64,000 nt of DNA from assembly GCF_021568905.1 (NCBI RefSeq), contig NZ_JAKGSB010000004.1, positions 62,001 to 126,000 of the forward strand. Reading direction: 5' to 3'. This DNA is from Zavarzinia marina (lineage in GTDB: Bacteria > Pseudomonadota > Alphaproteobacteria > Zavarziniales > Zavarziniaceae). The notes beneath the pieces are model-generated. The model did no database searches. It was not told the origin of the DNA and saw only the letters and a program-made list of their open reading frames with translations. Positions 1 through 64,000 of the stretch are shown here, piece by piece (the stretch's first letter is position 1; every line of letters begins with the position of its first letter). A program made the translations under genes and the position numbers.

Positions 1-281
1 GCATGACCGCCACCGCCGACGTCGTCGCCGCCGTCCGCGACAATGTTCTGCTGGTGCCGAACGGCGCGCTCCGTTTCTCGCCGCCGGGCCGCGATACGGA
101 CGATCTGCCCGCGCTGGCCCCGGACGAACGGCGCCTGTGGCTGGACGACGGCGGCACGCCGACGCCGCTGACGGTGAAGATCGGCCTCTCCGACGGCCGC
201 ATGACCGAGGTCGACGCCCCCGGGCTCGCGGCCGGCGCCACCGTCATCACCGACATCGAGCGCCCCGTGAACGGCTTCTGA
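1..281 (+). CDS. RND/MacA-type periplasmic adaptor subunit, C-terminal fragment
   Basis: This is the 3' end of a gene cut by the window start; only about 92 C-terminal residues are visible. The visible start, GMTATADVV followed by NVLLVPNGALRF, is the typical last beta-barrel strand region of HlyD/MacA membrane fusion proteins, which link an inner-membrane ABC permease to an outer-membrane channel. The ATG at position 3 is almost certainly internal. The stop lies 5 nt before the start of an ABC ATPase and then a MacB-type permease, the usual adaptor-ATPase-permease order, so the three probably form one tripartite exporter. The substrate cannot be told from this fragment. Confidence 0.85.
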   Translation, partial: MTATADVVAAVRDNVLLVPNGALRFSPPGRDTDDLPALAPDERRLWLDDGGTPTPLTVKIGLSDGRMTEVDAPGLAAGATVITDIERPVNGF

Positions 282-286
282 TCGCC

Positions 287-973
287 ATGGCCCTGATCGA
301 ACTGCAAGGCATCCGCAAGGTCTATGGCCAGGGCGAGGCCGAGGTGGTCGCGCTGGCCGGCATCGACCTTGCGATCGAGGCCGGCGATTTCGTCGCCGTC
401 ATGGGGCCCAGCGGCTCCGGCAAGTCGACGACCATGAACATCATCGGCTGCCTGGACACGCCGACCGCCGGCACCTATCGCTTCCGCGATACCGAGGTGA
501 CGACGCTGGACCGGAACGGCCGCGCGCTCCTGCGGCGCAACCACCTGGGTTTCGTGTTCCAGGGCTTCAACCTGCTGAAGCGGACCTCGGCGCTGGAGAA
601 TGTCGAACTGCCCCTCGTCTATCGCGGCATGAAGGTGTCGGACCGGCGGGCCCAGGCGATGGATGCGCTCGCTCGCGTCGGCCTGGCGGGGCGCGAGAAT
701 CACACCCAGGCGGAACTGTCGGGCGGCCAGCAGCAACGCGTCGCCATCGCGCGCGCCATCGTCACCCAGCCCGCCCTCCTCCTCGCGGACGAGCCGACCG
801 GCAATCTGGACAGCGAGCGCAGCCGGGAGATCATGGAACTGCTGGTCGACCTGAACCAGGCCCACGGCATCACCGTCGTCATGGTCACCCACGAACCGGA
901 CATGGCCGACTTCGCCCGCCGCCAGGTCCTGTTCAAGGATGGCCGCATCGTCCACGACGAGGTGCGGTCATGA
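287..973 (+). CDS. ABC exporter ATP-binding protein, MacB/LolD type
   Basis: The 228-residue protein is a stand-alone ABC ATPase that would power the adjacent permease. It has Walker [10 protein letters not shown] (about 40-48), the signature LSGGQ (144-148), Walker B LLLADE (164-169), a D-loop GNLD and the switch His202. The ATG at 287 is chosen because MALIELQ matches the family N-terminus; an in-frame start at 137 would overlap the adaptor gene. Its TGA overlaps the permease ATG by 4 nt (ATGA), which suggests translational coupling. E. coli MacB fuses ATPase and permease in one chain, whereas here they are split. Confidence 0.93.
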   Translation: MALIELQGIRKVYGQGEAEVVALAGIDLAIEAGDFVAVMGPSGSGKSTTMNIIGCLDTPTAGTYRFRDTEVTTLDRNGRALLRRNHLGFVFQGFNLLKRTSALENVELPLVYRGMKVSDRRAQAMDALARVGLAGRENHTQAELSGGQQQRVAIARAIVTQPALLLADEPTGNLDSERSREIMELLVDLNQAHGITVVMVTHEPDMADFARRQVLFKDGRIVHDEVRS

Positions 974-2181
974 TGCCCTTCACCACCATCCTGGTGATGG
1001 CCTTCAACGAGCTGCGCCGCAACCTGATGCGCTCGATCCTGACCACGCTGGGCATCGTCATCGGCATCGCCGCCGTGATCGCCCTGGTCACGCTGGGCCA
1101 GGGCGCCACCGCCTCGATCACCGACCAGATCTCCAGCCTGGGGCGCAACCTGATCGTGGTGGCGCCGGGCAATGCCGGCAAGGGCGGCCCGCCCCAGGCC
1201 GCCGCCCCCTTCAAGCTGGCGGACGTCCGCGCCATCGAGCGCGAGGTGACGGGCCTGCGCGCCGTCGCCGCCGTCTCGACCGCCGCCGTTCCCGTCGTGC
1301 TCGGCAACAACAGCTGGGCGTCGACGGCGATCGGCGCCGACGCCAATTATTTCGCCGTCCGGGAATGGCCGCTCGCCTCCGGCCGCGCCTTCGACGAGGG
1401 CGAGATCCGATCGGGCCGCACGGTCTGCGTCATCGGCCAGCGCGTGGTGACGGAAATCTTCGGCGCCCAGGACCCGATCGGCGCGCCGCTTCGCGTCGGC
1501 GGCTTTCCCTGCAACGTCATCGGCACCCTGGCGGAAAAGGGCCGCTCGATCATCGGCAACGATCAGGACGATGTCGTCGTCATGCCGCTGAAGACCTTCC
1601 AGCGCCGCATCTCGGGCAATCAGGACGTCAGCCTGATCATGGTCTCCGCCTCGACCGCCGAAACGACGGCGACCGCCAAGGAAGACATCACCGCGATCCT
1701 GCGCGAGCGCCGCCACATCACCGCCAACAAGACCGACGATTTCCAGGTCAACGACGTTTCCGAGATCGCCAATATCGTCGGCGGCGTCACCGTGATCCTG
1801 ACCGCCTTCCTCGGCGCCATCGCCGCCATCTCCCTGGTGGTCGGCGGCATCGGCATCATGAACATCATGCTGGTGGCGGTGACGGAGCGGACGCGCGAAA
1901 TCGGCATCCGGCTGGCGATCGGCGCCCTGGAACGCGAGGTGCTGGCCCAATTCCTGATCGAGGCCGTGCTGCTCGCCCTGTTCGGCGGGATGATCGGCGT
2001 GGTGCTGGGGCTGACATTGTCGGCCGTCGGCACGACGGCGCTGGGCCTGCCCCTGCTGATCAGCCCCGGCGTGATCGTGCTCGCGACCCTGTTCTCGGGC
2101 CTGGTCGGCGTCGGCTTCGGCTATTTCCCCGCCCGCCGCGCCGCCCGCATGGACCCGATCGACGCGCTGAGACACGAGTAG
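970..2181 (+). CDS. ABC exporter permease, MacB/FtsX type
   Basis: The 403-residue inner-membrane protein has an N-terminal transmembrane helix (about 22-46), a periplasmic MacB-type core domain (about 50-280) and three C-terminal helices with the FtsX-like motif GGIGIMNIMLVAVTERTREIG near 295-315. It ends in the usual ARMDPIDALRHE tail. With the upstream adaptor and ATPase it makes a MacAB-like tripartite pump. The family handles macrolides, peptides, siderophores or lipids, and the sequence does not say which applies here. Its start overlaps the ATPase stop. Confidence 0.92.
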   Translation: MMPFTTILVMAFNELRRNLMRSILTTLGIVIGIAAVIALVTLGQGATASITDQISSLGRNLIVVAPGNAGKGGPPQAAAPFKLADVRAIEREVTGLRAVAAVSTAAVPVVLGNNSWASTAIGADANYFAVREWPLASGRAFDEGEIRSGRTVCVIGQRVVTEIFGAQDPIGAPLRVGGFPCNVIGTLAEKGRSIIGNDQDDVVVMPLKTFQRRISGNQDVSLIMVSASTAETTATAKEDITAILRERRHITANKTDDFQVNDVSEIANIVGGVTVILTAFLGAIAAISLVVGGIGIMNIMLVAVTERTREIGIRLAIGALEREVLAQFLIEAVLLALFGGMIGVVLGLTLSAVGTTALGLPLLISPGVIVLATLFSGLVGVGFGYFPARRAARMDPIDALRHE

Positions 2182-2190
2182 GAAACCAAA

Positions 2191-2276
2191 GGCGTCACCC
2201 CGGCGAAGGCCGGGGTCTTTCAGTGACGACCGAGATCTACTCGTCGAAAGATCCCGGCCTTCGCCGGGACGACGCC
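2191..2276. repeat. dispersed palindromic repeat, copy 1
   Basis: Two 31-nt arms (2191-2221 and 2246-2276) are inverted complements with three mismatches. Each arm also contains its own small hairpin: CCCCGGCGAAGGCCGGGG on the left and CCCGGCCTTCGCCGGG on the right. Related copies lie at 3211-3286 and 14078-14160. It sits between the convergent ends of the permease and the hydroxyisobutyrate dehydrogenase gene, where a transcript-end stem-loop would be tolerated. Confidence 0.85.
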
Positions 2277-2292
2277 GATTGCATGAGCGGCC

Positions 2293-3183
2293 TTACATCT
2301 TCCCGCGCAGCATCTCGATGATGCCGGAGAAGTCGACGCCGCTCTTGCCCGCCGCGTCGAACAGGGTGTAGAGGCTGGTCGCCTGATTGCCCATGGGAAT
2401 GGCGGCGCCGGCCTTGGCCGCGGCCTCCTGGGCCAGCTTCAGGTCCTTCAGCATCATGGCGACGGCGAAGCCCGGCTGATAGTCGCGGTTGGCGGGGCTG
2501 GTCGGCACCGGGCCCGGCACCGGGCAATAGGTGGTCATGGACCAGCACTGGCCCGACGACTTCGACGAGATGTCGAACAGCTTCTGATGATCGAGACCCA
2601 GCTTCTCGGCGAGCGCGAAGGCTTCGCAGGTGCCGATCATGGAAATGCCCAGCAGCATGTTGTTGCAGATCTTGGCCGCCTGGCCGTTGCCCGGCCCGCC
2701 GGCATGGACGATGGTCTTGCCCATGGCTTCGAGGATCGGCAGGGCACGGGCGAAGGCCTGATCGGAACCGCCGACCATGAAGGTCAGCGTGCCCGCCTCG
2801 GCCCCGCCGACCCCGCCGGAGACCGGAGCATCGACCATGTCGACGCCGGCCTTGTCGGCGACGGCGATCACCTCGCGCGCGGTGGCGACATCGATCGTCG
2901 AACAGTCGATCAGCAGGCTGCCCTTGGCGACGCTGTCGATCACGCCGCCCTCGCCGGCATGGACCGATTTCACATGGGCGCCGGCCGGCAGCATGGAGAC
3001 CACCACCTCGGCCCCCGAAGCGGCCGCCGACGGGCTGTCCGCCGCCGTGGCGCCGGCCGCCACCAGCCCCTCGACCGCCGCCTTGTTCAGGTCGAAGGCG
3101 GCAACGGCATGGCCGGCCTTGAGCAGGTTGCGGGCCATGGGACCGCCCATGTTGCCGAGACCGATGAAGGCGATTTTTGCCAT
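2293..3183 (-). CDS. mmsB: 3-hydroxyisobutyrate dehydrogenase
   Basis: The 296-residue NAD-dependent beta-hydroxyacid dehydrogenase oxidises 3-hydroxyisobutyrate to methylmalonate semialdehyde in valine breakdown. The N-terminal Rossmann motif GLGNMGGPMA (8-17), the substrate-binding DAPVSGG (118-124) and the catalytic Lys171 in GQAAKICNN are all present. The start at 3183 gives MAKIAFIGLG, the normal family start; the longer open frame would run into a repeat element. It follows the hydrolase and acyl-CoA dehydrogenase genes on the same strand, and these supply the preceding steps. The 124-nt gap upstream holds repeat copy 2. Confidence 0.93.
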   Translation of the reverse strand: MAKIAFIGLGNMGGPMARNLLKAGHAVAAFDLNKAAVEGLVAAGATAADSPSAAASGAEVVVSMLPAGAHVKSVHAGEGGVIDSVAKGSLLIDCSTIDVATAREVIAVADKAGVDMVDAPVSGGVGGAEAGTLTFMVGGSDQAFARALPILEAMGKTIVHAGGPGNGQAAKICNNMLLGISMIGTCEAFALAEKLGLDHQKLFDISSKSSGQCWSMTTYCPVPGPVPTSPANRDYQPGFAVAMMLKDLKLAQEAAAKAGAAIPMGNQATSLYTLFDAAGKSGVDFSGIIEMLRGKM

Positions 3184-3210
3184 TGGGCGTTTCCTTATGT
3201 GTTCGTTTTC

Positions 3211-3286
3211 GTCATCCCGGCGAAGGCCGGGATCTTTCAACGGTTGAGCCCTTCTCGTCGCAAGGCCCCGGCCTTCGCCGGGGCGA
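3211..3286. repeat. dispersed palindromic repeat, copy 2
   Basis: This copy has the same design as the one at 2191-2276: an inverted pair of TCCCGGCGAAGGCCGGGA and CCCCGGCCTTCGCCGGGG separated by a less conserved centre. It lies between mmsB and the upstream hydrolase gene within one transcription direction, so it may form a stem-loop in the polycistronic mRNA. Confidence 0.85.
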
Positions 3287-3307
3287 CGAGTTTGGGTGTA
3301 AGAAACT

Positions 3308-4339
3308 TCAGGGCGTCCAATCGCCCTGGGGCAGCGGGGCGAAGGCCTTTTCGATCTCGGCATCGTCCACATCCGCCAGACTCGGCGGGTTCCATTTGGG
3401 CGACTGGTCCTTGTCGACGATGACGGCGCGCACGCCCTCGTAGAAGTCGCTGCCCTTCAGCACGAATTGGCCGAGGCGGAATTCCATCGCCATATTGGCT
3501 TCGAACTCGAGGCCGGCGCCGTGCTGCAACTGGCGCAGCGTCAGCTTGAGGCTGGTGGGCGACTTGGTGCGGATCGTCGCCGCCTGGGATTTGGCGAAAT
3601 CGCCGCCGTCGGCATCGAGGGCGGCGAGAACCGCCTCCACCGTCTCGCCCGTGAACAGGCGGTCGATGTCGGCCCGATGGTCGTCGATCGGCGCCGGGCC
3701 CGGGTCGGCGTGGAAATCGGCCAGCACCGCCTCCACCGCCTCGCCCGCCGCCAGACGGTCCACCAGGGCCGGCAGATTGCCGGACGCCGTGTAATGGGTG
3801 GCGATCCCGGCGTGCAGCGTGTCGGCCGCCTTCAGCCTTGCACCGGTGAGGCCCAGGTAATAGCCCATGCGTCCGGCCAGGCGCGGCAGGAAGTAACCGC
3901 CGCCGACATCGGGAAACAGGCCGATGCCCGTCTCCGGCATGGCGAAGAGCGTGCGTTCGGTCGCGACGCGGTAGGGCGCATGAACCGAAATGCCGACGCC
4001 GCCGCCCATGGTGATGCCGTCGATCAGGGCGACATAGGGTTTGGAATAGCGCTTGATCTCGGTGTTCAGCCGATATTCGTCGCCCCAGAAGCGCGCCGCG
4101 CCGCCGTCACCCGCCTTTCCGCTCTCGGTCAGGAAGCGGATGTCACCGCCGGCGCAGAAGGATTTTTCGCCGGCGCCCTGGACCACGACGGCCTTCACCG
4201 CGTCGTCGGCCGCCCATTCCCCCAGCATCTCGCGCATGGCATCGACCATGGGCACGTTCAGCGCATTCAGGGCCTTCGGCCGATTGAGGGTGATCAGGCC
4301 GATGGCGCCCCGGATCTCGAACAGAATTTCGGCTTCCAT
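3308..4339 (-). CDS. 3-hydroxyisobutyryl-CoA hydrolase (crotonase family)
   Basis: The 343-residue crotonase-fold enzyme releases 3-hydroxyisobutyrate from its CoA ester in valine catabolism. The oxyanion-hole segments CAGGDIR (62-68) and GGGVG (112-116) are present. The hydrolase-type acidic residues are Glu136 and Asp144 in PETGIGLFPDVGG, the pattern that separates HIBYL-CoA hydrolases from ordinary enoyl-CoA hydratases. The length fits the hydrolase subfamily and is longer than the roughly 260 residues of hydratases. It starts 3 nt after the stop of the acyl-CoA dehydrogenase gene. Confidence 0.92.
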   Translation of the reverse strand: MEAEILFEIRGAIGLITLNRPKALNALNVPMVDAMREMLGEWAADDAVKAVVVQGAGEKSFCAGGDIRFLTESGKAGDGGAARFWGDEYRLNTEIKRYSKPYVALIDGITMGGGVGISVHAPYRVATERTLFAMPETGIGLFPDVGGGYFLPRLAGRMGYYLGLTGARLKAADTLHAGIATHYTASGNLPALVDRLAAGEAVEAVLADFHADPGPAPIDDHRADIDRLFTGETVEAVLAALDADGGDFAKSQAATIRTKSPTSLKLTLRQLQHGAGLEFEANMAMEFRLGQFVLKGSDFYEGVRAVIVDKDQSPKWNPPSLADVDDAEIEKAFAPLPQGDWTP

Positions 4340-4342
4340 GGC

Positions 4343-6669
<2,327 letters not shown>

Positions 6670-6671
<2 letters not shown>

Positions 6672-7842
6672 AATCCCTGGTCCGGACGAAGCGCGCCGGC
6701 CCGGTGTCGGGTTCGTCGCCGATCTCGACCACGGCGTCGGTCTGGAAGCCGTTGAAGCTGCTGGCGACGGCGTTGGAATAGGCGCCGACCTGGCCGATCT
6801 CGATCCAGTCGCCATCGGTCGCATCGTCCGGCAGGACGAAGGGTTCGGGCAGGACGTCGATACTGTCGCAGGTCGGCCCGAAGATGCGGAAGGGTGCGAA
6901 TTCGCGCGACATCGGTTTGCCGCCCTTGCGGATCAGGCGCACCGGCGGGGTCAGCTTGCCGACGTTCAGTTCCGAGAGATTGCCGTAGACGCCGTCGTTG
7001 ATGTAGAGGCTGGCGCCCTTGCGCAGGTGGATCTGCACCAGGAGGGTGCAGCCCTCCACCACCAGGGCACGGCCCGGCTCGCACATCAATTCGCAGTCGG
7101 GCGGCAGGTCGAGCTTGGCCGCCGCCTCGCGGATCACCTTGAAGAACGTGTCGAGGGGGGCGATCTGGGTGCCCCGGTAATGGGCCGGAAAGCCGCCGCC
7201 GACATTGAGAAATCGGATCGGCACGCCCGCCTCGCGGATCACCGCGCCCGCCTCGGCGATGGCGCGGGCATAGGCTTCCGGGGTGCGGCACTGGCTGCCG
7301 ACATGGAAGGAGACGGCGGGGACGAAGCCGCGCCGCTGTACGTCGCGCAGCAGTTCGACCGCCTCCACCGGGGTGCAGCCGAACTTGAGGGAAAGGTCGA
7401 AGGCGGCATAGCCCGACGCGGTCTGCAGGCGGACCTGGACGACGTCAGGGTGCTTGCCCACCGTCTCCTCGATCTTGTCGAGCTCGTCGACCGTGTCGAC
7501 CACCCAGGCTTCGATGCCATAGATGTGGTCCGCCGCCTCGATCGCCGCCGTGCCCTTGACCGGATGGTTGAAATAGCATTCCGCGTCGGGCAGCAGCTCG
7601 TGAACCAAAGCCACCTCGTTCAGCGAGGCGGTGTCGAAATGGCGGATGCCGGCCTGCCACAGATTGCGCAGTACCACGGGATGGGGATTGCATTTGACGG
7701 CATAGAGCACGCGGCCGGGAAACCCCTTCAGAAAGGTCTCGGCGCTGCGCGCCAGCCGGTCCGGATGGACGCAGAGCACGGGATATGAAGGGTCCAGCAC
7801 CTCCACCACCCGATCGACACTGGCAAACCGCCTGCTCTTCAT
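6670..7842 (-). CDS. type III PLP ornithine/lysine decarboxylase
   Basis: The 390-residue alanine-racemase-fold decarboxylase resembles eukaryotic-type ornithine decarboxylase, which makes putrescine. Lys50 in YAVKCNPHP is the PLP lysine. FHVGSQ (179-184), GGGFP (215-219) and CEPGR (254-258) bind the cofactor. Cys325-Asp326 in CDSID form the second-subunit active site typical of ODC. The bacterial family often accepts ornithine and lysine, so the preference is uncertain. It is convergent with hemB and monocistronic. It may connect functionally with the ureohydrolases and Pot-type importer far to the right, but that is only inference. Confidence 0.9.
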
Positions 7843-7956
7843 CGCGCCACCCCTCGAAACCTCGCGGGACCATTATTCCGCAAGGCCATGATGGCGCGCC
7901 AGCATGTCGGAAACATGTCGGCGACGAATATGGTGGGACTGTCGAGGGCGCGACGG

Positions 7957-8049
7957 TGGCGGAGCCGGAGGGATTCGAACCCTCGATAGGGGTTTACCCC
8001 CTATAACGGTTTAGCAAACCGCCGCCTTCAGCCGCTCGGCCACGGCTCC
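7957..8049 (-). tRNA. tRNA-Ser (anticodon GCT)
   Basis: Read on the minus strand, the sequence begins GGAGCCGTGGCCGAGCGGC and ends CGGCTCCGCCA with an encoded CCA. The 7-bp acceptor stem pairs GGAGCCG with CGGCTCC. The anticodon loop TTGCTAA gives anticodon GCT. A long variable arm (ATAGGGGG / CCCCTAT type) and the T-loop GGTTCGAATCC are present, as expected for a class II serine tRNA. It sits alone between the decarboxylase and Rieske genes. Confidence 0.95.
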
Positions 8050-8089
8050 GCATTCAGGAGGGCTTGTGTAGCCAAGCGCTTCGCGGAAG

Positions 8090-9370
8090 TCAAACACTGC
8101 TCGCGGCTTGTGACACGCTTTCCGCGGGCCGCGCGCGGGGGCCGTAATAGGGGGCGCGGCGGGCCCGCGCCGGGTGGCGGCCCTCGGCCATGGCGGCGAC
8201 ATAGCGGTGGATCAGCCAGACCGGTTCCTCGAGGTGGCTGAGACGGCCGCGCACGACCTTGCGGGAGTGCAGCCCGCGCTGCACGGCGGCGTTCACCACC
8301 ATGTCCTCGGTGTGGAAGGCGCGGAGCATTTCGGTCTCGCTTTCCAGTGCCTCGGCCCAGTCCGGGGCCTGGCGCGCCTCGGGGCGGACCAGGGTGGTGG
8401 TCAGCAGGCGGCAGCGCCCGGCGCCGTCCGGGAACAGGCGGTACCACAGCACGCGGTCATGGGTGGTCAGCATCATGAAACAGGGAAAGCCGACATAGAG
8501 GCCCCATTCATGGGCCTGTTCGTCGCCGAGGCCGGCGATCGGGGGAAAGCCCGGCACCTTGGGGCCGCCGTCCGCCGCCGCCTTCATCTCGGCGCGCAGC
8601 GCATCGGTATAGGGCAGATGGGCCTTGATGAAATGGGGGTGTTCCGGCTCGGTCCAGGTGTTCTCCCCCGGCATGGAGGGGTTCAGGGTGCGGGCGTGGG
8701 CGCCGATGTGATGGTAGGATTCCATCCAGTTCTCGATCATCACTTTCCAGTTGAAGGCGCAGTCCCAGGTCATCTCGATCGCCAGTTCCATGGTCGCCAT
8801 GTCCCAGGGCGCGACGGCCTCGGCGAGGTCGGCGTATTGGACCGCGAGCGGTTCCGCCTTCTCGTCGAAATTGACGAAGATGAACCCCTGCCAGACTTCC
8901 GACCGGAAGGATTGCAGCGGATAGTCCGCCTTCTCGAACCCTTCGGCGTTCTGCATCTGGACGCAGCCCCGAAGGCTGCCGTCGAGATTATAGACCCAGG
9001 CGTGATAGGGGCAGACGAGGCTGGAACGTTTGCCCGAGGGCGGCAGATCGCCATCGGGCGGCATGATGTCCATGGCGCGATGCGCGCAGACCCGCGACAG
9101 GACATGGATCGCCCCCGCCTTGTCCCGTGTGACCAGAAGCGGCTCGTCGAACAGATCGAGGGCGAGGTAGGAGCCCGGTTCCGGCACCTGGGAGACATGG
9201 GCGAGACACATCCATTCCGCCTCGAAGATCGCGCGGCGCTCGAAATCGAACCAGGCCTCGCTGGTATAGGCGGCGGCCGGAAGCGTCGTGGCGCGTTCCA
9301 GGGGCCTTGCGGCGGTGGCGATCACCTCGCGGCGGATCGCCTCGAGTTCGGGCGCGAGCGGCGCAGTCAC
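8090..9370 (-). CDS. Rieske [2Fe-2S] aromatic-ring/amine oxygenase alpha subunit
   Basis: The 426-residue oxygenase component has a Rieske cluster site Cys95-x-His97 and Cys120-x2-His123 (CPYHAWVY) and a mononuclear iron site beginning ENWMESYHHIGAH (213-225, His220 and His225). Such enzymes hydroxylate or N-demethylate small aromatic or quaternary amine substrates and need a reductase, which is not encoded nearby. The GTG at 9370 is chosen because it overlaps the stop of the creatininase gene (GTGA), and the sequence before it is arginine-rich and unlike the family. Substrate unknown. Confidence 0.88.
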   Translation of the reverse strand: MTAPLAPELEAIRREVIATAARPLERATTLPAAAYTSEAWFDFERRAIFEAEWMCLAHVSQVPEPGSYLALDLFDEPLLVTRDKAGAIHVLSRVCAHRAMDIMPPDGDLPPSGKRSSLVCPYHAWVYNLDGSLRGCVQMQNAEGFEKADYPLQSFRSEVWQGFIFVNFDEKAEPLAVQYADLAEAVAPWDMATMELAIEMTWDCAFNWKVMIENWMESYHHIGAHARTLNPSMPGENTWTEPEHPHFIKAHLPYTDALRAEMKAAADGGPKVPGFPPIAGLGDEQAHEWGLYVGFPCFMMLTTHDRVLWYRLFPDGAGRCRLLTTTLVRPEARQAPDWAEALESETEMLRAFHTEDMVVNAAVQRGLHSRKVVRGRLSHLEEPVWLIHRYVAAMAEGRHPARARRAPYYGPRARPAESVSQAASSV

Positions 9371-10140
9371 AGCCCGAACTCCGCCCGGACGGCGGCGGCG
9401 ATCAGGGGCACGTGATCGTCGAGCAGCCATTGGCCCTTTTCGGCGGTCGAGCCCTGGGCGCGGGCCAGCACGCCGGAGGGCGGCACCCGGTCGGGCCAGA
9501 CCGGGGTCCGGTCATAGGTCGGGAAATCCGCCGGGCCGTCGTTCGGGATCCGGTCCATGCGCACCAGATCCGGCCGGATCGCCAGCATGAGCGAGGTTTC
9601 GAGGAGGCTGGCGTGCTCCAGATCGGTGCCGGGGAAGCCGTCGGGGAACAGGCGGTCCAGGGTCTCGCGCTTCACGAAATCCCAATATTCGAGGCGCAAT
9701 GCCGTAACCCCGTCGATCCCGTCCCGGCGCAGCTCGCGAATGCCGAGATCGAGACCCTCGACCGCCGGCCAGGCATTCTCGAAATGGCCGTTCAGGATGA
9801 CGAAGCGCCGCGCGCCGTGCAGGCCGAGGTCATGCACCACGTCCTTGATGACGAGGGAAAGCGTATGGGCCGAGAGGCTGGTGGTGCCGGGAAACGCCTG
9901 ACCGCCGCCGGAGCGCGGCTGCGACTTGTAACCATAGGGAATGCAGGGCGCGACGATGCCGCCCACCTCGGCCGCGACCGAGGCCGCGACATGGGATGGC
10001 AGAAAGACATCGACACCCAAGGGCAGATGGGGCCCGTGCTGTTCCGTCGCCCCGACGGGCAGGAAGACGGGGGCGCCCGCCGCCACCCTGGCCTCGAATT
10101 CGGGCCAGGTCATTTCCGCCATGAGAACGCTGTCGGTCAT
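9367..10140 (-). CDS. creatininase-family amidohydrolase
   Basis: The 257-residue protein matches the creatininase/MftE/formamide-hydrolase fold. The metal-binding segment GATEQHGPHLPLGVD (30-44) supplies Glu33, His35 and Asp44, and a further His-rich segment ILNGHFENAW is near residue 118. Members hydrolyse cyclic or linear amides such as creatinine or FAPy. Between an SDR and a Rieske oxygenase gene, and overlapping the latter by 4 nt, it is probably part of a degradation pathway for an amide- or lactam-bearing compound. The exact reaction cannot be assigned. Confidence 0.85.
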   Translation of the reverse strand: MTDSVLMAEMTWPEFEARVAAGAPVFLPVGATEQHGPHLPLGVDVFLPSHVAASVAAEVGGIVAPCIPYGYKSQPRSGGGQAFPGTTSLSAHTLSLVIKDVVHDLGLHGARRFVILNGHFENAWPAVEGLDLGIRELRRDGIDGVTALRLEYWDFVKRETLDRLFPDGFPGTDLEHASLLETSLMLAIRPDLVRMDRIPNDGPADFPTYDRTPVWPDRVPPSGVLARAQGSTAEKGQWLLDDHVPLIAAAVRAEFGL

Positions 10141-10149
10141 GTCGCACCT

Positions 10150-10860
10150 CTATCGCATGGCGGCGCCGCCATCGACGCCGATGCATTGCCCCGTGATGAA
10201 GCCGGCGCCCGGGCCGGCCAGGAAGAGAACCGCCGCCGCCACTTCCCCCGGCTGGCCGATCCGGCCGAGGGGATTGCCGGTCTCGATCGCCTTGAGGCCG
10301 GGATCCATATGGGCGAAATCGAGGAGCGGCGTGTCGACCGGGCCCGGCGCCACCGCATTGACGCGGATGGCCGGCCCCAGTTCCCGCGCCCAGGAGCGGG
10401 TGAGCGAGAGGATCGCCCCCTTGGTCGCGGCATAGACCGACGAGCCCGCCCGCCCCAGATAGGCGAGTTCGGAGGCGATGTTCACGATCCGCGCATCGGG
10501 CGCCAGGAAGGGCAATGCGGCCTGGGTGACCAGCACCGGCCCCTTCACGTTGACCGCCATCATGCGGTCCATCTCCGCCTCGGTCACGTCGGCGAGGGGG
10601 CGGCTGATCTCGATCCCCGCGCAATTGACCAGCACGTCGATCCCGCCCAGCGCCTTCGCCGCTTCGGCCACGCCGGCACGGGCGCTTTCGCCATGGCCGA
10701 CATCGCTGCCGATGATGGCGAAGCCCGCACCCTGCCCGGCCCGGAGGTCGAGACCGGCAACCCTGGCGCCTTGTGTCGCGAAACCTTCCGCGATCGCCTT
10801 GCCGATGCCGCTGGCGGCGCCGGTGACCAGTATTTTCATGCCCTCGAACGCGCCTGCCAT
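10150..10860 (-). CDS. SDR-family NAD(P)-dependent oxidoreductase
   Basis: The 236-residue classical short-chain dehydrogenase has the cofactor motif TGAASGIG (13-20), NCAG (79-82), catalytic Ser130 and the Tyr143-x3-Lys147 pair (SVYAATKG). The start at 10860 (MAGAFEGMKILVTG) leaves a normal N-terminus; a longer frame to 10944 runs into the divergent promoter region. It is first in an operon with the creatininase and Rieske oxygenase genes and divergent from a LysR gene, so it probably oxidises an alcohol intermediate of that pathway. Confidence 0.9.
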   Translation of the reverse strand: MAGAFEGMKILVTGAASGIGKAIAEGFATQGARVAGLDLRAGQGAGFAIIGSDVGHGESARAGVAEAAKALGGIDVLVNCAGIEISRPLADVTEAEMDRMMAVNVKGPVLVTQAALPFLAPDARIVNIASELAYLGRAGSSVYAATKGAILSLTRSWARELGPAIRVNAVAPGPVDTPLLDFAHMDPGLKAIETGNPLGRIGQPGEVAAAVLFLAGPGAGFITGQCIGVDGGAAMR

Positions 10861-10991
10861 GATCCGATCCGACCCAAGAAATCCGATCACAGGATGGCAA
10901 GCGCCGGGCCGCCCTCGAAGCCGCGAAATGCGAATGCTGGCCATTGTTTGGATTAATGACAGAAGGCAGAATGGCGCGGCGGGAGGGGGCC

Positions 10992-11933
10992 ATGTCCGAC
11001 AGCAAGCTCGACCTCGACGCCGGCCTGTTCCGCCGCGTCGATCTCAATCTGTTTCGCGTCTTCCTGGAGATCGCGCAGGCGGGCGGCATCGGGGCGGCGG
11101 CGCGGCGCCTGAACCTGCAGCAGCCGGCGGTCAGCGTCGCCCTGCAACGCCTCGAAGGCCATCTGGGCCATGCGCTGTGTACACGGACCTCGCGCGGGGT
11201 GACGCTGACGCCGGCCGGTCAGGTGGTGGCCCATTTCGCCGAGGAATTGTTCCGCGAGGTTCAGGCCCTGCCCCGCGCCCTGGCGGCCGCCTCGGGCGAG
11301 GTGGAGGGCGATCTGGTGATCCGCGCCGTCTCGGGCGTGGTCTCGCCCGAGGTGGATGCGACGCTCGAAGCCATGGCGCGGCGCCACCCGCGCATCCGCC
11401 TCAATATCGACATCGCGCCCCGCCGCATCGTGCTCCAGGCGCTTTTGAAGGGCACGGCCGAAGCCTGCCTGACCTTCGATTCGGCGCCCCGCGCCGATCT
11501 CCACTACGAACCCCTGATGCGGGAATATCAGCAGATCTATTGCGGGCGCAGCCACCCGCTCTATGGCATGCGCGTGGCCGATCCGGCGCGGCTGTCGGGG
11601 GAACGCTTCGTCCTGATGGGGTCGGACGAGCCGGACGACGTGCGCAACTTCAGGCGTCGCTACGGCCTCGGCGACAATCCGGCGGGGATCGCCGAGAATC
11701 TGTCGGAGACGATCCGCCTGATCCGCCTCGGCATCGGTATCGGCTTCCTGCCGACCCTGATCGCGGAAGGCGTGACACCCCCGGACGCTCTCTGGCCCCT
11801 GCTGCCGGTCGCGGACCTGCCGAATTACCTGATGTATCTGGTGACACGGCCGGAGGCGGAACAGACCCTGCCCGCCCAATTGTTCCTGGCCGAGATCCGG
11901 CGCCGCATGGCGGCCCTCGGCGCGCCGCTGTAG
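10992..11933 (+). CDS. LysR-family transcriptional regulator
   Basis: The 313-residue protein has an N-terminal winged helix-turn-helix (about 18-77, FLEIAQAGGIGAAARRLNLQ) and a LysR effector domain. The ATG at 10992 is preceded by a strong ribosome site, GGAGGGGGCC. It is transcribed away from the SDR-creatininase-Rieske operon with 131 nt between them, the classical layout for a LysR activator controlling the divergent operon. Confidence 0.92.
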   Translation: MSDSKLDLDAGLFRRVDLNLFRVFLEIAQAGGIGAAARRLNLQQPAVSVALQRLEGHLGHALCTRTSRGVTLTPAGQVVAHFAEELFREVQALPRALAAASGEVEGDLVIRAVSGVVSPEVDATLEAMARRHPRIRLNIDIAPRRIVLQALLKGTAEACLTFDSAPRADLHYEPLMREYQQIYCGRSHPLYGMRVADPARLSGERFVLMGSDEPDDVRNFRRRYGLGDNPAGIAENLSETIRLIRLGIGIGFLPTLIAEGVTPPDALWPLLPVADLPNYLMYLVTRPEAEQTLPAQLFLAEIRRRMAALGAPL

Positions 11934-11936
11934 GGC

Positions 11937-12368
11937 TCAGACCGCGCGCTTGAAGTGATAGCTGGCGATATGCAGCCCGCGGGCGAAATAGAAGCCATGG
12001 GCGGCGAAACGCTGGACGCCGGAATCGAGATCCAGTTCGGCGCAGCCGTTCCGCCGCGCCTCCTCGATCAGCCAGTTCATCAGGACCGTGCCGTCGCCCG
12101 CGCCGCGCCGGTCCTCGGTCGTCACCAGATCGTCGACATAGAGTTTCAGGCCGGCATAGAGGGTCTCGTAGAGCCTGAACCCCGCGACGGCGACGGGCGC
12201 GCCGCCGGCTCCCGCGCGCCAGATCATGCGATAGCCGCCGTCCCGCATGCGCCGCACCCGCGCCAGCAGGTCGTCGGGCCCGGCCAGTTGCGGGCGAAGC
12301 TGCGCGATCACCGGGAAAAGCGCGGCGACCTGGTCATCGGTCGCCGCCTCGAACACGTCCTGGGGCAT
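11937..12368 (-). CDS. GNAT-family N-acetyltransferase
   Basis: The 143-residue protein has a GNAT fold. The acetyl-CoA segment is VTTEDRRGAGDGTVLM, which departs from the consensus R/Q-x2-G-x-G/A by reading RRGAGDG. The ATG at 12368 shares one base with the stop of the GST gene (TGATG), so the two are translationally coupled. The acceptor substrate is unknown. Confidence 0.85.
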   Translation of the reverse strand: MPQDVFEAATDDQVAALFPVIAQLRPQLAGPDDLLARVRRMRDGGYRMIWRAGAGGAPVAVAGFRLYETLYAGLKLYVDDLVTTEDRRGAGDGTVLMNWLIEEARRNGCAELDLDSGVQRFAAHGFYFARGLHIASYHFKRAV

Positions 12369-13054
12369 CAACGGGCCTTCTGGCCGAAGAGTACCTTCTT
12401 CGCCTCTTCGTCGTCCTGCAGGGGTTTCCGCAGATCCTTGCCGACGGCGAAGCCCTTCTGCACGGCGGGCCGCGCCTCGATCGTCTCGAACCAGCGCCTC
12501 AGGTTGGGGAAGTCCGCCAGATCCTGGCCCTGGTTCTTATGGGGCACGACCCAGGGCCAGGCCGCCATGTCGGCGATCGAATAATCGCCCGCCAGGAAGT
12601 CGCGGTCGGCGAGGCGCTTGTTCATCACGCCATAGAGGCGGTTGACCTCGTTGGTGTAGCGGTTGATGCCATATTCGATCTGCTCCGGCGCATATTGCCG
12701 GAAATGATGGGCCTGGCCGGCCATGGGGCCGAGACCGCCCATCTGCCAGAACAGCCATTGCTCCACCTCGACCTTGGCGCGTTCTTCCTGGGGATAGAAG
12801 CGCCCGGTCTTCCGGCCGAGATATTGCAGGATCGCCCCCGACTCGAAGACCGAGATCGGCGCGCCGCCGTCGGCCGGTTCGGTATCGACGATGGCGGGCA
12901 TGCGGTTGTTCGGGGAAATCGCCAGGAAGGCGGGTTCGAACTGTTCGCCCCGGCCGATGTTCACCGGCTTCATCTCATAGGGCAGCCCGCATTCCTCGAG
13001 CATGATGGAGATTTTCCAGCCGTTCGGTGTGGGCCAGTAGTGGAGTTCGATCAT
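12368..13054 (-). CDS. glutathione S-transferase (Nu/YghU-YfcG-like)
   Basis: The 228-residue protein has an N-terminal thioredoxin-like domain (YWPTPNGWKISIMLEE, 5-20, with Asn11 in the TPNGWK motif of disulfide-bond reductase type GSTs) and an all-alpha C-terminal domain. The ATG at 13054 fits the ribosome site GGAGG five bases upstream; the upstream in-frame GTG would overlap that site. It is coupled to the acetyltransferase gene. Confidence 0.9.
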   Translation of the reverse strand: MIELHYWPTPNGWKISIMLEECGLPYEMKPVNIGRGEQFEPAFLAISPNNRMPAIVDTEPADGGAPISVFESGAILQYLGRKTGRFYPQEERAKVEVEQWLFWQMGGLGPMAGQAHHFRQYAPEQIEYGINRYTNEVNRLYGVMNKRLADRDFLAGDYSIADMAAWPWVVPHKNQGQDLADFPNLRRWFETIEARPAVQKGFAVGKDLRKPLQDDEEAKKVLFGQKAR

Positions 13055-13153
13055 CGTCACCTCCCTCGATGGGCGATGAACGATAACCGTTAACCTTCCG
13101 CCACAGGAATGCGCCCTGTGCAGGGCACCCTTTCGGCGATTTGTTCCACAGTT

Positions 13154-13543
13154 TCAGGCTGGTAAATGGCAGACGGCCTCGACGTTGTGACCGTCGGGAT
13201 CGAGCACGAAGGCGCCGTAATAGTCCGGATGGTAATGGGCGCGGATGCCGGGCGCGCCATTGTCGCGCCCGCCGGCCGCCAGCGCGGCGGCATGAAAGGC
13301 ATCGACGGTCGCCCGGTCCGGCGCTGTGAAGGCGACATGGAGGCCCGGCGTCATCGGCCGATCCGCCGTGCCGATCCAGAAGAAGGGCTTGCCCGCCGTC
13401 CCGAAACCGACATGGGCGCCGGCGCCGGTCTGTTCCGCCGTCACCGCCATCTGGACGGAAATGCCGAGGGGGGCGAGCGCGCGTTCGTAGAAGGCGCGGG
13501 AGGCTTCGAGATCGCCGACCCCGAAACCGATGTGGTCGATCAT
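13154..13543 (-). CDS. VOC-family (glyoxalase-fold) protein
   Basis: The 129-residue protein consists of two beta-alpha-beta-beta-beta modules starting MIDHIGFGVGDLEASRAFYERAL and ending DPDGHNVEAVCH, the usual glyoxalase/bleomycin-resistance/dioxygenase fold. His4, His69 and Glu123 are in metal-ligand positions. It is monodomain and lies 12 nt after the GNAT gene stop on the same strand. Function could be glyoxalase, antibiotic binding or fosfomycin-type; none can be chosen. Confidence 0.88.
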   Translation of the reverse strand: MIDHIGFGVGDLEASRAFYERALAPLGISVQMAVTAEQTGAGAHVGFGTAGKPFFWIGTADRPMTPGLHVAFTAPDRATVDAFHAAALAAGGRDNGAPGIRAHYHPDYYGAFVLDPDGHNVEAVCHLPA

Positions 13544-13555
13544 GGCGCATTCCCC

Positions 13556-14059
13556 TCAGAGGCCGAAGGCCCTTGCATAATGCACCGAACCGACATGGCC
13601 CGAAAGCGCCCCGGGCACGAGTTCCCGGGCCATGAAGGCGTCCCCCGCGAAGGGGCCTTGCAGCTTCGCGGCCAGTGCCGCCGAAAAGCCGAAGCGCGGA
13701 TAATAGGTGGGGTGCCCCAGCACCACCACCGCCTCGAAGCCACGCGCCTGCAACAGATCGAGGGAGGCGCGGATCAACCTGCCGCCGATGCCCCGGCCCT
13801 GACGTGCCGGCACGACCGAGACCGGGGCGAGAGCGACCGCCCGCACCGGACGCCCGTCCACCACCACGCCGAGGTCGGAATGGAGGATATGGCCGAGGAT
13901 CGCGCCCCCCTCCTCCGCCACCATGGAAAGCTCGACGTCGCCATCATGCGCGAGGCGGGCGACGAGATCCGCCTCGTCCCGCTGGCCGAAAGCTTCGGTG
14001 ACGACGGCCGCGATGGCCGGATCGTCGGTCGGCAGGCTTTCACGGATGCCGAGGTTCAT
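13556..14059 (-). CDS. GNAT-family N-acetyltransferase (YhbS-like)
   Basis: The 167-residue protein has the acetyl-CoA binding motif VVPARQGRGIGGRLI (about 84-98) and the pattern GHPTYYPRFGF common to the YhbS subgroup. The ATG at 14059, with GGAG six bases upstream, is preferred over an in-frame GTG at 14077 that overlaps repeat copy 3. It is followed closely by the VOC gene. Substrate unknown. Confidence 0.88.
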   Translation of the reverse strand: MNLGIRESLPTDDPAIAAVVTEAFGQRDEADLVARLAHDGDVELSMVAEEGGAILGHILHSDLGVVVDGRPVRAVALAPVSVVPARQGRGIGGRLIRASLDLLQARGFEAVVVLGHPTYYPRFGFSAALAAKLQGPFAGDAFMARELVPGALSGHVGSVHYARAFGL

Positions 14060-14077
14060 GCGGATCTCCGCCGACAC

Positions 14078-14160
14078 GCGTCACCCCGGCGAAGGCCGGG
14101 GTCTTTCGACGAGTAGGCGCCCTTGCCTGGGGGAGGTCCCGGCCTTCGCCGGGACGACGC
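14078..14160. repeat. dispersed palindromic repeat, copy 3
   Basis: This is the third copy of the repeat seen at 2191-2276 and 3211-3286, with CCCCGGCGAAGGCCGGGG at the left and TCCCGGCCTTCGCCGGGA at the right. Part of its centre (ctttcgacgagtag) is the reverse complement of the centre of copy 1, so the unit has a conserved core beyond the hairpin arms. It lies between gatB and the acetyltransferase gene. Confidence 0.85.
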
Positions 14161-14184
14161 GCATATTGTTGGCGCCCCTCCCCA

Positions 14185-15645
14185 TCAGGGGGAGAGCTTG
14201 CCCTTCAGGATCTCGTTCACGGCGGCGGGATTGGCCTTGCCCTGGGTCGCCTTCATCACCTGACCGACGAAGAAGCCGAAAAGCTTGTCCTTGCCCGAGC
14301 GATATTCCGCGACCTTGTCGGCGTTCCTGGCCAGAACCTCGTCGATCGCGGCCTCGATGGCACCGGTGTCGGTGACCTGGCGCAGCCCCTTCTCCTCGAC
14401 GATCGCACCCGGCGCCTTGCCGGTCTCGACCATCGCCTCGAAGACTTCCTTGGCGATACGGCCGGAGATCGTGTCGTCGGCGATCAGGTCGATCAGCTCG
14501 CCCAGCGCCTTGGCCGAGACCGGGCTGTCGGTCACGGACTTGCCGAGACGGTTCAGCATGGCGAAGTAATCGCCCATGATCCACGACGCCGCCAGCTTCG
14601 GGTCGCGGCCCTTGGCCACCGCCTCGAAGAAGTCGGCCGGCTCGCGCTCGGCGACCAGCACCGAGGCGTCATAGGGCTTGATGCCGTAGTCGGCGACCAG
14701 ACGGGCCTTCTTCTCGTCCGGCAGTTCCGGCAGGCCCTTCTCGATCTCCGCGACCCATTCGGCGTCGAGCACCAGGGGCAGCAGGTCGGGGTCCGGGAAA
14801 TAGCGGTAATCATGCGCGTCTTCCTTGGAGCGCATGGAGCGGGTCACGCCCTTGCCGGAATCGAACAGGCGGGTTTCCTGGTCGATCTTGCCGCCGTCCT
14901 CCAGGATGTCGATCTGGCGCCGGGCCTCATATTCGATGGCGGCGCGGACGAAGCGGATCGAATTGACGTTCTTGATCTCGCAGCGCGTGCCGAATTCCGC
15001 CCCCGGACGGCGCACCGAGACATTCACGTCGGCGCGCATGGAGCCTTCCTCCATATTGCCGTCGCAGGTCCCGAGGTAACGCAGCACGGTGCGCAGCTTG
15101 GTGAGGTAGAGCGCCGCCTCCTCCGCCGAACGCATGTCCGGCTCGGAGACGATTTCCATCAACGCGACGCCGGCCCGGTTCAGGTCGACGAAGGTGAGGT
15201 TCGGGTGCTGGTCGTGCATCGACTTGCCGGCGTCCTGTTCCAGGTGCAGGCGGGTGATGCCGATCTCGCGCGTCGAACCGTCCTTCATGTCGAGGATGAG
15301 ACGCCCCTCGCCGACGATCGGGTCCTTGTACTGCGATATCTGATAGCCGTTCGGCAGATCGGCGTAGAAATAATTCTTCCGGTCGAAGACCGAGGTCAGA
15401 TTGATCTTCGCCTTGAGACCGAGACCGGTGCGGACCGCCTGCTCGACACAATAACGGTTGATCACCGGCAGCATGCCGGGGAAGCCGGCATCGACGGTCG
15501 AGACCTGGGAATTGGGTTCCGCCCCGAAGGTGGTCGCGGCGCCGGAGAACAGTTTGGCGTTCGACGTGACCTGGGCATGGACTTCGAGGCCGATGACCAT
15601 TTCCCATTCGCCGGTGGCGCCCTGGATGAGGTTGGGGTTGGACAT
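14185..15645 (-). CDS. gatB: Asp-tRNA(Asn)/Glu-tRNA(Gln) amidotransferase subunit B
   Basis: The 486-residue GatB binds misacylated tRNA and activates the acid for amidation. Hallmarks are [19 protein letters not shown] (16-34), [15 protein letters not shown] and the [13 protein letters not shown] segment, with the C-terminal YqeY-like tail domain. The ATG at 15645 is favoured by GGAGG eight bases upstream and lies 2 nt past the gatA stop. Order gatC-gatA-gatB on one strand. Confidence 0.97.
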
Positions 15646-15647
15646 GG

Positions 15648-17126
15648 TCAGGCCCTCCACCACGCGGCGGGTTTCGCCTTGAAGGCCGCCGCCCGTTCCA
15701 GCGCGAAACCGACATTCAGCACGCCCGCCTCGTCGAAGGGCTTGCCGATCACCTGCAGGCCCATGGGCAGGCCCTGATCCGAAAGTCCGGCCGGCACCGA
15801 CATGGCGGGCAGGCCGGCCAGATTGGCGGTCACGGTGAAGACGTCCAGCAGATACATGGAGACGGGATCCGCCTTCTCGCCCGAGGCGAAGGCGGCAGAC
15901 GGCGCGGTCGGCGCCAATACGGCATCGACCGTCTCGAAGGCCGTCTCGAAATCATTGGCGATCAGGCGGCGCAGCTTCTGCGCCCGGCTGTAATAGGCGT
16001 CGTAATACCCGGCCGAGAGGACGTAGGTGCCGATCATGATGCGGCGGCGCACTTCGGGGCCGAAGCCCTCGCCCCGCGTATTCTCATACATTTCGATCAG
16101 GTCCTTGCCCGGCACGCGAAGGCCGAAGCGGACACCGTCGTAACGCGCGAGATTGGACGAGGCTTCCGCCGGCGCCACGATGTAATAGGCGGGCAGTGCG
16201 TGGCGGGTATGGGGCAGGGAAATCTCCACCACCTCGGCGCCGGCATCGCGCAGCCATTCGGCGCCCTTGGCCCACCAGGCCTCGATCTCGGCCGGCATGC
16301 CGTCGACCCGATATTCCTTGGGAATGCCGATCTTCTTGCCCTTCAGGTCGCCGGTCAGGGCGGCGGCGTAATCGGGCACGGGGGTGGGCACTGAGGTCGA
16401 ATCATGGGGGTCGTGGCCGGCCATGGAGCCGAGCAGGATCGCCGCGTCGGTCACCGATTTGGTCATCGGCCCCGCCTGTTCGAGGGAGGAGGCGAAGGCG
16501 ACGATGCCGAAGCGCGAGCAGCGGCCATAGGTCGGCTTGATGCCGACGGTGCCGGTGAAGGCGGCGGGCTGGCGGATGGAACCGCCGGTATCCGTGCCGG
16601 TCGCGGCGACGCAGAGATCGGCGGCGACGGCGGCGGCCGAACCGCCGGACGAGCCGCCGGGCACCAGGGCCGCGGTATCGCCATTGCGGCGCCAGGGGTT
16701 CACCACCGGGCCGTAGTAGGAATTCTCGTTCGAGCCGCCCATGGCGAATTCGTCCATGTTCAGCTTGCCGAGGAGTACGGCCCCGTCGCGCCACAGGTTC
16801 GACGTCACGGTCGATTCATAGGGCGGCGTGAAACCGTCCAGGATGTGGCTGGCGGCGGTGGTCAGCACGCCCCTGGTGCAGAACAGATCCTTCACGCCGA
16901 TCGGCAGGCCCTCGAGCGGGCCGGCCTCGCCCGCCGCGATCCGCGCATCCGACTTCGCCGCCTGTTCGAGGGCGAGGTCCGGCGTCTCGGTGATATAGGC
17001 GTTCAGCGCGCGGCCGCCTTCCATCGCGTCGAGGAAGGCGCTTGTCAGTTCGACGGCCGAGAAATCCTTGGCGGCCAGGCCCGCCTTCGCCTCGGCGATG
17101 CCGAGTTTCGTCAGTTCGCCCGCCAT
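15648..17126 (-). CDS. gatA: Asp-tRNA(Asn)/Glu-tRNA(Gln) amidotransferase subunit A
   Basis: The 492-residue amidase-signature enzyme releases ammonia from glutamine for tRNA-dependent Gln/Asn synthesis. The Ser-cisSer-Lys triad is visible as Lys79 (GVKD), the serines of GGSSGGS (157-163) and the nucleophile Ser183 (TGGSIRQPA). Its ATG shares one base with the gatC stop (TGATG). Confidence 0.97.
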
Positions 17127-17413
17127 CACTCGACCACCTTCGGCACCGTGAAGAAACATTCGATCCGGTCCGGCGCATTGGCCAGCAGGGTTTCGGCGCT
17201 GCCGCCGTCGGTAACGACGTCGTCGCGCAGCGGCAGGGAGCGATGCACGACGCTGGTCAGCGGCGCCACGCCCTCGACGTCGACGGACTGAAGCTGTTCG
17301 ACGAAATGCAGGATGCCGTTCACTTCATCGGCAAGGGCCGGCAGTTCGGCCTCGTCGACACGAATGCGCGCGAGACGCGCGATCTTCTTCACGGTAGCGG
17401 GATCGACCGACAT
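17126..17413 (-). CDS. gatC: Asp-tRNA(Asn)/Glu-tRNA(Gln) amidotransferase subunit C
   Basis: The 95-residue GatC is a small helical chaperone that wraps around GatA. It shows the conserved [16 protein letters not shown] start and the [11 protein letters not shown] segment near residue 70. It is the first gene of the gatCAB operon and is translationally coupled to gatA. Confidence 0.95.
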
Positions 17414-17499
17414 ATCTCTGTTTTCCAGGAAATTCAGGCCGGGAACCTAGCAATGCGCGGGGGCCGAAGGCAAGCCTTACGCCCGGCGATGGCGTTTCC

Positions 17500-17595
17500 C
17501 CCTCACCCCACCCTCTCCCCGGAGGGGCGAGGGAGTCGATGGTGCGCCAGATGGGCCCCCTCGCCCCGCTTGCGGGGAGAGGGTTGGGGTGAGGG
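17500..17595. repeat. long inverted repeat of the CCCTCACCCC type
   Basis: The left arm CCCTCACCCCACCCTCTCCC (from 17500) and the right arm ending GGGGAGAGGGTTGGGGTGAGGG (to 17595) are near-perfect inverted complements. An inner pair, GGAGGGGCGAGGG / CCCTCGCCCCGC, extends the stem. It lies in the 195-nt gap between gatC and a small exported protein gene. It differs in sequence from the three GGCGAAGGCC repeats. Similar elements are common in proteobacterial intergenic DNA. Confidence 0.85.
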
Positions 17596-17608
17596 ATCCA
17601 GCGTCAGT

Positions 17609-17869
17609 TCAGCCCGGCTGGATGTCGCAGCCGCAGATCGGGCAGGCCTGGGCGACGGTCAGGGGCGTGGCGATACCGGCGGCGCCGAGCAGCTTCAGGG
17701 CACGGGTCAGATGGTCGCCATGGAGGCTGACGTTGCAGCGGGCGGCCATCAGGGCCTCATCGCGGGGGCCGACGTCCTGGGTGGTCCAGGCCAGCGCCTG
17801 GGTGGCGCCGAAGGCCATGGCCGGTGCGGACACGGAACCGAAGAGGAAAGCGCGGCGGCTGATCGACAT
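17609..17869 (-). CDS. small Tat-exported cysteine-rich protein
   Basis: This 86-residue protein is not a family I can name. It begins MSISRRAFLFGSVSAPAMAF, a twin-arginine signal peptide, with a plausible cleavage after ATQALA near residue 27. The mature part is about 60 residues and ends with CPICGC (76-81) plus Cys45, giving four cysteines that could bind a metal or a 2Fe-2S/heme group, or form disulfides after folded export. The ATG at 17869 has AAGG upstream. It stands between plsY and gatC, with no partner gene adjacent. Confidence 0.7.
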   Translation of the reverse strand: MSISRRAFLFGSVSAPAMAFGATQALAWTTQDVGPRDEALMAARCNVSLHGDHLTRALKLLGAAGIATPLTVAQACPICGCDIQPG

Positions 17870-17933
17870 GACGAAACCTTTCTCACCCCCTCGGGCCAAT
17901 GTCCGCCCGGGACCGCGCCGTGTCAACGCGGCA

Positions 17934-18548
17934 TCATTTCTTGCCGGCGCCGATGCGCGGCTCGGTCCCGGCGAGCAGGCGTTCGATATTGGCGCGGTGG
18001 CGGATGAAGATGAGCACGGCGCAGAACCCCGCCATGACCGCCTGATCCTGCCCCGCCAGATAGGCCGCATAGACGGGGCCCAGCGCCGCCGCCACCAGGG
18101 CCGCGAGGGACGAAATGCGAAAAATGCCGGCGATCACGGCCCAGGTGGCGCAGCACGCGAGCCCGGCGGGCCAGGCGATGGCGGTGAGCGTGCCGAGGAA
18201 GGTCGCCACCCCCTTGCCGCCGTTGAACTTCAGCCAGACCGGAAAGCAATGGCCGAGGAAGGCGGCGCCGCCCGCCATGGCTGCGAGCGGCACGCCCGCG
18301 ACCCACCAGGCGAGCCCGACCGCGATCGCCCCCTTGCCCGAATCGAGCAGCAGGGTGGCGAGCGCCAGCGGCTTGTTGCCGGTTCGGAGCACATTGGTGG
18401 CCCCGATATTGCCCGAGCCGATGGTCCTTATGTCGCCGAGCCCGGCCAGCCGCGTCAGCACCAGACCGAAGGGAATGGAGCCGAGCAGATAGCCCACGAC
18501 GACGGCGAGGCCGATCGTAATGGCGGCGGCGGTGGCGAGATCATCCAT
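17934..18548 (-). CDS. plsY: glycerol-3-phosphate acyltransferase
   Basis: The 204-residue integral membrane enzyme transfers acyl from acyl-phosphate to glycerol-3-phosphate, the first phospholipid step. The three PlsY motifs are present: GSIPFG (23-28) with GSGNIGATNVLR (44-55), KFNGGKGVATF (about 107-117), and the C-terminal RHRANIERLLAGTE. Several hydrophobic helices span the chain. Downstream of pyrC' on the same strand, as in other alphaproteobacteria. Confidence 0.95.
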   Translation of the reverse strand: MDDLATAAAITIGLAVVVGYLLGSIPFGLVLTRLAGLGDIRTIGSGNIGATNVLRTGNKPLALATLLLDSGKGAIAVGLAWWVAGVPLAAMAGGAAFLGHCFPVWLKFNGGKGVATFLGTLTAIAWPAGLACCATWAVIAGIFRISSLAALVAAALGPVYAAYLAGQDQAVMAGFCAVLIFIRHRANIERLLAGTEPRIGAGKK

Positions 18549-18619
18549 GGGCGGTTCCGGTCCCCGGTCGGAAGGGTGCGGCCGGTCTTCGCCGGCCTTC
18601 TGAAGGATGCGGCCTGCCT

Positions 18620-19951
18620 TCAGCCGGCCTTGGCGTCGAACACCTTGAGGCCGTCGACGACGGTCATCAAGACCTTGCCGGTCAGGGGCAGACCCTCGTA
18701 GGGCGTGTTCTTGGACTTGCCCCGCATGGCGTCGACATCGACGCGCCAGGGCTTTTCCGGATCGAAGACCACCAGATCCGCCTTGGCGCCCGCGCGCAGC
18801 ACCCCGCGCGAGGAAAGGCCAAGGAGTTTCGCCGGGGCCGCGGTCATGCGCGCCAGCACGTCGTTGAGGCGCATGCCGTGGGAATGATGCAGGGTCAGGG
18901 CCACCGCCAGCATGGTCTCCAGCCCGGCGGCACCGAAGGCGGCCTCGGCGAAGGGGCGGCGCTTGGCCTCCACGTCCTGCGGCATATGGGCGGAGACGAT
19001 GACGTCGATGGTGCCGTCCTTCACCGCCTCGACGATCGCCAGACGATCATCCTCGGTGCGGAGCGGCGGCGAGACCTTGGTGAAGGTCCGATAGTCGTTC
19101 ACCGCGTTCTCGTTCAGGCTGAAATAGACCGGCGCGGTGCCGCAGGTGACCGAGAGACCCCGCTTCTTGGCGGCGCGGATCACCTCGAGCGTATCCGCCG
19201 CGCTGACCTGGGCGACGTGATAGCGCGCCCCGGTCAGTTCGACGAGGCGCACGTCACGCTCCACCACCATGGCTTCCGCCGCGACCGGGATGCCGGCAAG
19301 ACCGAGACGGGTCGAGACATCGCCTTCGTTCATGGCGCCGTCCCGCGCCAGCGATGGATCCTCGGCGTGCTGGATGACCAGCTTGCCGAACAGGGTCGAA
19401 TAGGAAAGCGCGCGGCGCATCACCCGGGCGGAGGCGACGGCGCGGTCGCCATCGGTGAAGGCGACGGCGCCGGCCTCGACCAGAAGGCCCATCTCGCTCA
19501 TCTCGGTGCCGTTCAGGCCCTTGGTGACGGCGGCCATGGGCTGCACGCGGACCAGGCTGTTCTCGCGCGCCCGGCGCTCGACATATTCGACGATGGCGGG
19601 TTCGTCGATCGCGGGATCGGTATTGGGCAGGCAGATCAGGGTGGTGATGCCGCCCGCCGCCGCCGCCGCGCTGGCCGAGGCGAAGCTTTCCTTGTGTTCC
19701 GCCCCCGGCTCGCCGACGAAGGCATGCATGTCGATGAGGCCCGGCGCCAGGCAATGGCCGCCGCAGTCGACCACCTCGACGCCCGACGGCACGCCGCCCG
19801 AAAACAGGCTGGGACCGAGGTCGGCGATCTGGTCGCCGGTGGTCAGCAGGGCGCCCATGGTGTCGAGGCCGGTGGCCGGATCGAGCAGGCGGGCGTTCAG
19901 ATAGGCGACCAGCCTGCCCTTCTCGGCGCCGGGATTGGCGGGGCGCTTCAC
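18620..19951 (-). CDS. pyrC: dihydroorotase-like protein, probably catalytically inactive (PyrC')
   Basis: The 443-residue class I dihydroorotase homologue follows pyrB with a GTGA overlap. Several active-site residues are missing. The zinc motif HxH is His76-Ala-Phe78 ([10 protein letters not shown]), the catalytic segment TDHAPH reads SAHMPQ (320-325, Asp to Ala), and the usual PHHL stretch reads PVYF. The scaffold, with [16 protein letters not shown] and [10 protein letters not shown], is intact. Inactive PyrC' proteins of this sort are known to be structural partners of aspartate carbamoyltransferase, for instance in Pseudomonas, so this is probably a scaffold rather than an enzyme. A true dihydroorotase must lie elsewhere. 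Confidence 0.88.
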
Positions 19952-20910
19952 AGCGGGGCTCCGACGTTGGGAAGATGACGGGTGAGCGCGTCGAGACAGG
20001 CCATGCGCACGGCGACGCCCATCTCCACCTGCTCGCGGATGACGGAGCGGTTGATGTCGTCCGCCACCGTGCTGTCGATCTCCACGCCCCGGTTCATCGG
20101 GCCGGGGTGCATGATCAGGGCGTCGGGCTTGGCCAGCGACAGTTTCTCCTGATCCAGGCCGTAGAAGTGGAAATATTCGCGCAAGGACGGGACATAGGCG
20201 CCCTGCATGCGTTCCATCTGCAGGCGCAGCATCATGACGATGTCGACACCGGCCAGGCCCTTCCGCATGTCGTGATGCACCTCGACGCCCAATTCCTCGA
20301 TGTTGCGGGGCATCAGGGTGGGCGGGCCGATCACCCGGACACAGGCGCCCATGGTGTTCAGCAGGTGGATGTTCGAGCGCGCGACCCGGGAGTGCAGGAT
20401 GTCGCCGCAGATCGCGACCACCTGACCGTCGAGCCTTCCCCGGCGGCGCCTGATGGTCAGCGCGTCGAGGAGCGCCTGGGTCGGATGTTCGTGGGAACCG
20501 TCGCCCGCGTTGATGACGGCGCAGCCGACCTTCTGGGAGAGGAGGTGGACCGCGCCCGAATCCTGATGCCGCACGACGAGGACGTCGGGGTGCATGGCAT
20601 TGAGCGTCATGGCCGTGTCGATCAGGGTCTCGCCCTTCGAGACGGAGGAACGCGCCACCGCCATGTTGAGGACGTCGGCACCCAGCCGCTTGCCCGCCAG
20701 CTCGAAGGAGGTGGATGTCCTTGTCGACGGTTCGAAGAACAGGTTCACCTGGGTCCGGCCGCGCAGGCTGGACTTCTTCTTGTCGACCGCCCGGTTCTGC
20801 TCGACATAGGTATCGGCGAGATCGAGGAGGAAACTGATGGCCGGGGGCAGCATGCCCTCGATGCCCAGCAGGTGGCGGTGGGGGAAACCCGTGTCGGCGG
20901 AATCGCTCAT
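19948..20910 (-). CDS. pyrB: aspartate carbamoyltransferase catalytic subunit
   Basis: The 320-residue enzyme makes carbamoyl-aspartate in pyrimidine synthesis. The carbamoyl-phosphate site STRTS is at 62-66, HPTQALLD is near residue 140, and [11 protein letters not shown] near the C-terminus closes the active site. It overlaps pyrC' by 4 nt, consistent with co-assembly of the two products. No regulatory pyrI gene is nearby. The gap to ruvX upstream is only 25 nt. Confidence 0.96.
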
Positions 20911-20935
20911 GGCCCCGTTCTATACGTCCCGCCCG

Positions 20936-21421
20936 TCAGGGCCGCAAGTCGTGGCGCGCGCGGGCCGCCGTCGCATCCAGATAACCCTGCAGGATGTAGG
21001 TCGCCGCCAGCTTGTCGACCAGTTCGGCGCGACGCGCCCGCGTCATGTCCGCCTCGATCATCATGCGGGTGACGGCGGCGGTCGAAAGCCGCTCGTCCCA
21101 GAAGGTCAGGTTGAGGTCGCGGCGCTTCAGAACCTCGCGCGCGAAGGCCCGGGTGGCCTGGACCCGGGGGCCCGCCGTGCCGTCCATGTTCATGGGCAGG
21201 CCAAGGACGACGCCGGTCACCCCATGCTCGTCGATCAGGGCGAAGAAACGTTCGACATCCACGGTGAACTTGACCCTTCGGATCGTCTCCAGCGGGCTCG
21301 CCACCGTGCGCGAGATGTCGGACAGGGCAAGCCCGATGGTCTTGGTGCCCAGATCGACCCCGAGAAGGCGGGTCATGGGCGGCAGGGCGCGGTCGAAGGC
21401 GTCGTTTTCGAGCTGAGGCAT
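20936..21421 (-). CDS. ruvX: putative pre-16S rRNA nuclease / Holliday junction resolvase-like
   Basis: The 161-residue RNase H-fold protein carries the YqgF/RuvX motifs: GVDLGTKTIG (21-30, Asp23), VVLGLPMNMDGT, the acidic DERLST and the late YILQGYLD. An alternative start at residue 16 (MTRLLGVDLG) is possible. It is first in a ruvX-pyrB-pyrC'-plsY run. Confidence 0.92.
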   Translation of the reverse strand: MPQLENDAFDRALPPMTRLLGVDLGTKTIGLALSDISRTVASPLETIRRVKFTVDVERFFALIDEHGVTGVVLGLPMNMDGTAGPRVQATRAFAREVLKRRDLNLTFWDERLSTAAVTRMMIEADMTRARRAELVDKLAATYILQGYLDATAARARHDLRP

Positions 21422-21452
21422 GGCCGGGTTATAGCGCCGGGCGAAAGCCCCG

Positions 21453-22730
21453 TCAGCCCCGCCGTTCGACCCCGCACCAATCGGCCATGAAGAGGGCCAG
21501 CACCTCCGCCACCTCCATCATGCTGGGCAGGGAAACCCATTCGTCGATGCCATGGATGCTGCCCGCCGTCGGGCCGTAGCAGGTGGCGGGCGTATCGCCA
21601 TAGAGGATGAAGAAGCGGGCATCCGTCGTGGCGGTGGACGCCAGTTCGGTCAGCGGCTTTTCGGAGACCTGGAAATGCGCGCGGCGCAGCCCCTCCAGCA
21701 GGGGCTCCTGCGGGTCGATGGCGCAGCCCTCCGCCTGAAAGCCGCGATAGGTGATCTTGACCGCGGCCCCCTTCAGGGCCGGCTGCATCGCCCTCGCCTC
21801 CTCGATCGCCATTTCGAGGGACGCCTTCACCGCCTTGATGCTCATGCCCGGATAGAAGCCGACGCGGACGTCGATCGACGCGGCGCAGGGCACGCTGGAC
21901 GGCCATTCGCCGCCCGCGATCCGGCCCAGGTTGAAATTGACCGGATGCCTGTGATCGGCGTAACAGGCATGGCGGAAGGAGGCTTCGTTCCACGCCGCCT
22001 CCACCCCGCGCAGCGCCTCGAAGATCACCGTCACCGCCTCGATCGCATTGGTCCCGGCCGAGGTATCGAGAACATGGGCCGGCTTGCCCACCACATCGAC
22101 GGTCAGCCACATGACGCCCAATTGCGCGATCATCAGGCTCTGGTCGAAGGGTTCCGGAATGATCGCGGCATCGGCCCTGTAACCCTTCGCAAGGCAGGCG
22201 AGCGCGCCGTTGCCGGTGCATTCCTCCTCGATCACCGATTGCAGGAAGACGGGGGCCGCCGGCTGCAGGCCGAGGCGGGCCAGTGCCTCGAACGCCATGC
22301 AGTAGGCAACGATCCCGGCCTTCATGTCGCCCGCGCCCCGGCCATAGAGGCGATCGCCGTCGAGCCGGGGCGCGAAGGGTGCATTGGTCCAGAGATCCGC
22401 CGGCCCGGTCGGCACCACGTCGATATGGCCGTTCAGGATCAGCGACCTGCCCGCCGGATCGCGCGGACGGTGACTGCCGACCACATTCTCCCGCCCCGCG
22501 TAATCCGGGATCACCGGGGGCGAGAAACCGGGCAGGTCACGGATCGCCGCCAGATCGACCTCGAAACGATCGACCGTAAGCCCGAGCCCGGCAAAACGAT
22601 CGGCCATCAGGGCCTGGGCACCCTGCTCATGACCAAGCGTGCTGCCCTCCGCGACCAGGGCGGAGAGAAGATCGAGCCCCTCCCCGCGCAGATCGCGGAC
22701 GGCGGCGCGGATATCTTCGGTCAGGCTCAT
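21453..22730 (-). CDS. M20-family metallopeptidase / ArgE-DapE-like deacylase
   Basis: The 425-residue zinc hydrolase has GHIDVVP (101-107) with His102 and Asp104, RGAGDMK with bridging Asp135, catalytic Glu169 followed by Glu170 (VIEEE), and a dimerisation lid domain in the middle. Members remove acyl groups from amino acids or dipeptides. Its ATG overlaps the GNAT gene stop (ATGA), so it is the last gene of the aminotransferase-BKACE-GNAT operon. The acyl substrate is unknown. Confidence 0.9.
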   Translation of the reverse strand: MSLTEDIRAAVRDLRGEGLDLLSALVAEGSTLGHEQGAQALMADRFAGLGLTVDRFEVDLAAIRDLPGFSPPVIPDYAGRENVVGSHRPRDPAGRSLILNGHIDVVPTGPADLWTNAPFAPRLDGDRLYGRGAGDMKAGIVAYCMAFEALARLGLQPAAPVFLQSVIEEECTGNGALACLAKGYRADAAIIPEPFDQSLMIAQLGVMWLTVDVVGKPAHVLDTSAGTNAIEAVTVIFEALRGVEAAWNEASFRHACYADHRHPVNFNLGRIAGGEWPSSVPCAASIDVRVGFYPGMSIKAVKASLEMAIEEARAMQPALKGAAVKITYRGFQAEGCAIDPQEPLLEGLRRAHFQVSEKPLTELASTATTDARFFILYGDTPATCYGPTAGSIHGIDEWVSLPSMMEVAEVLALFMADWCGVERRG

Positions 22731-23203
22731 GGCATCTCTCCGGCGAGGCGGCGGAAGTCGGCGCCGTCGATCTGGTGGATCAGGTCTTCCGCCTTATGGG
22801 CGAAGCCGGCCCGCCGGTAGAAGCCCTGGGCGGCGACATTGGCGGCATCGACCGAGAGGCGGATGTAACCCCAGCCACGTGGCGCGACATGGCGGGCAAG
22901 CGCCGCGAGCAGGGCCCGGCCGAGGCCGCCGCCCCGGCTTTCGGGATCGACATAGAGATCCTGGACATAGGCGCCGGGCATGCCCCGCCAGGTGGAGAAG
23001 GAGCGGAAATAGAGGCAGAGACCGATGGCCCTGCCCCCCTCTTCCGCGATCAGGGCTTCGAAGGCGGGATCGGGGCCGAAGCCCCAGCGACGCAGATCCT
23101 CGACCGTGCCCTTGATGCGCCCGGCATCGCCCATCGCCGCCCCGATCCCCCTGATCATGGCGAGGATCGCGGGGGCGTCCGCCTCCGTCGCCGGGCGGAT
23201 CAA
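22727..23203 (-). CDS. GNAT-family N-acetyltransferase with TTG start
   Basis: The 158-residue GNAT protein has the acetyl-CoA motif DPESRGGGLGRALL (about 86-99) and begins [TTG]IRPATEADAP, the ordinary GNAT N-terminus. The TTG at 23203 overlaps the BKACE stop codon as TTGA. No ATG or GTG is found in a suitable place, so a rare start with coupling is the best explanation. It lies between BKACE and a deacylase, hinting at acyl transfer on the pathway amine. Confidence 0.85.
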   Translation of the reverse strand: MIRPATEADAPAILAMIRGIGAAMGDAGRIKGTVEDLRRWGFGPDPAFEALIAEEGGRAIGLCLYFRSFSTWRGMPGAYVQDLYVDPESRGGGLGRALLAALARHVAPRGWGYIRLSVDAANVAAQGFYRRAGFAHKAEDLIHQIDGADFRRLAGEMP

Positions 23204-24132
23204 AACGCCACCCGGTCGCCGCCCTTCAGGTGCAGCATGGCGCGTGCCTCCGCCGGGGTGGCGACGTCGAGGGCGAGCGCCTCGATGATGGTGCGGATGC
23301 GCCGGACCTGATCGGCATTGGACGGCGCCAGCCCGTCCCGCCCGAGGGTCAGGCTGTCCTCCAGCCCGACACGGACATGGCCGCCGAGGATCGCGCCCAT
23401 GGTGACCAGCGGCATCTGGTGGCGCCCGGCGCCGAGGACGGAAAAGCGATAGTCGTCGCCGAACAGCCGGTCGGCGATCGCCTTCATGTGCATCAGGCTC
23501 TCGGGCTCCGGCCCGATGCCGCCGAGAACGCCGAGCACGAATTGCACGAACAGCGGCCCTTCCACCAGCCCCCGGTCGCGGAAATGGGCGAGGGTATGGA
23601 GGTGACCGACGTCGTAACATTCGAACTCGAAACGCGCACCGCAGCCCTTGCCCAGGCGCTCCAGAATGCCCTCGATATCCTTGAAGGTATTCTTGAAGAT
23701 CGTATCGCGCGTGTTCTCGAGGAGGCGTGGCTCCCAATCGTGCTTCCAGTCGGCATAGCGATCGACCAGGGGGAACAGGCCGAAATTCATCGAGCCCATG
23801 TTGAGGGAGCACATCTCCGGCTCCGCGCGCAGCGGCGCCGCCAGCCTCTCGTCCAGGCTCATGGCCGAACTGCCGCCGGTGGTGATGTTGACGACCGCAT
23901 CCGTCGCCTGGCGGATGCGGGGCAGGAATTGCATGAAGACGTCCGGGTCCGGGCTGGGCCTGCCGTCCTTCGGGTCGCGGGCGTGAAGGTGCAGGATGGC
24001 GGCGCCGGCTTCCGCCGCCGCGATCGCCTGGGTCGCGATCTCGTCCGGGGTTACGGGCAGAAGGGGGCTCATGGTCGGGGTGTGGATCGAGCCCGTCACC
24101 GCGCAACTGATGATGACCTTGCGTGCCGCCAT
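23200..24132 (-). CDS. beta-keto acid cleavage enzyme (BKACE, DUF849)
   Basis: The 310-residue TIM-barrel protein is of the Kce/BKACE family, which condenses a beta-keto acid with acetyl-CoA to give acetoacetate and a new acyl-CoA. The zinc ligands His48 and His50 (LHLHARDP), the N-terminal TGSIHTP motif, and VGLEDSL near residue 258 are present. The gene is directly after an aminotransferase, which could generate the keto acid. The family has many substrate subgroups, and this one is unassigned. Confidence 0.92.
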   Translation of the reverse strand: MAARKVIISCAVTGSIHTPTMSPLLPVTPDEIATQAIAAAEAGAAILHLHARDPKDGRPSPDPDVFMQFLPRIRQATDAVVNITTGGSSAMSLDERLAAPLRAEPEMCSLNMGSMNFGLFPLVDRYADWKHDWEPRLLENTRDTIFKNTFKDIEGILERLGKGCGARFEFECYDVGHLHTLAHFRDRGLVEGPLFVQFVLGVLGGIGPEPESLMHMKAIADRLFGDDYRFSVLGAGRHQMPLVTMGAILGGHVRVGLEDSLTLGRDGLAPSNADQVRRIRTIIEALALDVATPAEARAMLHLKGGDRVAF

Positions 24133-24133
24133 T

Positions 24134-25495
24134 TCAGGCGGCCCTGGGCAGGCGCAATTCGACCGCCAGATCGTCCAGGCTTTCGGTCAGCATGCCCATC
24201 AGGTCGTCGACCTCGTGCGGCGTGATGATCATGGGCGGGCAGACCAGGAAGTGATCGCCTTCGTAACCGCCGCGCGTGCGCCTGGAATAGAGGATCAGGC
24301 CCTGGTCATAGGCAAGGTCGACGATCCGCTGATAGGCGTTCAGATGCGCCGGCAGCGGTTCCATGGTCGCGGCATCGGCGACCAGTTCGACCGCCAGCAG
24401 CAGGCCCTTGCCGCGCACGTCGCCGATGAAGGGGAAGCGCGCCTTCAATCCCTCCAGCCGGGATTTGAGCAGATCCCCCATGCGCGCCGCATTGCCGATC
24501 ATGTCGTGGCGCTCCATCTCGTCGAGCACGGCAAGCCCGGCGGCCCCCGCCAGCGGATTGCCGGCATAGGTGAAACCATGCAGGAAACCGCCCGCCGCCA
24601 GCACCGGCGCCACGATCCGCTCCGGCGCGACCATGGCGCCCAGCGGGCAATAGCCGGAACCGAGACCCTTGGACAGCGCCACCAGATCGGGCCGCCCCTC
24701 GGGCCAGTGATCGCCGCCCAGAAAGCGCCCGGTGCGCCCCGCGCCGCTCATCACCTCGTCGTGGATCAGCAGGATACCATATCGGTTACAAATCTCGCGG
24801 ATCCGGCCGTAATAGCTGTCCGGCGCCACCAGGGCCCCGGTGGAAGCCCCGCCTACCGGCTCCATCAGGAAGGCGAGCACGGTTTCCGGCCCCTCGGCCC
24901 TGATCTGGGCTTCCAGCAAGTCGGCATAGCGAAGCCCTCGCTGGTCCATCGACAGATCATCGCGGTCGAGATAGGCGGTGGGCGCCGGGATCTTGGGACT
25001 ATGGGGCATCATGGGGGCGAAGGGCGCCGTCAGCGCGGCATAGCCGGTCACGGCCAGGGCCCCCAGGGTACAGCCGTGATAGGAGGGAAAGCGCGAGATC
25101 ACCTTGTAGCGCCCGGTCTGCCCGGTGGCGACGGCATATTGGCGCGCCAGCTTGATGCAGGATTCGACCGCTTCCGAGCCGCCGGAGACGAAGAACACCC
25201 GGTCGAAGCCCGGCGGCATCATCCCGCACAGGCGCCGCGCCAGTTCCTCCGCCGGTTCATTCTCGAAATGCAGGCGATAGGCGAAGGTCGCCCGGTCCAT
25301 CTGGCGTTTCATGGCCTCCAGCACGGCGCGATTGCCATGGCCGATATTGACCACCATGGCGCCCGAAGAGCCGTCGATCCACCGCCGCCCATCCGCCGCC
25401 CAGATATGAATCCCCTCCGCCCGATCCACCACCGGCCGCTCGGCCCCGGTCTGATAGAAGAGATTGGACGGGCGACGGTTGGAGCCATCATGCAT
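24134..25495 (-). CDS. class III PLP aminotransferase
   Basis: The 453-residue fold-type I omega-aminotransferase has GGSEA (105-109), YHG (139-141), DEV (246-248) and the PLP lysine Lys276 in ALSKGLGSG. The ATG at 25495 (MHDGSNRRPS) is chosen over an in-frame TTG at 25558. The gene ends 1 nt before BKACE and heads the four-gene operon. It likely converts an omega- or beta-amino acid to the keto acid used by BKACE. Confidence 0.92.
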   Translation of the reverse strand: MHDGSNRRPSNLFYQTGAERPVVDRAEGIHIWAADGRRWIDGSSGAMVVNIGHGNRAVLEAMKRQMDRATFAYRLHFENEPAEELARRLCGMMPPGFDRVFFVSGGSEAVESCIKLARQYAVATGQTGRYKVISRFPSYHGCTLGALAVTGYAALTAPFAPMMPHSPKIPAPTAYLDRDDLSMDQRGLRYADLLEAQIRAEGPETVLAFLMEPVGGASTGALVAPDSYYGRIREICNRYGILLIHDEVMSGAGRTGRFLGGDHWPEGRPDLVALSKGLGSGYCPLGAMVAPERIVAPVLAAGGFLHGFTYAGNPLAGAAGLAVLDEMERHDMIGNAARMGDLLKSRLEGLKARFPFIGDVRGKGLLLAVELVADAATMEPLPAHLNAYQRIVDLAYDQGLILYSRRTRGGYEGDHFLVCPPMIITPHEVDDLMGMLTESLDDLAVELRLPRAA

Positions 25496-25609
25496 TTCAA
25501 CAGACGAGCCTCGGGAAAACGGGATGGCAGCTTGCGCCTGCTTGGGGGTGGAGGGCAAGGGGAGGTCGCTGCAGTCCGGCCGTCGCCCGAGTATCGTCGG
25601 GTCCAGGCT

Positions 25610-26455
25610 TCAATAAGGCCGGTCCGGGAAGGTCACCGTCTCGCCCGGCAGGCGGGGGCCCATCAGGACGTTCTCGTGATAGGTGGAGAGGATGCGGCGG
25701 CGCGCGAGGACGTTGGCGTCGGTCAGGCCGGGTTCGGGCACCGGCTCGTGGCCCCAATGGCCGTGGGGGTCGGTGCCGCGCACCACTTGGCCGGAGCCCA
25801 TGCCGACGTTCTGGCGCGCCGCCGCCGGCGTATAGTCGTAGAGGATGGCGACGCGGCGATAGTCGGCCGTGTTGGCGGCGGAGCCGTGGACGGCGTTGCC
25901 GTGGAAGATCGCCACTTCGCCCGGCTCGAGGATGAGGTTCACCGCCTGGTCGGGATCGACGTCGACGACGCGCGCGACGAGGCGCTTCTTCTGGCCCGAA
26001 CCTTCGGTCAGGGAGAAGGGGCGCACCCGGTCGTGGGTGCCGGGGATCACCTTCAGGCAGCCGTTCTCGGGCGTCGCCTTCGAGAGCGCGACATAGACGA
26101 TGACGAAGGCGGGCGTCACCTCGATCCGCGCCGAATCCTGATGCCAGCCGTAGTCGACGTGACTGCCCGGGTTCTTGATGCGGAAGGTCGCATTGGTCAT
26201 CAGGATGTCGGGGCCGAGCAGATCCTCCACAGCGTCGAGCAGGCGGGGGTGGCGGCCGAGGTCGTAGACCCAGTCGAACAGGAGATTGGCCTTGATGTCG
26301 AAGGCCCAGGCGATGTCCGCCGGCCGCTCCGCCTCGAAGGCCTCGGTCAGGGCGTTGAGGCGTGCCACTTCCGCCGTATCGAGGATCTTCAGGCCGGAGA
26401 CGAAACCGTCGCGTTCGAAACCTTCGACCTGTGCATCGGTCAGGAACTTGCCCAT
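25610..26455 (-). CDS. phytanoyl-CoA dioxygenase (PhyH) family protein
   Basis: The 281-residue Fe(II)/2-oxoglutarate oxygenase has metal ligands His105, Asp107 (WHQDSAR) and His190 (HGNAVHGS), with an arginine near 200 for 2-oxoglutarate. Bacterial PhyH proteins hydroxylate small molecules such as ectoine, phosphonates or amino acids rather than phytanoyl-CoA. Its start overlaps the MATE exporter gene end by 16 nt, so both are in one operon with the class II aldolase. Confidence 0.9.
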   Translation of the reverse strand: MGKFLTDAQVEGFERDGFVSGLKILDTAEVARLNALTEAFEAERPADIAWAFDIKANLLFDWVYDLGRHPRLLDAVEDLLGPDILMTNATFRIKNPGSHVDYGWHQDSARIEVTPAFVIVYVALSKATPENGCLKVIPGTHDRVRPFSLTEGSGQKKRLVARVVDVDPDQAVNLILEPGEVAIFHGNAVHGSAANTADYRRVAILYDYTPAAARQNVGMGSGQVVRGTDPHGHWGHEPVPEPGLTDANVLARRRILSTYHENVLMGPRLPGETVTFPDRPY

Positions 26456-27837
26456 GAGACCTCCTGTTCGTCGGTAGGAAACGGCGGCCGGGCCGCCAGA
26501 TGGCGAAAGCGGAAGATCAGGAGCCCGGTCGAGACCATGGAGGCGAGCACGATGGCGCCGATCAGGCCCCGCGCCCCGAGCGCGAAGTGAACGCCGAGCC
26601 ACCACGCCAGCGGCACCATGACGACGACATAGGAGACCAGATGGCTGGTGGTCGGCAGCCAGGCCTCGCCGTAGCCGCGCAGGATGTTGGCGACGACGCG
26701 CTGCGCCCCGTCGATCAGGGCGACGAAGCCGATCACGGCGACGATCGGCACGCAGACCGCCGCCAGCGCCGGATCGGCGGTATAGAGAGCGGAAATCAGG
26801 CCCGGCACGCACATGAAGCCGAGCGCCACCGCGAGCATGAGACCCGAGAAGACCGCGAGGCCGGTGACGCCCGAACGGGCCATGCCCTCGCCGTCGCGCC
26901 GTCCGCGGGCCTGGGCGACCCGGACCGCCGCCGCGCCGCCGACGCCGACCGCCGGCATGAACAGCATCATGTTGATGTTGATGGCGATGGTATAGGCCGC
27001 CAGCTCGACCGCGCCCATCCGCCCGGCGAAAAGGGTGAGCAGGGCGAAGCTGCCGCTTTCGATGCCCATGGACATGCCTTCGGCATAGCCGATGCGGCGC
27101 TGGCGCGTGCCGTCGGCCCAGCGGTGGTCGGCCAGGCTCGGCCGGCCCAGGCCCCGGCGCCCCGGCATGACCCAGACGACATAGAGAATGGTGCCGGCCG
27201 CCAGCACCAGACGGGCGATCAGGGTGGCGAGGGCGGCCCCTTCCGCGCCCTGGGGTTCGAAGCCCAGCGCCCCGTCGACCAGCACGAAATTGAGCAGCAG
27301 GTTGACCACATTGGCGATGGCCAGCATGACGACGCCGACATAGGGCCGCCCGGTCGATTCGAGGAGACCGATCGTCGCGATGTAGCAGAGCATGGGCGGC
27401 AGGGACCAGGCGAAGAGCGCCGAGATGTGGGCGGCCGCGTCGGCCAGCGCCACGCCCTGCCCCAGGGCCAGGAAGATCCCGTGGGCCTGATAGGCGATCA
27501 CGATGCCGAGACCGCCCACCACCAGGGCATAGAGCAGCGCCCGGCGCCAGATCCGCCCGCATTCGGCCATGTCGCGCCGGCCGTAGGCCGCCGATATCTC
27601 GACCATGCCGCCCATGAGGAGGCCGAGGCCGATGGTCTGCATGGTATGGACCAGGACGAGGCCGAGGGAGAAGCTGGCGAGCGCATCGGTGCCGTAATGG
27701 CCGACCACCATATTGTCGACCACCAGCATCAGCGTCAGGCCGATGCGAGCCATGACGATGGGCAGCGCGAGACGGGCGAGAAGCCCGGCTTCCCGCCCGT
27801 CCAGACGCCGGCCGCCTGCGCTCACCGCGTCGCTCAA
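26440..27837 (-). CDS. MATE-family multidrug/organic cation efflux protein
   Basis: The 465-residue protein has about twelve hydrophobic helices and the MATE signatures LALPIVMARIGLTLM (27-41) and LLESTGRPYVGVVMLAIANVVNLLLN. It exports cationic or polar compounds using H+ or Na+. The start is uncertain: the TTG at 27837 lies 5 nt after the aldolase stop, with a GTG at 27825 as an alternative. Located between a class II aldolase and a PhyH oxygenase, it may expel an intermediate or the toxic substrate of that pathway. Confidence 0.88.
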   Translation of the reverse strand: MSDAVSAGGRRLDGREAGLLARLALPIVMARIGLTLMLVVDNMVVGHYGTDALASFSLGLVLVHTMQTIGLGLLMGGMVEISAAYGRRDMAECGRIWRRALLYALVVGGLGIVIAYQAHGIFLALGQGVALADAAAHISALFAWSLPPMLCYIATIGLLESTGRPYVGVVMLAIANVVNLLLNFVLVDGALGFEPQGAEGAALATLIARLVLAAGTILYVVWVMPGRRGLGRPSLADHRWADGTRQRRIGYAEGMSMGIESGSFALLTLFAGRMGAVELAAYTIAININMMLFMPAVGVGGAAAVRVAQARGRRDGEGMARSGVTGLAVFSGLMLAVALGFMCVPGLISALYTADPALAAVCVPIVAVIGFVALIDGAQRVVANILRGYGEAWLPTTSHLVSYVVVMVPLAWWLGVHFALGARGLIGAIVLASMVSTGLLIFRFRHLAARPPFPTDEQEVSWASS

Positions 27838-27842
27838 GGGCG

Positions 27843-28583
27843 TCAGTCGCGGTAGTCGGGCGTCTCCGACGCCAGAACACGCTCCAGCGCGGCGAAGTGA
27901 TAGGACGCCTCGAATTCGGCGACGTCGGCGAACTGCTTCGCCGTCTGGGCCGCGACATTGGGGCTGATCTCGCGCAGCGGCAGGCCGGTGCCGGCCGCCA
28001 GCACCTGCACCTGGGCGGCGCGCTCGAGGTAGTAGAGGTCGTGGAACGCCGCCGCCACGGAACGACCGTGGACGACGACGCCGTGATGGGCGAGGAAGAT
28101 GATGTCCTCGCCGCCCTTGGCGCCCTCGGCGATGCGCTCGCCCTCGTCCGCATCCATCGCAAGACCGTTGTAGCCGTCGTCATAGGCGATGCGGCCGTAG
28201 TAACGCAGCGCGTTCTGATGGACGAAGCGCAGGCGCCCGCCCTCGACACAGGTCAGGGCCGTCGCATAGGGCATGTGGGTGTGCATGATGCAGACCGCGT
28301 CGGGACGGGCCTTGTGGCCTTCGGTATGGATGAAGAAGGCCGTCGGCTCGACCACGCCGTCGCCTTCCAGGACGACGCCGGCACCGTCGACCAGCAGCAG
28401 GCGGCTGGCGGTGATTTCCGACCAGTGCACGCCGAGCGGATTGATCAGATAGAGTTCCTCGTCGCCCGGGACGCGGACACTGAAGTGGTTACAGACGCCC
28501 TCGTGCAGGCCGAAGCGGACGGCGAGACGGAGTGCGGCGGCGAGTTGGCGGCGCAGTTCCACGGTCTTGGACATTTCCAGCAT
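27843..28583 (-). CDS. class II aldolase/adducin-family protein
   Basis: The 246-residue zinc aldolase/decarboxylase-fold protein has His101 and His103 (MHTHMPY) and His167 (AHHGVVVHG) as metal ligands, with Glu79 nearby. The ATG at 28583 is preferred because GGAG stands eight bases upstream; longer in-frame ATGs at 28619 and 28718 lack a ribosome site. It is first in an aldolase-MATE-PhyH operon that diverges from a TauD gene. The substrate is not the usual fuculose- or ribulose-phosphate with any certainty. Confidence 0.9.
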   Translation of the reverse strand: MLEMSKTVELRRQLAAALRLAVRFGLHEGVCNHFSVRVPGDEELYLINPLGVHWSEITASRLLLVDGAGVVLEGDGVVEPTAFFIHTEGHKARPDAVCIMHTHMPYATALTCVEGGRLRFVHQNALRYYGRIAYDDGYNGLAMDADEGERIAEGAKGGEDIIFLAHHGVVVHGRSVAAAFHDLYYLERAAQVQVLAAGTGLPLREISPNVAAQTAKQFADVAEFEASYHFAALERVLASETPDYRD

Positions 28584-28775
28584 GTCGACATCTCCACCCG
28601 GCAAGGACACGGCGTTCATTGTCGTCAATCGGGTATCACAGGGGCCCGCCCCGCTACAATCTTCGTTAGTGAACGAATGTAAAAACCATGGTTTGAAGCC
28701 GGTCAAAGCATGTTGCATGCGACGAATTCATGAGCATCATCTAGTACCGACGGACAGTTTGACGGAGCTTGCCCC
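28584..28775. promoter_or_regulatory. divergent control region with three small palindromes
   Basis: This 192-nt gap lies between the class II aldolase (minus) and TauD (plus) genes. It is AT-richer than its surroundings and holds three perfect palindromic elements: TTCGTTAGTGAACGAA (28662-28677), AAACCATGGTTT (28683-28694) and GCATGTTGCATGC (28708-28720). Their spacing (about 22 bp between the first two centres) suits a dimeric regulator serving both directions. No regulator gene is adjacent, so the factor acts from elsewhere. No firm -10/-35 pair was assigned. Confidence 0.45.
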
Positions 28776-29648
28776 ATGTCGGCCGCACCCTATCGCCATA
28801 TCGAGGTCACCCCGCTTGGCCCCACCTTCGGCGCCAGGGTCGACGGCGTGAACATCGCGGCACCGGTCTCGGACGAGGCCTGGGCGGAGGTCGATCGCGC
28901 CTTTGCCGAATACCGCGTGATCGTGCTGCCCGACCAGCCCGCCCTGCCCGACCGCATCGTCGACTGGAGCCGGCGCATCGGCTTCACGGAACAGCATATC
29001 GACAGCAAATACCTGCTGGACGGCCATCCCGAGATCATCAAGATCGGCAACCTGAAGGAGGGCGGCGTGATGAAGTCGCTCTTCGTCAACGCGCGGGAGG
29101 AATGGCATTTCGACTATTCCTATGTCGCCAAACCCTCGATCGCCGCGCTGTTCTATGCCGTCGAGATCCCGCCGGAAGGCGGCGACACGCTGTTCGCGGA
29201 TTCGACCGCCGCCTTCGAGAGCCTGGACGAGGACGAGAAGGCACGCCTGCGCGGCCTGACCGCGATCCATTCCTGGGCCCGCCTGCACGAACAGCTGGAG
29301 GCCATGGACCCGACCCGCACGCCCCTGTCGGACGAGGCGAAGCGGCGTTTCGCCCCCGTGCCCCAGCCCCTGGTCTACCGCCATCCGGTGACCGGGCGGG
29401 AATCCCTGTGGCTGGCGCCCCAGGTGGTGTCCGAAATCATCGGCATGCCGGAGGCGGAGAAGGACGAACTCCTCGCCCGGCTGACCGCGCACGCCACCAG
29501 CCCCGGCTTCACCTATCGCCACAAGTGGCGAAAGGGCGACCTCGTCTTCTTCGACAATCGCGGCACCCTGCATACCGCGACCGTCTTCGACTACGAACGC
29601 TACCTGCGCCTGATGTATCGGACCACGATCCTCGACGTCGCGGCCTGA
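28776..29648 (+). CDS. TauD/TfdA-family Fe(II)/2-oxoglutarate dioxygenase
   Basis: The 290-residue oxygenase has HFD at 111-113 (WHFDYSYV), distal His266 (GTLHTATVFD) and arginines 278/282 for 2-oxoglutarate. The family oxidises sulfonates, herbicides, betaines or amino acids. A GGAG site precedes the ATG by eight bases. It is divergent from the aldolase-MATE-PhyH operon and its stop abuts the convergent hydroxyacid dehydrogenase stop (TGATCA). A second TauD paralogue at 32343 shares the motif SYVAKPS and GGDT but is not a duplicate. Confidence 0.92.
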   Translation: MSAAPYRHIEVTPLGPTFGARVDGVNIAAPVSDEAWAEVDRAFAEYRVIVLPDQPALPDRIVDWSRRIGFTEQHIDSKYLLDGHPEIIKIGNLKEGGVMKSLFVNAREEWHFDYSYVAKPSIAALFYAVEIPPEGGDTLFADSTAAFESLDEDEKARLRGLTAIHSWARLHEQLEAMDPTRTPLSDEAKRRFAPVPQPLVYRHPVTGRESLWLAPQVVSEIIGMPEAEKDELLARLTAHATSPGFTYRHKWRKGDLVFFDNRGTLHTATVFDYERYLRLMYRTTILDVAA

Positions 29649-30581
29649 TCAGTAGCCACGGGCGAGATCGACGGCGTTCACCATGGCCTCGCCCCGAAGC
29701 GCGCGGTCGTAATTCTCGATCACCGTCTCGGCAGCCGTCAGGGGCGAGATACCGCCCGCGACATGGGGCGTGACCAGAATCTCGGGCCGGCGGTAGATCG
29801 GGCTTTCGGGCGGCAGCGGCTCTTCCGAAAAGACGTCGAGGGTGGCGCCGGCGATCCGGCCGCCCTCGATGGCGGCGATCAGATCAGTCTCCACCAGATG
29901 GGCGCCCCGCCCGATGTTCACGACGAAACTGCCCGTTCGCATCAGGTCGAAAGTACCGGCGCTCAGGATGCCCGTGGTCTCGGGCGTCAGGGCCAGCACG
30001 TTCACGATCAGGCGGCAGGCGGCCAGGAAGTCGGGCAGTTCGCCAGTGCCGGCGAAGCAGCGCACGCCCTCGATCTCGCGCTTGGTGCGGCCCCAGCCGG
30101 CGACCGGAAAGCCGAGGTCGCGCAACTGCCGCGCCACCGCCCCGCCGAGGACGCCGATGCCCATGACGCCGACCGGGAACTGCGCCTTCACCGGCGCCGG
30201 CACGTAATCCCAAAGGCGCGCGCGAGTATCGCGCTCATAGCGATCGAAGGCGCGGAAGTGGCGATAGGTGGCGGCGACCGCGTAATCGACCATGGTTTCC
30301 GTCAGGCTTGAATCGACCAGCCGCGCCAGCGGCACGCCCGCCGGCAGATCCGCCAGATTCAGCTGATTGATGCCGGCGCCGAGCGACTGGATGCCCTTCA
30401 GATTGGGAAAGCGGGACAGGCCGCAGGCCGGCGGCTTCCACATCAGGGCGAATTCGACCGACGCGGGATCGGCGATGTCGTTCCATTCGGTCAGCGCCAG
30501 TTCGGGGCGGCGCGCCGCGACCGCCTGAGCCCAGGCCTCGGGATCGTCCAGATCGCTGGAAAAGAGAATGGTCCGCTTCAT
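29649..30581 (-). CDS. D-2-hydroxyacid dehydrogenase, glyoxylate/hydroxypyruvate reductase A type
   Basis: The 310-residue NAD(P)-dependent reductase has the Rossmann motif GIGVLGGAVA (about 136-145), NVLALTPETTGI and the C-terminal catalytic TPHVAGGISP. It is closest to the GhrA group, which reduces glyoxylate or hydroxypyruvate. The ATG at 30581 has GAAGGG upstream and is preferred over an ATG at 30596. Transcribed towards TauD and away from the second aldolase operon, it could remove an oxoacid product of the neighbouring oxygenases. Confidence 0.88.
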   Translation of the reverse strand: MKRTILFSSDLDDPEAWAQAVAARRPELALTEWNDIADPASVEFALMWKPPACGLSRFPNLKGIQSLGAGINQLNLADLPAGVPLARLVDSSLTETMVDYAVAATYRHFRAFDRYERDTRARLWDYVPAPVKAQFPVGVMGIGVLGGAVARQLRDLGFPVAGWGRTKREIEGVRCFAGTGELPDFLAACRLIVNVLALTPETTGILSAGTFDLMRTGSFVVNIGRGAHLVETDLIAAIEGGRIAGATLDVFSEEPLPPESPIYRRPEILVTPHVAGGISPLTAAETVIENYDRALRGEAMVNAVDLARGY

Positions 30582-30847
30582 CCTGGTCCCTTCCATGAAC
30601 GGCCGACGTCGCCCCGAAACTTGCAGAACTGGCGCCCGGCGCGATTATGAATCTTTCAAAACGTCATTTGAGCGGCGATAAAGTCCAAATAATAGGCCCC
30701 GAAAAACCTTTAAATCCAGGCGCATGCAGAAAATTTGTGCAGTCCTGACCAAATATTGAACAGGGCAGCGCCGATTGACACCCTGCCGCCCACGCCACCT
30801 AAACTATTGCCATTGCAGTCGACGGCGAAGGGATCGGGGCGGCATCG
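30582..30847. promoter_or_regulatory. divergent promoter region between reductase and aldolase operons
   Basis: The 266-nt region is notably AT-rich for this genome (for example around 30640-30760). A TTGACA at 30775-30780 is followed after 19 bp by TAAACT at 30800-30805, a possible sigma-70-like promoter for the plus-strand aldolase gene. No terminator or coding frame with family resemblance was found in it. Confidence 0.35.
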
Positions 30848-31606
30848 ATGGCAGGCGCGAACGGGCACCATACCACGGATGTAATCAGGCGGGACCTGGC
30901 GGTCGCCCATGCGCTCGCCGCCCGCTTCGGCATGACCGATCTGATCTACAGCCATTTCTCCGCCCGTGATGCCGACGATCACAACCTCTTCTACATCACC
31001 CCCTACGGCCATCTGTTCGAGGAAGTGCGCGACGACGCGCTGTCCTCGGTGCGCATGACCAACGACGGCTATGCCGTCGAGGGATTGATGAACCCGGCCG
31101 GCGCCATCATCCACGAGGCGGTCTATGCCGTCAGGCCCGATGTCGGCGCCGTCTGCCACACCCATACGCGGGCCGGCGTCGCGCTTTCCATGCTGGCGGA
31201 AGGCCTGCTGCCGCTGTCGCAATTCGCGCTCCGTTTCCATGGGCGCGTCGGCTATCACGCCTATGAGGGCGCCACCCTGATCCCCGGCGAACGCGACCGC
31301 CTGCAGGCGAGCAGCGCCGGCGTCGATGTCGTCATCCTGCGCAATCACGGGCTTCTCACCTTCGGGCGCGACATCCGCGAAGCCTTCTCGCGCATGTATT
31401 TCCTCGACCGGGCGGCGCAGGTGCAGATGGACGCGCTGGCGACCGGCCGCCCGCTGGTGCCCCTGTCGGAAGAGATCTGCCGCATGACCCGCGATCAATA
31501 CGCCGGTCTCGGCGATGAGGACATGGAGGAACGCATGGAACTCGAATGGGCGGCGCTGCGCCGCCTGTCGGGTCTTGCGGCGACGGAGGACGGCCACGAT
31601 GCGTGA
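30848..31606 (+). CDS. class II aldolase/adducin-family protein
   Basis: The 252-residue protein has the His104-x-His106 metal pair (CHTHTRAG) and a third His in ILRNHGLLTFG (about 168). The motif set is that of L-fuculose-phosphate aldolase-like enzymes, many of which are decarboxylases or act on non-phosphorylated acids. It starts an operon with an arylmalonate-decarboxylase-like gene (8-nt overlap) and a TauD dioxygenase, so a C-C bond cleavage in the same pathway is likely. Confidence 0.9.
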   Translation: MAGANGHHTTDVIRRDLAVAHALAARFGMTDLIYSHFSARDADDHNLFYITPYGHLFEEVRDDALSSVRMTNDGYAVEGLMNPAGAIIHEAVYAVRPDVGAVCHTHTRAGVALSMLAEGLLPLSQFALRFHGRVGYHAYEGATLIPGERDRLQASSAGVDVVILRNHGLLTFGRDIREAFSRMYFLDRAAQVQMDALATGRPLVPLSEEICRMTRDQYAGLGDEDMEERMELEWAALRRLSGLAATEDGHDA

Positions 31607-32339
31607 CTATGTGGGCTGGCGGGCGCGGATCGGCCTCGTCTACATGGCGTCGTCCATCGTGATGGAGCCGGAATTCTATGCCATGGCGCCGGAAGGCGTC
31701 TCCATCCACACCGCGCGCATCCATCTGCCGGCGGCGACCGAGGCGGGCTTGCGCGAGATGATGGAGGGCGGCCCGCTGGAGGACGCCTCCACCCTGCTCG
31801 GCCATTGCCCGCTCGACAGTGCCGTCTTCGGCGGCACCAGCGCCAGTTTCCTCGACGGCGGCACCTACGACGGTACGGTCATCGCGCGCATGAAGGCGAG
31901 GATGGGCGGCGGCCTGCCGGTCACCACCTCGTCCACCGCCTCGGCCGCCGCGCTGTCCGCGCTGGGGGCGAAGAAGATCACCTTCACCGGCCCCTACAAC
32001 GCCGACGTGACGGCGCGCGGCAGGCGCTTCTTCGAGGATCGCGGCTTCGAGGTGCTGGATGCCTTCGGTCTCGGCATAGAGAGCGATCATGGCATCGGCG
32101 ACGTGCCGCTGGAGGAAGTCTATCGCTTCGTCAAGAAGGTGGCGGTGGCCGGATCCGACGCCGTCTTCATCTCCTGCACCAATTTCCGCACCGTGGGCGC
32201 CCTTGCGGCGCTGGAGGAGGATCTCGGCATCCCGGTGGTCAGCTCGATCCAGGCGTCGTTCTGGCACGGCCTGCGGCTGGCCGGCGTGCGCGACCGGGTG
32301 ACGGGGTTCGGCAGCCTGTTCGACGTGACGGAGGTCTGA
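31599..32339 (+). CDS. arylmalonate decarboxylase / maleate isomerase-family enzyme, single-cysteine type
   Basis: The 246-residue Asp/Glu racemase-superfamily protein keeps the C-terminal half cysteine, Cys193 (ISCTNFRT), but has Gly79-Thr80-Ser81 where racemases and maleate isomerase have their first cysteine. With Tyr133 this is the pattern reported for Bordetella arylmalonate decarboxylase (Gly74-Thr75-Ser76, Tyr126, Cys188). The C-terminal stretch VVSSIQASFWHGLRLAG also resembles that enzyme. It may decarboxylate a malonate-type intermediate or isomerise. It overlaps the aldolase by 8 nt, and its stop is 3 nt from the TauD start. Confidence 0.85.
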   Translation: MRDYVGWRARIGLVYMASSIVMEPEFYAMAPEGVSIHTARIHLPAATEAGLREMMEGGPLEDASTLLGHCPLDSAVFGGTSASFLDGGTYDGTVIARMKARMGGGLPVTTSSTASAAALSALGAKKITFTGPYNADVTARGRRFFEDRGFEVLDAFGLGIESDHGIGDVPLEEVYRFVKKVAVAGSDAVFISCTNFRTVGALAALEEDLGIPVVSSIQASFWHGLRLAGVRDRVTGFGSLFDVTEV

Positions 32340-32342
32340 GCC

Positions 32343-33206
32343 ATGGAACGCCTGCGCCTGACACCCCTTTCCGACGCCATCGGCGCCGAGGTCCACGACG
32401 TCGACCTCAATGCCGCCGTCGCCGAGGGTCTGTTCCCGGCGATCGAAGCCGCCTTTCTCGATCACGGCCTGCTGCTGTTCCGGGGCCAGGCCCTGACGCC
32501 CGAGGCCCATGTCGCGCTGAGCCGGCATTTCGGCGATCTCGAGATTCACGTGCAGAAGGATTTTCTGCTGCCCGGCCATCCCGAGATCCTGGTGATCGGC
32601 AACGACCACGACGAGACCGGAAATCCGACCGGTTACTTCATCCCGGGCGACGGCGACTGGCACACCGACATGTCCTATGTCGCCAAGCCCAGCCTGGGCT
32701 CCCTGTTCTATGCCGTGACCGTGCCGCCCGACGGCGGCGACACCGTCTTCGCCGGCGGCACCGCCGCCTATGACGGCCTGCCGACGGCGATGAAGGAACG
32801 TCTGGAGGGGCTGCGCGCCGTTCACGACTACCCCTATTTCGACGCCAATATGTGCGCCAAGGATCCGGCGCGCCGGCCGCTGGACGAAAGCCAGCGCGCC
32901 CGCACGCCGCCGGTCGCCCATCCGATCGCGCGCACACACCCGGTCACCGGGCGGAAGGCGATCTATCTGAGCGCCGAGGTGATCAGCGGCGTTGCCGGCA
33001 TGGACGACGAGGCGGGCCGCCGGCTGTGCCACGAACTGGCGGATTACGCCACCTCGGCGCCCTTCACCTATGCCCATCGCTGGCAGGTCGGCGATCTCCT
33101 GATGTGGGACAACCGCTGCACCATGCACAAGGCGACGTCCTACGATTTCAACAGCCATGTCCGGACCATGCACCGGACGACCGTATCGGGCGACGTTCCC
33201 TACTGA
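32343..33206 (+). CDS. TauD/TfdA-family Fe(II)/2-oxoglutarate dioxygenase
   Basis: The 287-residue oxygenase has metal ligands His107 and Asp109 (WHTDMSYVAKPS) and distal His262 (CTMHKATSYDF), with an Arg-rich C-terminus HVRTMHRTT for 2-oxoglutarate. GGAGG lies eight bases before the ATG. It follows the aldolase and arylmalonate-decarboxylase-like genes and precedes an amino acid-type ABC importer, so the substrate is probably imported by that system. Confidence 0.92.
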   Translation: MERLRLTPLSDAIGAEVHDVDLNAAVAEGLFPAIEAAFLDHGLLLFRGQALTPEAHVALSRHFGDLEIHVQKDFLLPGHPEILVIGNDHDETGNPTGYFIPGDGDWHTDMSYVAKPSLGSLFYAVTVPPDGGDTVFAGGTAAYDGLPTAMKERLEGLRAVHDYPYFDANMCAKDPARRPLDESQRARTPPVAHPIARTHPVTGRKAIYLSAEVISGVAGMDDEAGRRLCHELADYATSAPFTYAHRWQVGDLLMWDNRCTMHKATSYDFNSHVRTMHRTTVSGDVPY

Positions 33207-33281
33207 CCCCGTGCCGCCGCGGCCCGTGCCGCCATTGGTATCTGTGACCGCGCGTTTCGGTCGATTGTGGAGGGTGGTGAC

Positions 33282-34076
33282 ATGAACAGGACGAAGAGCG
33301 TTCTCGCCGGCGTGCTGCTGAGCCTGGCGGCGAGCCCGGCCTTCTCGGCGGAGAAGGTGATCGTCGGCAACGAAGGGACCTATCCGCCCTTCTCGATGAT
33401 GTCGACCGACGGCCAGCTGACCGGCATCGAGCCGGAGATGACCATCGAAATGTGCAAGCGCGCCGAACTGGACTGCGAATTCGCGGTCATGGACTTCAAG
33501 GCGCTGATCCCCTCGCTCCTGCAGGGCAAGGTGGACATGGTGGGCAGCCAGGTGAAGCCGCTGGCGGAGCGCAAGGCGGTGGCCCTGTTCTCGATCCCCA
33601 TCATCTTCAACCACGACGCCTTCGTCGTGAAGAAGGACGCGACCTACGACTACACGGACGAGGGCATGAAGGGTGTGCGCATCGGCGTGCAACGCGGCTC
33701 GTCCCAGGCGAAATACATCGCCGAGCATTTCCCGAGCATGGAGGCGGTGCTCTACGACAACCCCGACCAGATCCGTCTCGACCTCCTGTCCGGCCGCATC
33801 GAAGCGACCTTCGGCGCCAAGCTGAACTGGACCCTCGAGCTGATCGACAAGCCCGAGGGCAAGGACTGGGCGGTCGTCGGCAACTATTGGACCGGCGACG
33901 AGAGCATCCCCGAGCCCGACCGCGGTTCGAGCTGGATCGTGCGCAAGGGCGAGGAAGAGCTCCTGAAGAAGATGGATGCCGCCCTCTCCTCCATGATCGA
34001 GGACTGCACGGTGACCAAGATCCGCAGCAAATACATTTCGGTGCCGATCGTGCCGGGCGAGGCGAAGTGCCTCTGA
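33282..34076 (+). CDS. polar amino acid ABC transporter substrate-binding protein
   Basis: The 264-residue periplasmic family 3 solute-binding protein has a signal peptide ending AFSA/EKV near residue 23, the opening VIVGNEGTYPPF and the MVGSQVKPLAERK, GVQRGSSQAKY segments typical of lysine/arginine/ornithine or opine binders. The ATG at 33282 follows GGAGG by eight bases. It heads a complete importer with two permeases and an ATPase. The ligand is unknown; acidic and cationic amino acids or opines are all possible. Confidence 0.9.
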   Translation: MNRTKSVLAGVLLSLAASPAFSAEKVIVGNEGTYPPFSMMSTDGQLTGIEPEMTIEMCKRAELDCEFAVMDFKALIPSLLQGKVDMVGSQVKPLAERKAVALFSIPIIFNHDAFVVKKDATYDYTDEGMKGVRIGVQRGSSQAKYIAEHFPSMEAVLYDNPDQIRLDLLSGRIEATFGAKLNWTLELIDKPEGKDWAVVGNYWTGDESIPEPDRGSSWIVRKGEEELLKKMDAALSSMIEDCTVTKIRSKYISVPIVPGEAKCL

Positions 34077-34142
34077 CTGCGACCGTGCCGGCGGGCCGGG
34101 AAGGGCACTGAGCGCCTGATCCCGGCCGCGCCGGAACGACGC

Positions 34143-34175
34143 CCCCTGCCGGCACCGCCTCTACGCCGGCAGGGG
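34143..34175 (+). promoter_or_regulatory. intercistronic hairpin between binding protein and permease genes
   Basis: A perfect 11-bp stem (CCCCTGCCGGC at 34143-34153 and its complement at 34165-34175) with an 11-nt loop lies in the 119-nt gap before the first permease. No U-run follows. In related importers such stems keep binding-protein mRNA more abundant than the membrane subunits by stalling 3' decay or causing partial termination. Confidence 0.6.
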
Positions 34176-34195
34176 TACCGTCAAGGAGTCTCTGC

Positions 34196-34903
34196 ATGGA
34201 ACTGCTCGCCTTCGGCGATACGGGCTATGGCGACGAATTGTTCTTCGGCGCGCTGACCACGATACAGCTCGCCGTCTTCGGCTACGTCCTGGCGCTGGCG
34301 CTCGGCCTCGTCTTCGCGGTCCTGGCGCTGAAGGGCAAGGGGCCGCGCTGGTGGCTGTTCCGGGTCTATGCCTCGATCTTCACCGGCGTCCCGTCGCTGC
34401 TCATCATCTTCCTGTTCTATTTCGGCGGCGCGGAACTGGTGCGCAGCCTGCTGGCGCCGATCGGCATCAACGTGCGGCTCGACGTCTCGCCCTTCACGGC
34501 CGGCGTCGCCGCCCTCGGCCTCGTCTACGCCGCCTATCTGGGGGACCTGATCCGCAGCGCCATCATCAATGTGCCGAGGGGCCAGTTCGAGGCTTGCGAG
34601 GCGCTCTCCGTGCCGCGCCGCCACATGTGGCTGAGCGTCGTCCTACCCCAGGCCTTCCGCATCGCCCTGCCCGGCTTGGTCAATACCTGGATCGTGCTCC
34701 TGAAGGATACCGCCCTCGTTTCGCTCGCAGGGCTGAACGACCTGATCGCCAATGCCAAGGTCGCCGCCGGCTCGACCAAGGAGCCCTTCGTCTTCTTCAC
34801 GGCGGCCCTGCTGTTCTTCGTGGTGATCGCGACCGTGACCCTGCCCCTGGTCAACCGGGTGGCCCGCAGACTCGAACGCGGCCAGCGCCGGGCGGAGGTC
34901 TGA
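34196..34903 (+). CDS. polar amino acid ABC transporter permease 1 (HisQ/GlnP type)
   Basis: The 235-residue inner-membrane protein has about five hydrophobic helices and the EAA loop EACEALSVPRRHMWLSVVLPQ (about 124-144) that contacts the ATPase. AAGGAG lies seven bases before the ATG. It pairs with the next permease, 5 nt downstream, to form the channel of the importer. Confidence 0.92.
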   Translation: MELLAFGDTGYGDELFFGALTTIQLAVFGYVLALALGLVFAVLALKGKGPRWWLFRVYASIFTGVPSLLIIFLFYFGGAELVRSLLAPIGINVRLDVSPFTAGVAALGLVYAAYLGDLIRSAIINVPRGQFEACEALSVPRRHMWLSVVLPQAFRIALPGLVNTWIVLLKDTALVSLAGLNDLIANAKVAAGSTKEPFVFFTAALLFFVVIATVTLPLVNRVARRLERGQRRAEV

Positions 34904-34908
34904 CCCCC

Positions 34909-35601
34909 ATGCGCTTCGATCCGGTCCTCGCCTGGGGCAGCATGCCCGCGCTGCTCGACGGCGCCCTGATGACGTTGCTGGTCACCTTCACCGTGATGGC
35001 GGTGGGCGGGCCGCTCGGCCTTGCCGTATCCTTCGCGCGCATGTCGCGGCGCCGCCCGCTCGCCTGGTTCGGCGCCGCCTATGTCTCCGTCTGCCGGGGC
35101 GCTCCCAGCCTGATCCTGCTCTATCTGATCTACAACGGCCTCGCCCAGCTCGACATCGTCCGCGACGGCCCCCTGTGGTTCCTGTTCCAGCACGCCTTCT
35201 TCTGCGTCGTCATCGCCTTCTCGCTGAACCATTCCGGCTATATCGTCGAGATCATGCGCGGCGGCATGGAGGCGGTGCCGGCGGGCCTGCTGGAGGCCGG
35301 CGCCTCCCTCGGCCTAAGCCCGCGCCAGGTGCTATGGAAGATCCGCATCCCGATCGCCATCCGTTACGGCCTCAAGGCCTATCAGAACGAGGCGATGCTG
35401 TTCATGAAGAGCACGGCGGCGGTCAGCGCCGTCACCCTGACCGACCTGACGGCGGCGGCGAACGAGATCTTCTACATGACCTATGATCCCTTCACGCCGA
35501 TCATCACCGCCGGCGCGATCTATTGGGTGATCAACAACGCGATGCGGATCGGCTTCGGCCTTCTCGAACGCCGCCTGAACCGCCATCTCGGCCTCGCCTA
35601 G
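34909..35601 (+). CDS. polar amino acid ABC transporter permease 2 (HisM type)
   Basis: The 230-residue permease has several transmembrane helices and the EAA segment [20 protein letters not shown] near residues 127-146. The ATG at 34909 is preceded by GGAGG within the end of permease 1. It is the second half of the heterodimeric channel. Confidence 0.92.
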
Positions 35602-35611
35602 GACGGTGCCC

Positions 35612-36367
35612 ATGGAATTCGCCCGGCTCGAACGCCACCCCGCCGTCGCCATGGCGGGCGTCGACAAGTTCTACGGCAAGTACCAGGCGCTCCGCGCCGT
35701 CGACCTGGAGATCCAGCGCGGCGAGAAACTCGTGGTGTGCGGCCCCTCCGGCTCGGGCAAATCGACCCTGATCCGCTGCATCAACGCGCTGGAGCCCCAC
35801 GACGCCGGCACCATTTCGGTGAACGGCATCGCGCTCGGCAGGGATCGCGCCTCGATCCTCGACGTCCGGCGCGAGGCCGGCATGGTGTTCCAGCAGTTCA
35901 ACCTGTTCCCCCATATGACGATCCTGGAAAACTGCACCTTCGCCCCGCGCACCAGCTTGGGGATGGCCAGGGACAAGGCCGACGCTCTGGCCATGCGCTA
36001 TCTGGCCCGGGTCCATATCGCCGACCAGGCCCAGAAGTTCCCGGCCCAGCTTTCGGGCGGCCAGCAGCAGCGCGTGGCGATCGCCCGCGCGCTGTGCATG
36101 GAACCGCGCATCATGCTGTTCGACGAGCCGACCTCGGCCCTCGATCCCGAAATGGTGGGCGAGGTCTTGCGCGCCATCGAGGAATTGACCGCCGACGGCA
36201 TGACCATGGTCTGCGTCACCCACGAGATGGGCTTCGCGCGGCGCGTCGCCGACCGCTGCCTGTTCATGGACCAGGGCGAGATCGTCGAGGCGGCGCCGGC
36301 CGGCGATTTCTTCGACCGCCCGAAGAGCCCGCGCCTCCGGGCTTTCCTGGCCCAGATCCTGAAATAG
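35612..36367 (+). CDS. polar amino acid ABC transporter ATP-binding protein
   Basis: The 251-residue ATPase has Walker [10 protein letters not shown] (about 45-53), the Q-loop [10 protein letters not shown], the signature LSGGQQQR (about 147-154), Walker [16 protein letters not shown] and His in CVTHEMGFA, as in GlnQ/HisP. The ATG at 35612 is chosen over the in-frame GTG at 35606 on the basis of the AGGA spacing. It completes the importer begun at 33282. Confidence 0.93.
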
Positions 36368-36486
36368 GCGGCGGCGCTTGGTTCAGTTTTCGCTCAAGTG
36401 TGATTATTCCGGTTCGGATTTCCCGGCCGCCCCGCATCCCCGATGATCCCTGGTATCGTTCCAATTCGAGGCGGGAGCCGGGCACC

Positions 36487-37476
36487 ATGGATGAAGTCTT
36501 CGTCCGCAAGAATCTGATCAAGCCGGCACGGCTGCACGCGCTCTCGGCGCGTTCGGACCTGCGCGGCGCGCTGCAGCTCGGCAGCCATGTCGGTGCCCTG
36601 CTGGTGACCGGTCTGGTGCTTCATGCGACGCTCGGCACCTGGTGGGCCGTGCCGGTGTTCATGCTCCACGGCGCCCTGATCAACTTCCTCTATGCCGGCC
36701 AGCACGAATTGTCCCATTGGACCGTGTTCAAGACCCGGTCCCTGAACGAGATCTTCGGCCGCATCTTCGGCTTCGTGCTGCTCTATCCGCGCGATTTCGA
36801 CCAGATCCAGCACACCGCCCACCACCGCCACACACAGGACTGGGACAAGGACGGCGAATTGGGCCGTGCCCCCTATGGCCTCGGCTCCTATCTGATGTGG
36901 CTGCTGGGCCCGACCTATTGGTATTCCCGCGTCGCCCGCATCGTCCGCTTCTGCTTCGGCCGCGTGACCGAGACCTGCATCCCGGAAGTCCGGCGCAAGG
37001 ACGTGATCCGCGAGGCGCGGCTGCACATGCTGGGTTACCTGGCGATCGCCGGCGTCTCGCTGTGGTTCGAAAGCTGGGCCGCCGTCACCTATTGGCTGGC
37101 GCCCATGCTGGCGATGAAGATCGCCCATCAGCTCCAGAACACCATCGAGCACCTGGGCCTGTCGCACGAGCAGAACATCCTGACCAACACCCGTTCGACC
37201 CGCACCAATGCCGCGATGCGCTGGATGTGCTGGAACATGCAGTATCACACCGCCCACCATGCCTTCCCGGGCGTGCCGTTCTGGAAGCTGGCGGACCTGC
37301 ACCACGACATCTTCGACGGCAACGGCATCAAGCCCTATTCGATGACCTATCTGGGCTTCCAGGCCCAGGTGATCCGGAAGCTCGCCGGCCACACCGAGAA
37401 CGACTATCCGATGGACCGGCCCTGGGTCATGGACGAGGCCGACGCCGCCAAGGCCCCGGCCGCCGCGAATGCCTGA
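36487..37476 (+). CDS. membrane fatty-acid desaturase-fold oxidase
   Basis: The 329-residue diiron membrane protein has the three histidine boxes HELSH (76-80), HTAHHRH (109-115) and HTAHHAFP (about 257-264), with hydrophobic spans around 30-70 and 185-220. The family includes acyl desaturases, carotenoid ketolases and enzymes that act on small amino acids such as the rhizobitoxine desaturase RtxC. It follows the importer by 119 nt and overlaps the TIM-barrel gene by 8 nt, so it probably acts on the imported compound rather than on membrane lipids; that is inference. Confidence 0.85.
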   Translation: MDEVFVRKNLIKPARLHALSARSDLRGALQLGSHVGALLVTGLVLHATLGTWWAVPVFMLHGALINFLYAGQHELSHWTVFKTRSLNEIFGRIFGFVLLYPRDFDQIQHTAHHRHTQDWDKDGELGRAPYGLGSYLMWLLGPTYWYSRVARIVRFCFGRVTETCIPEVRRKDVIREARLHMLGYLAIAGVSLWFESWAAVTYWLAPMLAMKIAHQLQNTIEHLGLSHEQNILTNTRSTRTNAAMRWMCWNMQYHTAHHAFPGVPFWKLADLHHDIFDGNGIKPYSMTYLGFQAQVIRKLAGHTENDYPMDRPWVMDEADAAKAPAAANA

Positions 37477-38302
37477 CCTCGAGATCTATCAGTCGCTCTG
37501 GGCGACCGAGAAGCGCATCCCCGGCGTCCCCGAGACGCCGGTGGAAGCGCGTTTCGAGGCGGTGAAGGCCGCCGGCTACGACGGCATGGCGATCGATCTC
37601 GGCGCCATGAGCCTCGAAGAGGCGCGGGCGACGGTGCCCTTCTTCGCGAAACACGGCCTGGGCGGCCTGCTGACCGCCTTTCCCCGCTCGATCGAGGGGC
37701 TGCGCCCGGCGCTGCATCTCGCCAAGGAGATCGGCTCGCCCTTCGTCGTCGTCGTCGGCCAGGTGATGCCGGTGACGGTGGAGGGCATGATCCCGGTGAT
37801 CCGCGACTGGCTGCGCCTTGCCGAAGAGGAAGGCGTGCCCCTGCAGTTCGAGACCCACCGCAACTGCATCACCAACGACATGTTCACGGCGCTGCAACTG
37901 CTCGACGCCATCCCCGAGATGCGCATGGCCGCCGACCTGTCGCACTATGTCGTCGACCGGGAGATGACCCTGCCGCTGGAGCCCTTCTATCACGGCCAGA
38001 TCAGCCGCATCCTCGATCGCTGCGACAGTTTCCAGGGCCGGATCGCCAATCGCTGCCAGGTCCAATTGCCGGTACAGTTTCCCCAGACCAGGCCTTGGCT
38101 GGATCTCTTCCTCGGCTGGTGGCGGGAAGGTTTCGCGCGCTGGAAGGCCCGCGCCGGGGCGGACGACACCTTGATCTTCCTGTGCGAATTGGGCCCGCGC
38201 GACTATGCCATCACCGGGGCGGACGGGCTGGAGCTTTCGGACCGGGACGCGGACGCCTTGATCCTCGCCGATCACGCAAGGCGCCTCTTCGCCGAGGTCT
38301 GA
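37469..38302 (+). CDS. xylose isomerase-like TIM-barrel protein (AP endonuclease 2 superfamily)
   Basis: The 277-residue protein is a sugar-phosphate isomerase/epimerase-like TIM barrel. The candidate metal ligands are Glu129 (QFETHRN), Asp156 (ADLSHY) and a late His/Glu. It overlaps the desaturase-fold gene by 8 nt, implying that both products work in the same step sequence. It resembles IolE/hydroxypyruvate isomerase relatives only in fold; no reaction can be named. Confidence 0.8.
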   Translation: MPDLEIYQSLWATEKRIPGVPETPVEARFEAVKAAGYDGMAIDLGAMSLEEARATVPFFAKHGLGGLLTAFPRSIEGLRPALHLAKEIGSPFVVVVGQVMPVTVEGMIPVIRDWLRLAEEEGVPLQFETHRNCITNDMFTALQLLDAIPEMRMAADLSHYVVDREMTLPLEPFYHGQISRILDRCDSFQGRIANRCQVQLPVQFPQTRPWLDLFLGWWREGFARWKARAGADDTLIFLCELGPRDYAITGADGLELSDRDADALILADHARRLFAEV

Positions 38303-38312
38303 GTTTCACCCC

Positions 38313-39308
38313 TCAGGCCAATTGGCCGAGGGGCGAAATCTCCATCCGCTTCGCCTTCTCGAAACTGGCGAGCAGGATCGAAAGGAAGGCCTGCGCGGCC
38401 GCGCTCTGCCGCGCCGATTTCTTGAACAGGACGTAGAAGGTGTTCTCGGTCCTAAAGTGCCGGGGCATCACCTCGACCAATTCGCCGCTCTCCACCCAGG
38501 GCGCCGCGAAATGGGGCGGCAGGAAGCCGAGGAAGGCGCCGCTGAGCACCAGGAGGATGCGGCTGTCGATATTGCTGGAGCGGGCGTCGGTGCGGAAGCC
38601 CGCGACCAGGGTGGCGAAATGCGGATCCTCCGTCACGCCGGGCATGACCAGGCGGAATTCCTTCACCCGTTCCGGCGTCACCTCGCCCGGCGCCGCCTTG
38701 GCCAGGTCGTGGCTGCGGCTGCAATAGAGGCGCAGTTCCTCGTGGAAGAGCGGGATCATCTCGATCGACGACAATTCGCGCGGCACGACCGAGACGCCGA
38801 TCTCCGCCTCCCCTTCGACGATGCCCTGTTCGACCCCGGCCGGCGTCGCCGATTCCATGACGATCTCGACCCTGGGGTGTCTGCGCGTGAATTCGCCGAT
38901 GGCCCGCGCCATGGGCCCCGCCGCCACCGAGACCAGATTGTCGACCAGCAGCACCGTCAGCCGGCCGGTCAGCGCCTTCACCGCCGTCGCCACCCGGTCG
39001 CGGAATTTTTCCACGTCGTTGAACAATTGCAGCGATGCGAGGTAGACGATCTGCCCTTCGTCGGTAAGCTTGAAACCGCTGCGCCCGCGGATGCACAGCT
39101 TGGTGCCCATGCGTTGCTCGAGATGGGCGATGTCGAGGCTGATCGCCGATTTCGACTTGTTCAGCGAGACTTCGGCGGCCGTGAAGCCGCCGTTCTCGAC
39201 CACGGTGCGAAAGACCCGCAGAAGACGAAGGTCGCCGTCGGAAATCGCCCCCCTGAAGACCTGGGGGGTCCGCACCCTGGAATTCGTCTTGTTCAGTTGA
39301 GCCTCCAC
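38313..39308 (-). CDS. LysR-family transcriptional regulator
   Basis: The 331-residue protein has an N-terminal winged helix (about 24-83, ENGGFTAAEVSLNKSKSAIS) and an effector-binding domain. The GTG at 39308 is used as the start; no good ribosome site is visible, and a GTG at 39275 is an alternative. It lies divergent from the Pot-type importer operon, with a 105-nt gap that contains CTTAACTTAAG at 39308-39318, so it probably controls that operon. It is convergent with the TIM-barrel gene. Confidence 0.9.
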   Translation of the reverse strand: MEAQLNKTNSRVRTPQVFRGAISDGDLRLLRVFRTVVENGGFTAAEVSLNKSKSAISLDIAHLEQRMGTKLCIRGRSGFKLTDEGQIVYLASLQLFNDVEKFRDRVATAVKALTGRLTVLLVDNLVSVAAGPMARAIGEFTRRHPRVEIVMESATPAGVEQGIVEGEAEIGVSVVPRELSSIEMIPLFHEELRLYCSRSHDLAKAAPGEVTPERVKEFRLVMPGVTEDPHFATLVAGFRTDARSSNIDSRILLVLSGAFLGFLPPHFAAPWVESGELVEVMPRHFRTENTFYVLFKKSARQSAAAQAFLSILLASFEKAKRMEISPLGQLA

Positions 39309-39413
39309 TTAACTTAAGGTTTGGCCTTCATCATCGTGCGTTGCAACATGTGTGCATTAAAAAGTGATCATGCCCGGGCGATGGACGCCGTGGCAACAGA
39401 TGTGGAGCGCGAC
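39309..39413. promoter_or_regulatory. divergent LysR/importer control region
   Basis: The 105-nt gap carries a short palindrome CTTAACTTAAG at its LysR end and an AT-rich segment (39340-39370) nearer the importer start. This is the expected binding zone for the divergent LysR product. No exact -35/-10 pair was assigned. Confidence 0.4.
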
Positions 39414-40514
39414 ATGGATCGAGACCTTCACCGCGAGGATTCCCTCGCCCTCGTCAAGGACCTCTATGCGAAGGGCCGGGTGAACCGCCGGGATTTCCTG
39501 TCGCTCTGCGCCATCCTCGGCGCCTCGGCGGCGGGCGCCTCGCTCGGCGGGCGGAAGGCGCTGGCGGCGGACGAGATCACCATCTCCAACTTCGGCGGCG
39601 ACGCCATCAAGGCCTATACCGACGCCTGGACCGCGCCCTTCACCGCCGACACCGGCGTCAATGTGGCGATCGACGGCGCGGGCCCCCTGCCCGGCAACAT
39701 CAAGAAGATGGTCGACGAGAAGAACGTCATCTGGGACGTCTCGGACGGTGACGCCTTCTATGGCCTCCAGCTCGGCCCCGACTATCTGGAGCCCATCGAT
39801 TATTCGGTGGTCGATCCCGCCGGCTTCTTCGACTGGAACAAATATCCGCTCTCGGCCGGCAACTACGTCTATTCCTACGTTCTCGCCTACGACAAGACCA
39901 AGCTGCCGGAAGCGCCGACGAGCTGGGCCGACCTCTTCGACCTGAAGAAGTTCCCGGGCAAGCGCACGCTCTGGAAGTGGTTCATGGGCATGCCGGAGAT
40001 CTTCATGCTGGCGGCCGGCAAGGCGCCGGAGGACGTCTATCCGATCGACATGAAGCTGGTCGTCGAGATGGTGAAGTCGCTGGGCGACAATCTCGTGCTG
40101 TGGGACAGCGGCGCCTCCAGCCAGCAGCTCTTCCTCGACGGCGAAGTCGTCATGGGCAACATCTGGAACACCCGCTGTTCCGTCCTGGAGCGCGACACCG
40201 AAGGCCGCGTGACCTGGACCTGGAACCAGCAGATCGTCAGCCCCGGCGCCTGGTGCATCCCGAAGGGCGGCAAGAAGCTGGACATCGCCCAGAAGTTCAT
40301 CGCCTCCACCCAGGACCCGAAGCGCCAGATCACTCTCCTCGACGCCCTCGGCAACGGCCCGGCCAATCCGGCCGCCCTGCCCCTGCTGACCGAGGAACAG
40401 AAGCGCATCAACCCGACCTCGCATCTCGACGTCGGCGTCATCCGCAACGAACAATGGTATGCGGAGAATTACGACAACGAACTGAACACGTGGCTCGATG
40501 CCATCGCCGGCTGA
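39414..40514 (+). CDS. spermidine/putrescine-type ABC transporter substrate-binding protein (Tat-exported)
   Basis: The 366-residue family 1 solute-binding protein begins with a Tat-like segment (NRRDFLSLCAILGASAAGASL, residues 24-44) ahead of a signal cleavage near ALAAD. The ATG at 39414 with GGAG six bases upstream is preferred over upstream ATGs at 39321 and 39381. Internal motifs such as ISNFGGDAI and DVSDGDAFYG fit PotD/PotF-like binders of polyamines or other small cations. It heads a full importer operon. Confidence 0.88.
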   Translation: MDRDLHREDSLALVKDLYAKGRVNRRDFLSLCAILGASAAGASLGGRKALAADEITISNFGGDAIKAYTDAWTAPFTADTGVNVAIDGAGPLPGNIKKMVDEKNVIWDVSDGDAFYGLQLGPDYLEPIDYSVVDPAGFFDWNKYPLSAGNYVYSYVLAYDKTKLPEAPTSWADLFDLKKFPGKRTLWKWFMGMPEIFMLAAGKAPEDVYPIDMKLVVEMVKSLGDNLVLWDSGASSQQLFLDGEVVMGNIWNTRCSVLERDTEGRVTWTWNQQIVSPGAWCIPKGGKKLDIAQKFIASTQDPKRQITLLDALGNGPANPAALPLLTEEQKRINPTSHLDVGVIRNEQWYAENYDNELNTWLDAIAG

Positions 40515-41379
40515 TCAGACCGCGTCCGGTTCCGGGGCGCCCCTGGCTCATCGCCTGGGGCGCCTCGATCCCTACTGGTGGCTGGTGGCGCCGCTGCTGA
40601 TCGTCACCATCGGCCTGTTCCTCGTCCCCCTGTTCAACATCCTGCTGCTGTCGGTCACCGATCCCGAACCGGGCCTCCAGAACTACGAGCGCCTGGCGAC
40701 CGCATCCGCGCCCATGCGCGTGTTCATGACCACGCTGCGGATCTGTGCCGTGACCACGGTGATCGCCATCGTGCTCGGCTATTGCGTCGCCTATGCCATG
40801 GCCCATCTCGAGGGCCTGCATCAAAGGCTGCTGCTGGTCGCCGTGCTGATCCCGCTCTGGGTATCCGTTCTCGTGCGCGCCTTTTCCTGGCTCGTCCTCC
40901 TGCGCGACCAGGGCCCGGTCAACGACTGGCTGATCGGCGCCGGCCTGATCGACGAGCCCCTGAAGCTGGTGCGCAACGAATTGGGCGTGGTCATCGGCAT
41001 GGTGCATTATCTGATCCCCTATGCCGTGCTGCCGATCTATGCCGTCATGCGCGGGCTGGACAACCGCCTGCTCTTTGCCTCGCGCAGCCTGGGCGCCAGT
41101 CCGGCGACCACCTTCTTCCGGGTCTATCTGCCGCTCACCCTGCCCGGCGTCTTCGCCGCCATGGTCATCGTCTTCGTCTTCGGCCTCGGCTTCTATGTGA
41201 CGCCGGCGGTGCTGGGCGGCGGGCGCGTGGTCATGCTGGCGGAATCGGTCAGTGTCGCGATCCTGCAGACCGTGCGCTGGGGTTACGGCGCCGCGCAGTC
41301 GGTGGTGCTGCTGGTGCTGACCCTGATCCTGATCGGCATCATGGGCAGGACCGTGGGCCTGAAGCGGGGGTTCGGCTGA
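40498..41379 (+). CDS. ABC transporter permease 1 (PotB type)
   Basis: The 293-residue protein has about six hydrophobic helices and the EAA-type loop ASRSLGASPATTFFRVYLPLTLPG (about 198-221). It overlaps the binding-protein gene by 17 nt. It forms the translocation pore with the next gene. Confidence 0.92.
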   Translation: MPSPADQTASGSGAPLAHRLGRLDPYWWLVAPLLIVTIGLFLVPLFNILLLSVTDPEPGLQNYERLATASAPMRVFMTTLRICAVTTVIAIVLGYCVAYAMAHLEGLHQRLLLVAVLIPLWVSVLVRAFSWLVLLRDQGPVNDWLIGAGLIDEPLKLVRNELGVVIGMVHYLIPYAVLPIYAVMRGLDNRLLFASRSLGASPATTFFRVYLPLTLPGVFAAMVIVFVFGLGFYVTPAVLGGGRVVMLAESVSVAILQTVRWGYGAAQSVVLLVLTLILIGIMGRTVGLKRGFG

Positions 41380-42185
41380 TGCAATCCCGTCGTTCCCCCG
41401 GCTTCTGGCTGCTGATCACCCTGGTCTGGATCGTGGTCGGTTTCCTGCTGGCGCCGATGTTCATCACCGTGCCGATCTCCCTGACGCCGACGCGCTTCGT
41501 CTCCATGCCCGACGGCGAATATTCGTTGCGCCATTACGAGACGGTGTTCACCGGCGATGCCTGGCTCGGCCCGCTCGGCGACAGCGCGATGGTCGGCATC
41601 GGCGCCACATTGATCGCCACTTTCGTCGGCGGTGCCGCCGCCATCGGGCTGTGGCGCATCGGCGGGCGGGCGGCGCGGATCATCGGCGTTCTCGCCCTGA
41701 TGCCCATGATCGTGCCGCCGATCGTCACAGCGCTCGCCCTGTCGCGGGCCTGGGTCACCCTCGGCCTGTTCGACACGGTGATCGGCGTCATCCTGTCCCA
41801 CGCCATCCTCGGCATGCCCTTCGTCTTCATGACCACCTCGGCCGCCCTCGAAGGTCTCGATCCCCGCATCGTCGAGGCGGCGCGCAGCCTGGGCGCCGGG
41901 CCGTTCCGGGTGGTGCGCGACGTGATCGTGCCGAACGTCCGCGCCGGTCTCGTCACCGGCGGGCTGTTCGCCTTCATGATTTCCTGGGACGAGATCATCG
42001 TGACCCTGTTCGTTTCGTCGCGCAGCGTCTTCACCCTGCCGCGCAAGATCTGGTCCGACATCCGCGACAATCTCGATCCGGCGGTCGCCGCCGTTTCCAC
42101 CCTGATGATCGTGGCGACCCTGGTCGCCGCCACCCTCTATCTGGCGCGCGACCTGCTGCGCGCCCGCACCGGAGCCACCCGATGA
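41379..42185 (+). CDS. ABC transporter permease 2 (PotC type)
   Basis: The 268-residue permease has the family pattern EAARSLGAGPFRVVRDVIVPN (about 167-187) and a WDEIIVTLFVSS segment near 208-219. Its ATG shares one base with the stop of permease 1 (TGATG). Confidence 0.93.
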   Translation: MQSRRSPGFWLLITLVWIVVGFLLAPMFITVPISLTPTRFVSMPDGEYSLRHYETVFTGDAWLGPLGDSAMVGIGATLIATFVGGAAAIGLWRIGGRAARIIGVLALMPMIVPPIVTALALSRAWVTLGLFDTVIGVILSHAILGMPFVFMTTSAALEGLDPRIVEAARSLGAGPFRVVRDVIVPNVRAGLVTGGLFAFMISWDEIIVTLFVSSRSVFTLPRKIWSDIRDNLDPAVAAVSTLMIVATLVAATLYLARDLLRARTGATR

Positions 42186-43273
42186 CCGCAACCCCGGCCG
42201 CCGGACCGGACATCTGCCTGACCGGCCTGTCCAAGCATTACGGCCCCTTCAAGGCCCTGGACAATGTGCATCTGACGGTTGCCCCGGGCGAATTCCTGAC
42301 CCTGCTCGGGCCGTCCGGCTCGGGCAAGAGCACGCTCTTGATGGCACTCGCCGGCTTCGTGGAGCCGACCCGGGGCGACATCACCGTGGGTGGGCGTTCG
42401 GTCGTGGCCCTGGCGCCCGAGAAGCGCGATTTCGGCGTCGTGTTCCAGGGCTATGCGCTGTTCCCGCACATGAGCGTGGCGGACAATGTCGGCTACCCCC
42501 TGAAGATCCGCCGACTGCCCAAGCCCGAGATCGCGGCACGGGTGAAGGAGGCGCTTGCCCTCGTCCAGCTCGACCATCTGGCGAAGCGGAACCCCAAGCA
42601 ATTGTCGGGCGGCCAGCAGCAGCGCGTCGCGCTCGCCCGTGCCCTCGTCTTCTCGCCCGAGATCCTGCTCCTGGACGAGCCCATGGGCGCCCTCGACAAG
42701 AAGCTGCGCGGCGACCTGCAGATGGAACTGCGGCAGTTGCACCGGAAGCTCGGCCGGACCTTCGTCAACGTGACCCACGACCAGGAAGAGGCCATGGCCA
42801 TGTCCGACCGGATCGCCATCATGCGCGCCGGCCGGATCGAGCAGGTGGGCGCCCCGCGCGACCTCTACGACATGCCGGAGACCCGTTTCGTCGCCGACTT
42901 CCTGGGCAAGAGCAATTTCCTCGAAGGCCGGGTGCGCCAGGCCGACGCGGAGATCGCCGTGGTCGAAACGGCGGACGGGATGATCCGCCATGCCCAGCGC
43001 GGGCTCGTGCTGCGCGCGGGCGACGACGCCCTGCTCGCGCTCCGGCCGCAGAAGATTGGTCTTGGCGGCGACGGCGCGGACAACGAACTGCCCGCCGTGG
43101 TCGAGACCGCGATCTTCCTCGGCACCCACGCGGAAATCACGGCGCGCACCGGCAGCGGCCTCGTCCTTGGCATCAATCTGGCGATCGACCGGGCCGAGGC
43201 CCTGCCGGACGAAGGCACCGGCGTCACCCTGACTTTCGGCGCCGCGTCGACCACGGCCGTTCGGGACGATTGA
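42182..43273 (+). CDS. ABC transporter ATP-binding protein (PotA type)
   Basis: The 363-residue ATPase has Walker [10 protein letters not shown] (43-51), Q-loop FQGYALFPHMSV, signature LSGGQQQR (about 139-146), Walker B LLLDEPMGALDKKLR and a C-terminal TOBE-like domain from about residue 275. It overlaps permease 2 as ATGA. A 147-nt gap separates it from the first ureohydrolase, so a separate promoter there is possible. Confidence 0.94.
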   Translation: MTATPAAGPDICLTGLSKHYGPFKALDNVHLTVAPGEFLTLLGPSGSGKSTLLMALAGFVEPTRGDITVGGRSVVALAPEKRDFGVVFQGYALFPHMSVADNVGYPLKIRRLPKPEIAARVKEALALVQLDHLAKRNPKQLSGGQQQRVALARALVFSPEILLLDEPMGALDKKLRGDLQMELRQLHRKLGRTFVNVTHDQEEAMAMSDRIAIMRAGRIEQVGAPRDLYDMPETRFVADFLGKSNFLEGRVRQADAEIAVVETADGMIRHAQRGLVLRAGDDALLALRPQKIGLGGDGADNELPAVVETAIFLGTHAEITARTGSGLVLGINLAIDRAEALPDEGTGVTLTFGAASTTAVRDD

Positions 43274-43420
43274 CGGACGCGGTCAACATCGAAAAACGTC
43301 CAAGCTTGTTTTGACGAAACGGCATTTTCCCGCCGCCCCGGGGAAGCAACCATGGGCGGTGGCGCGGCACCGATTCATGCCTGTTGCAACGCCCGTCCCC
43401 GTTTCCAGATGGTTGGCATC

Positions 43421-44374
43421 ATGAGCGAAAAAACCCACCCCCAGCCCCAGGATGCCGCGCTCATTCCGCGCTATGCCGGGCTGCCGACCTTCATGCGCCT
43501 GCCCATGCGGGCGACGCCGGCGGGGGTGGACATCGCGCTGGTGGGGGTACCCTTCGACGGCGGCACCACCAATCGCGCGGGCGCGCGCCACGGCCCGCGC
43601 GAGATCCGCAACGCCTCCGCCTTCATGCGCCGCATCCATCACGCGACCGGGATTTCGCCCTATGACCGCGCCGTGGTCGCCGACCTCGGCGACTCCCCGG
43701 TGAACCCGATCGACGTCATGGAATCGCTCGGCCTGATCACCGGCTTCTTCGACGATCTGAAGGGCCACGGCTGCATTCCCATCACCGCCGGCGGCGACCA
43801 TCTGATCACCCTGCCGATCCTGCGCTCGCTGGCCGCCGACGGGCCTGTCGGCATGGTGCATTTCGATGCCCATTCCGACACCAACGACCGCTATTTCGGC
43901 GACAATCTCTATACCCACGGCACGCCGTTTCGCCGTGCGGTGGAAGAAGGCCTGCTGGACCCGAAGCGCGTCGTGCAGATCGGCATCCGGGGATCGATCT
44001 ACGATCCCTCCGATCTCGATTTCGCCAAGGCGGTCGGCTTTCGCGTCATCTTCATCGAGGAGTTCATCAAGCGCACGGCCGAGGACGTGATCGCCGAAGC
44101 GCGCGAGATCGTGGGCGCCGGCCGCACCTATGTCTCCTTCGACGTCGATGCCATCGACCCCGCCCAGGCGCCGGGCACCGGCACGCCCGAGATCGGCGGC
44201 TTCTCGACCTTCGAGGCTCAGCGCATGGTGCGCGGCCTGGCGGGGCTCGACATCATCGGCGCCGATGTGGTCGAGGTCGCGCCGCCCTTCGACGTCGCCG
44301 ACATGACGTCGCTGCTGGGCGCCACCCTGATGTTCGAACTGCTCTGCGTGATCGCCGGCAACATGAAAGGCTGA
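43421..44374 (+). CDS. agmatinase/ureohydrolase-family enzyme 1
   Basis: The 317-residue dimanganese ureohydrolase has all six metal ligands in sight: His127 (GGDH), Asp149, His151, Asp153 (DAHSDT) and Asp241, Asp243 (DVDAIDP). It carries HGTPF after the second motif, typical of agmatinase and guanidinobutyrase. These enzymes release urea from guanidino compounds. The start at 43421 is chosen on similarity to the family; ribosome sites are weak. It lies downstream of a Pot-type importer, suggesting that the importer brings in its substrate. Confidence 0.9.
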   Translation: MSEKTHPQPQDAALIPRYAGLPTFMRLPMRATPAGVDIALVGVPFDGGTTNRAGARHGPREIRNASAFMRRIHHATGISPYDRAVVADLGDSPVNPIDVMESLGLITGFFDDLKGHGCIPITAGGDHLITLPILRSLAADGPVGMVHFDAHSDTNDRYFGDNLYTHGTPFRRAVEEGLLDPKRVVQIGIRGSIYDPSDLDFAKAVGFRVIFIEEFIKRTAEDVIAEAREIVGAGRTYVSFDVDAIDPAQAPGTGTPEIGGFSTFEAQRMVRGLAGLDIIGADVVEVAPPFDVADMTSLLGATLMFELLCVIAGNMKG

Positions 44375-44378
44375 CGCG

Positions 44379-45335
44379 ATGGCCCATGGCTATGACGGGG
44401 GCCGCCTGGACCTGCCCTTCACCGGCTTCTGCACCTTCGCCAAGAGTGCGATCTGTACCGACTGGGACAGGATCAAGGCGGATGTCGCGGTCCTGGGCGC
44501 CCCTCTCGACATGGGTACGCAATGGCGCGCCGGCGCTCGCTTTGGCCCGCGTTCGATCCGCGAAGCCTCCACCCTGTTCTCCTTCGGCCACGACGGCGCC
44601 TATGACTTCGAGGACGACGTCACCTATCTGACCGCCGACCAGGGCCGTATCGTCGACATCGGCGATGCCGACATCATCCACACCGACCAGATCCGCTCGC
44701 TCGCCAACATCGAATATGGCGTCCGCAAGATCCTGGCGGCCGGCGCCATTCCCCTGGTGCTGGGGGGCGATCATTCGGTCAACATCGGCTGCATCAACGC
44801 CTTCGACGATCAGGAACCCTTCCATATCGTCCATATCGACGCCCATCTCGATTTCGTCGACGAACGCCAGGGGGTTCGCTTCGGCCATGGCAATCCGCTG
44901 CGCCGGGCGGCCGAGAAACCCTATGTCACGGGCCTGACCCAGATCGGCATCCGCAACGTCTCCTCGACCGCCAAGGAAGGCTATGACGATGCCCGGCGCA
45001 TGGGCTCCGACATCATCTCGGTCCGCCAGTTCCGCAAGCTCGGCGTCGAGGCGGTGATCGAGCGCATTCCGGCCGATGCGCGCTATTATTTCACCATCGA
45101 CATCGACGGTTTCGATCCCTCGATCGCGCCGGGCACCGGCACGCCTTCCCACGGCGGATTCCTCTATTACGAGATCCTGGAACTGCTGGAAGGCCTGACC
45201 CGAAGGGGCCGGGTGATCGGCATCGACCTCGTTGAAGTTGCGCCGGATTACGACCACACCGGCACCACCGCGATCCTCGCCGCCCAATTGCTCATGAACG
45301 TGGTGGGGCGCATGCTCCATCATCGCCGGACATGA
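44379..45335 (+). CDS. agmatinase/ureohydrolase-family enzyme 2
   Basis: The 318-residue second ureohydrolase also has a complete metal set: His132 (GGDH), Asp154, His156, Asp158 (DAHLDF) and Asp241, Asp243 (DIDGFDP). Its N-terminal TGFCTFAKS and the DAHLDF/HGNPLRR loop differ from enzyme 1, so the two probably act on different guanidino substrates or form a mixed complex. It begins 4 nt after enzyme 1. Options include agmatinase, guanidinobutyrase, guanidinopropionase or guanidine hydrolase. Confidence 0.9.
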   Translation: MAHGYDGGRLDLPFTGFCTFAKSAICTDWDRIKADVAVLGAPLDMGTQWRAGARFGPRSIREASTLFSFGHDGAYDFEDDVTYLTADQGRIVDIGDADIIHTDQIRSLANIEYGVRKILAAGAIPLVLGGDHSVNIGCINAFDDQEPFHIVHIDAHLDFVDERQGVRFGHGNPLRRAAEKPYVTGLTQIGIRNVSSTAKEGYDDARRMGSDIISVRQFRKLGVEAVIERIPADARYYFTIDIDGFDPSIAPGTGTPSHGGFLYYEILELLEGLTRRGRVIGIDLVEVAPDYDHTGTTAILAAQLLMNVVGRMLHHRRT

Positions 45336-45366
45336 CGACGCGGCCGGCGTCGGCTAGCATCCGGCC

Positions 45367-46272
45367 ATGAATGTCGACAACATCGATCTTCGATTGCTGC
45401 GCGTCTTTCATGCGCTGGCGGAGCACGGCGGCTTCGCCGGGGCGCAGGCGGAACTGGGCCTGACGCCCTCGACCCTGTCGATCCATCTCTCGAACCTCGA
45501 ACAGCGCCTCGGCATGGTGCTGTGCGAGCGTGGGCGCGGCGGCTTTCGCCTGACCGACAAGGGCGAGCGCGTCTTCCTGTCGACCAAGCGCCTGTTCACC
45601 GCCCTCGAAGGCTTCCGGGCCGAGACGGCGGCGCTCCGCGGCAAGCTGGTCGGCGAATTGTCGATCGGCATCGCGGACTCGACCGTGACCGACGACCGCT
45701 CACCCATCGCCGCCGCCGTGCGCCGCTTCGAGGCGCGGGACAACGACGTCCACCTGCGCCTCATCGTGGACCGCCCGGCGGGCCTCAACCACGCCCTGCT
45801 GGACGGCCGCCTGAACCTCGCCATCGGCTTCTTTCCGCGCCCGGTCGCCGGCGTCAACTACGAGAAACTCTATGCCGAGACGGGCCATCTCTATTGCGGG
45901 GTCGGGCACCACCTGTTCGGCAAGCCACCGGAGGCGGCGGATCCCCTGGCCCTTGGCCGTTCGCGCTTCGTCGCCCGCGCCTACAGCCTCGAACGCGACC
46001 TCAATGCGATCGGCCATGTCTCCCACAAGGCCAGCGTCGAGAACATGGAAGCCCAGGCCCATCTGATCCTGTCGGGCTGTTTCATCGGCTTCCTGCCGGA
46101 ACATTACGCCCGCGCCTTCGTCGAGGCCGGACGCATGCACGCGATCGCGCCGGAACGCTTCGCGCTGCCCTCCGAGGTCTTCCTGGCCACCCCCGGCGTC
46201 GGCAAGCCCAACCTCGTCGTCTCCACCTTCTGCGACGACCTAAGGCACGCGAACGCCGCGCTGGATGCGTGA
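45367..46272 (+). CDS. LysR-family transcriptional regulator
   Basis: The 301-residue LysR protein starts MNVDNIDLRLLRVFHALAEHGG and has the usual HTH (about 20-60) and effector domain. It follows ureohydrolase 2 by 31 nt on the same strand and may be co-transcribed, so the operon has one regulator at each end (38313 and here). The 46273-46281 gap to the convergent antitoxin gene is minimal. Confidence 0.92.
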   Translation: MNVDNIDLRLLRVFHALAEHGGFAGAQAELGLTPSTLSIHLSNLEQRLGMVLCERGRGGFRLTDKGERVFLSTKRLFTALEGFRAETAALRGKLVGELSIGIADSTVTDDRSPIAAAVRRFEARDNDVHLRLIVDRPAGLNHALLDGRLNLAIGFFPRPVAGVNYEKLYAETGHLYCGVGHHLFGKPPEAADPLALGRSRFVARAYSLERDLNAIGHVSHKASVENMEAQAHLILSGCFIGFLPEHYARAFVEAGRMHAIAPERFALPSEVFLATPGVGKPNLVVSTFCDDLRHANAALDA

Positions 46273-46281
46273 GGGACGGGA

Positions 46282-46578
46282 TCAGGCCGCGCGGAATTCG
46301 ATCCTGAGGCCGAGGGCCTTCGCCACCTTCAGGATGGTCGCGAAACTGGGATTGCCCTCGCCCGACAGCGCCTTGTACAGCCCTTCTCGGCTCAGGCCGG
46401 TGTCACGCGCCAGTTGCGCCATGTTGCGCGCCCGGGCCACGGTACCGAGAGCGGATGCGACGTAACCGGGATCATCGCCGCCCTCTTCCATGACCGCCTC
46501 CAGATAGGCGGCGATGTCCTCTTCGGTCTTGAGGTAATCGGCGGTGTCATACCGGCTGTAGGTCTCTTTCTCGGTCAT
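46282..46578 (-). CDS. HI1420-type antitoxin, helix-turn-helix
   Basis: The 98-residue protein has an N-terminal YDTADYLKTEEDIAAYLEAVMEE region and a C-terminal XRE-like HTH (LARDTGLSREGLYKALSGEGNPSF, about 56-79), the layout of the probable addiction-module antidote family typified by HI1420. It is translated after the toxin, separated by 3 nt, and should repress the operon through the palindromes at 46878-46926. Confidence 0.92.
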   Translation of the reverse strand: MTEKETYSRYDTADYLKTEEDIAAYLEAVMEEGGDDPGYVASALGTVARARNMAQLARDTGLSREGLYKALSGEGNPSFATILKVAKALGLRIEFRAA

Positions 46579-46581
46579 GAT

Positions 46582-46878
46582 TCAATCCTTCCAATCTAGG
46601 GCGAGGATCTTGGCGCGGGCGATGTCGCGCGCCTGCGTGGATTTGTCACCGCCACACAGGAGAACGATCACAAGAATGCCGCGCCGGATGAAATAGACAC
46701 GATAGCCGGGGCCATAGGTGATCCGCAGTTCCGAGACACCATCGCCGATCGGCTTCACATCGCCGAAGTTGCCGCCGGCGACGCGGTCGAGCCGCGCCCC
46801 GATCCGGGCCTTGGCGCGGATGTCCGTCAGGTCTTCGAGCCAGCGGTCGAAGGTCGCGCTCTTGATGATGTCGAACAC
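46582..46878 (-). CDS. HI1419-type toxin, RelE/ParE superfamily
   Basis: The 98-residue protein has FDRWLEDLTD, GNFGDVKPIGDGVSELRI and GYRVYFIRRGILVIVLLCGGDKSTQARDI, the recognisable pattern of HI1419 addiction-module killer proteins. The GTG at 46878 is the start; the ATG two bases upstream is out of frame. The toxin precedes the antitoxin. The pair lies next to the prophage attachment site on the chromosome side. Confidence 0.92.
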   Translation of the reverse strand: MFDIIKSATFDRWLEDLTDIRAKARIGARLDRVAGGNFGDVKPIGDGVSELRITYGPGYRVYFIRRGILVIVLLCGGDKSTQARDIARAKILALDWKD

Positions 46879-46926
46879 ATGTCAACCATAGTTGACATGA
46901 AGCCGGATGTAAACCTTGGTTTACAT
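46878..46926. promoter_or_regulatory. tandem palindromic operators of the toxin-antitoxin operon
   Basis: Two perfect inverted repeats precede the toxin gene: CATGTCAAC-CATA-GTTGACATG (46878-46899, 9-bp arms, 4-nt spacer) and ATGTAAACC-TT-GGTTTACAT (46907-46926, 9-bp arms, 2-nt spacer). Their half-sites share ATGTxAAC, and their centres are 28 bp apart. The first overlaps the GTG start codon. They are probably autoregulatory sites for the HTH antitoxin. Confidence 0.75.
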
Positions 46927-46955
46927 ATGCGCGGCAGGCGACGGGGCCCGGGCAT

Positions 46956-47003
46956 TGGTCGGGGCGACAGGATTCGAACCTGCGACTTCTTGCTCCCAAA
47001 GCA
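46956..47003 (-). other. attachment site: 3' half of a tRNA-Pro (TGG) gene
   Basis: Read on the minus strand, 48 nt carry TGCTTTGGGAGCA (anticodon loop TTTGGGA, anticodon TGG), the T-arm GGTTCGAATCC and the 3' end CGCCCCGACCA with CCA. The 5' half (acceptor strand, D-arm) is missing: to the right the sequence becomes AT-rich and unrelated. This is the usual result of integrase crossover in a tRNA gene, the intact tRNA being rebuilt at the far end of the element. It sets the left prophage border at about 47003. Confidence 0.85.
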
Positions 47004-47163
47004 CGGAATAAATCAATGATTTCAATACTATAGCTGAAAAACAGGCATACTTATCCACAATACGGATCAATAGGTTAGCTGACGGCTGCAAAACCTTGGC
47101 CGCCCTCATTGCCGAATTCCATGTCTCGTGGAATCAGTATCGCTCCATCTCCAGGAGCGCCCC
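47004..47163. other. AT-rich att-arm spacer with a consensus DnaA box
   Basis: The 160 nt after the tRNA fragment are AT-rich and contain no supported gene. They include TTATCCACA (47051-47059), which equals the DnaA-box consensus. Such spacers next to att cores usually carry integrase or excisionase arm sites. Confidence 0.4.
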
Positions 47164-47556
47164 ATGCCCGAGACACTGTCAGCAGACGGCCGCAAGGTCG
47201 GCAGCACGATCTCGACCGTCCGCGACCATATCGAGGCCGACTATACCGTTCGGGCCTACTGTCATACCTACCAGTGCCCGAAGGCCGGCGGTCGCCCGAC
47301 CGAAATAGACCTCGTCGCACTGGCGGAGAGGATCGGTCTCGACGCCTCGCTCGTCGGCCGGCGCTGGGTGTGCTCGGTCTGCGGGCAACGGGGGAGCGTC
47401 ACCGTTTCACCACCTTGGCGGCAGGCCGACAATCACGGCTCATGGACGCATTGTGCCGAGGCCCCCCCTCTGATCAGAGGGGGTGACGAATGGCCGCAGC
47501 GAGGTCAGCATCACCCATATGGGGGGTTGAAGCGGGCACATGTCCGCCACCGGTAG
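47164..47556 (+). CDS. small phage protein with two cysteine pairs (zinc-ribbon-like)
   Basis: I do not recognise the family. The 130-residue frame begins MPETLSADGRK after GGAG at good spacing. It contains C-x5-C (YCHTYQC, about 35-41) and C-x2-C (WVCSVCGQRG, about 72-81), which together could bind one zinc ion. The part after about residue 95 contains a perfect DNA palindrome and reads less like a protein, so the true end might be earlier. It is the first gene inside the prophage and is convergent with the o-spanin gene. Confidence 0.55.
   Translation: MPETLSADGRKVGSTISTVRDHIEADYTVRAYCHTYQCPKAGGRPTEIDLVALAERIGLDASLVGRRWVCSVCGQRGSVTVSPPWRQADNHGSWTHCAEAPPLIRGGDEWPQRGQHHPYGGLKRAHVRHR
47464..47483. 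repeat. perfect 20-bp palindrome
   Basis: CCCCCTCTGATCAGAGGGGG is fully self-complementary and falls in the last third of the zinc-ribbon-like frame. A second 16-bp palindrome, CCCTCTCGCGAGAGGG, is at 47564-47579 just past its stop. Both may shape transcript ends between two convergent genes. Confidence 0.6.
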
Positions 47557-47563
47557 TAAGCCT

Positions 47564-47579
47564 CCCTCTCGCGAGAGGG
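47564..47579. terminator. palindrome between convergent genes, possible terminator stem
   Basis: CCCTCTCGCGAGAGGG forms a stem of up to 8 bp 7 nt after the stop of the plus-strand gene and 56 nt beyond the o-spanin stop. No T-run follows on either strand, so terminator activity is only possible, not shown. Confidence 0.35.
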
Positions 47580-47635
47580 CCCGCGTCGGCAGTGTCGGCG
47601 CGGGCTATCGTGTGAAGGCGACGGCCCTCATTCCC

Positions 47636-47932
47636 CTATTCCCCGGCCGGGGCCAATCCGCCCAGCCATACCCGGATCCCCGAGAGTTTCGACCGGCAGT
47701 CGCGGCCGGCCTGGCGGATATCGACGATCCACAGCGCCAGACCCGCGTCGTCCACGCCGGCCGCCGGCGGCGCGGGTTCTTGGGCGCAGATCAGCAGGCT
47801 CGCCGGAATCTCAGGGGTGATCATCATCGGCGCCGGCGCGGAGGTCGTCGAGCAGCCCGCGAATAGCAGGGCTGTCAGCGCAAGCGCGAGAGCGCGGGGC
47901 AGCCGTGATCCGGCGGCGGAGGGACTGGGCAT
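47636..47932 (-). CDS. o-spanin (Rz1-like) outer-membrane lipoprotein
   Basis: The 98-residue protein has a lipoprotein signal with lipobox LFAGC (Cys near residue 26), followed by a proline-rich stretch, as Rz1-type outer spanins do. It begins inside the i-spanin gene in another reading frame and overlaps it by 122 nt, a typical Rz/Rz1 arrangement. It would pair with the i-spanin to disrupt the outer membrane at lysis. It is longer than lambda Rz1. Confidence 0.78.
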   Translation of the reverse strand: MPSPSAAGSRLPRALALALTALLFAGCSTTSAPAPMMITPEIPASLLICAQEPAPPAAGVDDAGLALWIVDIRQAGRDCRSKLSGIRVWLGGLAPAGE

Positions 47933-48251
47933 CGGATTCGGCCTCCTGGCGGGCGATTTCGACGGATTGGAGAGCGGCGCGCGCCGCGCGGGCCTGATCC
48001 TGCACGCGGGCCAGAACGGTGGCGGTCGCGGCCTCACGGCGCCGCGCTTCCGCCGCATGGATTTCGGCAACGGCCAGATCGTGGCGAAGCCCTGCGATCC
48101 AGACCCAGACCACGGCGGCGGCGATGACAGAGACGCAGACGGCCGCCCAGCGCCAGGCGCCCTTGATACCGGCCCAGATCGCACCGGCGCCGGGGATCAG
48201 GGCCGGCAGCCAATCGAGATGGTCGAGGACGAGAGACATCAGGCCGCTCAT
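47811..48251 (-). CDS. i-spanin (Rz-like) inner-membrane protein
   Basis: The 146-residue protein has one N-terminal transmembrane span (about 33-55, AAVCVSVIAAAVVWVWIAGL) and a long charged periplasmic coiled-coil rich in Ala, Arg and Gln (about 60-125). This matches inner-membrane spanin subunits. The ATG at 48251 has AGGGGG upstream and overlaps the holin-like gene stop (ATGA). It overlaps the o-spanin gene. Confidence 0.78.
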   Translation of the reverse strand: MSGLMSLVLDHLDWLPALIPGAGAIWAGIKGAWRWAAVCVSVIAAAVVWVWIAGLRHDLAVAEIHAAEARRREAATATVLARVQDQARAARAALQSVEIARQEAESDAQSLRRRITAAPRSRACADSPAIRGLLDDLRAGADDDHP

Positions 48252-48481
48252 GTCCGCCCCCCTCGCCATGCGCCCAGCCGCTCAACCGACGCGCCGCCGA
48301 CATAGATCGCGGTCGTCCAGGTCATCAGATCGGTCCCTTGCCGTATCGCCTCCAATGCAATGGACGGATCCGCGACCATGGTGAGACCGCGCGCGACCAT
48401 GGCCGCGCCGGCGCACCACGACGCGATCACGGCCGCGCGGCGCAGCGGCGACCATTTCGGGGTGTCGGGGAGATCCGCCAT
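48248..48481 (-). CDS. holin-like small membrane protein
   Basis: The 77-residue protein has a basic N-terminus (SPLRRA) and two weakly hydrophobic segments (about 17-36 and 52-65), is placed between an endolysin and a spanin, and overlaps the latter by 4 nt. These features fit a phage holin or pinholin, but there is no diagnostic motif. Confidence 0.6.
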   Translation of the reverse strand: MADLPDTPKWSPLRRAAVIASWCAGAAMVARGLTMVADPSIALEAIRQGTDLMTWTTAIYVGGASVERLGAWRGGRT

Positions 48482-48486
48482 CGCCG

Positions 48487-49080
48487 TCAGGCCTCGATGA
48501 AGCTCTGCCGGCCATCGCCGGCCGGCCCGAGGGCGAAGAAGAGATGCGCCCCGATGCGCGCCGATGGCGCCCGCCCGACCGCCCATTTCGGGGGCCATTT
48601 GCCCGGCGCCCGGGCATAGGCGGGCGCGGCGATCGTGTGATAGTGGTCGGCCCTGCCGGTCGGATCGGGGATGCGGCCCGCCAGCACGCCGTCGACCAGC
48701 GACAGAATCTCCGCGATGCCGGACCAGCCGAGGGTGATGGCCCGCAACCGATCCCCCTGGGCGTCGGACCAGCATGTGAACTGCCACGGGTCGCGGCACA
48801 CCGCCTCGATCGTGTCATCGGGGATGCCGTCTCCGCGCTCCCGGCTCCACCAGGACGGTTGCCGCCAGCGGTTGACGATGACCCAAGCCACGGCCACTTG
48901 GCCGGCGCTGCCCTCGCCCCGGGCCTCGCCCCAGAGGGTCGCCGCCATGGCCAGCCGATCGGCGTCGCGGAGCGCGGTGGGGCCAGACAGCGACGCCGGC
49001 GGCGGCGATCGCTCGACAATGGCGTCGATCAGCCGGCGAAGGCTGGCGAAGAACCGGTCCTGGTCCAGGTTCATTCCCAT
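48487..49080 (-). CDS. phage endolysin, cell-wall hydrolase SleB family
   Basis: The 197-residue protein carries LWGEARGEG (49-57, catalytic Glu52 candidate) and VAVAWVIVNR, then WQFTCW, the SleB/Hydrolase_2 pattern of peptidoglycan lytic enzymes. The ATG at 49080 has GGAG six bases upstream. No signal peptide is visible, so release depends on the holin. A second SleB-type domain is in the ejection protein at 56807-58492. Confidence 0.88.
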   Translation of the reverse strand: MGMNLDQDRFFASLRRLIDAIVERSPPPASLSGPTALRDADRLAMAATLWGEARGEGSAGQVAVAWVIVNRWRQPSWWSRERGDGIPDDTIEAVCRDPWQFTCWSDAQGDRLRAITLGWSGIAEILSLVDGVLAGRIPDPTGRADHYHTIAAPAYARAPGKWPPKWAVGRAPSARIGAHLFFALGPAGDGRQSFIEA

Positions 49081-49081
49081 G

Positions 49082-49288
49082 TCACTCTCCTTCGAGGCCG
49101 ACGCGGCCGGGCCGCTGGGCGCGGAATCGGACCTGCTCAGCAATTGCGTCCACAAGCTGGCGAGCCAGGACATCGGCGTTCTCCGTGGAAACCGGGGTGA
49201 TAATCCGGGCCCCCGTCTCGTCTGTGCCGGCCAGGACGACCCGGTCAATGTCGGGCATGAAGGCGGCAGTCAGGTGACCTTCGGTCAT
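49082..49288 (-). CDS. small phage protein, unknown function
   Basis: The 68-residue frame starts MTEGHLTAAFMPDIDRVV and ends before the endolysin with a 1-nt gap. Its ATG overlaps the stop of the coiled-coil membrane protein (ATGA). No family is recognised and no membrane segment is seen. Tight coupling on both sides supports it being real. Confidence 0.6.
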   Translation of the reverse strand: MTEGHLTAAFMPDIDRVVLAGTDETGARIITPVSTENADVLARQLVDAIAEQVRFRAQRPGRVGLEGE

Positions 49289-49638
49289 GGCCTCGGGCCC
49301 GCCAGGAAGTCGTGGATACGAGACCAGTTGGATGCGATCAAAGCGGCCAGCCCACCGATCGCGACCCACAGCCACCGGCCCAGGCGGATCATGTCGGCAA
49401 ATGCGGAAGCCCGGCCCTTTCGTGCCGTTTCAGCGTCCGTCAGGCCCTTGACCGCCTCGGCCAACGATTTGACCGAGGTGTTGAGCCCGTCGATCGCCTC
49501 GGCCGTTCTCGTGATCATGACCCGTTGCTCGCCCTGCTCGACGGCGAGCTCCTTCACCTGCTTCTGGAAGGTGAGGATGAGGTCGAACAGGTTTTGCTGC
49601 GTCTGGTCCACGGGTCTACCACCTGTACCGTTCAGCAT
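49285..49638 (-). CDS. phage coiled-coil protein with C-terminal membrane anchor
   Basis: The 117-residue protein has a heptad-rich region (about 12-72, FQKQVKELAVEQGEQR through LAEAVKGLTDAE) and a C-terminal transmembrane span (about 90-106, GRWLWVAIGGLAALIAS). Its ATG shares one base with the stop of the upstream gene. Position next to the lysis genes suggests a holin partner or antiholin; unproven. Confidence 0.65.
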   Translation of the reverse strand: MLNGTGGRPVDQTQQNLFDLILTFQKQVKELAVEQGEQRVMITRTAEAIDGLNTSVKSLAEAVKGLTDAETARKGRASAFADMIRLGRWLWVAIGGLAALIASNWSRIHDFLAGPRP

Positions 49639-50429
49639 CACGAGGCCAGCCAGGCGCGGAGGGCCGCCAGCAGGCTCGTGTTGGCCGGCGCGAAGGGGTT
49701 CATCGCGAACACCGCCAGCTTCTGCACCTCGCCGGTGTGGGCGAATGCGGAGTTGAGACCGCCGCCGACACGGAACCGCATGTCGGTCAGCGGTGTCAGG
49801 TAGGTGCCGTCAGCCCAGGCCGTGACCGAATTGTTCTCCGCCTGGAGCCCGTTGGTGGTGTCGGCACCCCAGATGAACTTGCAGAAGATGCCGGCATTGT
49901 TTTCCGTCCCCGAGGTCGACCCGTAAGTCGAGTTGTCGTTGGCGAAGAAGCGCGGACGCTGCGCCGTGCCACCGGACATGCCGACGCAGGGGGAAATGTC
50001 CGCGCTCGTCGTGCCCGCGCCGATCACGGGGCCGATGATCTGGTTCGATCCGGTATCCAGCGGATAACCGGCATAGGCCACGCCCCAGGCCGTCGTTCCA
50101 ACCGGAAGCGCCAGGTCCGCGCTCGACGCGGGGGCGAAGTAATGGCCGTCGAAGTCGATCGCTGCCTTGCTGTTCGAGCTGGTGACGATGTCCGGGTTTC
50201 CAGTGCCAATCAGGCGGGCCTTGGCATCTTCGCGGGCATAGCGGTTCCTCAGGTGCCGGACACCGGCCACGACGGTGGTGAACTGCGTCGCGTGGGCAGA
50301 GATCATCAGGACACCATTGGTGCCGAGAAGGCGCGTGACGTCGATTTCCTCGGCACTGGCGACGATGCCGGGGTAATCGTTCTCCTCGACCACGGCATTG
50401 GCGAGGCGCTGTGCAGTCTGAAATGCCAT
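49638..50429 (-). CDS. phage virion-associated protein, unknown function
   Basis: The 263-residue protein is rich in Gly, Ser, Thr, Asn and short beta-strand-like patterns, with no signal peptide. It follows the tail spike by 12 nt and may be a tail-spike chaperone, an alternative host-binding protein or a minor virion component. I do not recognise the family. Confidence 0.65.
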   Translation of the reverse strand: MAFQTAQRLANAVVEENDYPGIVASAEEIDVTRLLGTNGVLMISAHATQFTTVVAGVRHLRNRYAREDAKARLIGTGNPDIVTSSNSKAAIDFDGHYFAPASSADLALPVGTTAWGVAYAGYPLDTGSNQIIGPVIGAGTTSADISPCVGMSGGTAQRPRFFANDNSTYGSTSGTENNAGIFCKFIWGADTTNGLQAENNSVTAWADGTYLTPLTDMRFRVGGGLNSAFAHTGEVQKLAVFAMNPFAPANTSLLAALRAWLAS

Positions 50430-50441
50430 CTTGCGGGCTCC

Positions 50442-52823
50442 TTACGGGATATAGACGCGCTCATGGGCCAGCCAGCGGTGAAGCCGCGCCGCGCCCGGAT
50501 AGGTCGAGGTGATGTAGGAGATCGTCCGGATGTTGGTCCGGGGTCGCTGCTCGAAATCGACGCGATTGAGAGCGTCCGGATCGTCGTAACCCTTGAGGCC
50601 GACGTCGAGGGCGTCCCCGCTCGCCCAGTTTTGGGACGACGTGACGATCAGGTGGCGTTCGCCGGACACGTCATTGTCGATCGTCGCGGACACGAGGGAC
50701 GGCCAGTTGTCCATGTCCGCCTCCCCGTTCTCGTTGTGCTGGAGGCCGTAGAGCGTGCCCGTGCGCTGTGTGATGGTGGTGGTGTCGATTTCGACATCCT
50801 CACCGCCCAGGATCTTGAACGTCGCCACGGCGCCGGCCACCGAGACCGGCGTCGGATCGAGCGCCAGGGGTGCCAGCCCGGCGGCGGTGTACTGCGCTTC
50901 CCATACCGCCCGGGCGATCTTCTCGCCGAGGTGAAACTGACCGATTGCCGCGAGGTGCAGCTTGTCGACGTTGTTGGCCGCGTAGAGCAGTTCCGCGTAA
51001 CGCGTATCGACCAGATAGTGGGTGATCGGCGCCCCGGCGGCGTAGGCGGCGAGCACCGCGTCCGTGGTCAGGTACAGGCTCTCGTTCTTCACCGTGAAAT
51101 TGGACGAGACGCCGCAGATGAAGAAGGGAACGCCCGCTTCCTGCCCGGTCACGGCCTTGATGTCGGCCTCGGCGTCGGACTGCCATTCGATCAGGTCGTC
51201 GTCATAGTCCGGGTTGTCGTCGTCGGTTTCCCCGTGGACGTTGATGATGCCGTCGACTTGGATTACCCAGCCCTGCGCCGCCGCGATCGCAACGGCATCG
51301 GTCAGGGCGGTGATCATGTTCGTGTAGGGCACCGACCCCTTCTTGAGGGAGTCATACGCACTGCCACCGTGGCCCCACACCATGCCGAGATATCGCTGCT
51401 TCACCCCGAGTTCCGCCCACACGCGGCGGTGCAGCGCCGGGAGGAAGGATTCCATCACGGTCTGGCCGTGCAGGCTGCCGCCGGGGAAGAGTTCGCTCGT
51501 GTCCGGATTGATGACCTCGGAGGGTCGACCGAGATGCGCCGCGAGATCCTTGAAGCCGTCGGCGTCGTTCGCGGAATAGCTCTGGAAGTCCCCGCCCGTG
51601 CCCTGGTTCACCCAGCCGCGAACGTCCGAATCTCCGCGCACGGCGTCGGTGTCCAGCATCAGCACCCAGCCAGGGAACGGATTGTTGACCGAGATCAGGT
51701 CCGTCGCGCTCAGTGCGCAGATCACCGACTGGCCGGTGCCGATCCAGACATGCAGCACGCGGTCGGAGAGCGTGCCCCATGTGTCGCAGGCGCGGGTCAT
51801 GACGACGGTCTCGCGCGTGCCGGCCGCCGGACGCTGCCACGTCACCTTGTAGCGCGGGCCGGCGGCGGTCTCGATGTGGGCGACGGTCTCGACCGTCCAG
51901 TCCAGGGAGACGGTCTCCGCTGTGCCGTCGGCGCCGATCTTGGAAATCGACCCGGTGAGCACGCCGGCATCCTCCAGCGCGTCATAGGTCCATGTATCGG
52001 GGTATTCCTCCGGCGCGGTGACGTCGTAGGGTTCGAGGTTCAGATTGGTGTTCTCGACATAGGCCCATACCGTGGTGCCGATGGAGTCGAACTGGATATC
52101 GGTCGCGATATCGCCGAAGTCCCCGAAGGGCTGCGGCCAGGGTATGGCATTGGAGGTTGTCACGGCGATTTCCGAGATTTCGGCGGTCCCGAGCTGGCCA
52201 TCGAAAAGGGCGAGGGTCTGGCCTTCGGCGAAGGCGCGCACGACGTTGTCGACACTGTCGAAGCTGATGGCCTCGGCGATATCGCCGAAGTCCCCGAAGG
52301 GCTGCGGCCAGGACAGCGTGTCGTCGGGGTAGGTGCCTTCGAGCACCGCCACCCGGCTGTTCAGCGGCCCGGTGACCGCCGCCGCCCCGGCGGGCGTGAT
52401 CGCCTTGTTGTCGTTGACGCCGGCAATCACCTCGGCGCTGCTGGCCTTGTCCACGGTGATGACGATCGGCGAAAGCAGGTTGCCGCCGCCCGTCGCGAGA
52501 CCGGCGCCCGTGACCGTGGTGGTTTCGAGATACTCCAGGGCCTCTCCCTCTCGGGCGGTGACGGGATCGGCGGACCAGACGAGGATATCGTCGGCATCGT
52601 GCAGGATGACCTTGTACTGACCGACCGCGAGGAAGACGGAAGGAAAGCGGCCGGTGGCGTCACTCACGACGGGGTTCGCGTTCGGCGTCGACATGTCGCT
52701 GTCGGCGAAGGTCGCCTTGGGCGTCGACGTGCCGGAGGCGTAGAAATAGAGCTTGGCCCCTGCCAGGGGGACGCCGCTCGCGTCCTGCCAAACGAAATAG
52801 GGCGCGACGAAACGATCTGCCAT
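50442..52823 (-). CDS. phage tail spike with SGNH-hydrolase (esterase-type) domain
   Basis: The 793-residue protein has an N-terminal virion-binding region beginning MADRFVAPYFVWQDASGVPLAG, common in podovirus tail fibres. A mid-section contains two copies of WPQPFGDFGDIA (172-183 and 229-240), 57 residues apart. An SGNH hydrolase domain has nucleophile Ser366 (GTGQS), VHGET (529-533) and the Asp620-x2-His623 pair (DKLH). Such spikes deacetylate or cleave host surface polysaccharide. Its leader contains an intrinsic terminator 18 nt before the ATG. Confidence 0.88.
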   Translation of the reverse strand: MADRFVAPYFVWQDASGVPLAGAKLYFYASGTSTPKATFADSDMSTPNANPVVSDATGRFPSVFLAVGQYKVILHDADDILVWSADPVTAREGEALEYLETTTVTGAGLATGGGNLLSPIVITVDKASSAEVIAGVNDNKAITPAGAAAVTGPLNSRVAVLEGTYPDDTLSWPQPFGDFGDIAEAISFDSVDNVVRAFAEGQTLALFDGQLGTAEISEIAVTTSNAIPWPQPFGDFGDIATDIQFDSIGTTVWAYVENTNLNLEPYDVTAPEEYPDTWTYDALEDAGVLTGSISKIGADGTAETVSLDWTVETVAHIETAAGPRYKVTWQRPAAGTRETVVMTRACDTWGTLSDRVLHVWIGTGQSVICALSATDLISVNNPFPGWVLMLDTDAVRGDSDVRGWVNQGTGGDFQSYSANDADGFKDLAAHLGRPSEVINPDTSELFPGGSLHGQTVMESFLPALHRRVWAELGVKQRYLGMVWGHGGSAYDSLKKGSVPYTNMITALTDAVAIAAAQGWVIQVDGIINVHGETDDDNPDYDDDLIEWQSDAEADIKAVTGQEAGVPFFICGVSSNFTVKNESLYLTTDAVLAAYAAGAPITHYLVDTRYAELLYAANNVDKLHLAAIGQFHLGEKIARAVWEAQYTAAGLAPLALDPTPVSVAGAVATFKILGGEDVEIDTTTITQRTGTLYGLQHNENGEADMDNWPSLVSATIDNDVSGERHLIVTSSQNWASGDALDVGLKGYDDPDALNRVDFEQRPRTNIRTISYITSTYPGAARLHRWLAHERVYIP
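52105..52312 (-). repeat. direct repeat within the tail spike gene
   Basis: An identical 37-nt block occurs at 52105-52141 and 52276-52312, 171 nt (57 codons) apart. It encodes the repeated WPQPFGDFGDIA motif. Identity at DNA level points to recent duplication or gene conversion, or to selection on the DNA. Confidence 0.9.
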
Positions 52824-52840
52824 TCCGGGTCTCCGGGCAT

Positions 52841-52865
52841 AAAAAAAGCCCCGCCGAAGCGGGGC
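52841..52865 (-). terminator. intrinsic terminator in the tail-spike leader
   Basis: On the minus strand GCCCCGC-TTCG-GCGGGGC is followed directly by seven T (52847 down to 52841), a textbook rho-independent terminator. The tail spike ATG (52823) is only 18 nt beyond, with GGAG between. A promoter cannot easily fit in that gap, so the transcript for the spike and lysis genes must read through this terminator. Confidence 0.85.
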
Positions 52866-52915
52866 CCGTCAGGGTGTGGTTTCTGTGGTGATCAGGCGTC
52901 GAGGGTGACCACGAG

Positions 52916-52964
52916 GCGCCGCTGTATGGACACGGAAGCACTTTCCTTGTCCATACAGCGGCGC
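52916..52964. repeat. 49-nt near-perfect hairpin
   Basis: The 17-bp arms 52916-52932 and 52948-52964 are exact complements. The 15-nt loop has an inner GGAA/TTCC pair, so almost the entire element folds. No T-run follows, so it is not a simple terminator. It lies 51 nt upstream of the leader terminator on the minus strand. Confidence 0.85.
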
Positions 52965-53061
52965 GAACACGCAGAAACTCGACGGTTTCGGAAGAGTGAG
53001 CGGCCGGCTACGAGTCTTGTGGTGGACTTTTTCCGTGACCTGATGTAGAGCCCCACGCGCA

Positions 53062-53098
53062 GAGCATTTTGAGCGCGCGCGCCGAGCATTTTGAGCGC
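53062..53098. repeat. 15-bp direct repeat, 22-bp period
   Basis: GAGCATTTTGAGCGC occurs twice (53062-53076, 53084-53098), two helical turns apart, so both copies face the same side of the DNA. This spacing is usual for cooperative binding of an activator or repressor. It lies between the moron cassette and the tail-spike leader. Confidence 0.75.
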
Positions 53099-53236
53099 AC
53101 TTGCAGTGGCGTTCGCACACTTTGCGCTATAGAGTTCGCTCATGGAACATACCTGTCGCGCGGTGTCGAGGGTTTGTTTCGGTTCGGCGAACACCAATAT
53201 GCACTGTTGTGTTCTTGACAACGGATGGGTGATGCC

Positions 53237-53452
53237 ATGAAGAAGCAAAGCGCGGTCGAACGCGACTCCAATCGGAGAATCGCCATGCGCGCGTTCGGCA
53301 CGGGCCTCATCAGCGGCCTCGGTGCCCTCCCCATGCTCTATTCCGCCGTCGAGTTGAACCCGGGGTCCGCCATCCAACGCTCGACTGTAGCGTCCGCGTG
53401 GAATACCGTGGGACAACATATTCGATCGGCCTTGCGGAAAGAAAGCCCCTAA
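53237..53452 (+). CDS. small phage membrane protein (moron candidate)
   Basis: The 71-residue protein has a charged N-terminus (MKKQSAVERDSNRR) and one hydrophobic stretch (about 17-40, MRAFGTGLISGLGALPMLYSAVEL). It is on the plus strand, opposite to the phage late genes, and followed directly by a terminator hairpin. No family is recognised. The nearby ATG at 53225 is an alternative start. Confidence 0.6.
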   Translation: MKKQSAVERDSNRRIAMRAFGTGLISGLGALPMLYSAVELNPGSAIQRSTVASAWNTVGQHIRSALRKESP

Positions 53453-53457
53453 ATGAA

Positions 53458-53477
53458 AGGCCGCCCGGAGGCGGCCT
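53458..53477. terminator. bidirectional terminator between convergent small genes
   Basis: AGGCCGCC-CGGA-GGCGGCCT forms an 8-bp stem with a tetraloop between the stop of the plus-strand membrane protein (53452) and the stop of the minus-strand lipoprotein (53476). T-rich sequence lies on the plus-strand side (tctttgttt) and TTTCATTT on the other. Confidence 0.75.
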
Positions 53478-53769
53478 ATCTCTTTGTTTCAGCGCAAACA
53501 TTCAGCCCACCGAGCCGCTCGTCCACCCGGCACTTGTAACCACATTCGTAATCGCCACGAGCTGCATTGCCCGTCGCTAGAAGCCAGTCCAAGGCGGCCG
53601 CCCGACACTGCTCCAGCGTCGCGAAGTCGCCAATCTCGCTGTGGACCGTGAGGTCATATCGGCTTGGATAAACGAATGCTCTCCACGGCTCACCGGAGGG
53701 AATGTCGCACCCCCACAGAGCCGCCGAAAGCGCTACCGCCGACAAGATGCGTAGTCTCTTTCGCCGCAT
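53476..53769 (-). CDS. small phage lipoprotein (moron candidate)
   Basis: The 97-residue protein starts MRRKRLRILSAVALSAALWGC, a lipoprotein signal with lipobox ALWGC (Cys21), and has five further cysteines, including CGYKC. The centre DFATLEQCRAAALDWL resembles small proteobacterial exported proteins of unknown role. It lies alone on the minus strand inside a cassette of opposite-strand genes. Surface lipoproteins from prophages often block superinfection. Confidence 0.7.
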   Translation of the reverse strand: MRRKRLRILSAVALSAALWGCDIPSGEPWRAFVYPSRYDLTVHSEIGDFATLEQCRAAALDWLLATGNAARGDYECGYKCRVDERLGGLNVCAETKR

Positions 53770-54003
53770 TCTTCCTCGCTACTGCCTGCCTACCCTTCCT
53801 GGAAAGGGTACCCCAGAGACGTCACCGATTGGTTGAAGCAAAACCTGTGATCGGCGCGCTCTCCTTGTGGTAGATTGTGCTATGGAAACCGCTCGCTGGA
53901 TCGCCCGCGAAATCCGATGAAGTATCCGCGCCCAACCGCCGTAATTGGCCCACATCGAAATGATGCTCAAGTCCATCAGCATCTACGATTTAGGAGGCTC
54001 GCG

Positions 54004-54474
54004 ATGCCCCCTTCGAAGCATACTTGTTGTGCGATCCTCGCCATTCTTGTGGCGGCTACGCCTCTCGGTAATGGTTCGGTCGCGGCGGCAGATGGTGTTC
54101 TGGCGCGCTGCGGGGCCTCGAAAGGGCGCGGCTATTTCCTGAAGGACAACCTTTCGAACCCGGACGGCCCGATGTGGGCGGACGATGGTATTTCTAGCGG
54201 CAAAGTTGTCCTCATCCGGCTGGGCGATGAATGGGATATCCAGTTTGACGACACGGTAGGAGCCTATGGTTATCGTCAGGACGGAGCAACGGTAGCCATG
54301 CTCGGACAGTTCGGCGAAAGGCTCAGCATTGGCGCGTTTAGAGGGACATACGCGGATATTTTTACGTTCGACTTCGCTGAAAAAGAAGTCGTCTGGACAA
54401 GCCAGAAAATCGGCACCTTCGTTCCCAAGGTCGCTGTCTATGTTGCCAAATGCGAAATCGTCAACAGACCATAG
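54004..54474 (+). CDS. secreted phage protein, unknown function (moron candidate)
   Basis: The 156-residue protein has a Sec-type signal peptide (ILAILVAATPLGNGSVAAA, about 11-29). The mature part has only two cysteines (near residues 36 and 150) and is mixed alpha/beta in appearance, without a recognisable family. AGGAGG lies six bases before the ATG, the strongest ribosome site in this cassette. It is the largest of four envelope-targeted genes here. Confidence 0.7.
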   Translation: MPPSKHTCCAILAILVAATPLGNGSVAAADGVLARCGASKGRGYFLKDNLSNPDGPMWADDGISSGKVVLIRLGDEWDIQFDDTVGAYGYRQDGATVAMLGQFGERLSIGAFRGTYADIFTFDFAEKEVVWTSQKIGTFVPKVAVYVAKCEIVNRP

Positions 54475-54576
54475 AGGGGTTAGGAACCGCCGGCCTCATC
54501 GCTACCGAGATCGAGCCATAGACTACGGGGCAATTCCCCTCGTGTTCATCACGTTTCCTCGTGGTAATCTCGCCCC

Positions 54577-54876
54577 ATGAAACACCCGATCTACGGCACC
54601 AGATTGACCGACGAAGAAGCTTTCAACCGGCGTCGGTGGGGGCTCGTCGGTGTCTTAGCCGTTGCCGCGCTGGCCATGGGCGTCATTGGTGCCACACTGG
54701 TGGGTCTTTCGCGTGATGGCTGGCCCCTTTGGCCATTTGCCGCGCTTTTGGCATTGGTCTTCGTCGTTTGGGTCACACGCCGCGTCCTTTCAACTCTCGA
54801 CAAAATCGACCGTCGCACCGCCGAAATGCTTCGCATCACGCGAGAATTCGAGGACATCAACAACGGTCATCTCTGA
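54577..54876 (+). CDS. small two-helix phage membrane protein (moron candidate)
   Basis: The 99-residue protein has two transmembrane helices (about 22-45 and 50-68) and a charged C-terminal helix (STLDKIDRRTAEMLRITREFEDI). Its 3' end overlaps the convergent ejection protein gene by 10 nt. No family is recognised. It is the last of the four small envelope genes. Confidence 0.65.
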   Translation: MKHPIYGTRLTDEEAFNRRRWGLVGVLAVAALAMGVIGATLVGLSRDGWPLWPFAALLALVFVVWVTRRVLSTLDKIDRRTAEMLRITREFEDINNGHL

Positions 54877-56807
54877 CCGGGCAGTGGCGCGTAGGGCGCA
54901 CGCGGATTCTGGTCCAGGATGGTTTCCCGGCCGAAGCCGGTCAGGGCGTTGGTCTGCCGGTAGGATAGGCCGACCCGCTCCAGCGGATTCAACAGCGCCC
55001 TCTCTGCCGCATCGGTATTCGTGTTCGTCAGCATCCGGGCCAATTCTTCATCCGTGCGCGCCCGCATCGTGTCCCGCATCCTCTTGGCCGTGCCGCCGAC
55101 GAGCTTACTCCACAGATTGCTCATCGCACCGCCGGACGCGTAGGTCAGCGCAAGATCGTGCACGAGGTCATCCGCATCGGCCCGCTCGGCCATCCGCCGA
55201 TAGGTGGCGCTGTTTCCAAGCGCACGGCCGGTCAGTTCCGATATCCCCGTCTCGAATGACAGAACGTCGGCCCACCGCCGGGCCGACGCAAAATCCGGCA
55301 TGAGGGCGAGGATCTTTTCCCTGTTTTCAGGAGACCGCAGATACTTCGTGAGGTCCGGCATCCTCGCGGCGTCGTTTCCAACGCGGTTTCGAATGGCGCT
55401 GATGGCGCCGATCCGCATAGCCTCGCGCTCCGCCGCCGACATCGAACTCACCAACGAGCGCCACGACTCCGCGCTCATGGTCCGGGCGAAAATGCCCTTT
55501 CCCTTCTCGATCGCGTCGAGATACCGGGTTGGCCCGGCCCATGCGTTGCGGGCCGCCGCATAGTCCGGGTTCACTTGGTCGGCGACATCGATCACGCGCT
55601 GTTTCATGGCTCTCATGACGCGCGCCGCGTTTGCGTTCCCCGCCCTCAACGCGGCATCGATCTTGTCGTCCACAATCCGCTTCCAACCGTCGATCAGCAC
55701 CATCGCTGGGGCATCCTCGACGGCTTCGACGCCATATTCAGTGGCCATGAGATTGCGCAGTTCCGCCGACTTGAGCGCCGCGAAGCCGAAGCCGCGAGAC
55801 GTTTCGGCGTTGAACGCCTTCATCAGTTCGGGGGAGGCGGCGGCGTCGAAGGACATTGCCTTCTCGTACAGCGGACGCGCCATTCGGGCCCGCGCATCCA
55901 TTGTCTCCTCGACCGCCTGCGCCGCCGTGCGCTTGGCATCCAGCGTGTCGCCGATTTCGTTCCCGAGCCGCGTGATCTGGGTTTTCTGGCGGCCGGTCAG
56001 GAACGGGATTACGATTTTTCTCCCCCCGCCCGGCGTTTGCGCGACCCGTTCCGCGAGCCCGCGCACGTTCTCCCCGCCCGCGTCCATGATCGTCGCCTCG
56101 CCGGGGAATTTTTCGGCAAGGTCGCGCTGTCGGGAGGCCAGCCCCTCCACCGTCATTTCGTCCCTCTGGACCGCGCGGGCGAGATCCCGCCGTGCGGCGG
56201 CTTCGGGCCCGAACAACTTTCCGGCCACACGGCCGGCCACACCGAGTGTGGCGGGGATGACGGCGCCCAGCGTTCCGCCGATGAGGCCGCCGGTCAAGGC
56301 ACCTTCCGCGCGCTGATCGGGCGCGGCATTGCCGTATCCCGCCAAGGCCCCCTCGGCAGCGCCGATCCCCGCCATGCGGGCGACGCCGCCGATGCCCTTC
56401 ACGCCTTGGGACGCAATACCGCCCGGAAGAGCGAGGCCCGCCACCGCGCCCCCGGTGCCGCTCGCCAGGGAATGGATGATCGGATGCTCTTCCTGGAAGT
56501 TGGCGTCATCCGCATTGTATTCGTCAACGTTCCGCCGGTATGCCTCGCCGAGGCTCGGAGCGGACCCGAACACGTAGTCGAAGGGTGCCCGGATGCCAGC
56601 CTGAATTTCGTCGCCGAAGCCGAAAGTCGCGCCCTGCTGCAGTGCTCGGGCCGTTCCTGCGGCGAATGTCCCCACGTCTCCGGCCGTATCAGCGGCCTTG
56701 TCGAGAAACGACTTCTGACTTTCCTGCAGGATGGCTGCGACCTGCTCATCCGTCGCGTTGTCGGGCACCCGGATCGTGCGCCCCTGAAACTGGATCGTGC
56801 GCGCCAT
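54867..56807 (-). CDS. phage ejection/internal virion protein
   Basis: The 646-residue protein begins MARTIQFQGRTIRVPDNATDEQVAAIL and is rich in Ala and Gly, with a central helical part. The glycine-rich segment at about 120-200 (SGTGGAVAGLALPGG through GGLIGGTLGAVIPATLGVAGRVAG) is amphipathic or hydrophobic and could pass through a membrane. It lies where P22-like phages have gp16/gp20. Its ATG shares one base with the stop of the SleB-domain protein (TAATG). Confidence 0.75.
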   Translation of the reverse strand: MARTIQFQGRTIRVPDNATDEQVAAILQESQKSFLDKAADTAGDVGTFAAGTARALQQGATFGFGDEIQAGIRAPFDYVFGSAPSLGEAYRRNVDEYNADDANFQEEHPIIHSLASGTGGAVAGLALPGGIASQGVKGIGGVARMAGIGAAEGALAGYGNAAPDQRAEGALTGGLIGGTLGAVIPATLGVAGRVAGKLFGPEAAARRDLARAVQRDEMTVEGLASRQRDLAEKFPGEATIMDAGGENVRGLAERVAQTPGGGRKIVIPFLTGRQKTQITRLGNEIGDTLDAKRTAAQAVEETMDARARMARPLYEKAMSFDAAASPELMKAFNAETSRGFGFAALKSAELRNLMATEYGVEAVEDAPAMVLIDGWKRIVDDKIDAALRAGNANAARVMRAMKQRVIDVADQVNPDYAAARNAWAGPTRYLDAIEKGKGIFARTMSAESWRSLVSSMSAAEREAMRIGAISAIRNRVGNDAARMPDLTKYLRSPENREKILALMPDFASARRWADVLSFETGISELTGRALGNSATYRRMAERADADDLVHDLALTYASGGAMSNLWSKLVGGTAKRMRDTMRARTDEELARMLTNTNTDAAERALLNPLERVGLSYRQTNALTGFGRETILDQNPRAPYAPLPGQR

Positions 56808-58492
56808 TATTTGACCCTCACGGGGGCCCCATCGGGCCCGATATCCCATTCCTCGATTGTCCCCGCGCCAACGGCCGCTCCGCCGCTGGGAGAAGCGCCT
56901 TCCGGTGGCGGCAAGGGCTGGTCCACGAGCCGCGCCGCAGGCCCGAGCCCGCGCCGAATGGCTTCCAGCGCAATTTGCCGCGATCGCCGCTTTTGCTCCA
57001 GAACCGTTTTGTCATCGCCCGGCTGGGGCAGGTACATCTTGCCGTAAATCTCGATTTCCGACGGCGTTACGGCGGCGCCGGTGTCCTTGCGAAGGATAGC
57101 CGCCAGAAACTCCCTGCCCGCCTGTTCGGCGAGCTTGAATTTCTGTTCGGTCAGTTGGTTGCCGACGAGCGGGACGCCCGAGAGGCGCTGTTCGAGCCAA
57201 TCGGTCAGGGCCGCCTCATTTTCATTGAGGTTTTTCAGCGACTCGGTGCCGCGCGTGTAGAACCCGACGTCTTTCGACTGCTGCTCCGTCAGCTTCATGT
57301 CGTTGACATTGACCGTCGTTCCGCTGGCCGGAGGGGCGCCGAGGTCCGCGACGCGGACGCCGGTGGCCTTGTCGATCAGGAAGCGCCGGCCGTCGAGATT
57401 GGTCTCGCCGACATCGACCTGCACGAACTGCCCGTTCCCCGCATCGCGAAGGAGAACCTGCTTCCCGTTGACGCCGCCCGGCCAATACCCCGGGGCCAGA
57501 GGCGGCGCGCCGTTGCTCTGGGGGGTGCCGGCCGCGCCCGCCGCCGTCCCGCCCGCCGACGGGGTATCGACACCGGCATAGAACATCTGGTTGCCGATCC
57601 GCTGCCCCTGTCGCCCGGCCGCCCAGGAGGGGGCGGGCCGGCCGAGGGCCTGCTGCGCCGTCGGCGAGTAGAAATGCGTCGCCCCGCCCGTGGGATCCTG
57701 AATCCGCCCGGCCATGAGATCGGCGGCGATCCGCTGCGCCTCGGCGAACTGCGGCGTGCCGCGCAGCGACATCAGCTTGGCCGGGTCCGACATCGGCTCG
57801 AACTGGTTCGGCGCCGTGATGACGTCGCTGATGCCCTTGCCATAGCGTCCGGCGCCCACGCGATTGAGGATCGTCGCGCCCACGGCGGTCATGCCCTCCG
57901 GCGATTGGCCGTCTTCCGCGACCATCATCAGGGCGAGCTTGTCGGTGTCGCTCATGCCCGCGAACTCGGGCGGCGGCAGCGCATCCGCGTTCGGCTCCAC
58001 GATCGTCCTTGGCGCGGCCGACGGGCCAGTCGCGCCGCCCGCCGATCCGCCGTACCCGGGAAGCGGCTGCGGCATGCTCCCGACCCGCTTCGCGAAGCCC
58101 TCGTCCATCATCGCGAAGGGCCGCACGAAATTGGGGTCGTAGGTCGACGGAAGGCGCGAAACATCGAACCCCGCGCCCTGTAGCTGCGGCAGGATGGACC
58201 GGTAGGCATCCGCCCGCTGATCCTCGGGAAGGCTTTCGATACCCGCCGCCACCTTCACCGCGAACTCAGCCGCTTTGCGCCGCGAGTCCAACTGGTTGGA
58301 TTGCCAGTTCATCGCGAGCTCGGGCGCGACGCCGGCCAATTCGGTCAGCGCGTTGGTGTCGCCGGAGAACAGACGGGGCGTGATTTCGGCGAGCGCATTC
58401 TTGCGCTGCCGCTGGTCGTAGATGTCCCGAAGCTGCGCGCCCCGCATCAGGCTTCCGCCGAAATCGACGGGCTGGATCGGTCGGATGTTCAT
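56807..58492 (-). CDS. phage ejection protein with SleB-type peptidoglycan hydrolase domain
   Basis: The 561-residue virion protein has an N-terminal helical region (1-135), a cell-wall-hydrolase SleB domain (about 183-305) with LALMMVAEDGQSPEG (Glu193), GATILNRV and THFYSP motifs, and a C-terminal region with a helical tail. It probably opens the murein during DNA injection. It starts 9 nt after the preceding gp7-like gene. Confidence 0.82.
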   Translation of the reverse strand: MNIRPIQPVDFGGSLMRGAQLRDIYDQRQRKNALAEITPRLFSGDTNALTELAGVAPELAMNWQSNQLDSRRKAAEFAVKVAAGIESLPEDQRADAYRSILPQLQGAGFDVSRLPSTYDPNFVRPFAMMDEGFAKRVGSMPQPLPGYGGSAGGATGPSAAPRTIVEPNADALPPPEFAGMSDTDKLALMMVAEDGQSPEGMTAVGATILNRVGAGRYGKGISDVITAPNQFEPMSDPAKLMSLRGTPQFAEAQRIAADLMAGRIQDPTGGATHFYSPTAQQALGRPAPSWAAGRQGQRIGNQMFYAGVDTPSAGGTAAGAAGTPQSNGAPPLAPGYWPGGVNGKQVLLRDAGNGQFVQVDVGETNLDGRRFLIDKATGVRVADLGAPPASGTTVNVNDMKLTEQQSKDVGFYTRGTESLKNLNENEAALTDWLEQRLSGVPLVGNQLTEQKFKLAEQAGREFLAAILRKDTGAAVTPSEIEIYGKMYLPQPGDDKTVLEQKRRSRQIALEAIRRGLGPAARLVDQPLPPPEGASPSGGAAVGAGTIEEWDIGPDGAPVRVK

Positions 58493-58501
58493 GGCTACCC
58501 C

Positions 58502-59353
58502 CTACGCGAAGAAGGACAGTGCCGTCAGGGCGTTGCCCACGCCCTTGTTCCAGCCGCTGAACTGGTCGCCATAGATCGACGCGCGCGCCTCGCCGGTCCC
58601 AAGGATGTTCTGGGTCTGGTTGGTCGCGTACTGGCTGCCCGCCGCCGCCGTCGAATTGGTCGCGCTCTGGCCGATCCCAGCCAACCCGGCGAGGCGGTTG
58701 AAGTAGTTCCCGTATTCCGTCGAGGCGAGGTTCTGCCCGAAGTCCTGCGTCCCCTTGACCTGGGCGCCCGAAAGCAGCATCCCGCGCGAGGCCGCCGACC
58801 GATCCAGGGCGTTCAGCCCCTCGGTGAAGCGGAACTGATAGTCAGGGGACGCCGTGAAGCGCGAAAACGCGTTCTGCTGCGCTTCCGTGGCGCTGATGGG
58901 AGAGGTCGTCGCGCCGCCGGTCTGCGGTGTCGGCGTGGCCGGCGCCGGCGCGGAATAGCCGGCGTTGATCTTGCTTTCGAGTGCCGCAATCTGGTTCTGG
59001 ATCTGGATCCTCTCATACCCTCGCGCATCCGCGAGTTGCTGCTTGAGATTGTTCAGTTGCAGCGTGTCGTTGGCGAAATCCAGGCCGGGATTGAACGTCG
59101 ACGGGGCCGCCTGCGTGAGCGCATTGTCGTTGGTCGGCGGGGGCTTCGCGTAGGAGTCCGCGCCGCCGAGACCCATGAGGGACGAAAGCTCATAGAGGGC
59201 GTTCGTGCCGACGTCGCGCCACGGGCCCAGGTCCTCCCGCGTGGTATCGTAGATGTAGCGGTTGAGGGCGGTGGCTTCCGCCGACGCATCCTTGACCGCG
59301 TTGGCCTGCTTGTTGCCGCCGATGAGCGACGAGATCGCGGAAACGATCGCCAT
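58502..59353 (-). CDS. phage DNA-ejection/tail-assembly protein, gp7-like position
   Basis: The 283-residue protein starts MAIVSAISSLIGGNKQANA and is rich in Ala, Gln, Asn and Ser, with a coiled segment LNNLKQQLADARGYERIQIQNQIAALESK (about 100-128). It lies where P22-type phages encode gp7/gp14. It is 2 nt from the GNAT gene. Function is inferred from position and composition. Confidence 0.7.
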   Translation of the reverse strand: MAIVSAISSLIGGNKQANAVKDASAEATALNRYIYDTTREDLGPWRDVGTNALYELSSLMGLGGADSYAKPPPTNDNALTQAAPSTFNPGLDFANDTLQLNNLKQQLADARGYERIQIQNQIAALESKINAGYSAPAPATPTPQTGGATTSPISATEAQQNAFSRFTASPDYQFRFTEGLNALDRSAASRGMLLSGAQVKGTQDFGQNLASTEYGNYFNRLAGLAGIGQSATNSTAAAGSQYATNQTQNILGTGEARASIYGDQFSGWNKGVGNALTALSFFA

Positions 59354-59355
59354 GG

Positions 59356-59805
59356 TCAGAGCCTCTTGATGTAAGTGCGTTCGGCGGGGCGATAGCCCCG
59401 GCGCCGATAGAGCCGATCCAGCGTCTCGGCGCGGAGCGATGCCACGGCGAGCATCGTGAAACTCGACGCGCCCCTGTCGCGCACCGCCGTCTCCAGCGCC
59501 GCCAGCAGGGGGCCGCCAACGCCGCAGCGCGCCGGCGGGTCGACGTACCAGAACCATTCCTGGGCGGTCTTCTCGTCCGGGCAGAACCAGGTCGGGCAGA
59601 TCACGGCCGCCGCCATGCCGACCACGAAGCCCTGGACATCGGCGACCAGCATCACGCAGTCGTCGCGCCCCATCATCCGGCCGAGCGCATCCCTTGCGCC
59701 GGCATCGTCCCACCGGCTCACGTCGTCCCAGCCCGCCTCATGAAAAAAGGCCCGCCCCATCTGGACGAGCCTTTCGAGGTCTCGGGGTTCCGCCTCGCGG
59801 ATCAT
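59356..59805 (-). CDS. phage-encoded GNAT N-acetyltransferase
   Basis: The 149-residue GNAT protein has the FVVGMAAAVICPTWF strand and an acetyl-CoA region CGVGGPLLAALETAV (about 93-107). It begins MIREAEPRDLERLVQM. It lies inside the structural operon, coupled to its neighbour. Such genes in podoviruses may modify a virion or host protein. Confidence 0.85.
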   Translation of the reverse strand: MIREAEPRDLERLVQMGRAFFHEAGWDDVSRWDDAGARDALGRMMGRDDCVMLVADVQGFVVGMAAAVICPTWFCPDEKTAQEWFWYVDPPARCGVGGPLLAALETAVRDRGASSFTMLAVASLRAETLDRLYRRRGYRPAERTYIKRL

Positions 59806-60140
59806 CAGGTGATTTCGCCGCCGGAGACGATCAGGTTGACCTGCGATCCGTTCGACGCCACGGCCTGGATGGTGCCGCCCGCCTCGAGGTAGTGGCCGAC
59901 GATTTCCGGCACGATCTGCGACTGCCCGGCCGCGATCGAGCGGTCCTTGATGACCTGATTGGTGTCGTCCGCGCTACCGCCCGTCGGAACCAGCCAGATC
60001 GAGAATGTCTCGGCCGTCGAGTTGTCGTTGCGGATGGTCGCCGCGTCGATCCGCGCCTTGACGTTCGTCGCCGTGTAGTAGGTCGCGGGCGAATTGGTCA
60101 GTTGCGCCCCGGAAACGAGGCGCCTCGGATAGAACCCCAT
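59805..60140 (-). CDS. small phage structural protein, unknown
   Basis: The 111-residue protein starts MGFYPRRLVSGAQLTNSPATYY and reads as beta-strand-rich, with SIWLVPTGGSADD. Similar short proteins in phages are head or tail decoration or neck proteins. Its stop overlaps the GNAT start by 1 nt. No family name can be given. Confidence 0.65.
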   Translation of the reverse strand: MGFYPRRLVSGAQLTNSPATYYTATNVKARIDAATIRNDNSTAETFSIWLVPTGGSADDTNQVIKDRSIAAGQSQIVPEIVGHYLEAGGTIQAVASNGSQVNLIVSGGEIT

Positions 60141-60149
60141 GGGTGAACC

Positions 60150-60935
60150 TCACGAAAGCGGGTAGATGCCGGCCAGCCAGAGGGAATGAGCCGTCCCGCT
60201 GGTCAGGTTCGCCGGCGTGAAATTGATCGGGCTGATTCCCGAGCCGAGGCCCCGGAGAATGTAGTAGCTGTCACCAGGCACCGAGCGGGCCGTGACCTGT
60301 GTCGTCCCGGCCGGCCAGGCGAAGCGGAGATTGATTTGCGAAATCGGCAGCGGCGCTCCGTCCGCTGTCGACGCCTGAGCGAACGGGAACCCCTGCAGGC
60401 GAAAATTCCCCGACGCCGTCGAGAACGTGGGGGTGAATGTCGCCTGCCAGTACACCCGGACGATATCACCGAACCGCCACCACCGTCCGAGCAAGCCCGC
60501 GTAACCGACGCTCAGGTCGCCCGGGGTATCGAAGCTGATGGACGGCGTGAAAGTGCCGTACTCGATGCCCGTGCCAAGCGCGCGCGGATCTATGCGCGGC
60601 GGCCCATCCTCCGACACAAGAGCCGACACCGATCCGGCGGGCGGCGGCGCGTCTTCGATCAGAGTCCGTCCGTTCAGGCCGTCGGCGCCATCCCGGCCGT
60701 CACGCCCGTGCAGTGGCGGCAGGCCGTTCCCGGCCGCCTCAAGCTGGCCGATGCGTCCCGCCAGCGACGACAGGCTCGACCCGATGTCGAGTTGCAGGCT
60801 GGCCGAATTGTCCGCTCCGCCCTCGCCGACGCGCCGAATCAATGCATCGAACCATTTCACCCATTCGCTCGCCATGCCGCCGCTGCGCTGATCGATGATC
60901 GGCACCCTGACCGGTGCCCGGAACAGCGCGCTCAC
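60150..60935 (-). CDS. phage tail protein with collagen-like and globular C-terminal parts
   Basis: The 261-residue protein starts with GTG at 60935, overlapping the gp10-like stop (GTGA). The sequence is VSALFRAPVRVPIIDQRSGG, then a helical trimer-like stretch (about 20-65), a collagen-like GRDGRDGADGLNG (about 77-89) and a beta-rich globular end. The place after gp10 is where P22 has the tail needle gp26, so this could be a tail needle or short fibre; that assignment is inferential. Confidence 0.65.
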   Translation of the reverse strand: MSALFRAPVRVPIIDQRSGGMASEWVKWFDALIRRVGEGGADNSASLQLDIGSSLSSLAGRIGQLEAAGNGLPPLHGRDGRDGADGLNGRTLIEDAPPPAGSVSALVSEDGPPRIDPRALGTGIEYGTFTPSISFDTPGDLSVGYAGLLGRWWRFGDIVRVYWQATFTPTFSTASGNFRLQGFPFAQASTADGAPLPISQINLRFAWPAGTTQVTARSVPGDSYYILRGLGSGISPINFTPANLTSGTAHSLWLAGIYPLS

Positions 60936-62326
60936 GACACCCCCCGGGTGACATTCGCCTCCGCCTGATAGATCGTCACGGATACGGGATCGGAAATCGC
61001 CAGCCGCAGCACCCGCTCTCGAAACGATCCCAGTCGCGTCCATCTGGCCCGCGCCTTGTAGGCGCCGATACCGCCGATCGAGACCCACCGCTCGTTGGAC
61101 CAGGTCCGTCCGCCGTCGTCGGACCACTGCAACATCGCCTGCGGGTTCTCCCCCTGCCCGTCGATCAGCCCGACGCCGGTCTCGATGTCCATCTGCAGCA
61201 GGCTCATGGTGCTCCGAGCCCCGCCGTCCGCCCTCACCGGCGCGGAATGGGCGAGCCGCCTGAGCACGCCGCCGGCCTCGTCGTGGGCCGTCGGGTCGAG
61301 GGCGAAGACCTTGCCAGTCGACCGATCCCCGACCAACACCTTGCCGAAGGCGGTAACGCCGCAGCAGGCGCGCCACAGGCCGTGATCCTTGGCGCCGGAG
61401 ATGCGCTCGTGCCAAAGCTGCGTCGCGCCGTCATAGACCCACGTGACCTCGGCAGTCGGAAACGACAGGACGTAGAACACGTGCCCATCCTGCGTGTAGG
61501 TCCAACCCTCGGCGTCGTCCCTTCGGTCGTATCGCTCGATGGCCTGTTCGATGGCATGGGTCGAGATCCGGCGCGGCACATAGCCCTCGGCGCGGTAGAC
61601 AATGCCGTCGTCGCCCATCCAGAACACGGTGTTGTCGAGCTTCGCGGCGGAAAACGGCGCGCCGATGCCGCGCTCGATGAAGGCATTGCCCATCCGCTCA
61701 AGCGGAAATGGGGAAACACCCGTGTTGACCCAGATTTCCGTGGTGCGGGCCCCGAACAGCCAGACCTCGCGATGATCGACCAGAACGCGCAGCGTGTCGT
61801 CCGGAGCCCCTTCCGCCGTGGCGAAATCGAGCGACTCGAAGGCCGACGGATCGAGCAGGCTGGAAATGAAGAACTGCCCACTGTCCGGACGCGTGAAGAT
61901 CCAGTAGCCGTCGAGATAACCGACGCTCGACGCGCCAGGGAAGTCATCGTCGGTGATTTCGGTCACCGCTGCGCCATCGGTGTAGTACGCCCGGGGACTG
62001 TCGACCATGACGACATAGCCGAGCCCGCCTGCGAGCGAAAACGCTCCATCCGCCGACATCGATCCCAGGTAGAACGACGAGCCCGCCGCCGTCAGCCTGT
62101 AGACTTTGACCCCGGAAATGACGATGAGGTCCGCGCCCAGCCAGGCGATGCCGCGAATGGGCCCATCGCCCATCTCGGCGAACTCGACGGTGCCGGGCGC
62201 GGAGCGCAGGATGAAGGGCACGCGCGCATCCTCCGGCTGAATCTCGGCGAACAGATTGACGCACCGCTGCGCCGAGGCCGGCAGGCTGTCCAGCGTGTAG
62301 GAATGGCGCGCGAAGGGGATCTTCAT
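60932..62326 (-). CDS. packaged-DNA stabilisation protein, P22 gp10-like
   Basis: The 464-residue protein begins MKIPFARHSYTLDSLPASAQRCVNLFAE, the classic gp10 start, and is built of repeated beta-propeller-like strands (for instance WVYDGATQLWHERISG). In P22 this hexameric protein closes the tail tube above gp4. The ATG at 62326 overlaps the gp4-like stop. Confidence 0.88.
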   Translation of the reverse strand: MKIPFARHSYTLDSLPASAQRCVNLFAEIQPEDARVPFILRSAPGTVEFAEMGDGPIRGIAWLGADLIVISGVKVYRLTAAGSSFYLGSMSADGAFSLAGGLGYVVMVDSPRAYYTDGAAVTEITDDDFPGASSVGYLDGYWIFTRPDSGQFFISSLLDPSAFESLDFATAEGAPDDTLRVLVDHREVWLFGARTTEIWVNTGVSPFPLERMGNAFIERGIGAPFSAAKLDNTVFWMGDDGIVYRAEGYVPRRISTHAIEQAIERYDRRDDAEGWTYTQDGHVFYVLSFPTAEVTWVYDGATQLWHERISGAKDHGLWRACCGVTAFGKVLVGDRSTGKVFALDPTAHDEAGGVLRRLAHSAPVRADGGARSTMSLLQMDIETGVGLIDGQGENPQAMLQWSDDGGRTWSNERWVSIGGIGAYKARARWTRLGSFRERVLRLAISDPVSVTIYQAEANVTRGVS

Positions 62327-63018
62327 CGCAGAAACCGCTGATCCGGAACCACCCGAAGCGGGGCGTCTTCCTCGTCCCAGCCACGGGCGCGGCCATAGAA
62401 CCCGAGCGCCATCGTCTTGAGATCCGTTGACACGATCTGACCGAATTTCGGCGCGATGCGCACCGCCAGATTGTAGGTCAGCGTTTCCAGCCATTCCTCG
62501 GGCACGTCGGCTTCATCCGCCTGCTGGCTGTTGACCTCGAAGCGCCGGGCATAGGTGAACGAGATGGGTCGCGTGTCCGCCGGCGCCGGCCAGACGTACA
62601 GCCTCCCGCTGTCGCGCTGCGCGTCGAAATAATATGTGGTTGGAACCCCCATCGTTGCCTTGTTGGGAAGCGCGAAATAGCTCTCGCGCGACAGGCGTTC
62701 CATCGGTATCTCGTTGGTCGGCGACAGGGCGTATCGGGCCCCCAGGATTCGCAGGGGCTTGTAGGATTTCGCCCCGCCCGCGCCGAACAGATAGGACGCC
62801 TGCCCGGCCACCAAGGCGAGGCTGTCCTCCGTCTTCGTCCAGAGATAGACGCCGTCCCCCTCCCATCCCTTGATCATCAGATTCAGGGAGCGGAGGCAGG
62901 TCTGATAGTCGTGAGCCGGCGGATCCTCTCCGGCGGCGATGACGCCGATCAACTCCATCGCCTCCTGGATGATCACCGTGGTGTTGACCTGGTAATCGGT
63001 CGCGCCGGATGTTGCCAT
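62323..63018 (-). CDS. tail accessory factor, P22 gp4-like
   Basis: The 231-residue protein contains LNLMIKGWEGDGVYLWTKTEDS and RLYVWPAPAD, patterns of phage head-to-tail adaptor/tail accessory proteins that sit between portal and gp10. It overlaps both neighbours by 1-4 nt. Portal and capsid genes should be to the right, outside the window. Confidence 0.82.
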   Translation of the reverse strand: MATSGATDYQVNTTVIIQEAMELIGVIAAGEDPPAHDYQTCLRSLNLMIKGWEGDGVYLWTKTEDSLALVAGQASYLFGAGGAKSYKPLRILGARYALSPTNEIPMERLSRESYFALPNKATMGVPTTYYFDAQRDSGRLYVWPAPADTRPISFTYARRFEVNSQQADEADVPEEWLETLTYNLAVRIAPKFGQIVSTDLKTMALGFYGRARGWDEEDAPLRVVPDQRFLR

Positions 63019-63263
63019 TACAGGTTCTCCGGGGTCACATCGCCGGGGGACAGAAAGACGTCCTCCTGTCGCGGCCGGGCGTCTCGGACGGCCTGATCAT
63101 CCGCGCGGCCCCGCACGAAATCCTGCGGATGCCTGGGCTCCCAGACCTTGTTCCAGACGCGGAGACCATTCCATTCCTTCCGGGTCTCCGATGCGCGCAC
63201 CTTGAACCCTGTGCGATCGCAGATGACCCAGTGGTCTCCGGGGATATAGGTCTCGTCAGCCAT
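63018..63263 (-). CDS. small phage protein, unknown (GDHWVICDRTG motif)
   Basis: The 81-residue protein starts MADETYIPGDHWVICDRTGFK and continues RKEWNGLRVWNKVWEPRHPQ, a pattern seen in small phage structural-region proteins of unknown role. It overlaps the next gene upstream by 8 nt and the gp4-like gene by 1 nt. Confidence 0.7.
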   Translation of the reverse strand: MADETYIPGDHWVICDRTGFKVRASETRKEWNGLRVWNKVWEPRHPQDFVRGRADDQAVRDARPRQEDVFLSPGDVTPENL

Positions 63264-63639
63264 AGTGCTTCGTCAGCCACAGGACGATGGTGTAACTGTC
63301 GCCGGCCGATGCGCCGGTGGTGGTCAGCAGAATATCGCCGGTCTTGCCGGCACCGGCATTGTTGGAGATACCGCCGAAGGTCTCGAAGCCGGCCTCACCG
63401 TCGCCGGCGAGATCCATCAGCCGGACGTCGGCCGTGGCATCCCACAGCAGGGTCGCGACCATACCCTGCACGCAGTAGAAGACCCTGGCCAGATGAACCT
63501 CGGAGGGGGCGCCCGAAAGAGCCGAGACATCGACTTTCGTGACCGCCGCCTCGCCGGTGCCGTCCGACAAGTTCGTGAGCTTCACGACGGCGTGCCGGGG
63601 GCCGTCCTGGATGATCTGCGTCGTTACGGCGTCGGCCAT
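63256..63639 (-). CDS. phage structural protein, unknown
   Basis: The 127-residue protein starts MADAVTTQIIQDGPRHAVVKL and is beta-rich, ending with TLSAGDSYTIV-like strands and WLTKHYG. It is probably a head decoration or neck protein. It is 4 nt from the upstream gene and overlaps the downstream gene by 8 nt. Confidence 0.7.
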   Translation of the reverse strand: MADAVTTQIIQDGPRHAVVKLTNLSDGTGEAAVTKVDVSALSGAPSEVHLARVFYCVQGMVATLLWDATADVRLMDLAGDGEAGFETFGGISNNAGAGKTGDILLTTTGASAGDSYTIVLWLTKHYG

Positions 63640-63643
63640 GGCA

Positions 63644-64000
63644 TCACCGCGCCTTCGCCGCGAAGATGTAGTCGACCGTCATCGTCTTCGCCGCCGCCTC
63701 ACCGTTCTGGATGCCGAAGGTGATGGTCACATCCTCGTCGTCCGGCACGTTGTCCGCGACGATCGAGCCGGCCTCGACGTCGTCAACGAAATAGGTAATC
63801 GTCGCCTTTCCGTCGTACCAGAACGCCAGCGTGATGAAGGTGTTGTCCGCCAGCGTCGCGATAGCCGCCGCCGTTGTGGCGGTCGAGTCCTTCACCGCCG
63901 ACAGGCCGATCGTGGCCACCCCGTCCGCCTTGAGAAAGAACACGCCGTCGGATGCGTCCAGGGGCGTGGTATCGGTGATCGCCAGCCCCATGATCACGTC
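63644..64000 (-). CDS. phage structural protein, N-terminus cut by window edge
   Basis: The visible part is 118 codons with no stop towards the right edge; the ATG at about 63991 reads into the chain (DVIMGLAITDTT) rather than starting it. The visible end has strand-rich, concanavalin-like sequence (TYFVDDVEAGSIVAD and MTVDYIFAAKAR). It is probably a head or capsid-associated protein whose start lies beyond the window. Confidence 0.65.
   Translation of the reverse strand, partial: DVIMGLAITDTTPLDASDGVFFLKADGVATIGLSAVKDSTATTAAAIATLADNTFITLAFWYDGKATITYFVDDVEAGSIVADNVPDDEDVTITFGIQNGEAAAKTMTVDYIFAAKAR

Follow-up and report, generated by a model that had tools for sequence, protein, structure and literature searches.

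An intrinsic terminator abutting the ribosome site of a prophage tail-spike gene, probably a gate on late transcription

A prophage of Zavarzinia marina carries an intrinsic terminator directly before its tail-spike gene, and the terminator abuts the Shine-Dalgarno sequence of that gene. The same layout recurs in unrelated short-tailed phages, and it is probably a gate that keeps the spike gene silent until RNA polymerase modified by the phage passes the terminator. In kind it is ordinary, an internal terminator like that of phage P22, but the precision and frequency of its fusion to the ribosome site are unusual. The window analysed here is the whole 64,000-nt stretch, and its end falls inside the prophage.

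The spike leader and the prophage around it

The features of the spike region are listed below.

50442..52823, minus strand: tail-spike gene, 793 aa, with an N-terminal GAKLYFYASGTSTP anchor domain common to other podophage spikes
52831..52834, minus strand: GGAG, the Shine-Dalgarno sequence of the spike, separated from the ATG by 7 nt
52841..52847, minus strand: T7 tract of the terminator, 6 nt 5' of the Shine-Dalgarno sequence
52848..52865, minus strand: intrinsic terminator stem-loop GCCCCGC-UUCG-GCGGGGC, from sequence, terminator scan and folding
52916..52964, minus strand: hairpin of 49 nt; arms of 22 nt, a single mismatch, loop of 5 nt
53234..53452, plus strand: small moron (accessory) gene for 72 aa, transcribed away from the spike; family searches gave no match
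53458..53477, no strand given: bidirectional-looking terminator between converging moron genes, from the terminator scan
53476..53769, minus strand: small accessory gene for a lipoprotein-like product of 97 aa, whose signal peptide has ...ALWGC
53896..54474, plus strand: accessory ORF, 192 aa as scanned, antisense to the late operon
54577..54876, plus strand: accessory ORF
54867..56849, minus strand: ejection-like virion protein gene, 660 aa, phrog_5880 (function unknown), the last late gene before the moron block

Along the minus strand, the 49-nt hairpin is followed by 50 nt, the terminator stem-loop, the T7 tract, GGAG and the spike ATG (52823-52821). The terminator has seven G-C pairs, a cUUCGg loop and seven U, that is, the G-C-rich stem, short loop and immediately following U-run of an intrinsic terminator, and its folding energy is -17.2 kcal/mol. 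In leaders of 165, 285 and 399 nt its pairs, an outer G-U pair excepted, had probabilities of 0.91-1.0 by equilibrium folding only. A strict terminator scan of the 45-kb prophage region found five terminators on the minus strand, the spike terminator among them, and one on the plus strand; first-order Markov sequences of the same composition gave 0-2 per strand. The terminator in the spike leader is real and above chance.

The first-pass annotation had placed a terminator with a GCGGGGC stem and seven T 18 nt before the spike ATG. The terminator was confirmed, and 17 nt separate its T-run from the ATG, one fewer than claimed. We agree that no promoter has space between the terminator and the ATG. 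That spike mRNA started upstream has to cross the terminator was also supported. The terminator occurs at the same position in distant relatives, and P22 offers a precedent for a terminator combined with late antitermination ahead of the tail-spike. The first-pass annotation did not mention that the 410 nt upstream lie between the spike and accessory genes on both strands, the late genes not being direct neighbours. No sigma-70 consensus promoter was found in 48000-60000, which is under the shuffle mean, the consensus being uninformative for this organism. An ORF at 52892-53419 (minus strand), ending just 5' of the terminator, was rejected as a gene, with no family match.

The late genes run on the minus strand in the order large terminase, portal, GroES-like, scaffold-like, head-closure, ejection-like, spike and lysis. 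From its position, the 660-aa protein would have an ejection role. The receptor-acting part of the spike is SGNH/SASA esterase-like, and 3' of the anchor domain the gene holds two 88-nt direct repeats, 171 nt apart and 73% identical (52054-52312). Beyond the window, in extended window coordinates, lie genes for a CI-like repressor (79316-80287) and a tyrosine integrase (90009-91106). By the repressor gene the palindrome AATAGGAACGTTCCTATT occurs twice, about 31 bp apart (L080:17837-17886, extended 80837-80886), and the two copies are likely operators. A toxin-antitoxin-like pair, Gp49/HigB-like plus an HTH antidote, lies at the host/prophage edge (46282-46878, minus strand).

A 2-kb accessory (moron) block, with three plus-strand ORFs and one minus-strand lipoprotein-like gene, separates the 660-aa ejection-like gene from the spike. 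The ORF at 53896..54474 has an internal ATG at 54004, which would yield a secreted protein with a signal peptide. The arrangement is of the P22 type: the last ejection-like gene is followed by four accessory ORFs (53234-54876), and these by a terminator on the spike strand and then the spike. Because the accessory ORFs gave no family matches to the immI genes mnt, arc and ant, the block is not an immI region and only occupies the same slot as that of P22. The region from the spike leader to the plus-strand moron gene also holds a 21-nt direct repeat (CGCGCAGAGCATTTTGAGCGC) in two copies with a spacing of 22 bp (53056-53098), a possible regulator site.

Terminators in related phages

Relatives were gathered with the N-terminal anchor domain of the spike. 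In 96 related genomes this anchor gave only one distant match among prophages (G039); in genome contigs an alignment query gave four relatives and a single-sequence query none. Among the first eight loci, a terminator stood just before the spike ATG in L006, L008, L009, L010 and L011 but not in L005, L007 and L012. Over all clusters, the window included, the terminator stem ended 17-28 nt before the spike ATG in 17 of 51, versus 4 of 409 control genes from the same contigs (Fisher 1.7e-14); gene calls on these contigs are simple longest-ORF calls and the clusters are not phylogenetically independent. The distance was 17-23 nt in 16 of the 17 clusters having the terminator. When annotated phages were added and the upstream gap was at least 45 nt, 15 of 27 spike genes had the terminator versus 5 of 182 control genes (p = 7e-12). 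A U-run was present at 16 of the 17 strong hairpins in that position, so the feature consists of terminators and not of generic hairpins. Stems and loops vary in sequence among relatives; position and type are conserved, bases are not. About two thirds of the related spike genes have no terminator, which is therefore not indispensable; where the spike is coupled directly to the upstream gene, there is no space for one.

The spike terminator was found in Pseudanabaena phages Pam1 and Pan3 and in Xanthomonas phage PBR31, which has two in tandem. The records of all three carry an integrase gene, and they are temperate cultured phages. It was also found in contigs of Pelagibius litoralis (a prophage) and Sneathiella glossodoripedis. 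Curvivirga aplysinae lacks the terminator and has a spike directly coupled to the gene before it, and the same holds for phages of Vibrio, Shewanella, Thalassomonas and Pseudoalteromonas. In P22-type clusters a terminator lies about 60-175 nt, sometimes further, before the gene 9 ATG, and in some clusters only; none abutting the Shine-Dalgarno sequence of gene 9 was found among P22-type prophage clusters.

The spike is not the only gene with this design. A second composite of terminator, U-run and Shine-Dalgarno sequence was found in the same operon between the GroES-like and scaffold-like genes (L080:4251-4232, minus strand; extended 67251-67232), where a late gene lies directly upstream and no moron adjoins. 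In PBR31 (L178), whose record annotates an antiterminator Q and whose late gene order is similar to that of this prophage, terminators abut the Shine-Dalgarno sequences of the MCP gene and orf23, both within the late operon, and of the first gene after Q (11743, 13120 and 5007). In Pam1 (L179), one abuts that of the adaptor gene (5854). Because of these further cases, the terminator-Shine-Dalgarno design is taken as a general late-operon device, commonest before the spike among the sampled genes.

The main rival to the gate is partial attenuation for dosage, in which a fixed share of late transcripts stops and the dose of spike and lysis proteins is lowered relative to the head proteins, with no regulated antitermination. 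The late terminator after the capsid gene of T7 is the textbook case. We regard this explanation as possible but rather unlikely here. It would suit the placing of terminators at stoichiometry steps (MCP, orf23 and spike in PBR31, the adaptor in Pam1, the scaffold-like gene here), but with seven G-C pairs, a UUCG loop and U7 the terminator ought to halt almost every unmodified polymerase, and the phage would lose most of its spike and lysis mRNA. Terminators inside late operons have been noted in phages, with roles described as unknown, and partial termination is one possible role named by the phage L authors (PMC8022706). Phage L resembles the present case in that terminators are predicted within a late operon that presumably has only one promoter; it differs in that its example lies at the end of the procapsid genes, whereas here the position is fixed to the ribosome site and recurs (PMC8022706).

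Alternatively, the terminator could be a relic at the moron boundary, left by frequent exchange of spike cassettes and morons and ignored by the late polymerase. The moron slot is indeed in high flux in P22-like phages (PMC2629481). However, a spacing of 17-23 nt to the ATG across unrelated sequences is unexpected for random relics, and in L027 the terminator is present though a late gene lies directly upstream (gap 50 nt). We consider such an origin unlikely.

The 49-nt hairpin

The first-pass annotation had reported a near-perfect 49-nt hairpin just upstream on the same strand, and this was verified. Its folding energy is -40.5 kcal/mol, it is the longest inverted repeat of such type in 103 kb, and it has a single copy in the genome. 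The leader folds much better than its shuffles (z = -7.6), mainly owing to the stem of this hairpin. When the leader was compared across relatives, the terminator recurred and the hairpin did not, being absent upstream of all related spike genes with or without a terminator. The hairpin is private to this prophage. An Rfam search of the leader gave chance-level matches only, none above gathering. Three further candidates were rejected: neither leader nor hairpin is a repeat element, as no nucleotide copies occur elsewhere in the genome; one 17-base match to a hairpin arm in viral contigs was a single arm with no palindrome and was taken as chance; and a larger stem built from the hairpin flanks was no better than shuffled flanks (17% of shuffles equally good).

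The leader had also been read as an RNA-controlled attenuator with the hairpin as sensor, and this found no support. Relatives have the same terminator without the hairpin, as does the scaffold-like gene in the same operon, and no leader structure competes with the terminator. Mutually exclusive terminator and antiterminator folds were sought in leaders of 165-399 nt by equilibrium folding and were absent. A local switch controlled by RNA or protein, with the hairpin as sensor or put-like element, is therefore very unlikely, although a very stable hairpin does adjoin the terminator. The put RNA of HK022 consists of two hairpins near the early promoters and acts in cis on RNA polymerase; nothing in the present leader points to such an action. 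HK022 and the present leader are alike in that folded RNA and terminators are both present; they differ in that a single non-conserved hairpin is found here, far downstream of the presumed late promoter and with no Rfam match above gathering.

A role in translation or mRNA stability, with a 5' hairpin and a U-rich S1 site before the Shine-Dalgarno sequence, possibly exposed by an RNase III cut of the 49-nt hairpin, is highly improbable: the U-run does extend almost to the Shine-Dalgarno sequence and a two-turn stem suits RNase III (for this stem a guess), but the U-run would be superfluous for a stability hairpin, as would the hairpin for a U-rich site, and still a U-run accompanies 16 of the 17 strong hairpins at this position.

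P22, the proposed gate and the antisense neighbour

Berget, Poteete and Sauer reportedly dealt with the P22 tail protein and transcription termination in 1983. The P22 record (NC_002371) has sieA, mnt, arc and ant between genes 16 and 9, with sieA antisense, and annotates a terminator between ant and gene 9. P22 and this prophage share the order of ejection gene, moron block on both strands, intrinsic terminator and tail-spike, with late transcription presumably running through the block. They differ in spacing: in P22 about 170 nt lie between the end of the terminator and gene 9, whereas the terminators of this prophage and of the GAKLYFY spike group abut the Shine-Dalgarno sequence (17-28 nt). 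P22 also has a known late antiterminator, gp23, and none was recognised here. The ant moron is believed to influence the frequency with which the PLate polymerase arrives at the tail-spike gene (PMC2629481).

We think it somewhat probable that the spike terminator is an internal late-operon terminator that insulates the spike from moron or leaky transcription and is passed by processively antiterminated polymerase after induction. The terminator would halt polymerase that comes in from the morons or has started by leaky or divergent initiation, and the spike and downstream lysis genes would thereby be silent in the lysogen. After induction, antiterminated polymerase from a late promoter about 20 kb or more upstream would pass, much as late transcription in P22 is believed to continue across the ant terminator to gene 9. 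The proposal builds on what was observed, namely the terminator and its position, its recurrence with tight spacing, the moron block and the second terminator in the operon; read-through, the antiterminator, the timing and silence in the lysogen are what we infer from these. The strong terminator, the lack of downstream promoter space, the recurrence, its presence in temperate phages, the Q and further terminators of PBR31, the second terminator in this operon, the frequent antisense genes in the slot and the P22 counterpart count for a gate. Against it count the lack of a recognised Q-type antiterminator, the two thirds of related spike genes with no terminator, the terminator that the lipoprotein moron gene already has (53458-53477), so that the transcript needing a stop is not obvious, and the scaffold-gene terminator, which has no moron beside it.

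Antitermination of the Q type, as in lambda and P22, would account for passage through strong terminators, and PBR31 has an annotated Q; the difference is that no Q homologue, qut site or late promoter was identified in this prophage. No Q-type antiterminator was found among the tested prophage ORFs, and PF06530 is absent from the genome; an antiterminator of another type may exist. A 176-aa ORF without known family (L080:9948-10478, minus strand) lies between the primase gene and a terminator (9785-9766) before the terminase genes. This is the position expected for Q or a late antiterminator, and the ORF is a lead only.

The slot before the spike often holds a second gene. Of 26 related loci whose gap measures 75-500 nt, 15 have in the leader a short antisense ORF with a membrane segment; Markov sequences predict 1.15, and among 61 control junctions 3 have one. 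Members of an antisense ORF family differ mainly at third codon positions, a sign that one or more of these families are genuine genes. These ORFs run into the 3' end of the ejection gene; they lie 14-100 nt 5' of the spike ATG in L024, L026, L028, L043, L050, L084, L085, L093, L095 and others. Loci whose antisense start codon lies no more than about 30 nt from the spike ATG have no terminator, and those with a more distant start codon usually do, which is partly geometry. The ORFs are candidate SieA-like exclusion genes. SieA of P22 is an inner-membrane protein that blocks DNA injection (PMC10883804). In the same slot of the Salmonella prophage BTP1, several sense and antisense start sites are used in the lysogen, and an exclusion antisense RNA is made before the spike (PMC7067206). 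The slot may thus be in use in the lysogen, and the terminator would keep such transcription out of the spike.

More tentatively, the terminator fused to the Shine-Dalgarno sequence could be a dedicated gate that evolved repeatedly, controls the receptor-binding-protein genes of short-tailed temperate phages in Proteobacteria and Cyanobacteria, and is paired with a lysogen-expressed antisense membrane-protein gene in the SieA slot. The fused design also gives a simple sequence landmark for spike genes and the adjoining moron slot. Its conserved position before one gene class, together with temperate isolates such as PBR31 and Pam1, makes its role directly testable. If the dedicated gate is true, a lysogen would produce the exclusion protein and no spike at all, a state that could be reversed solely by late polymerase in antiterminated form.
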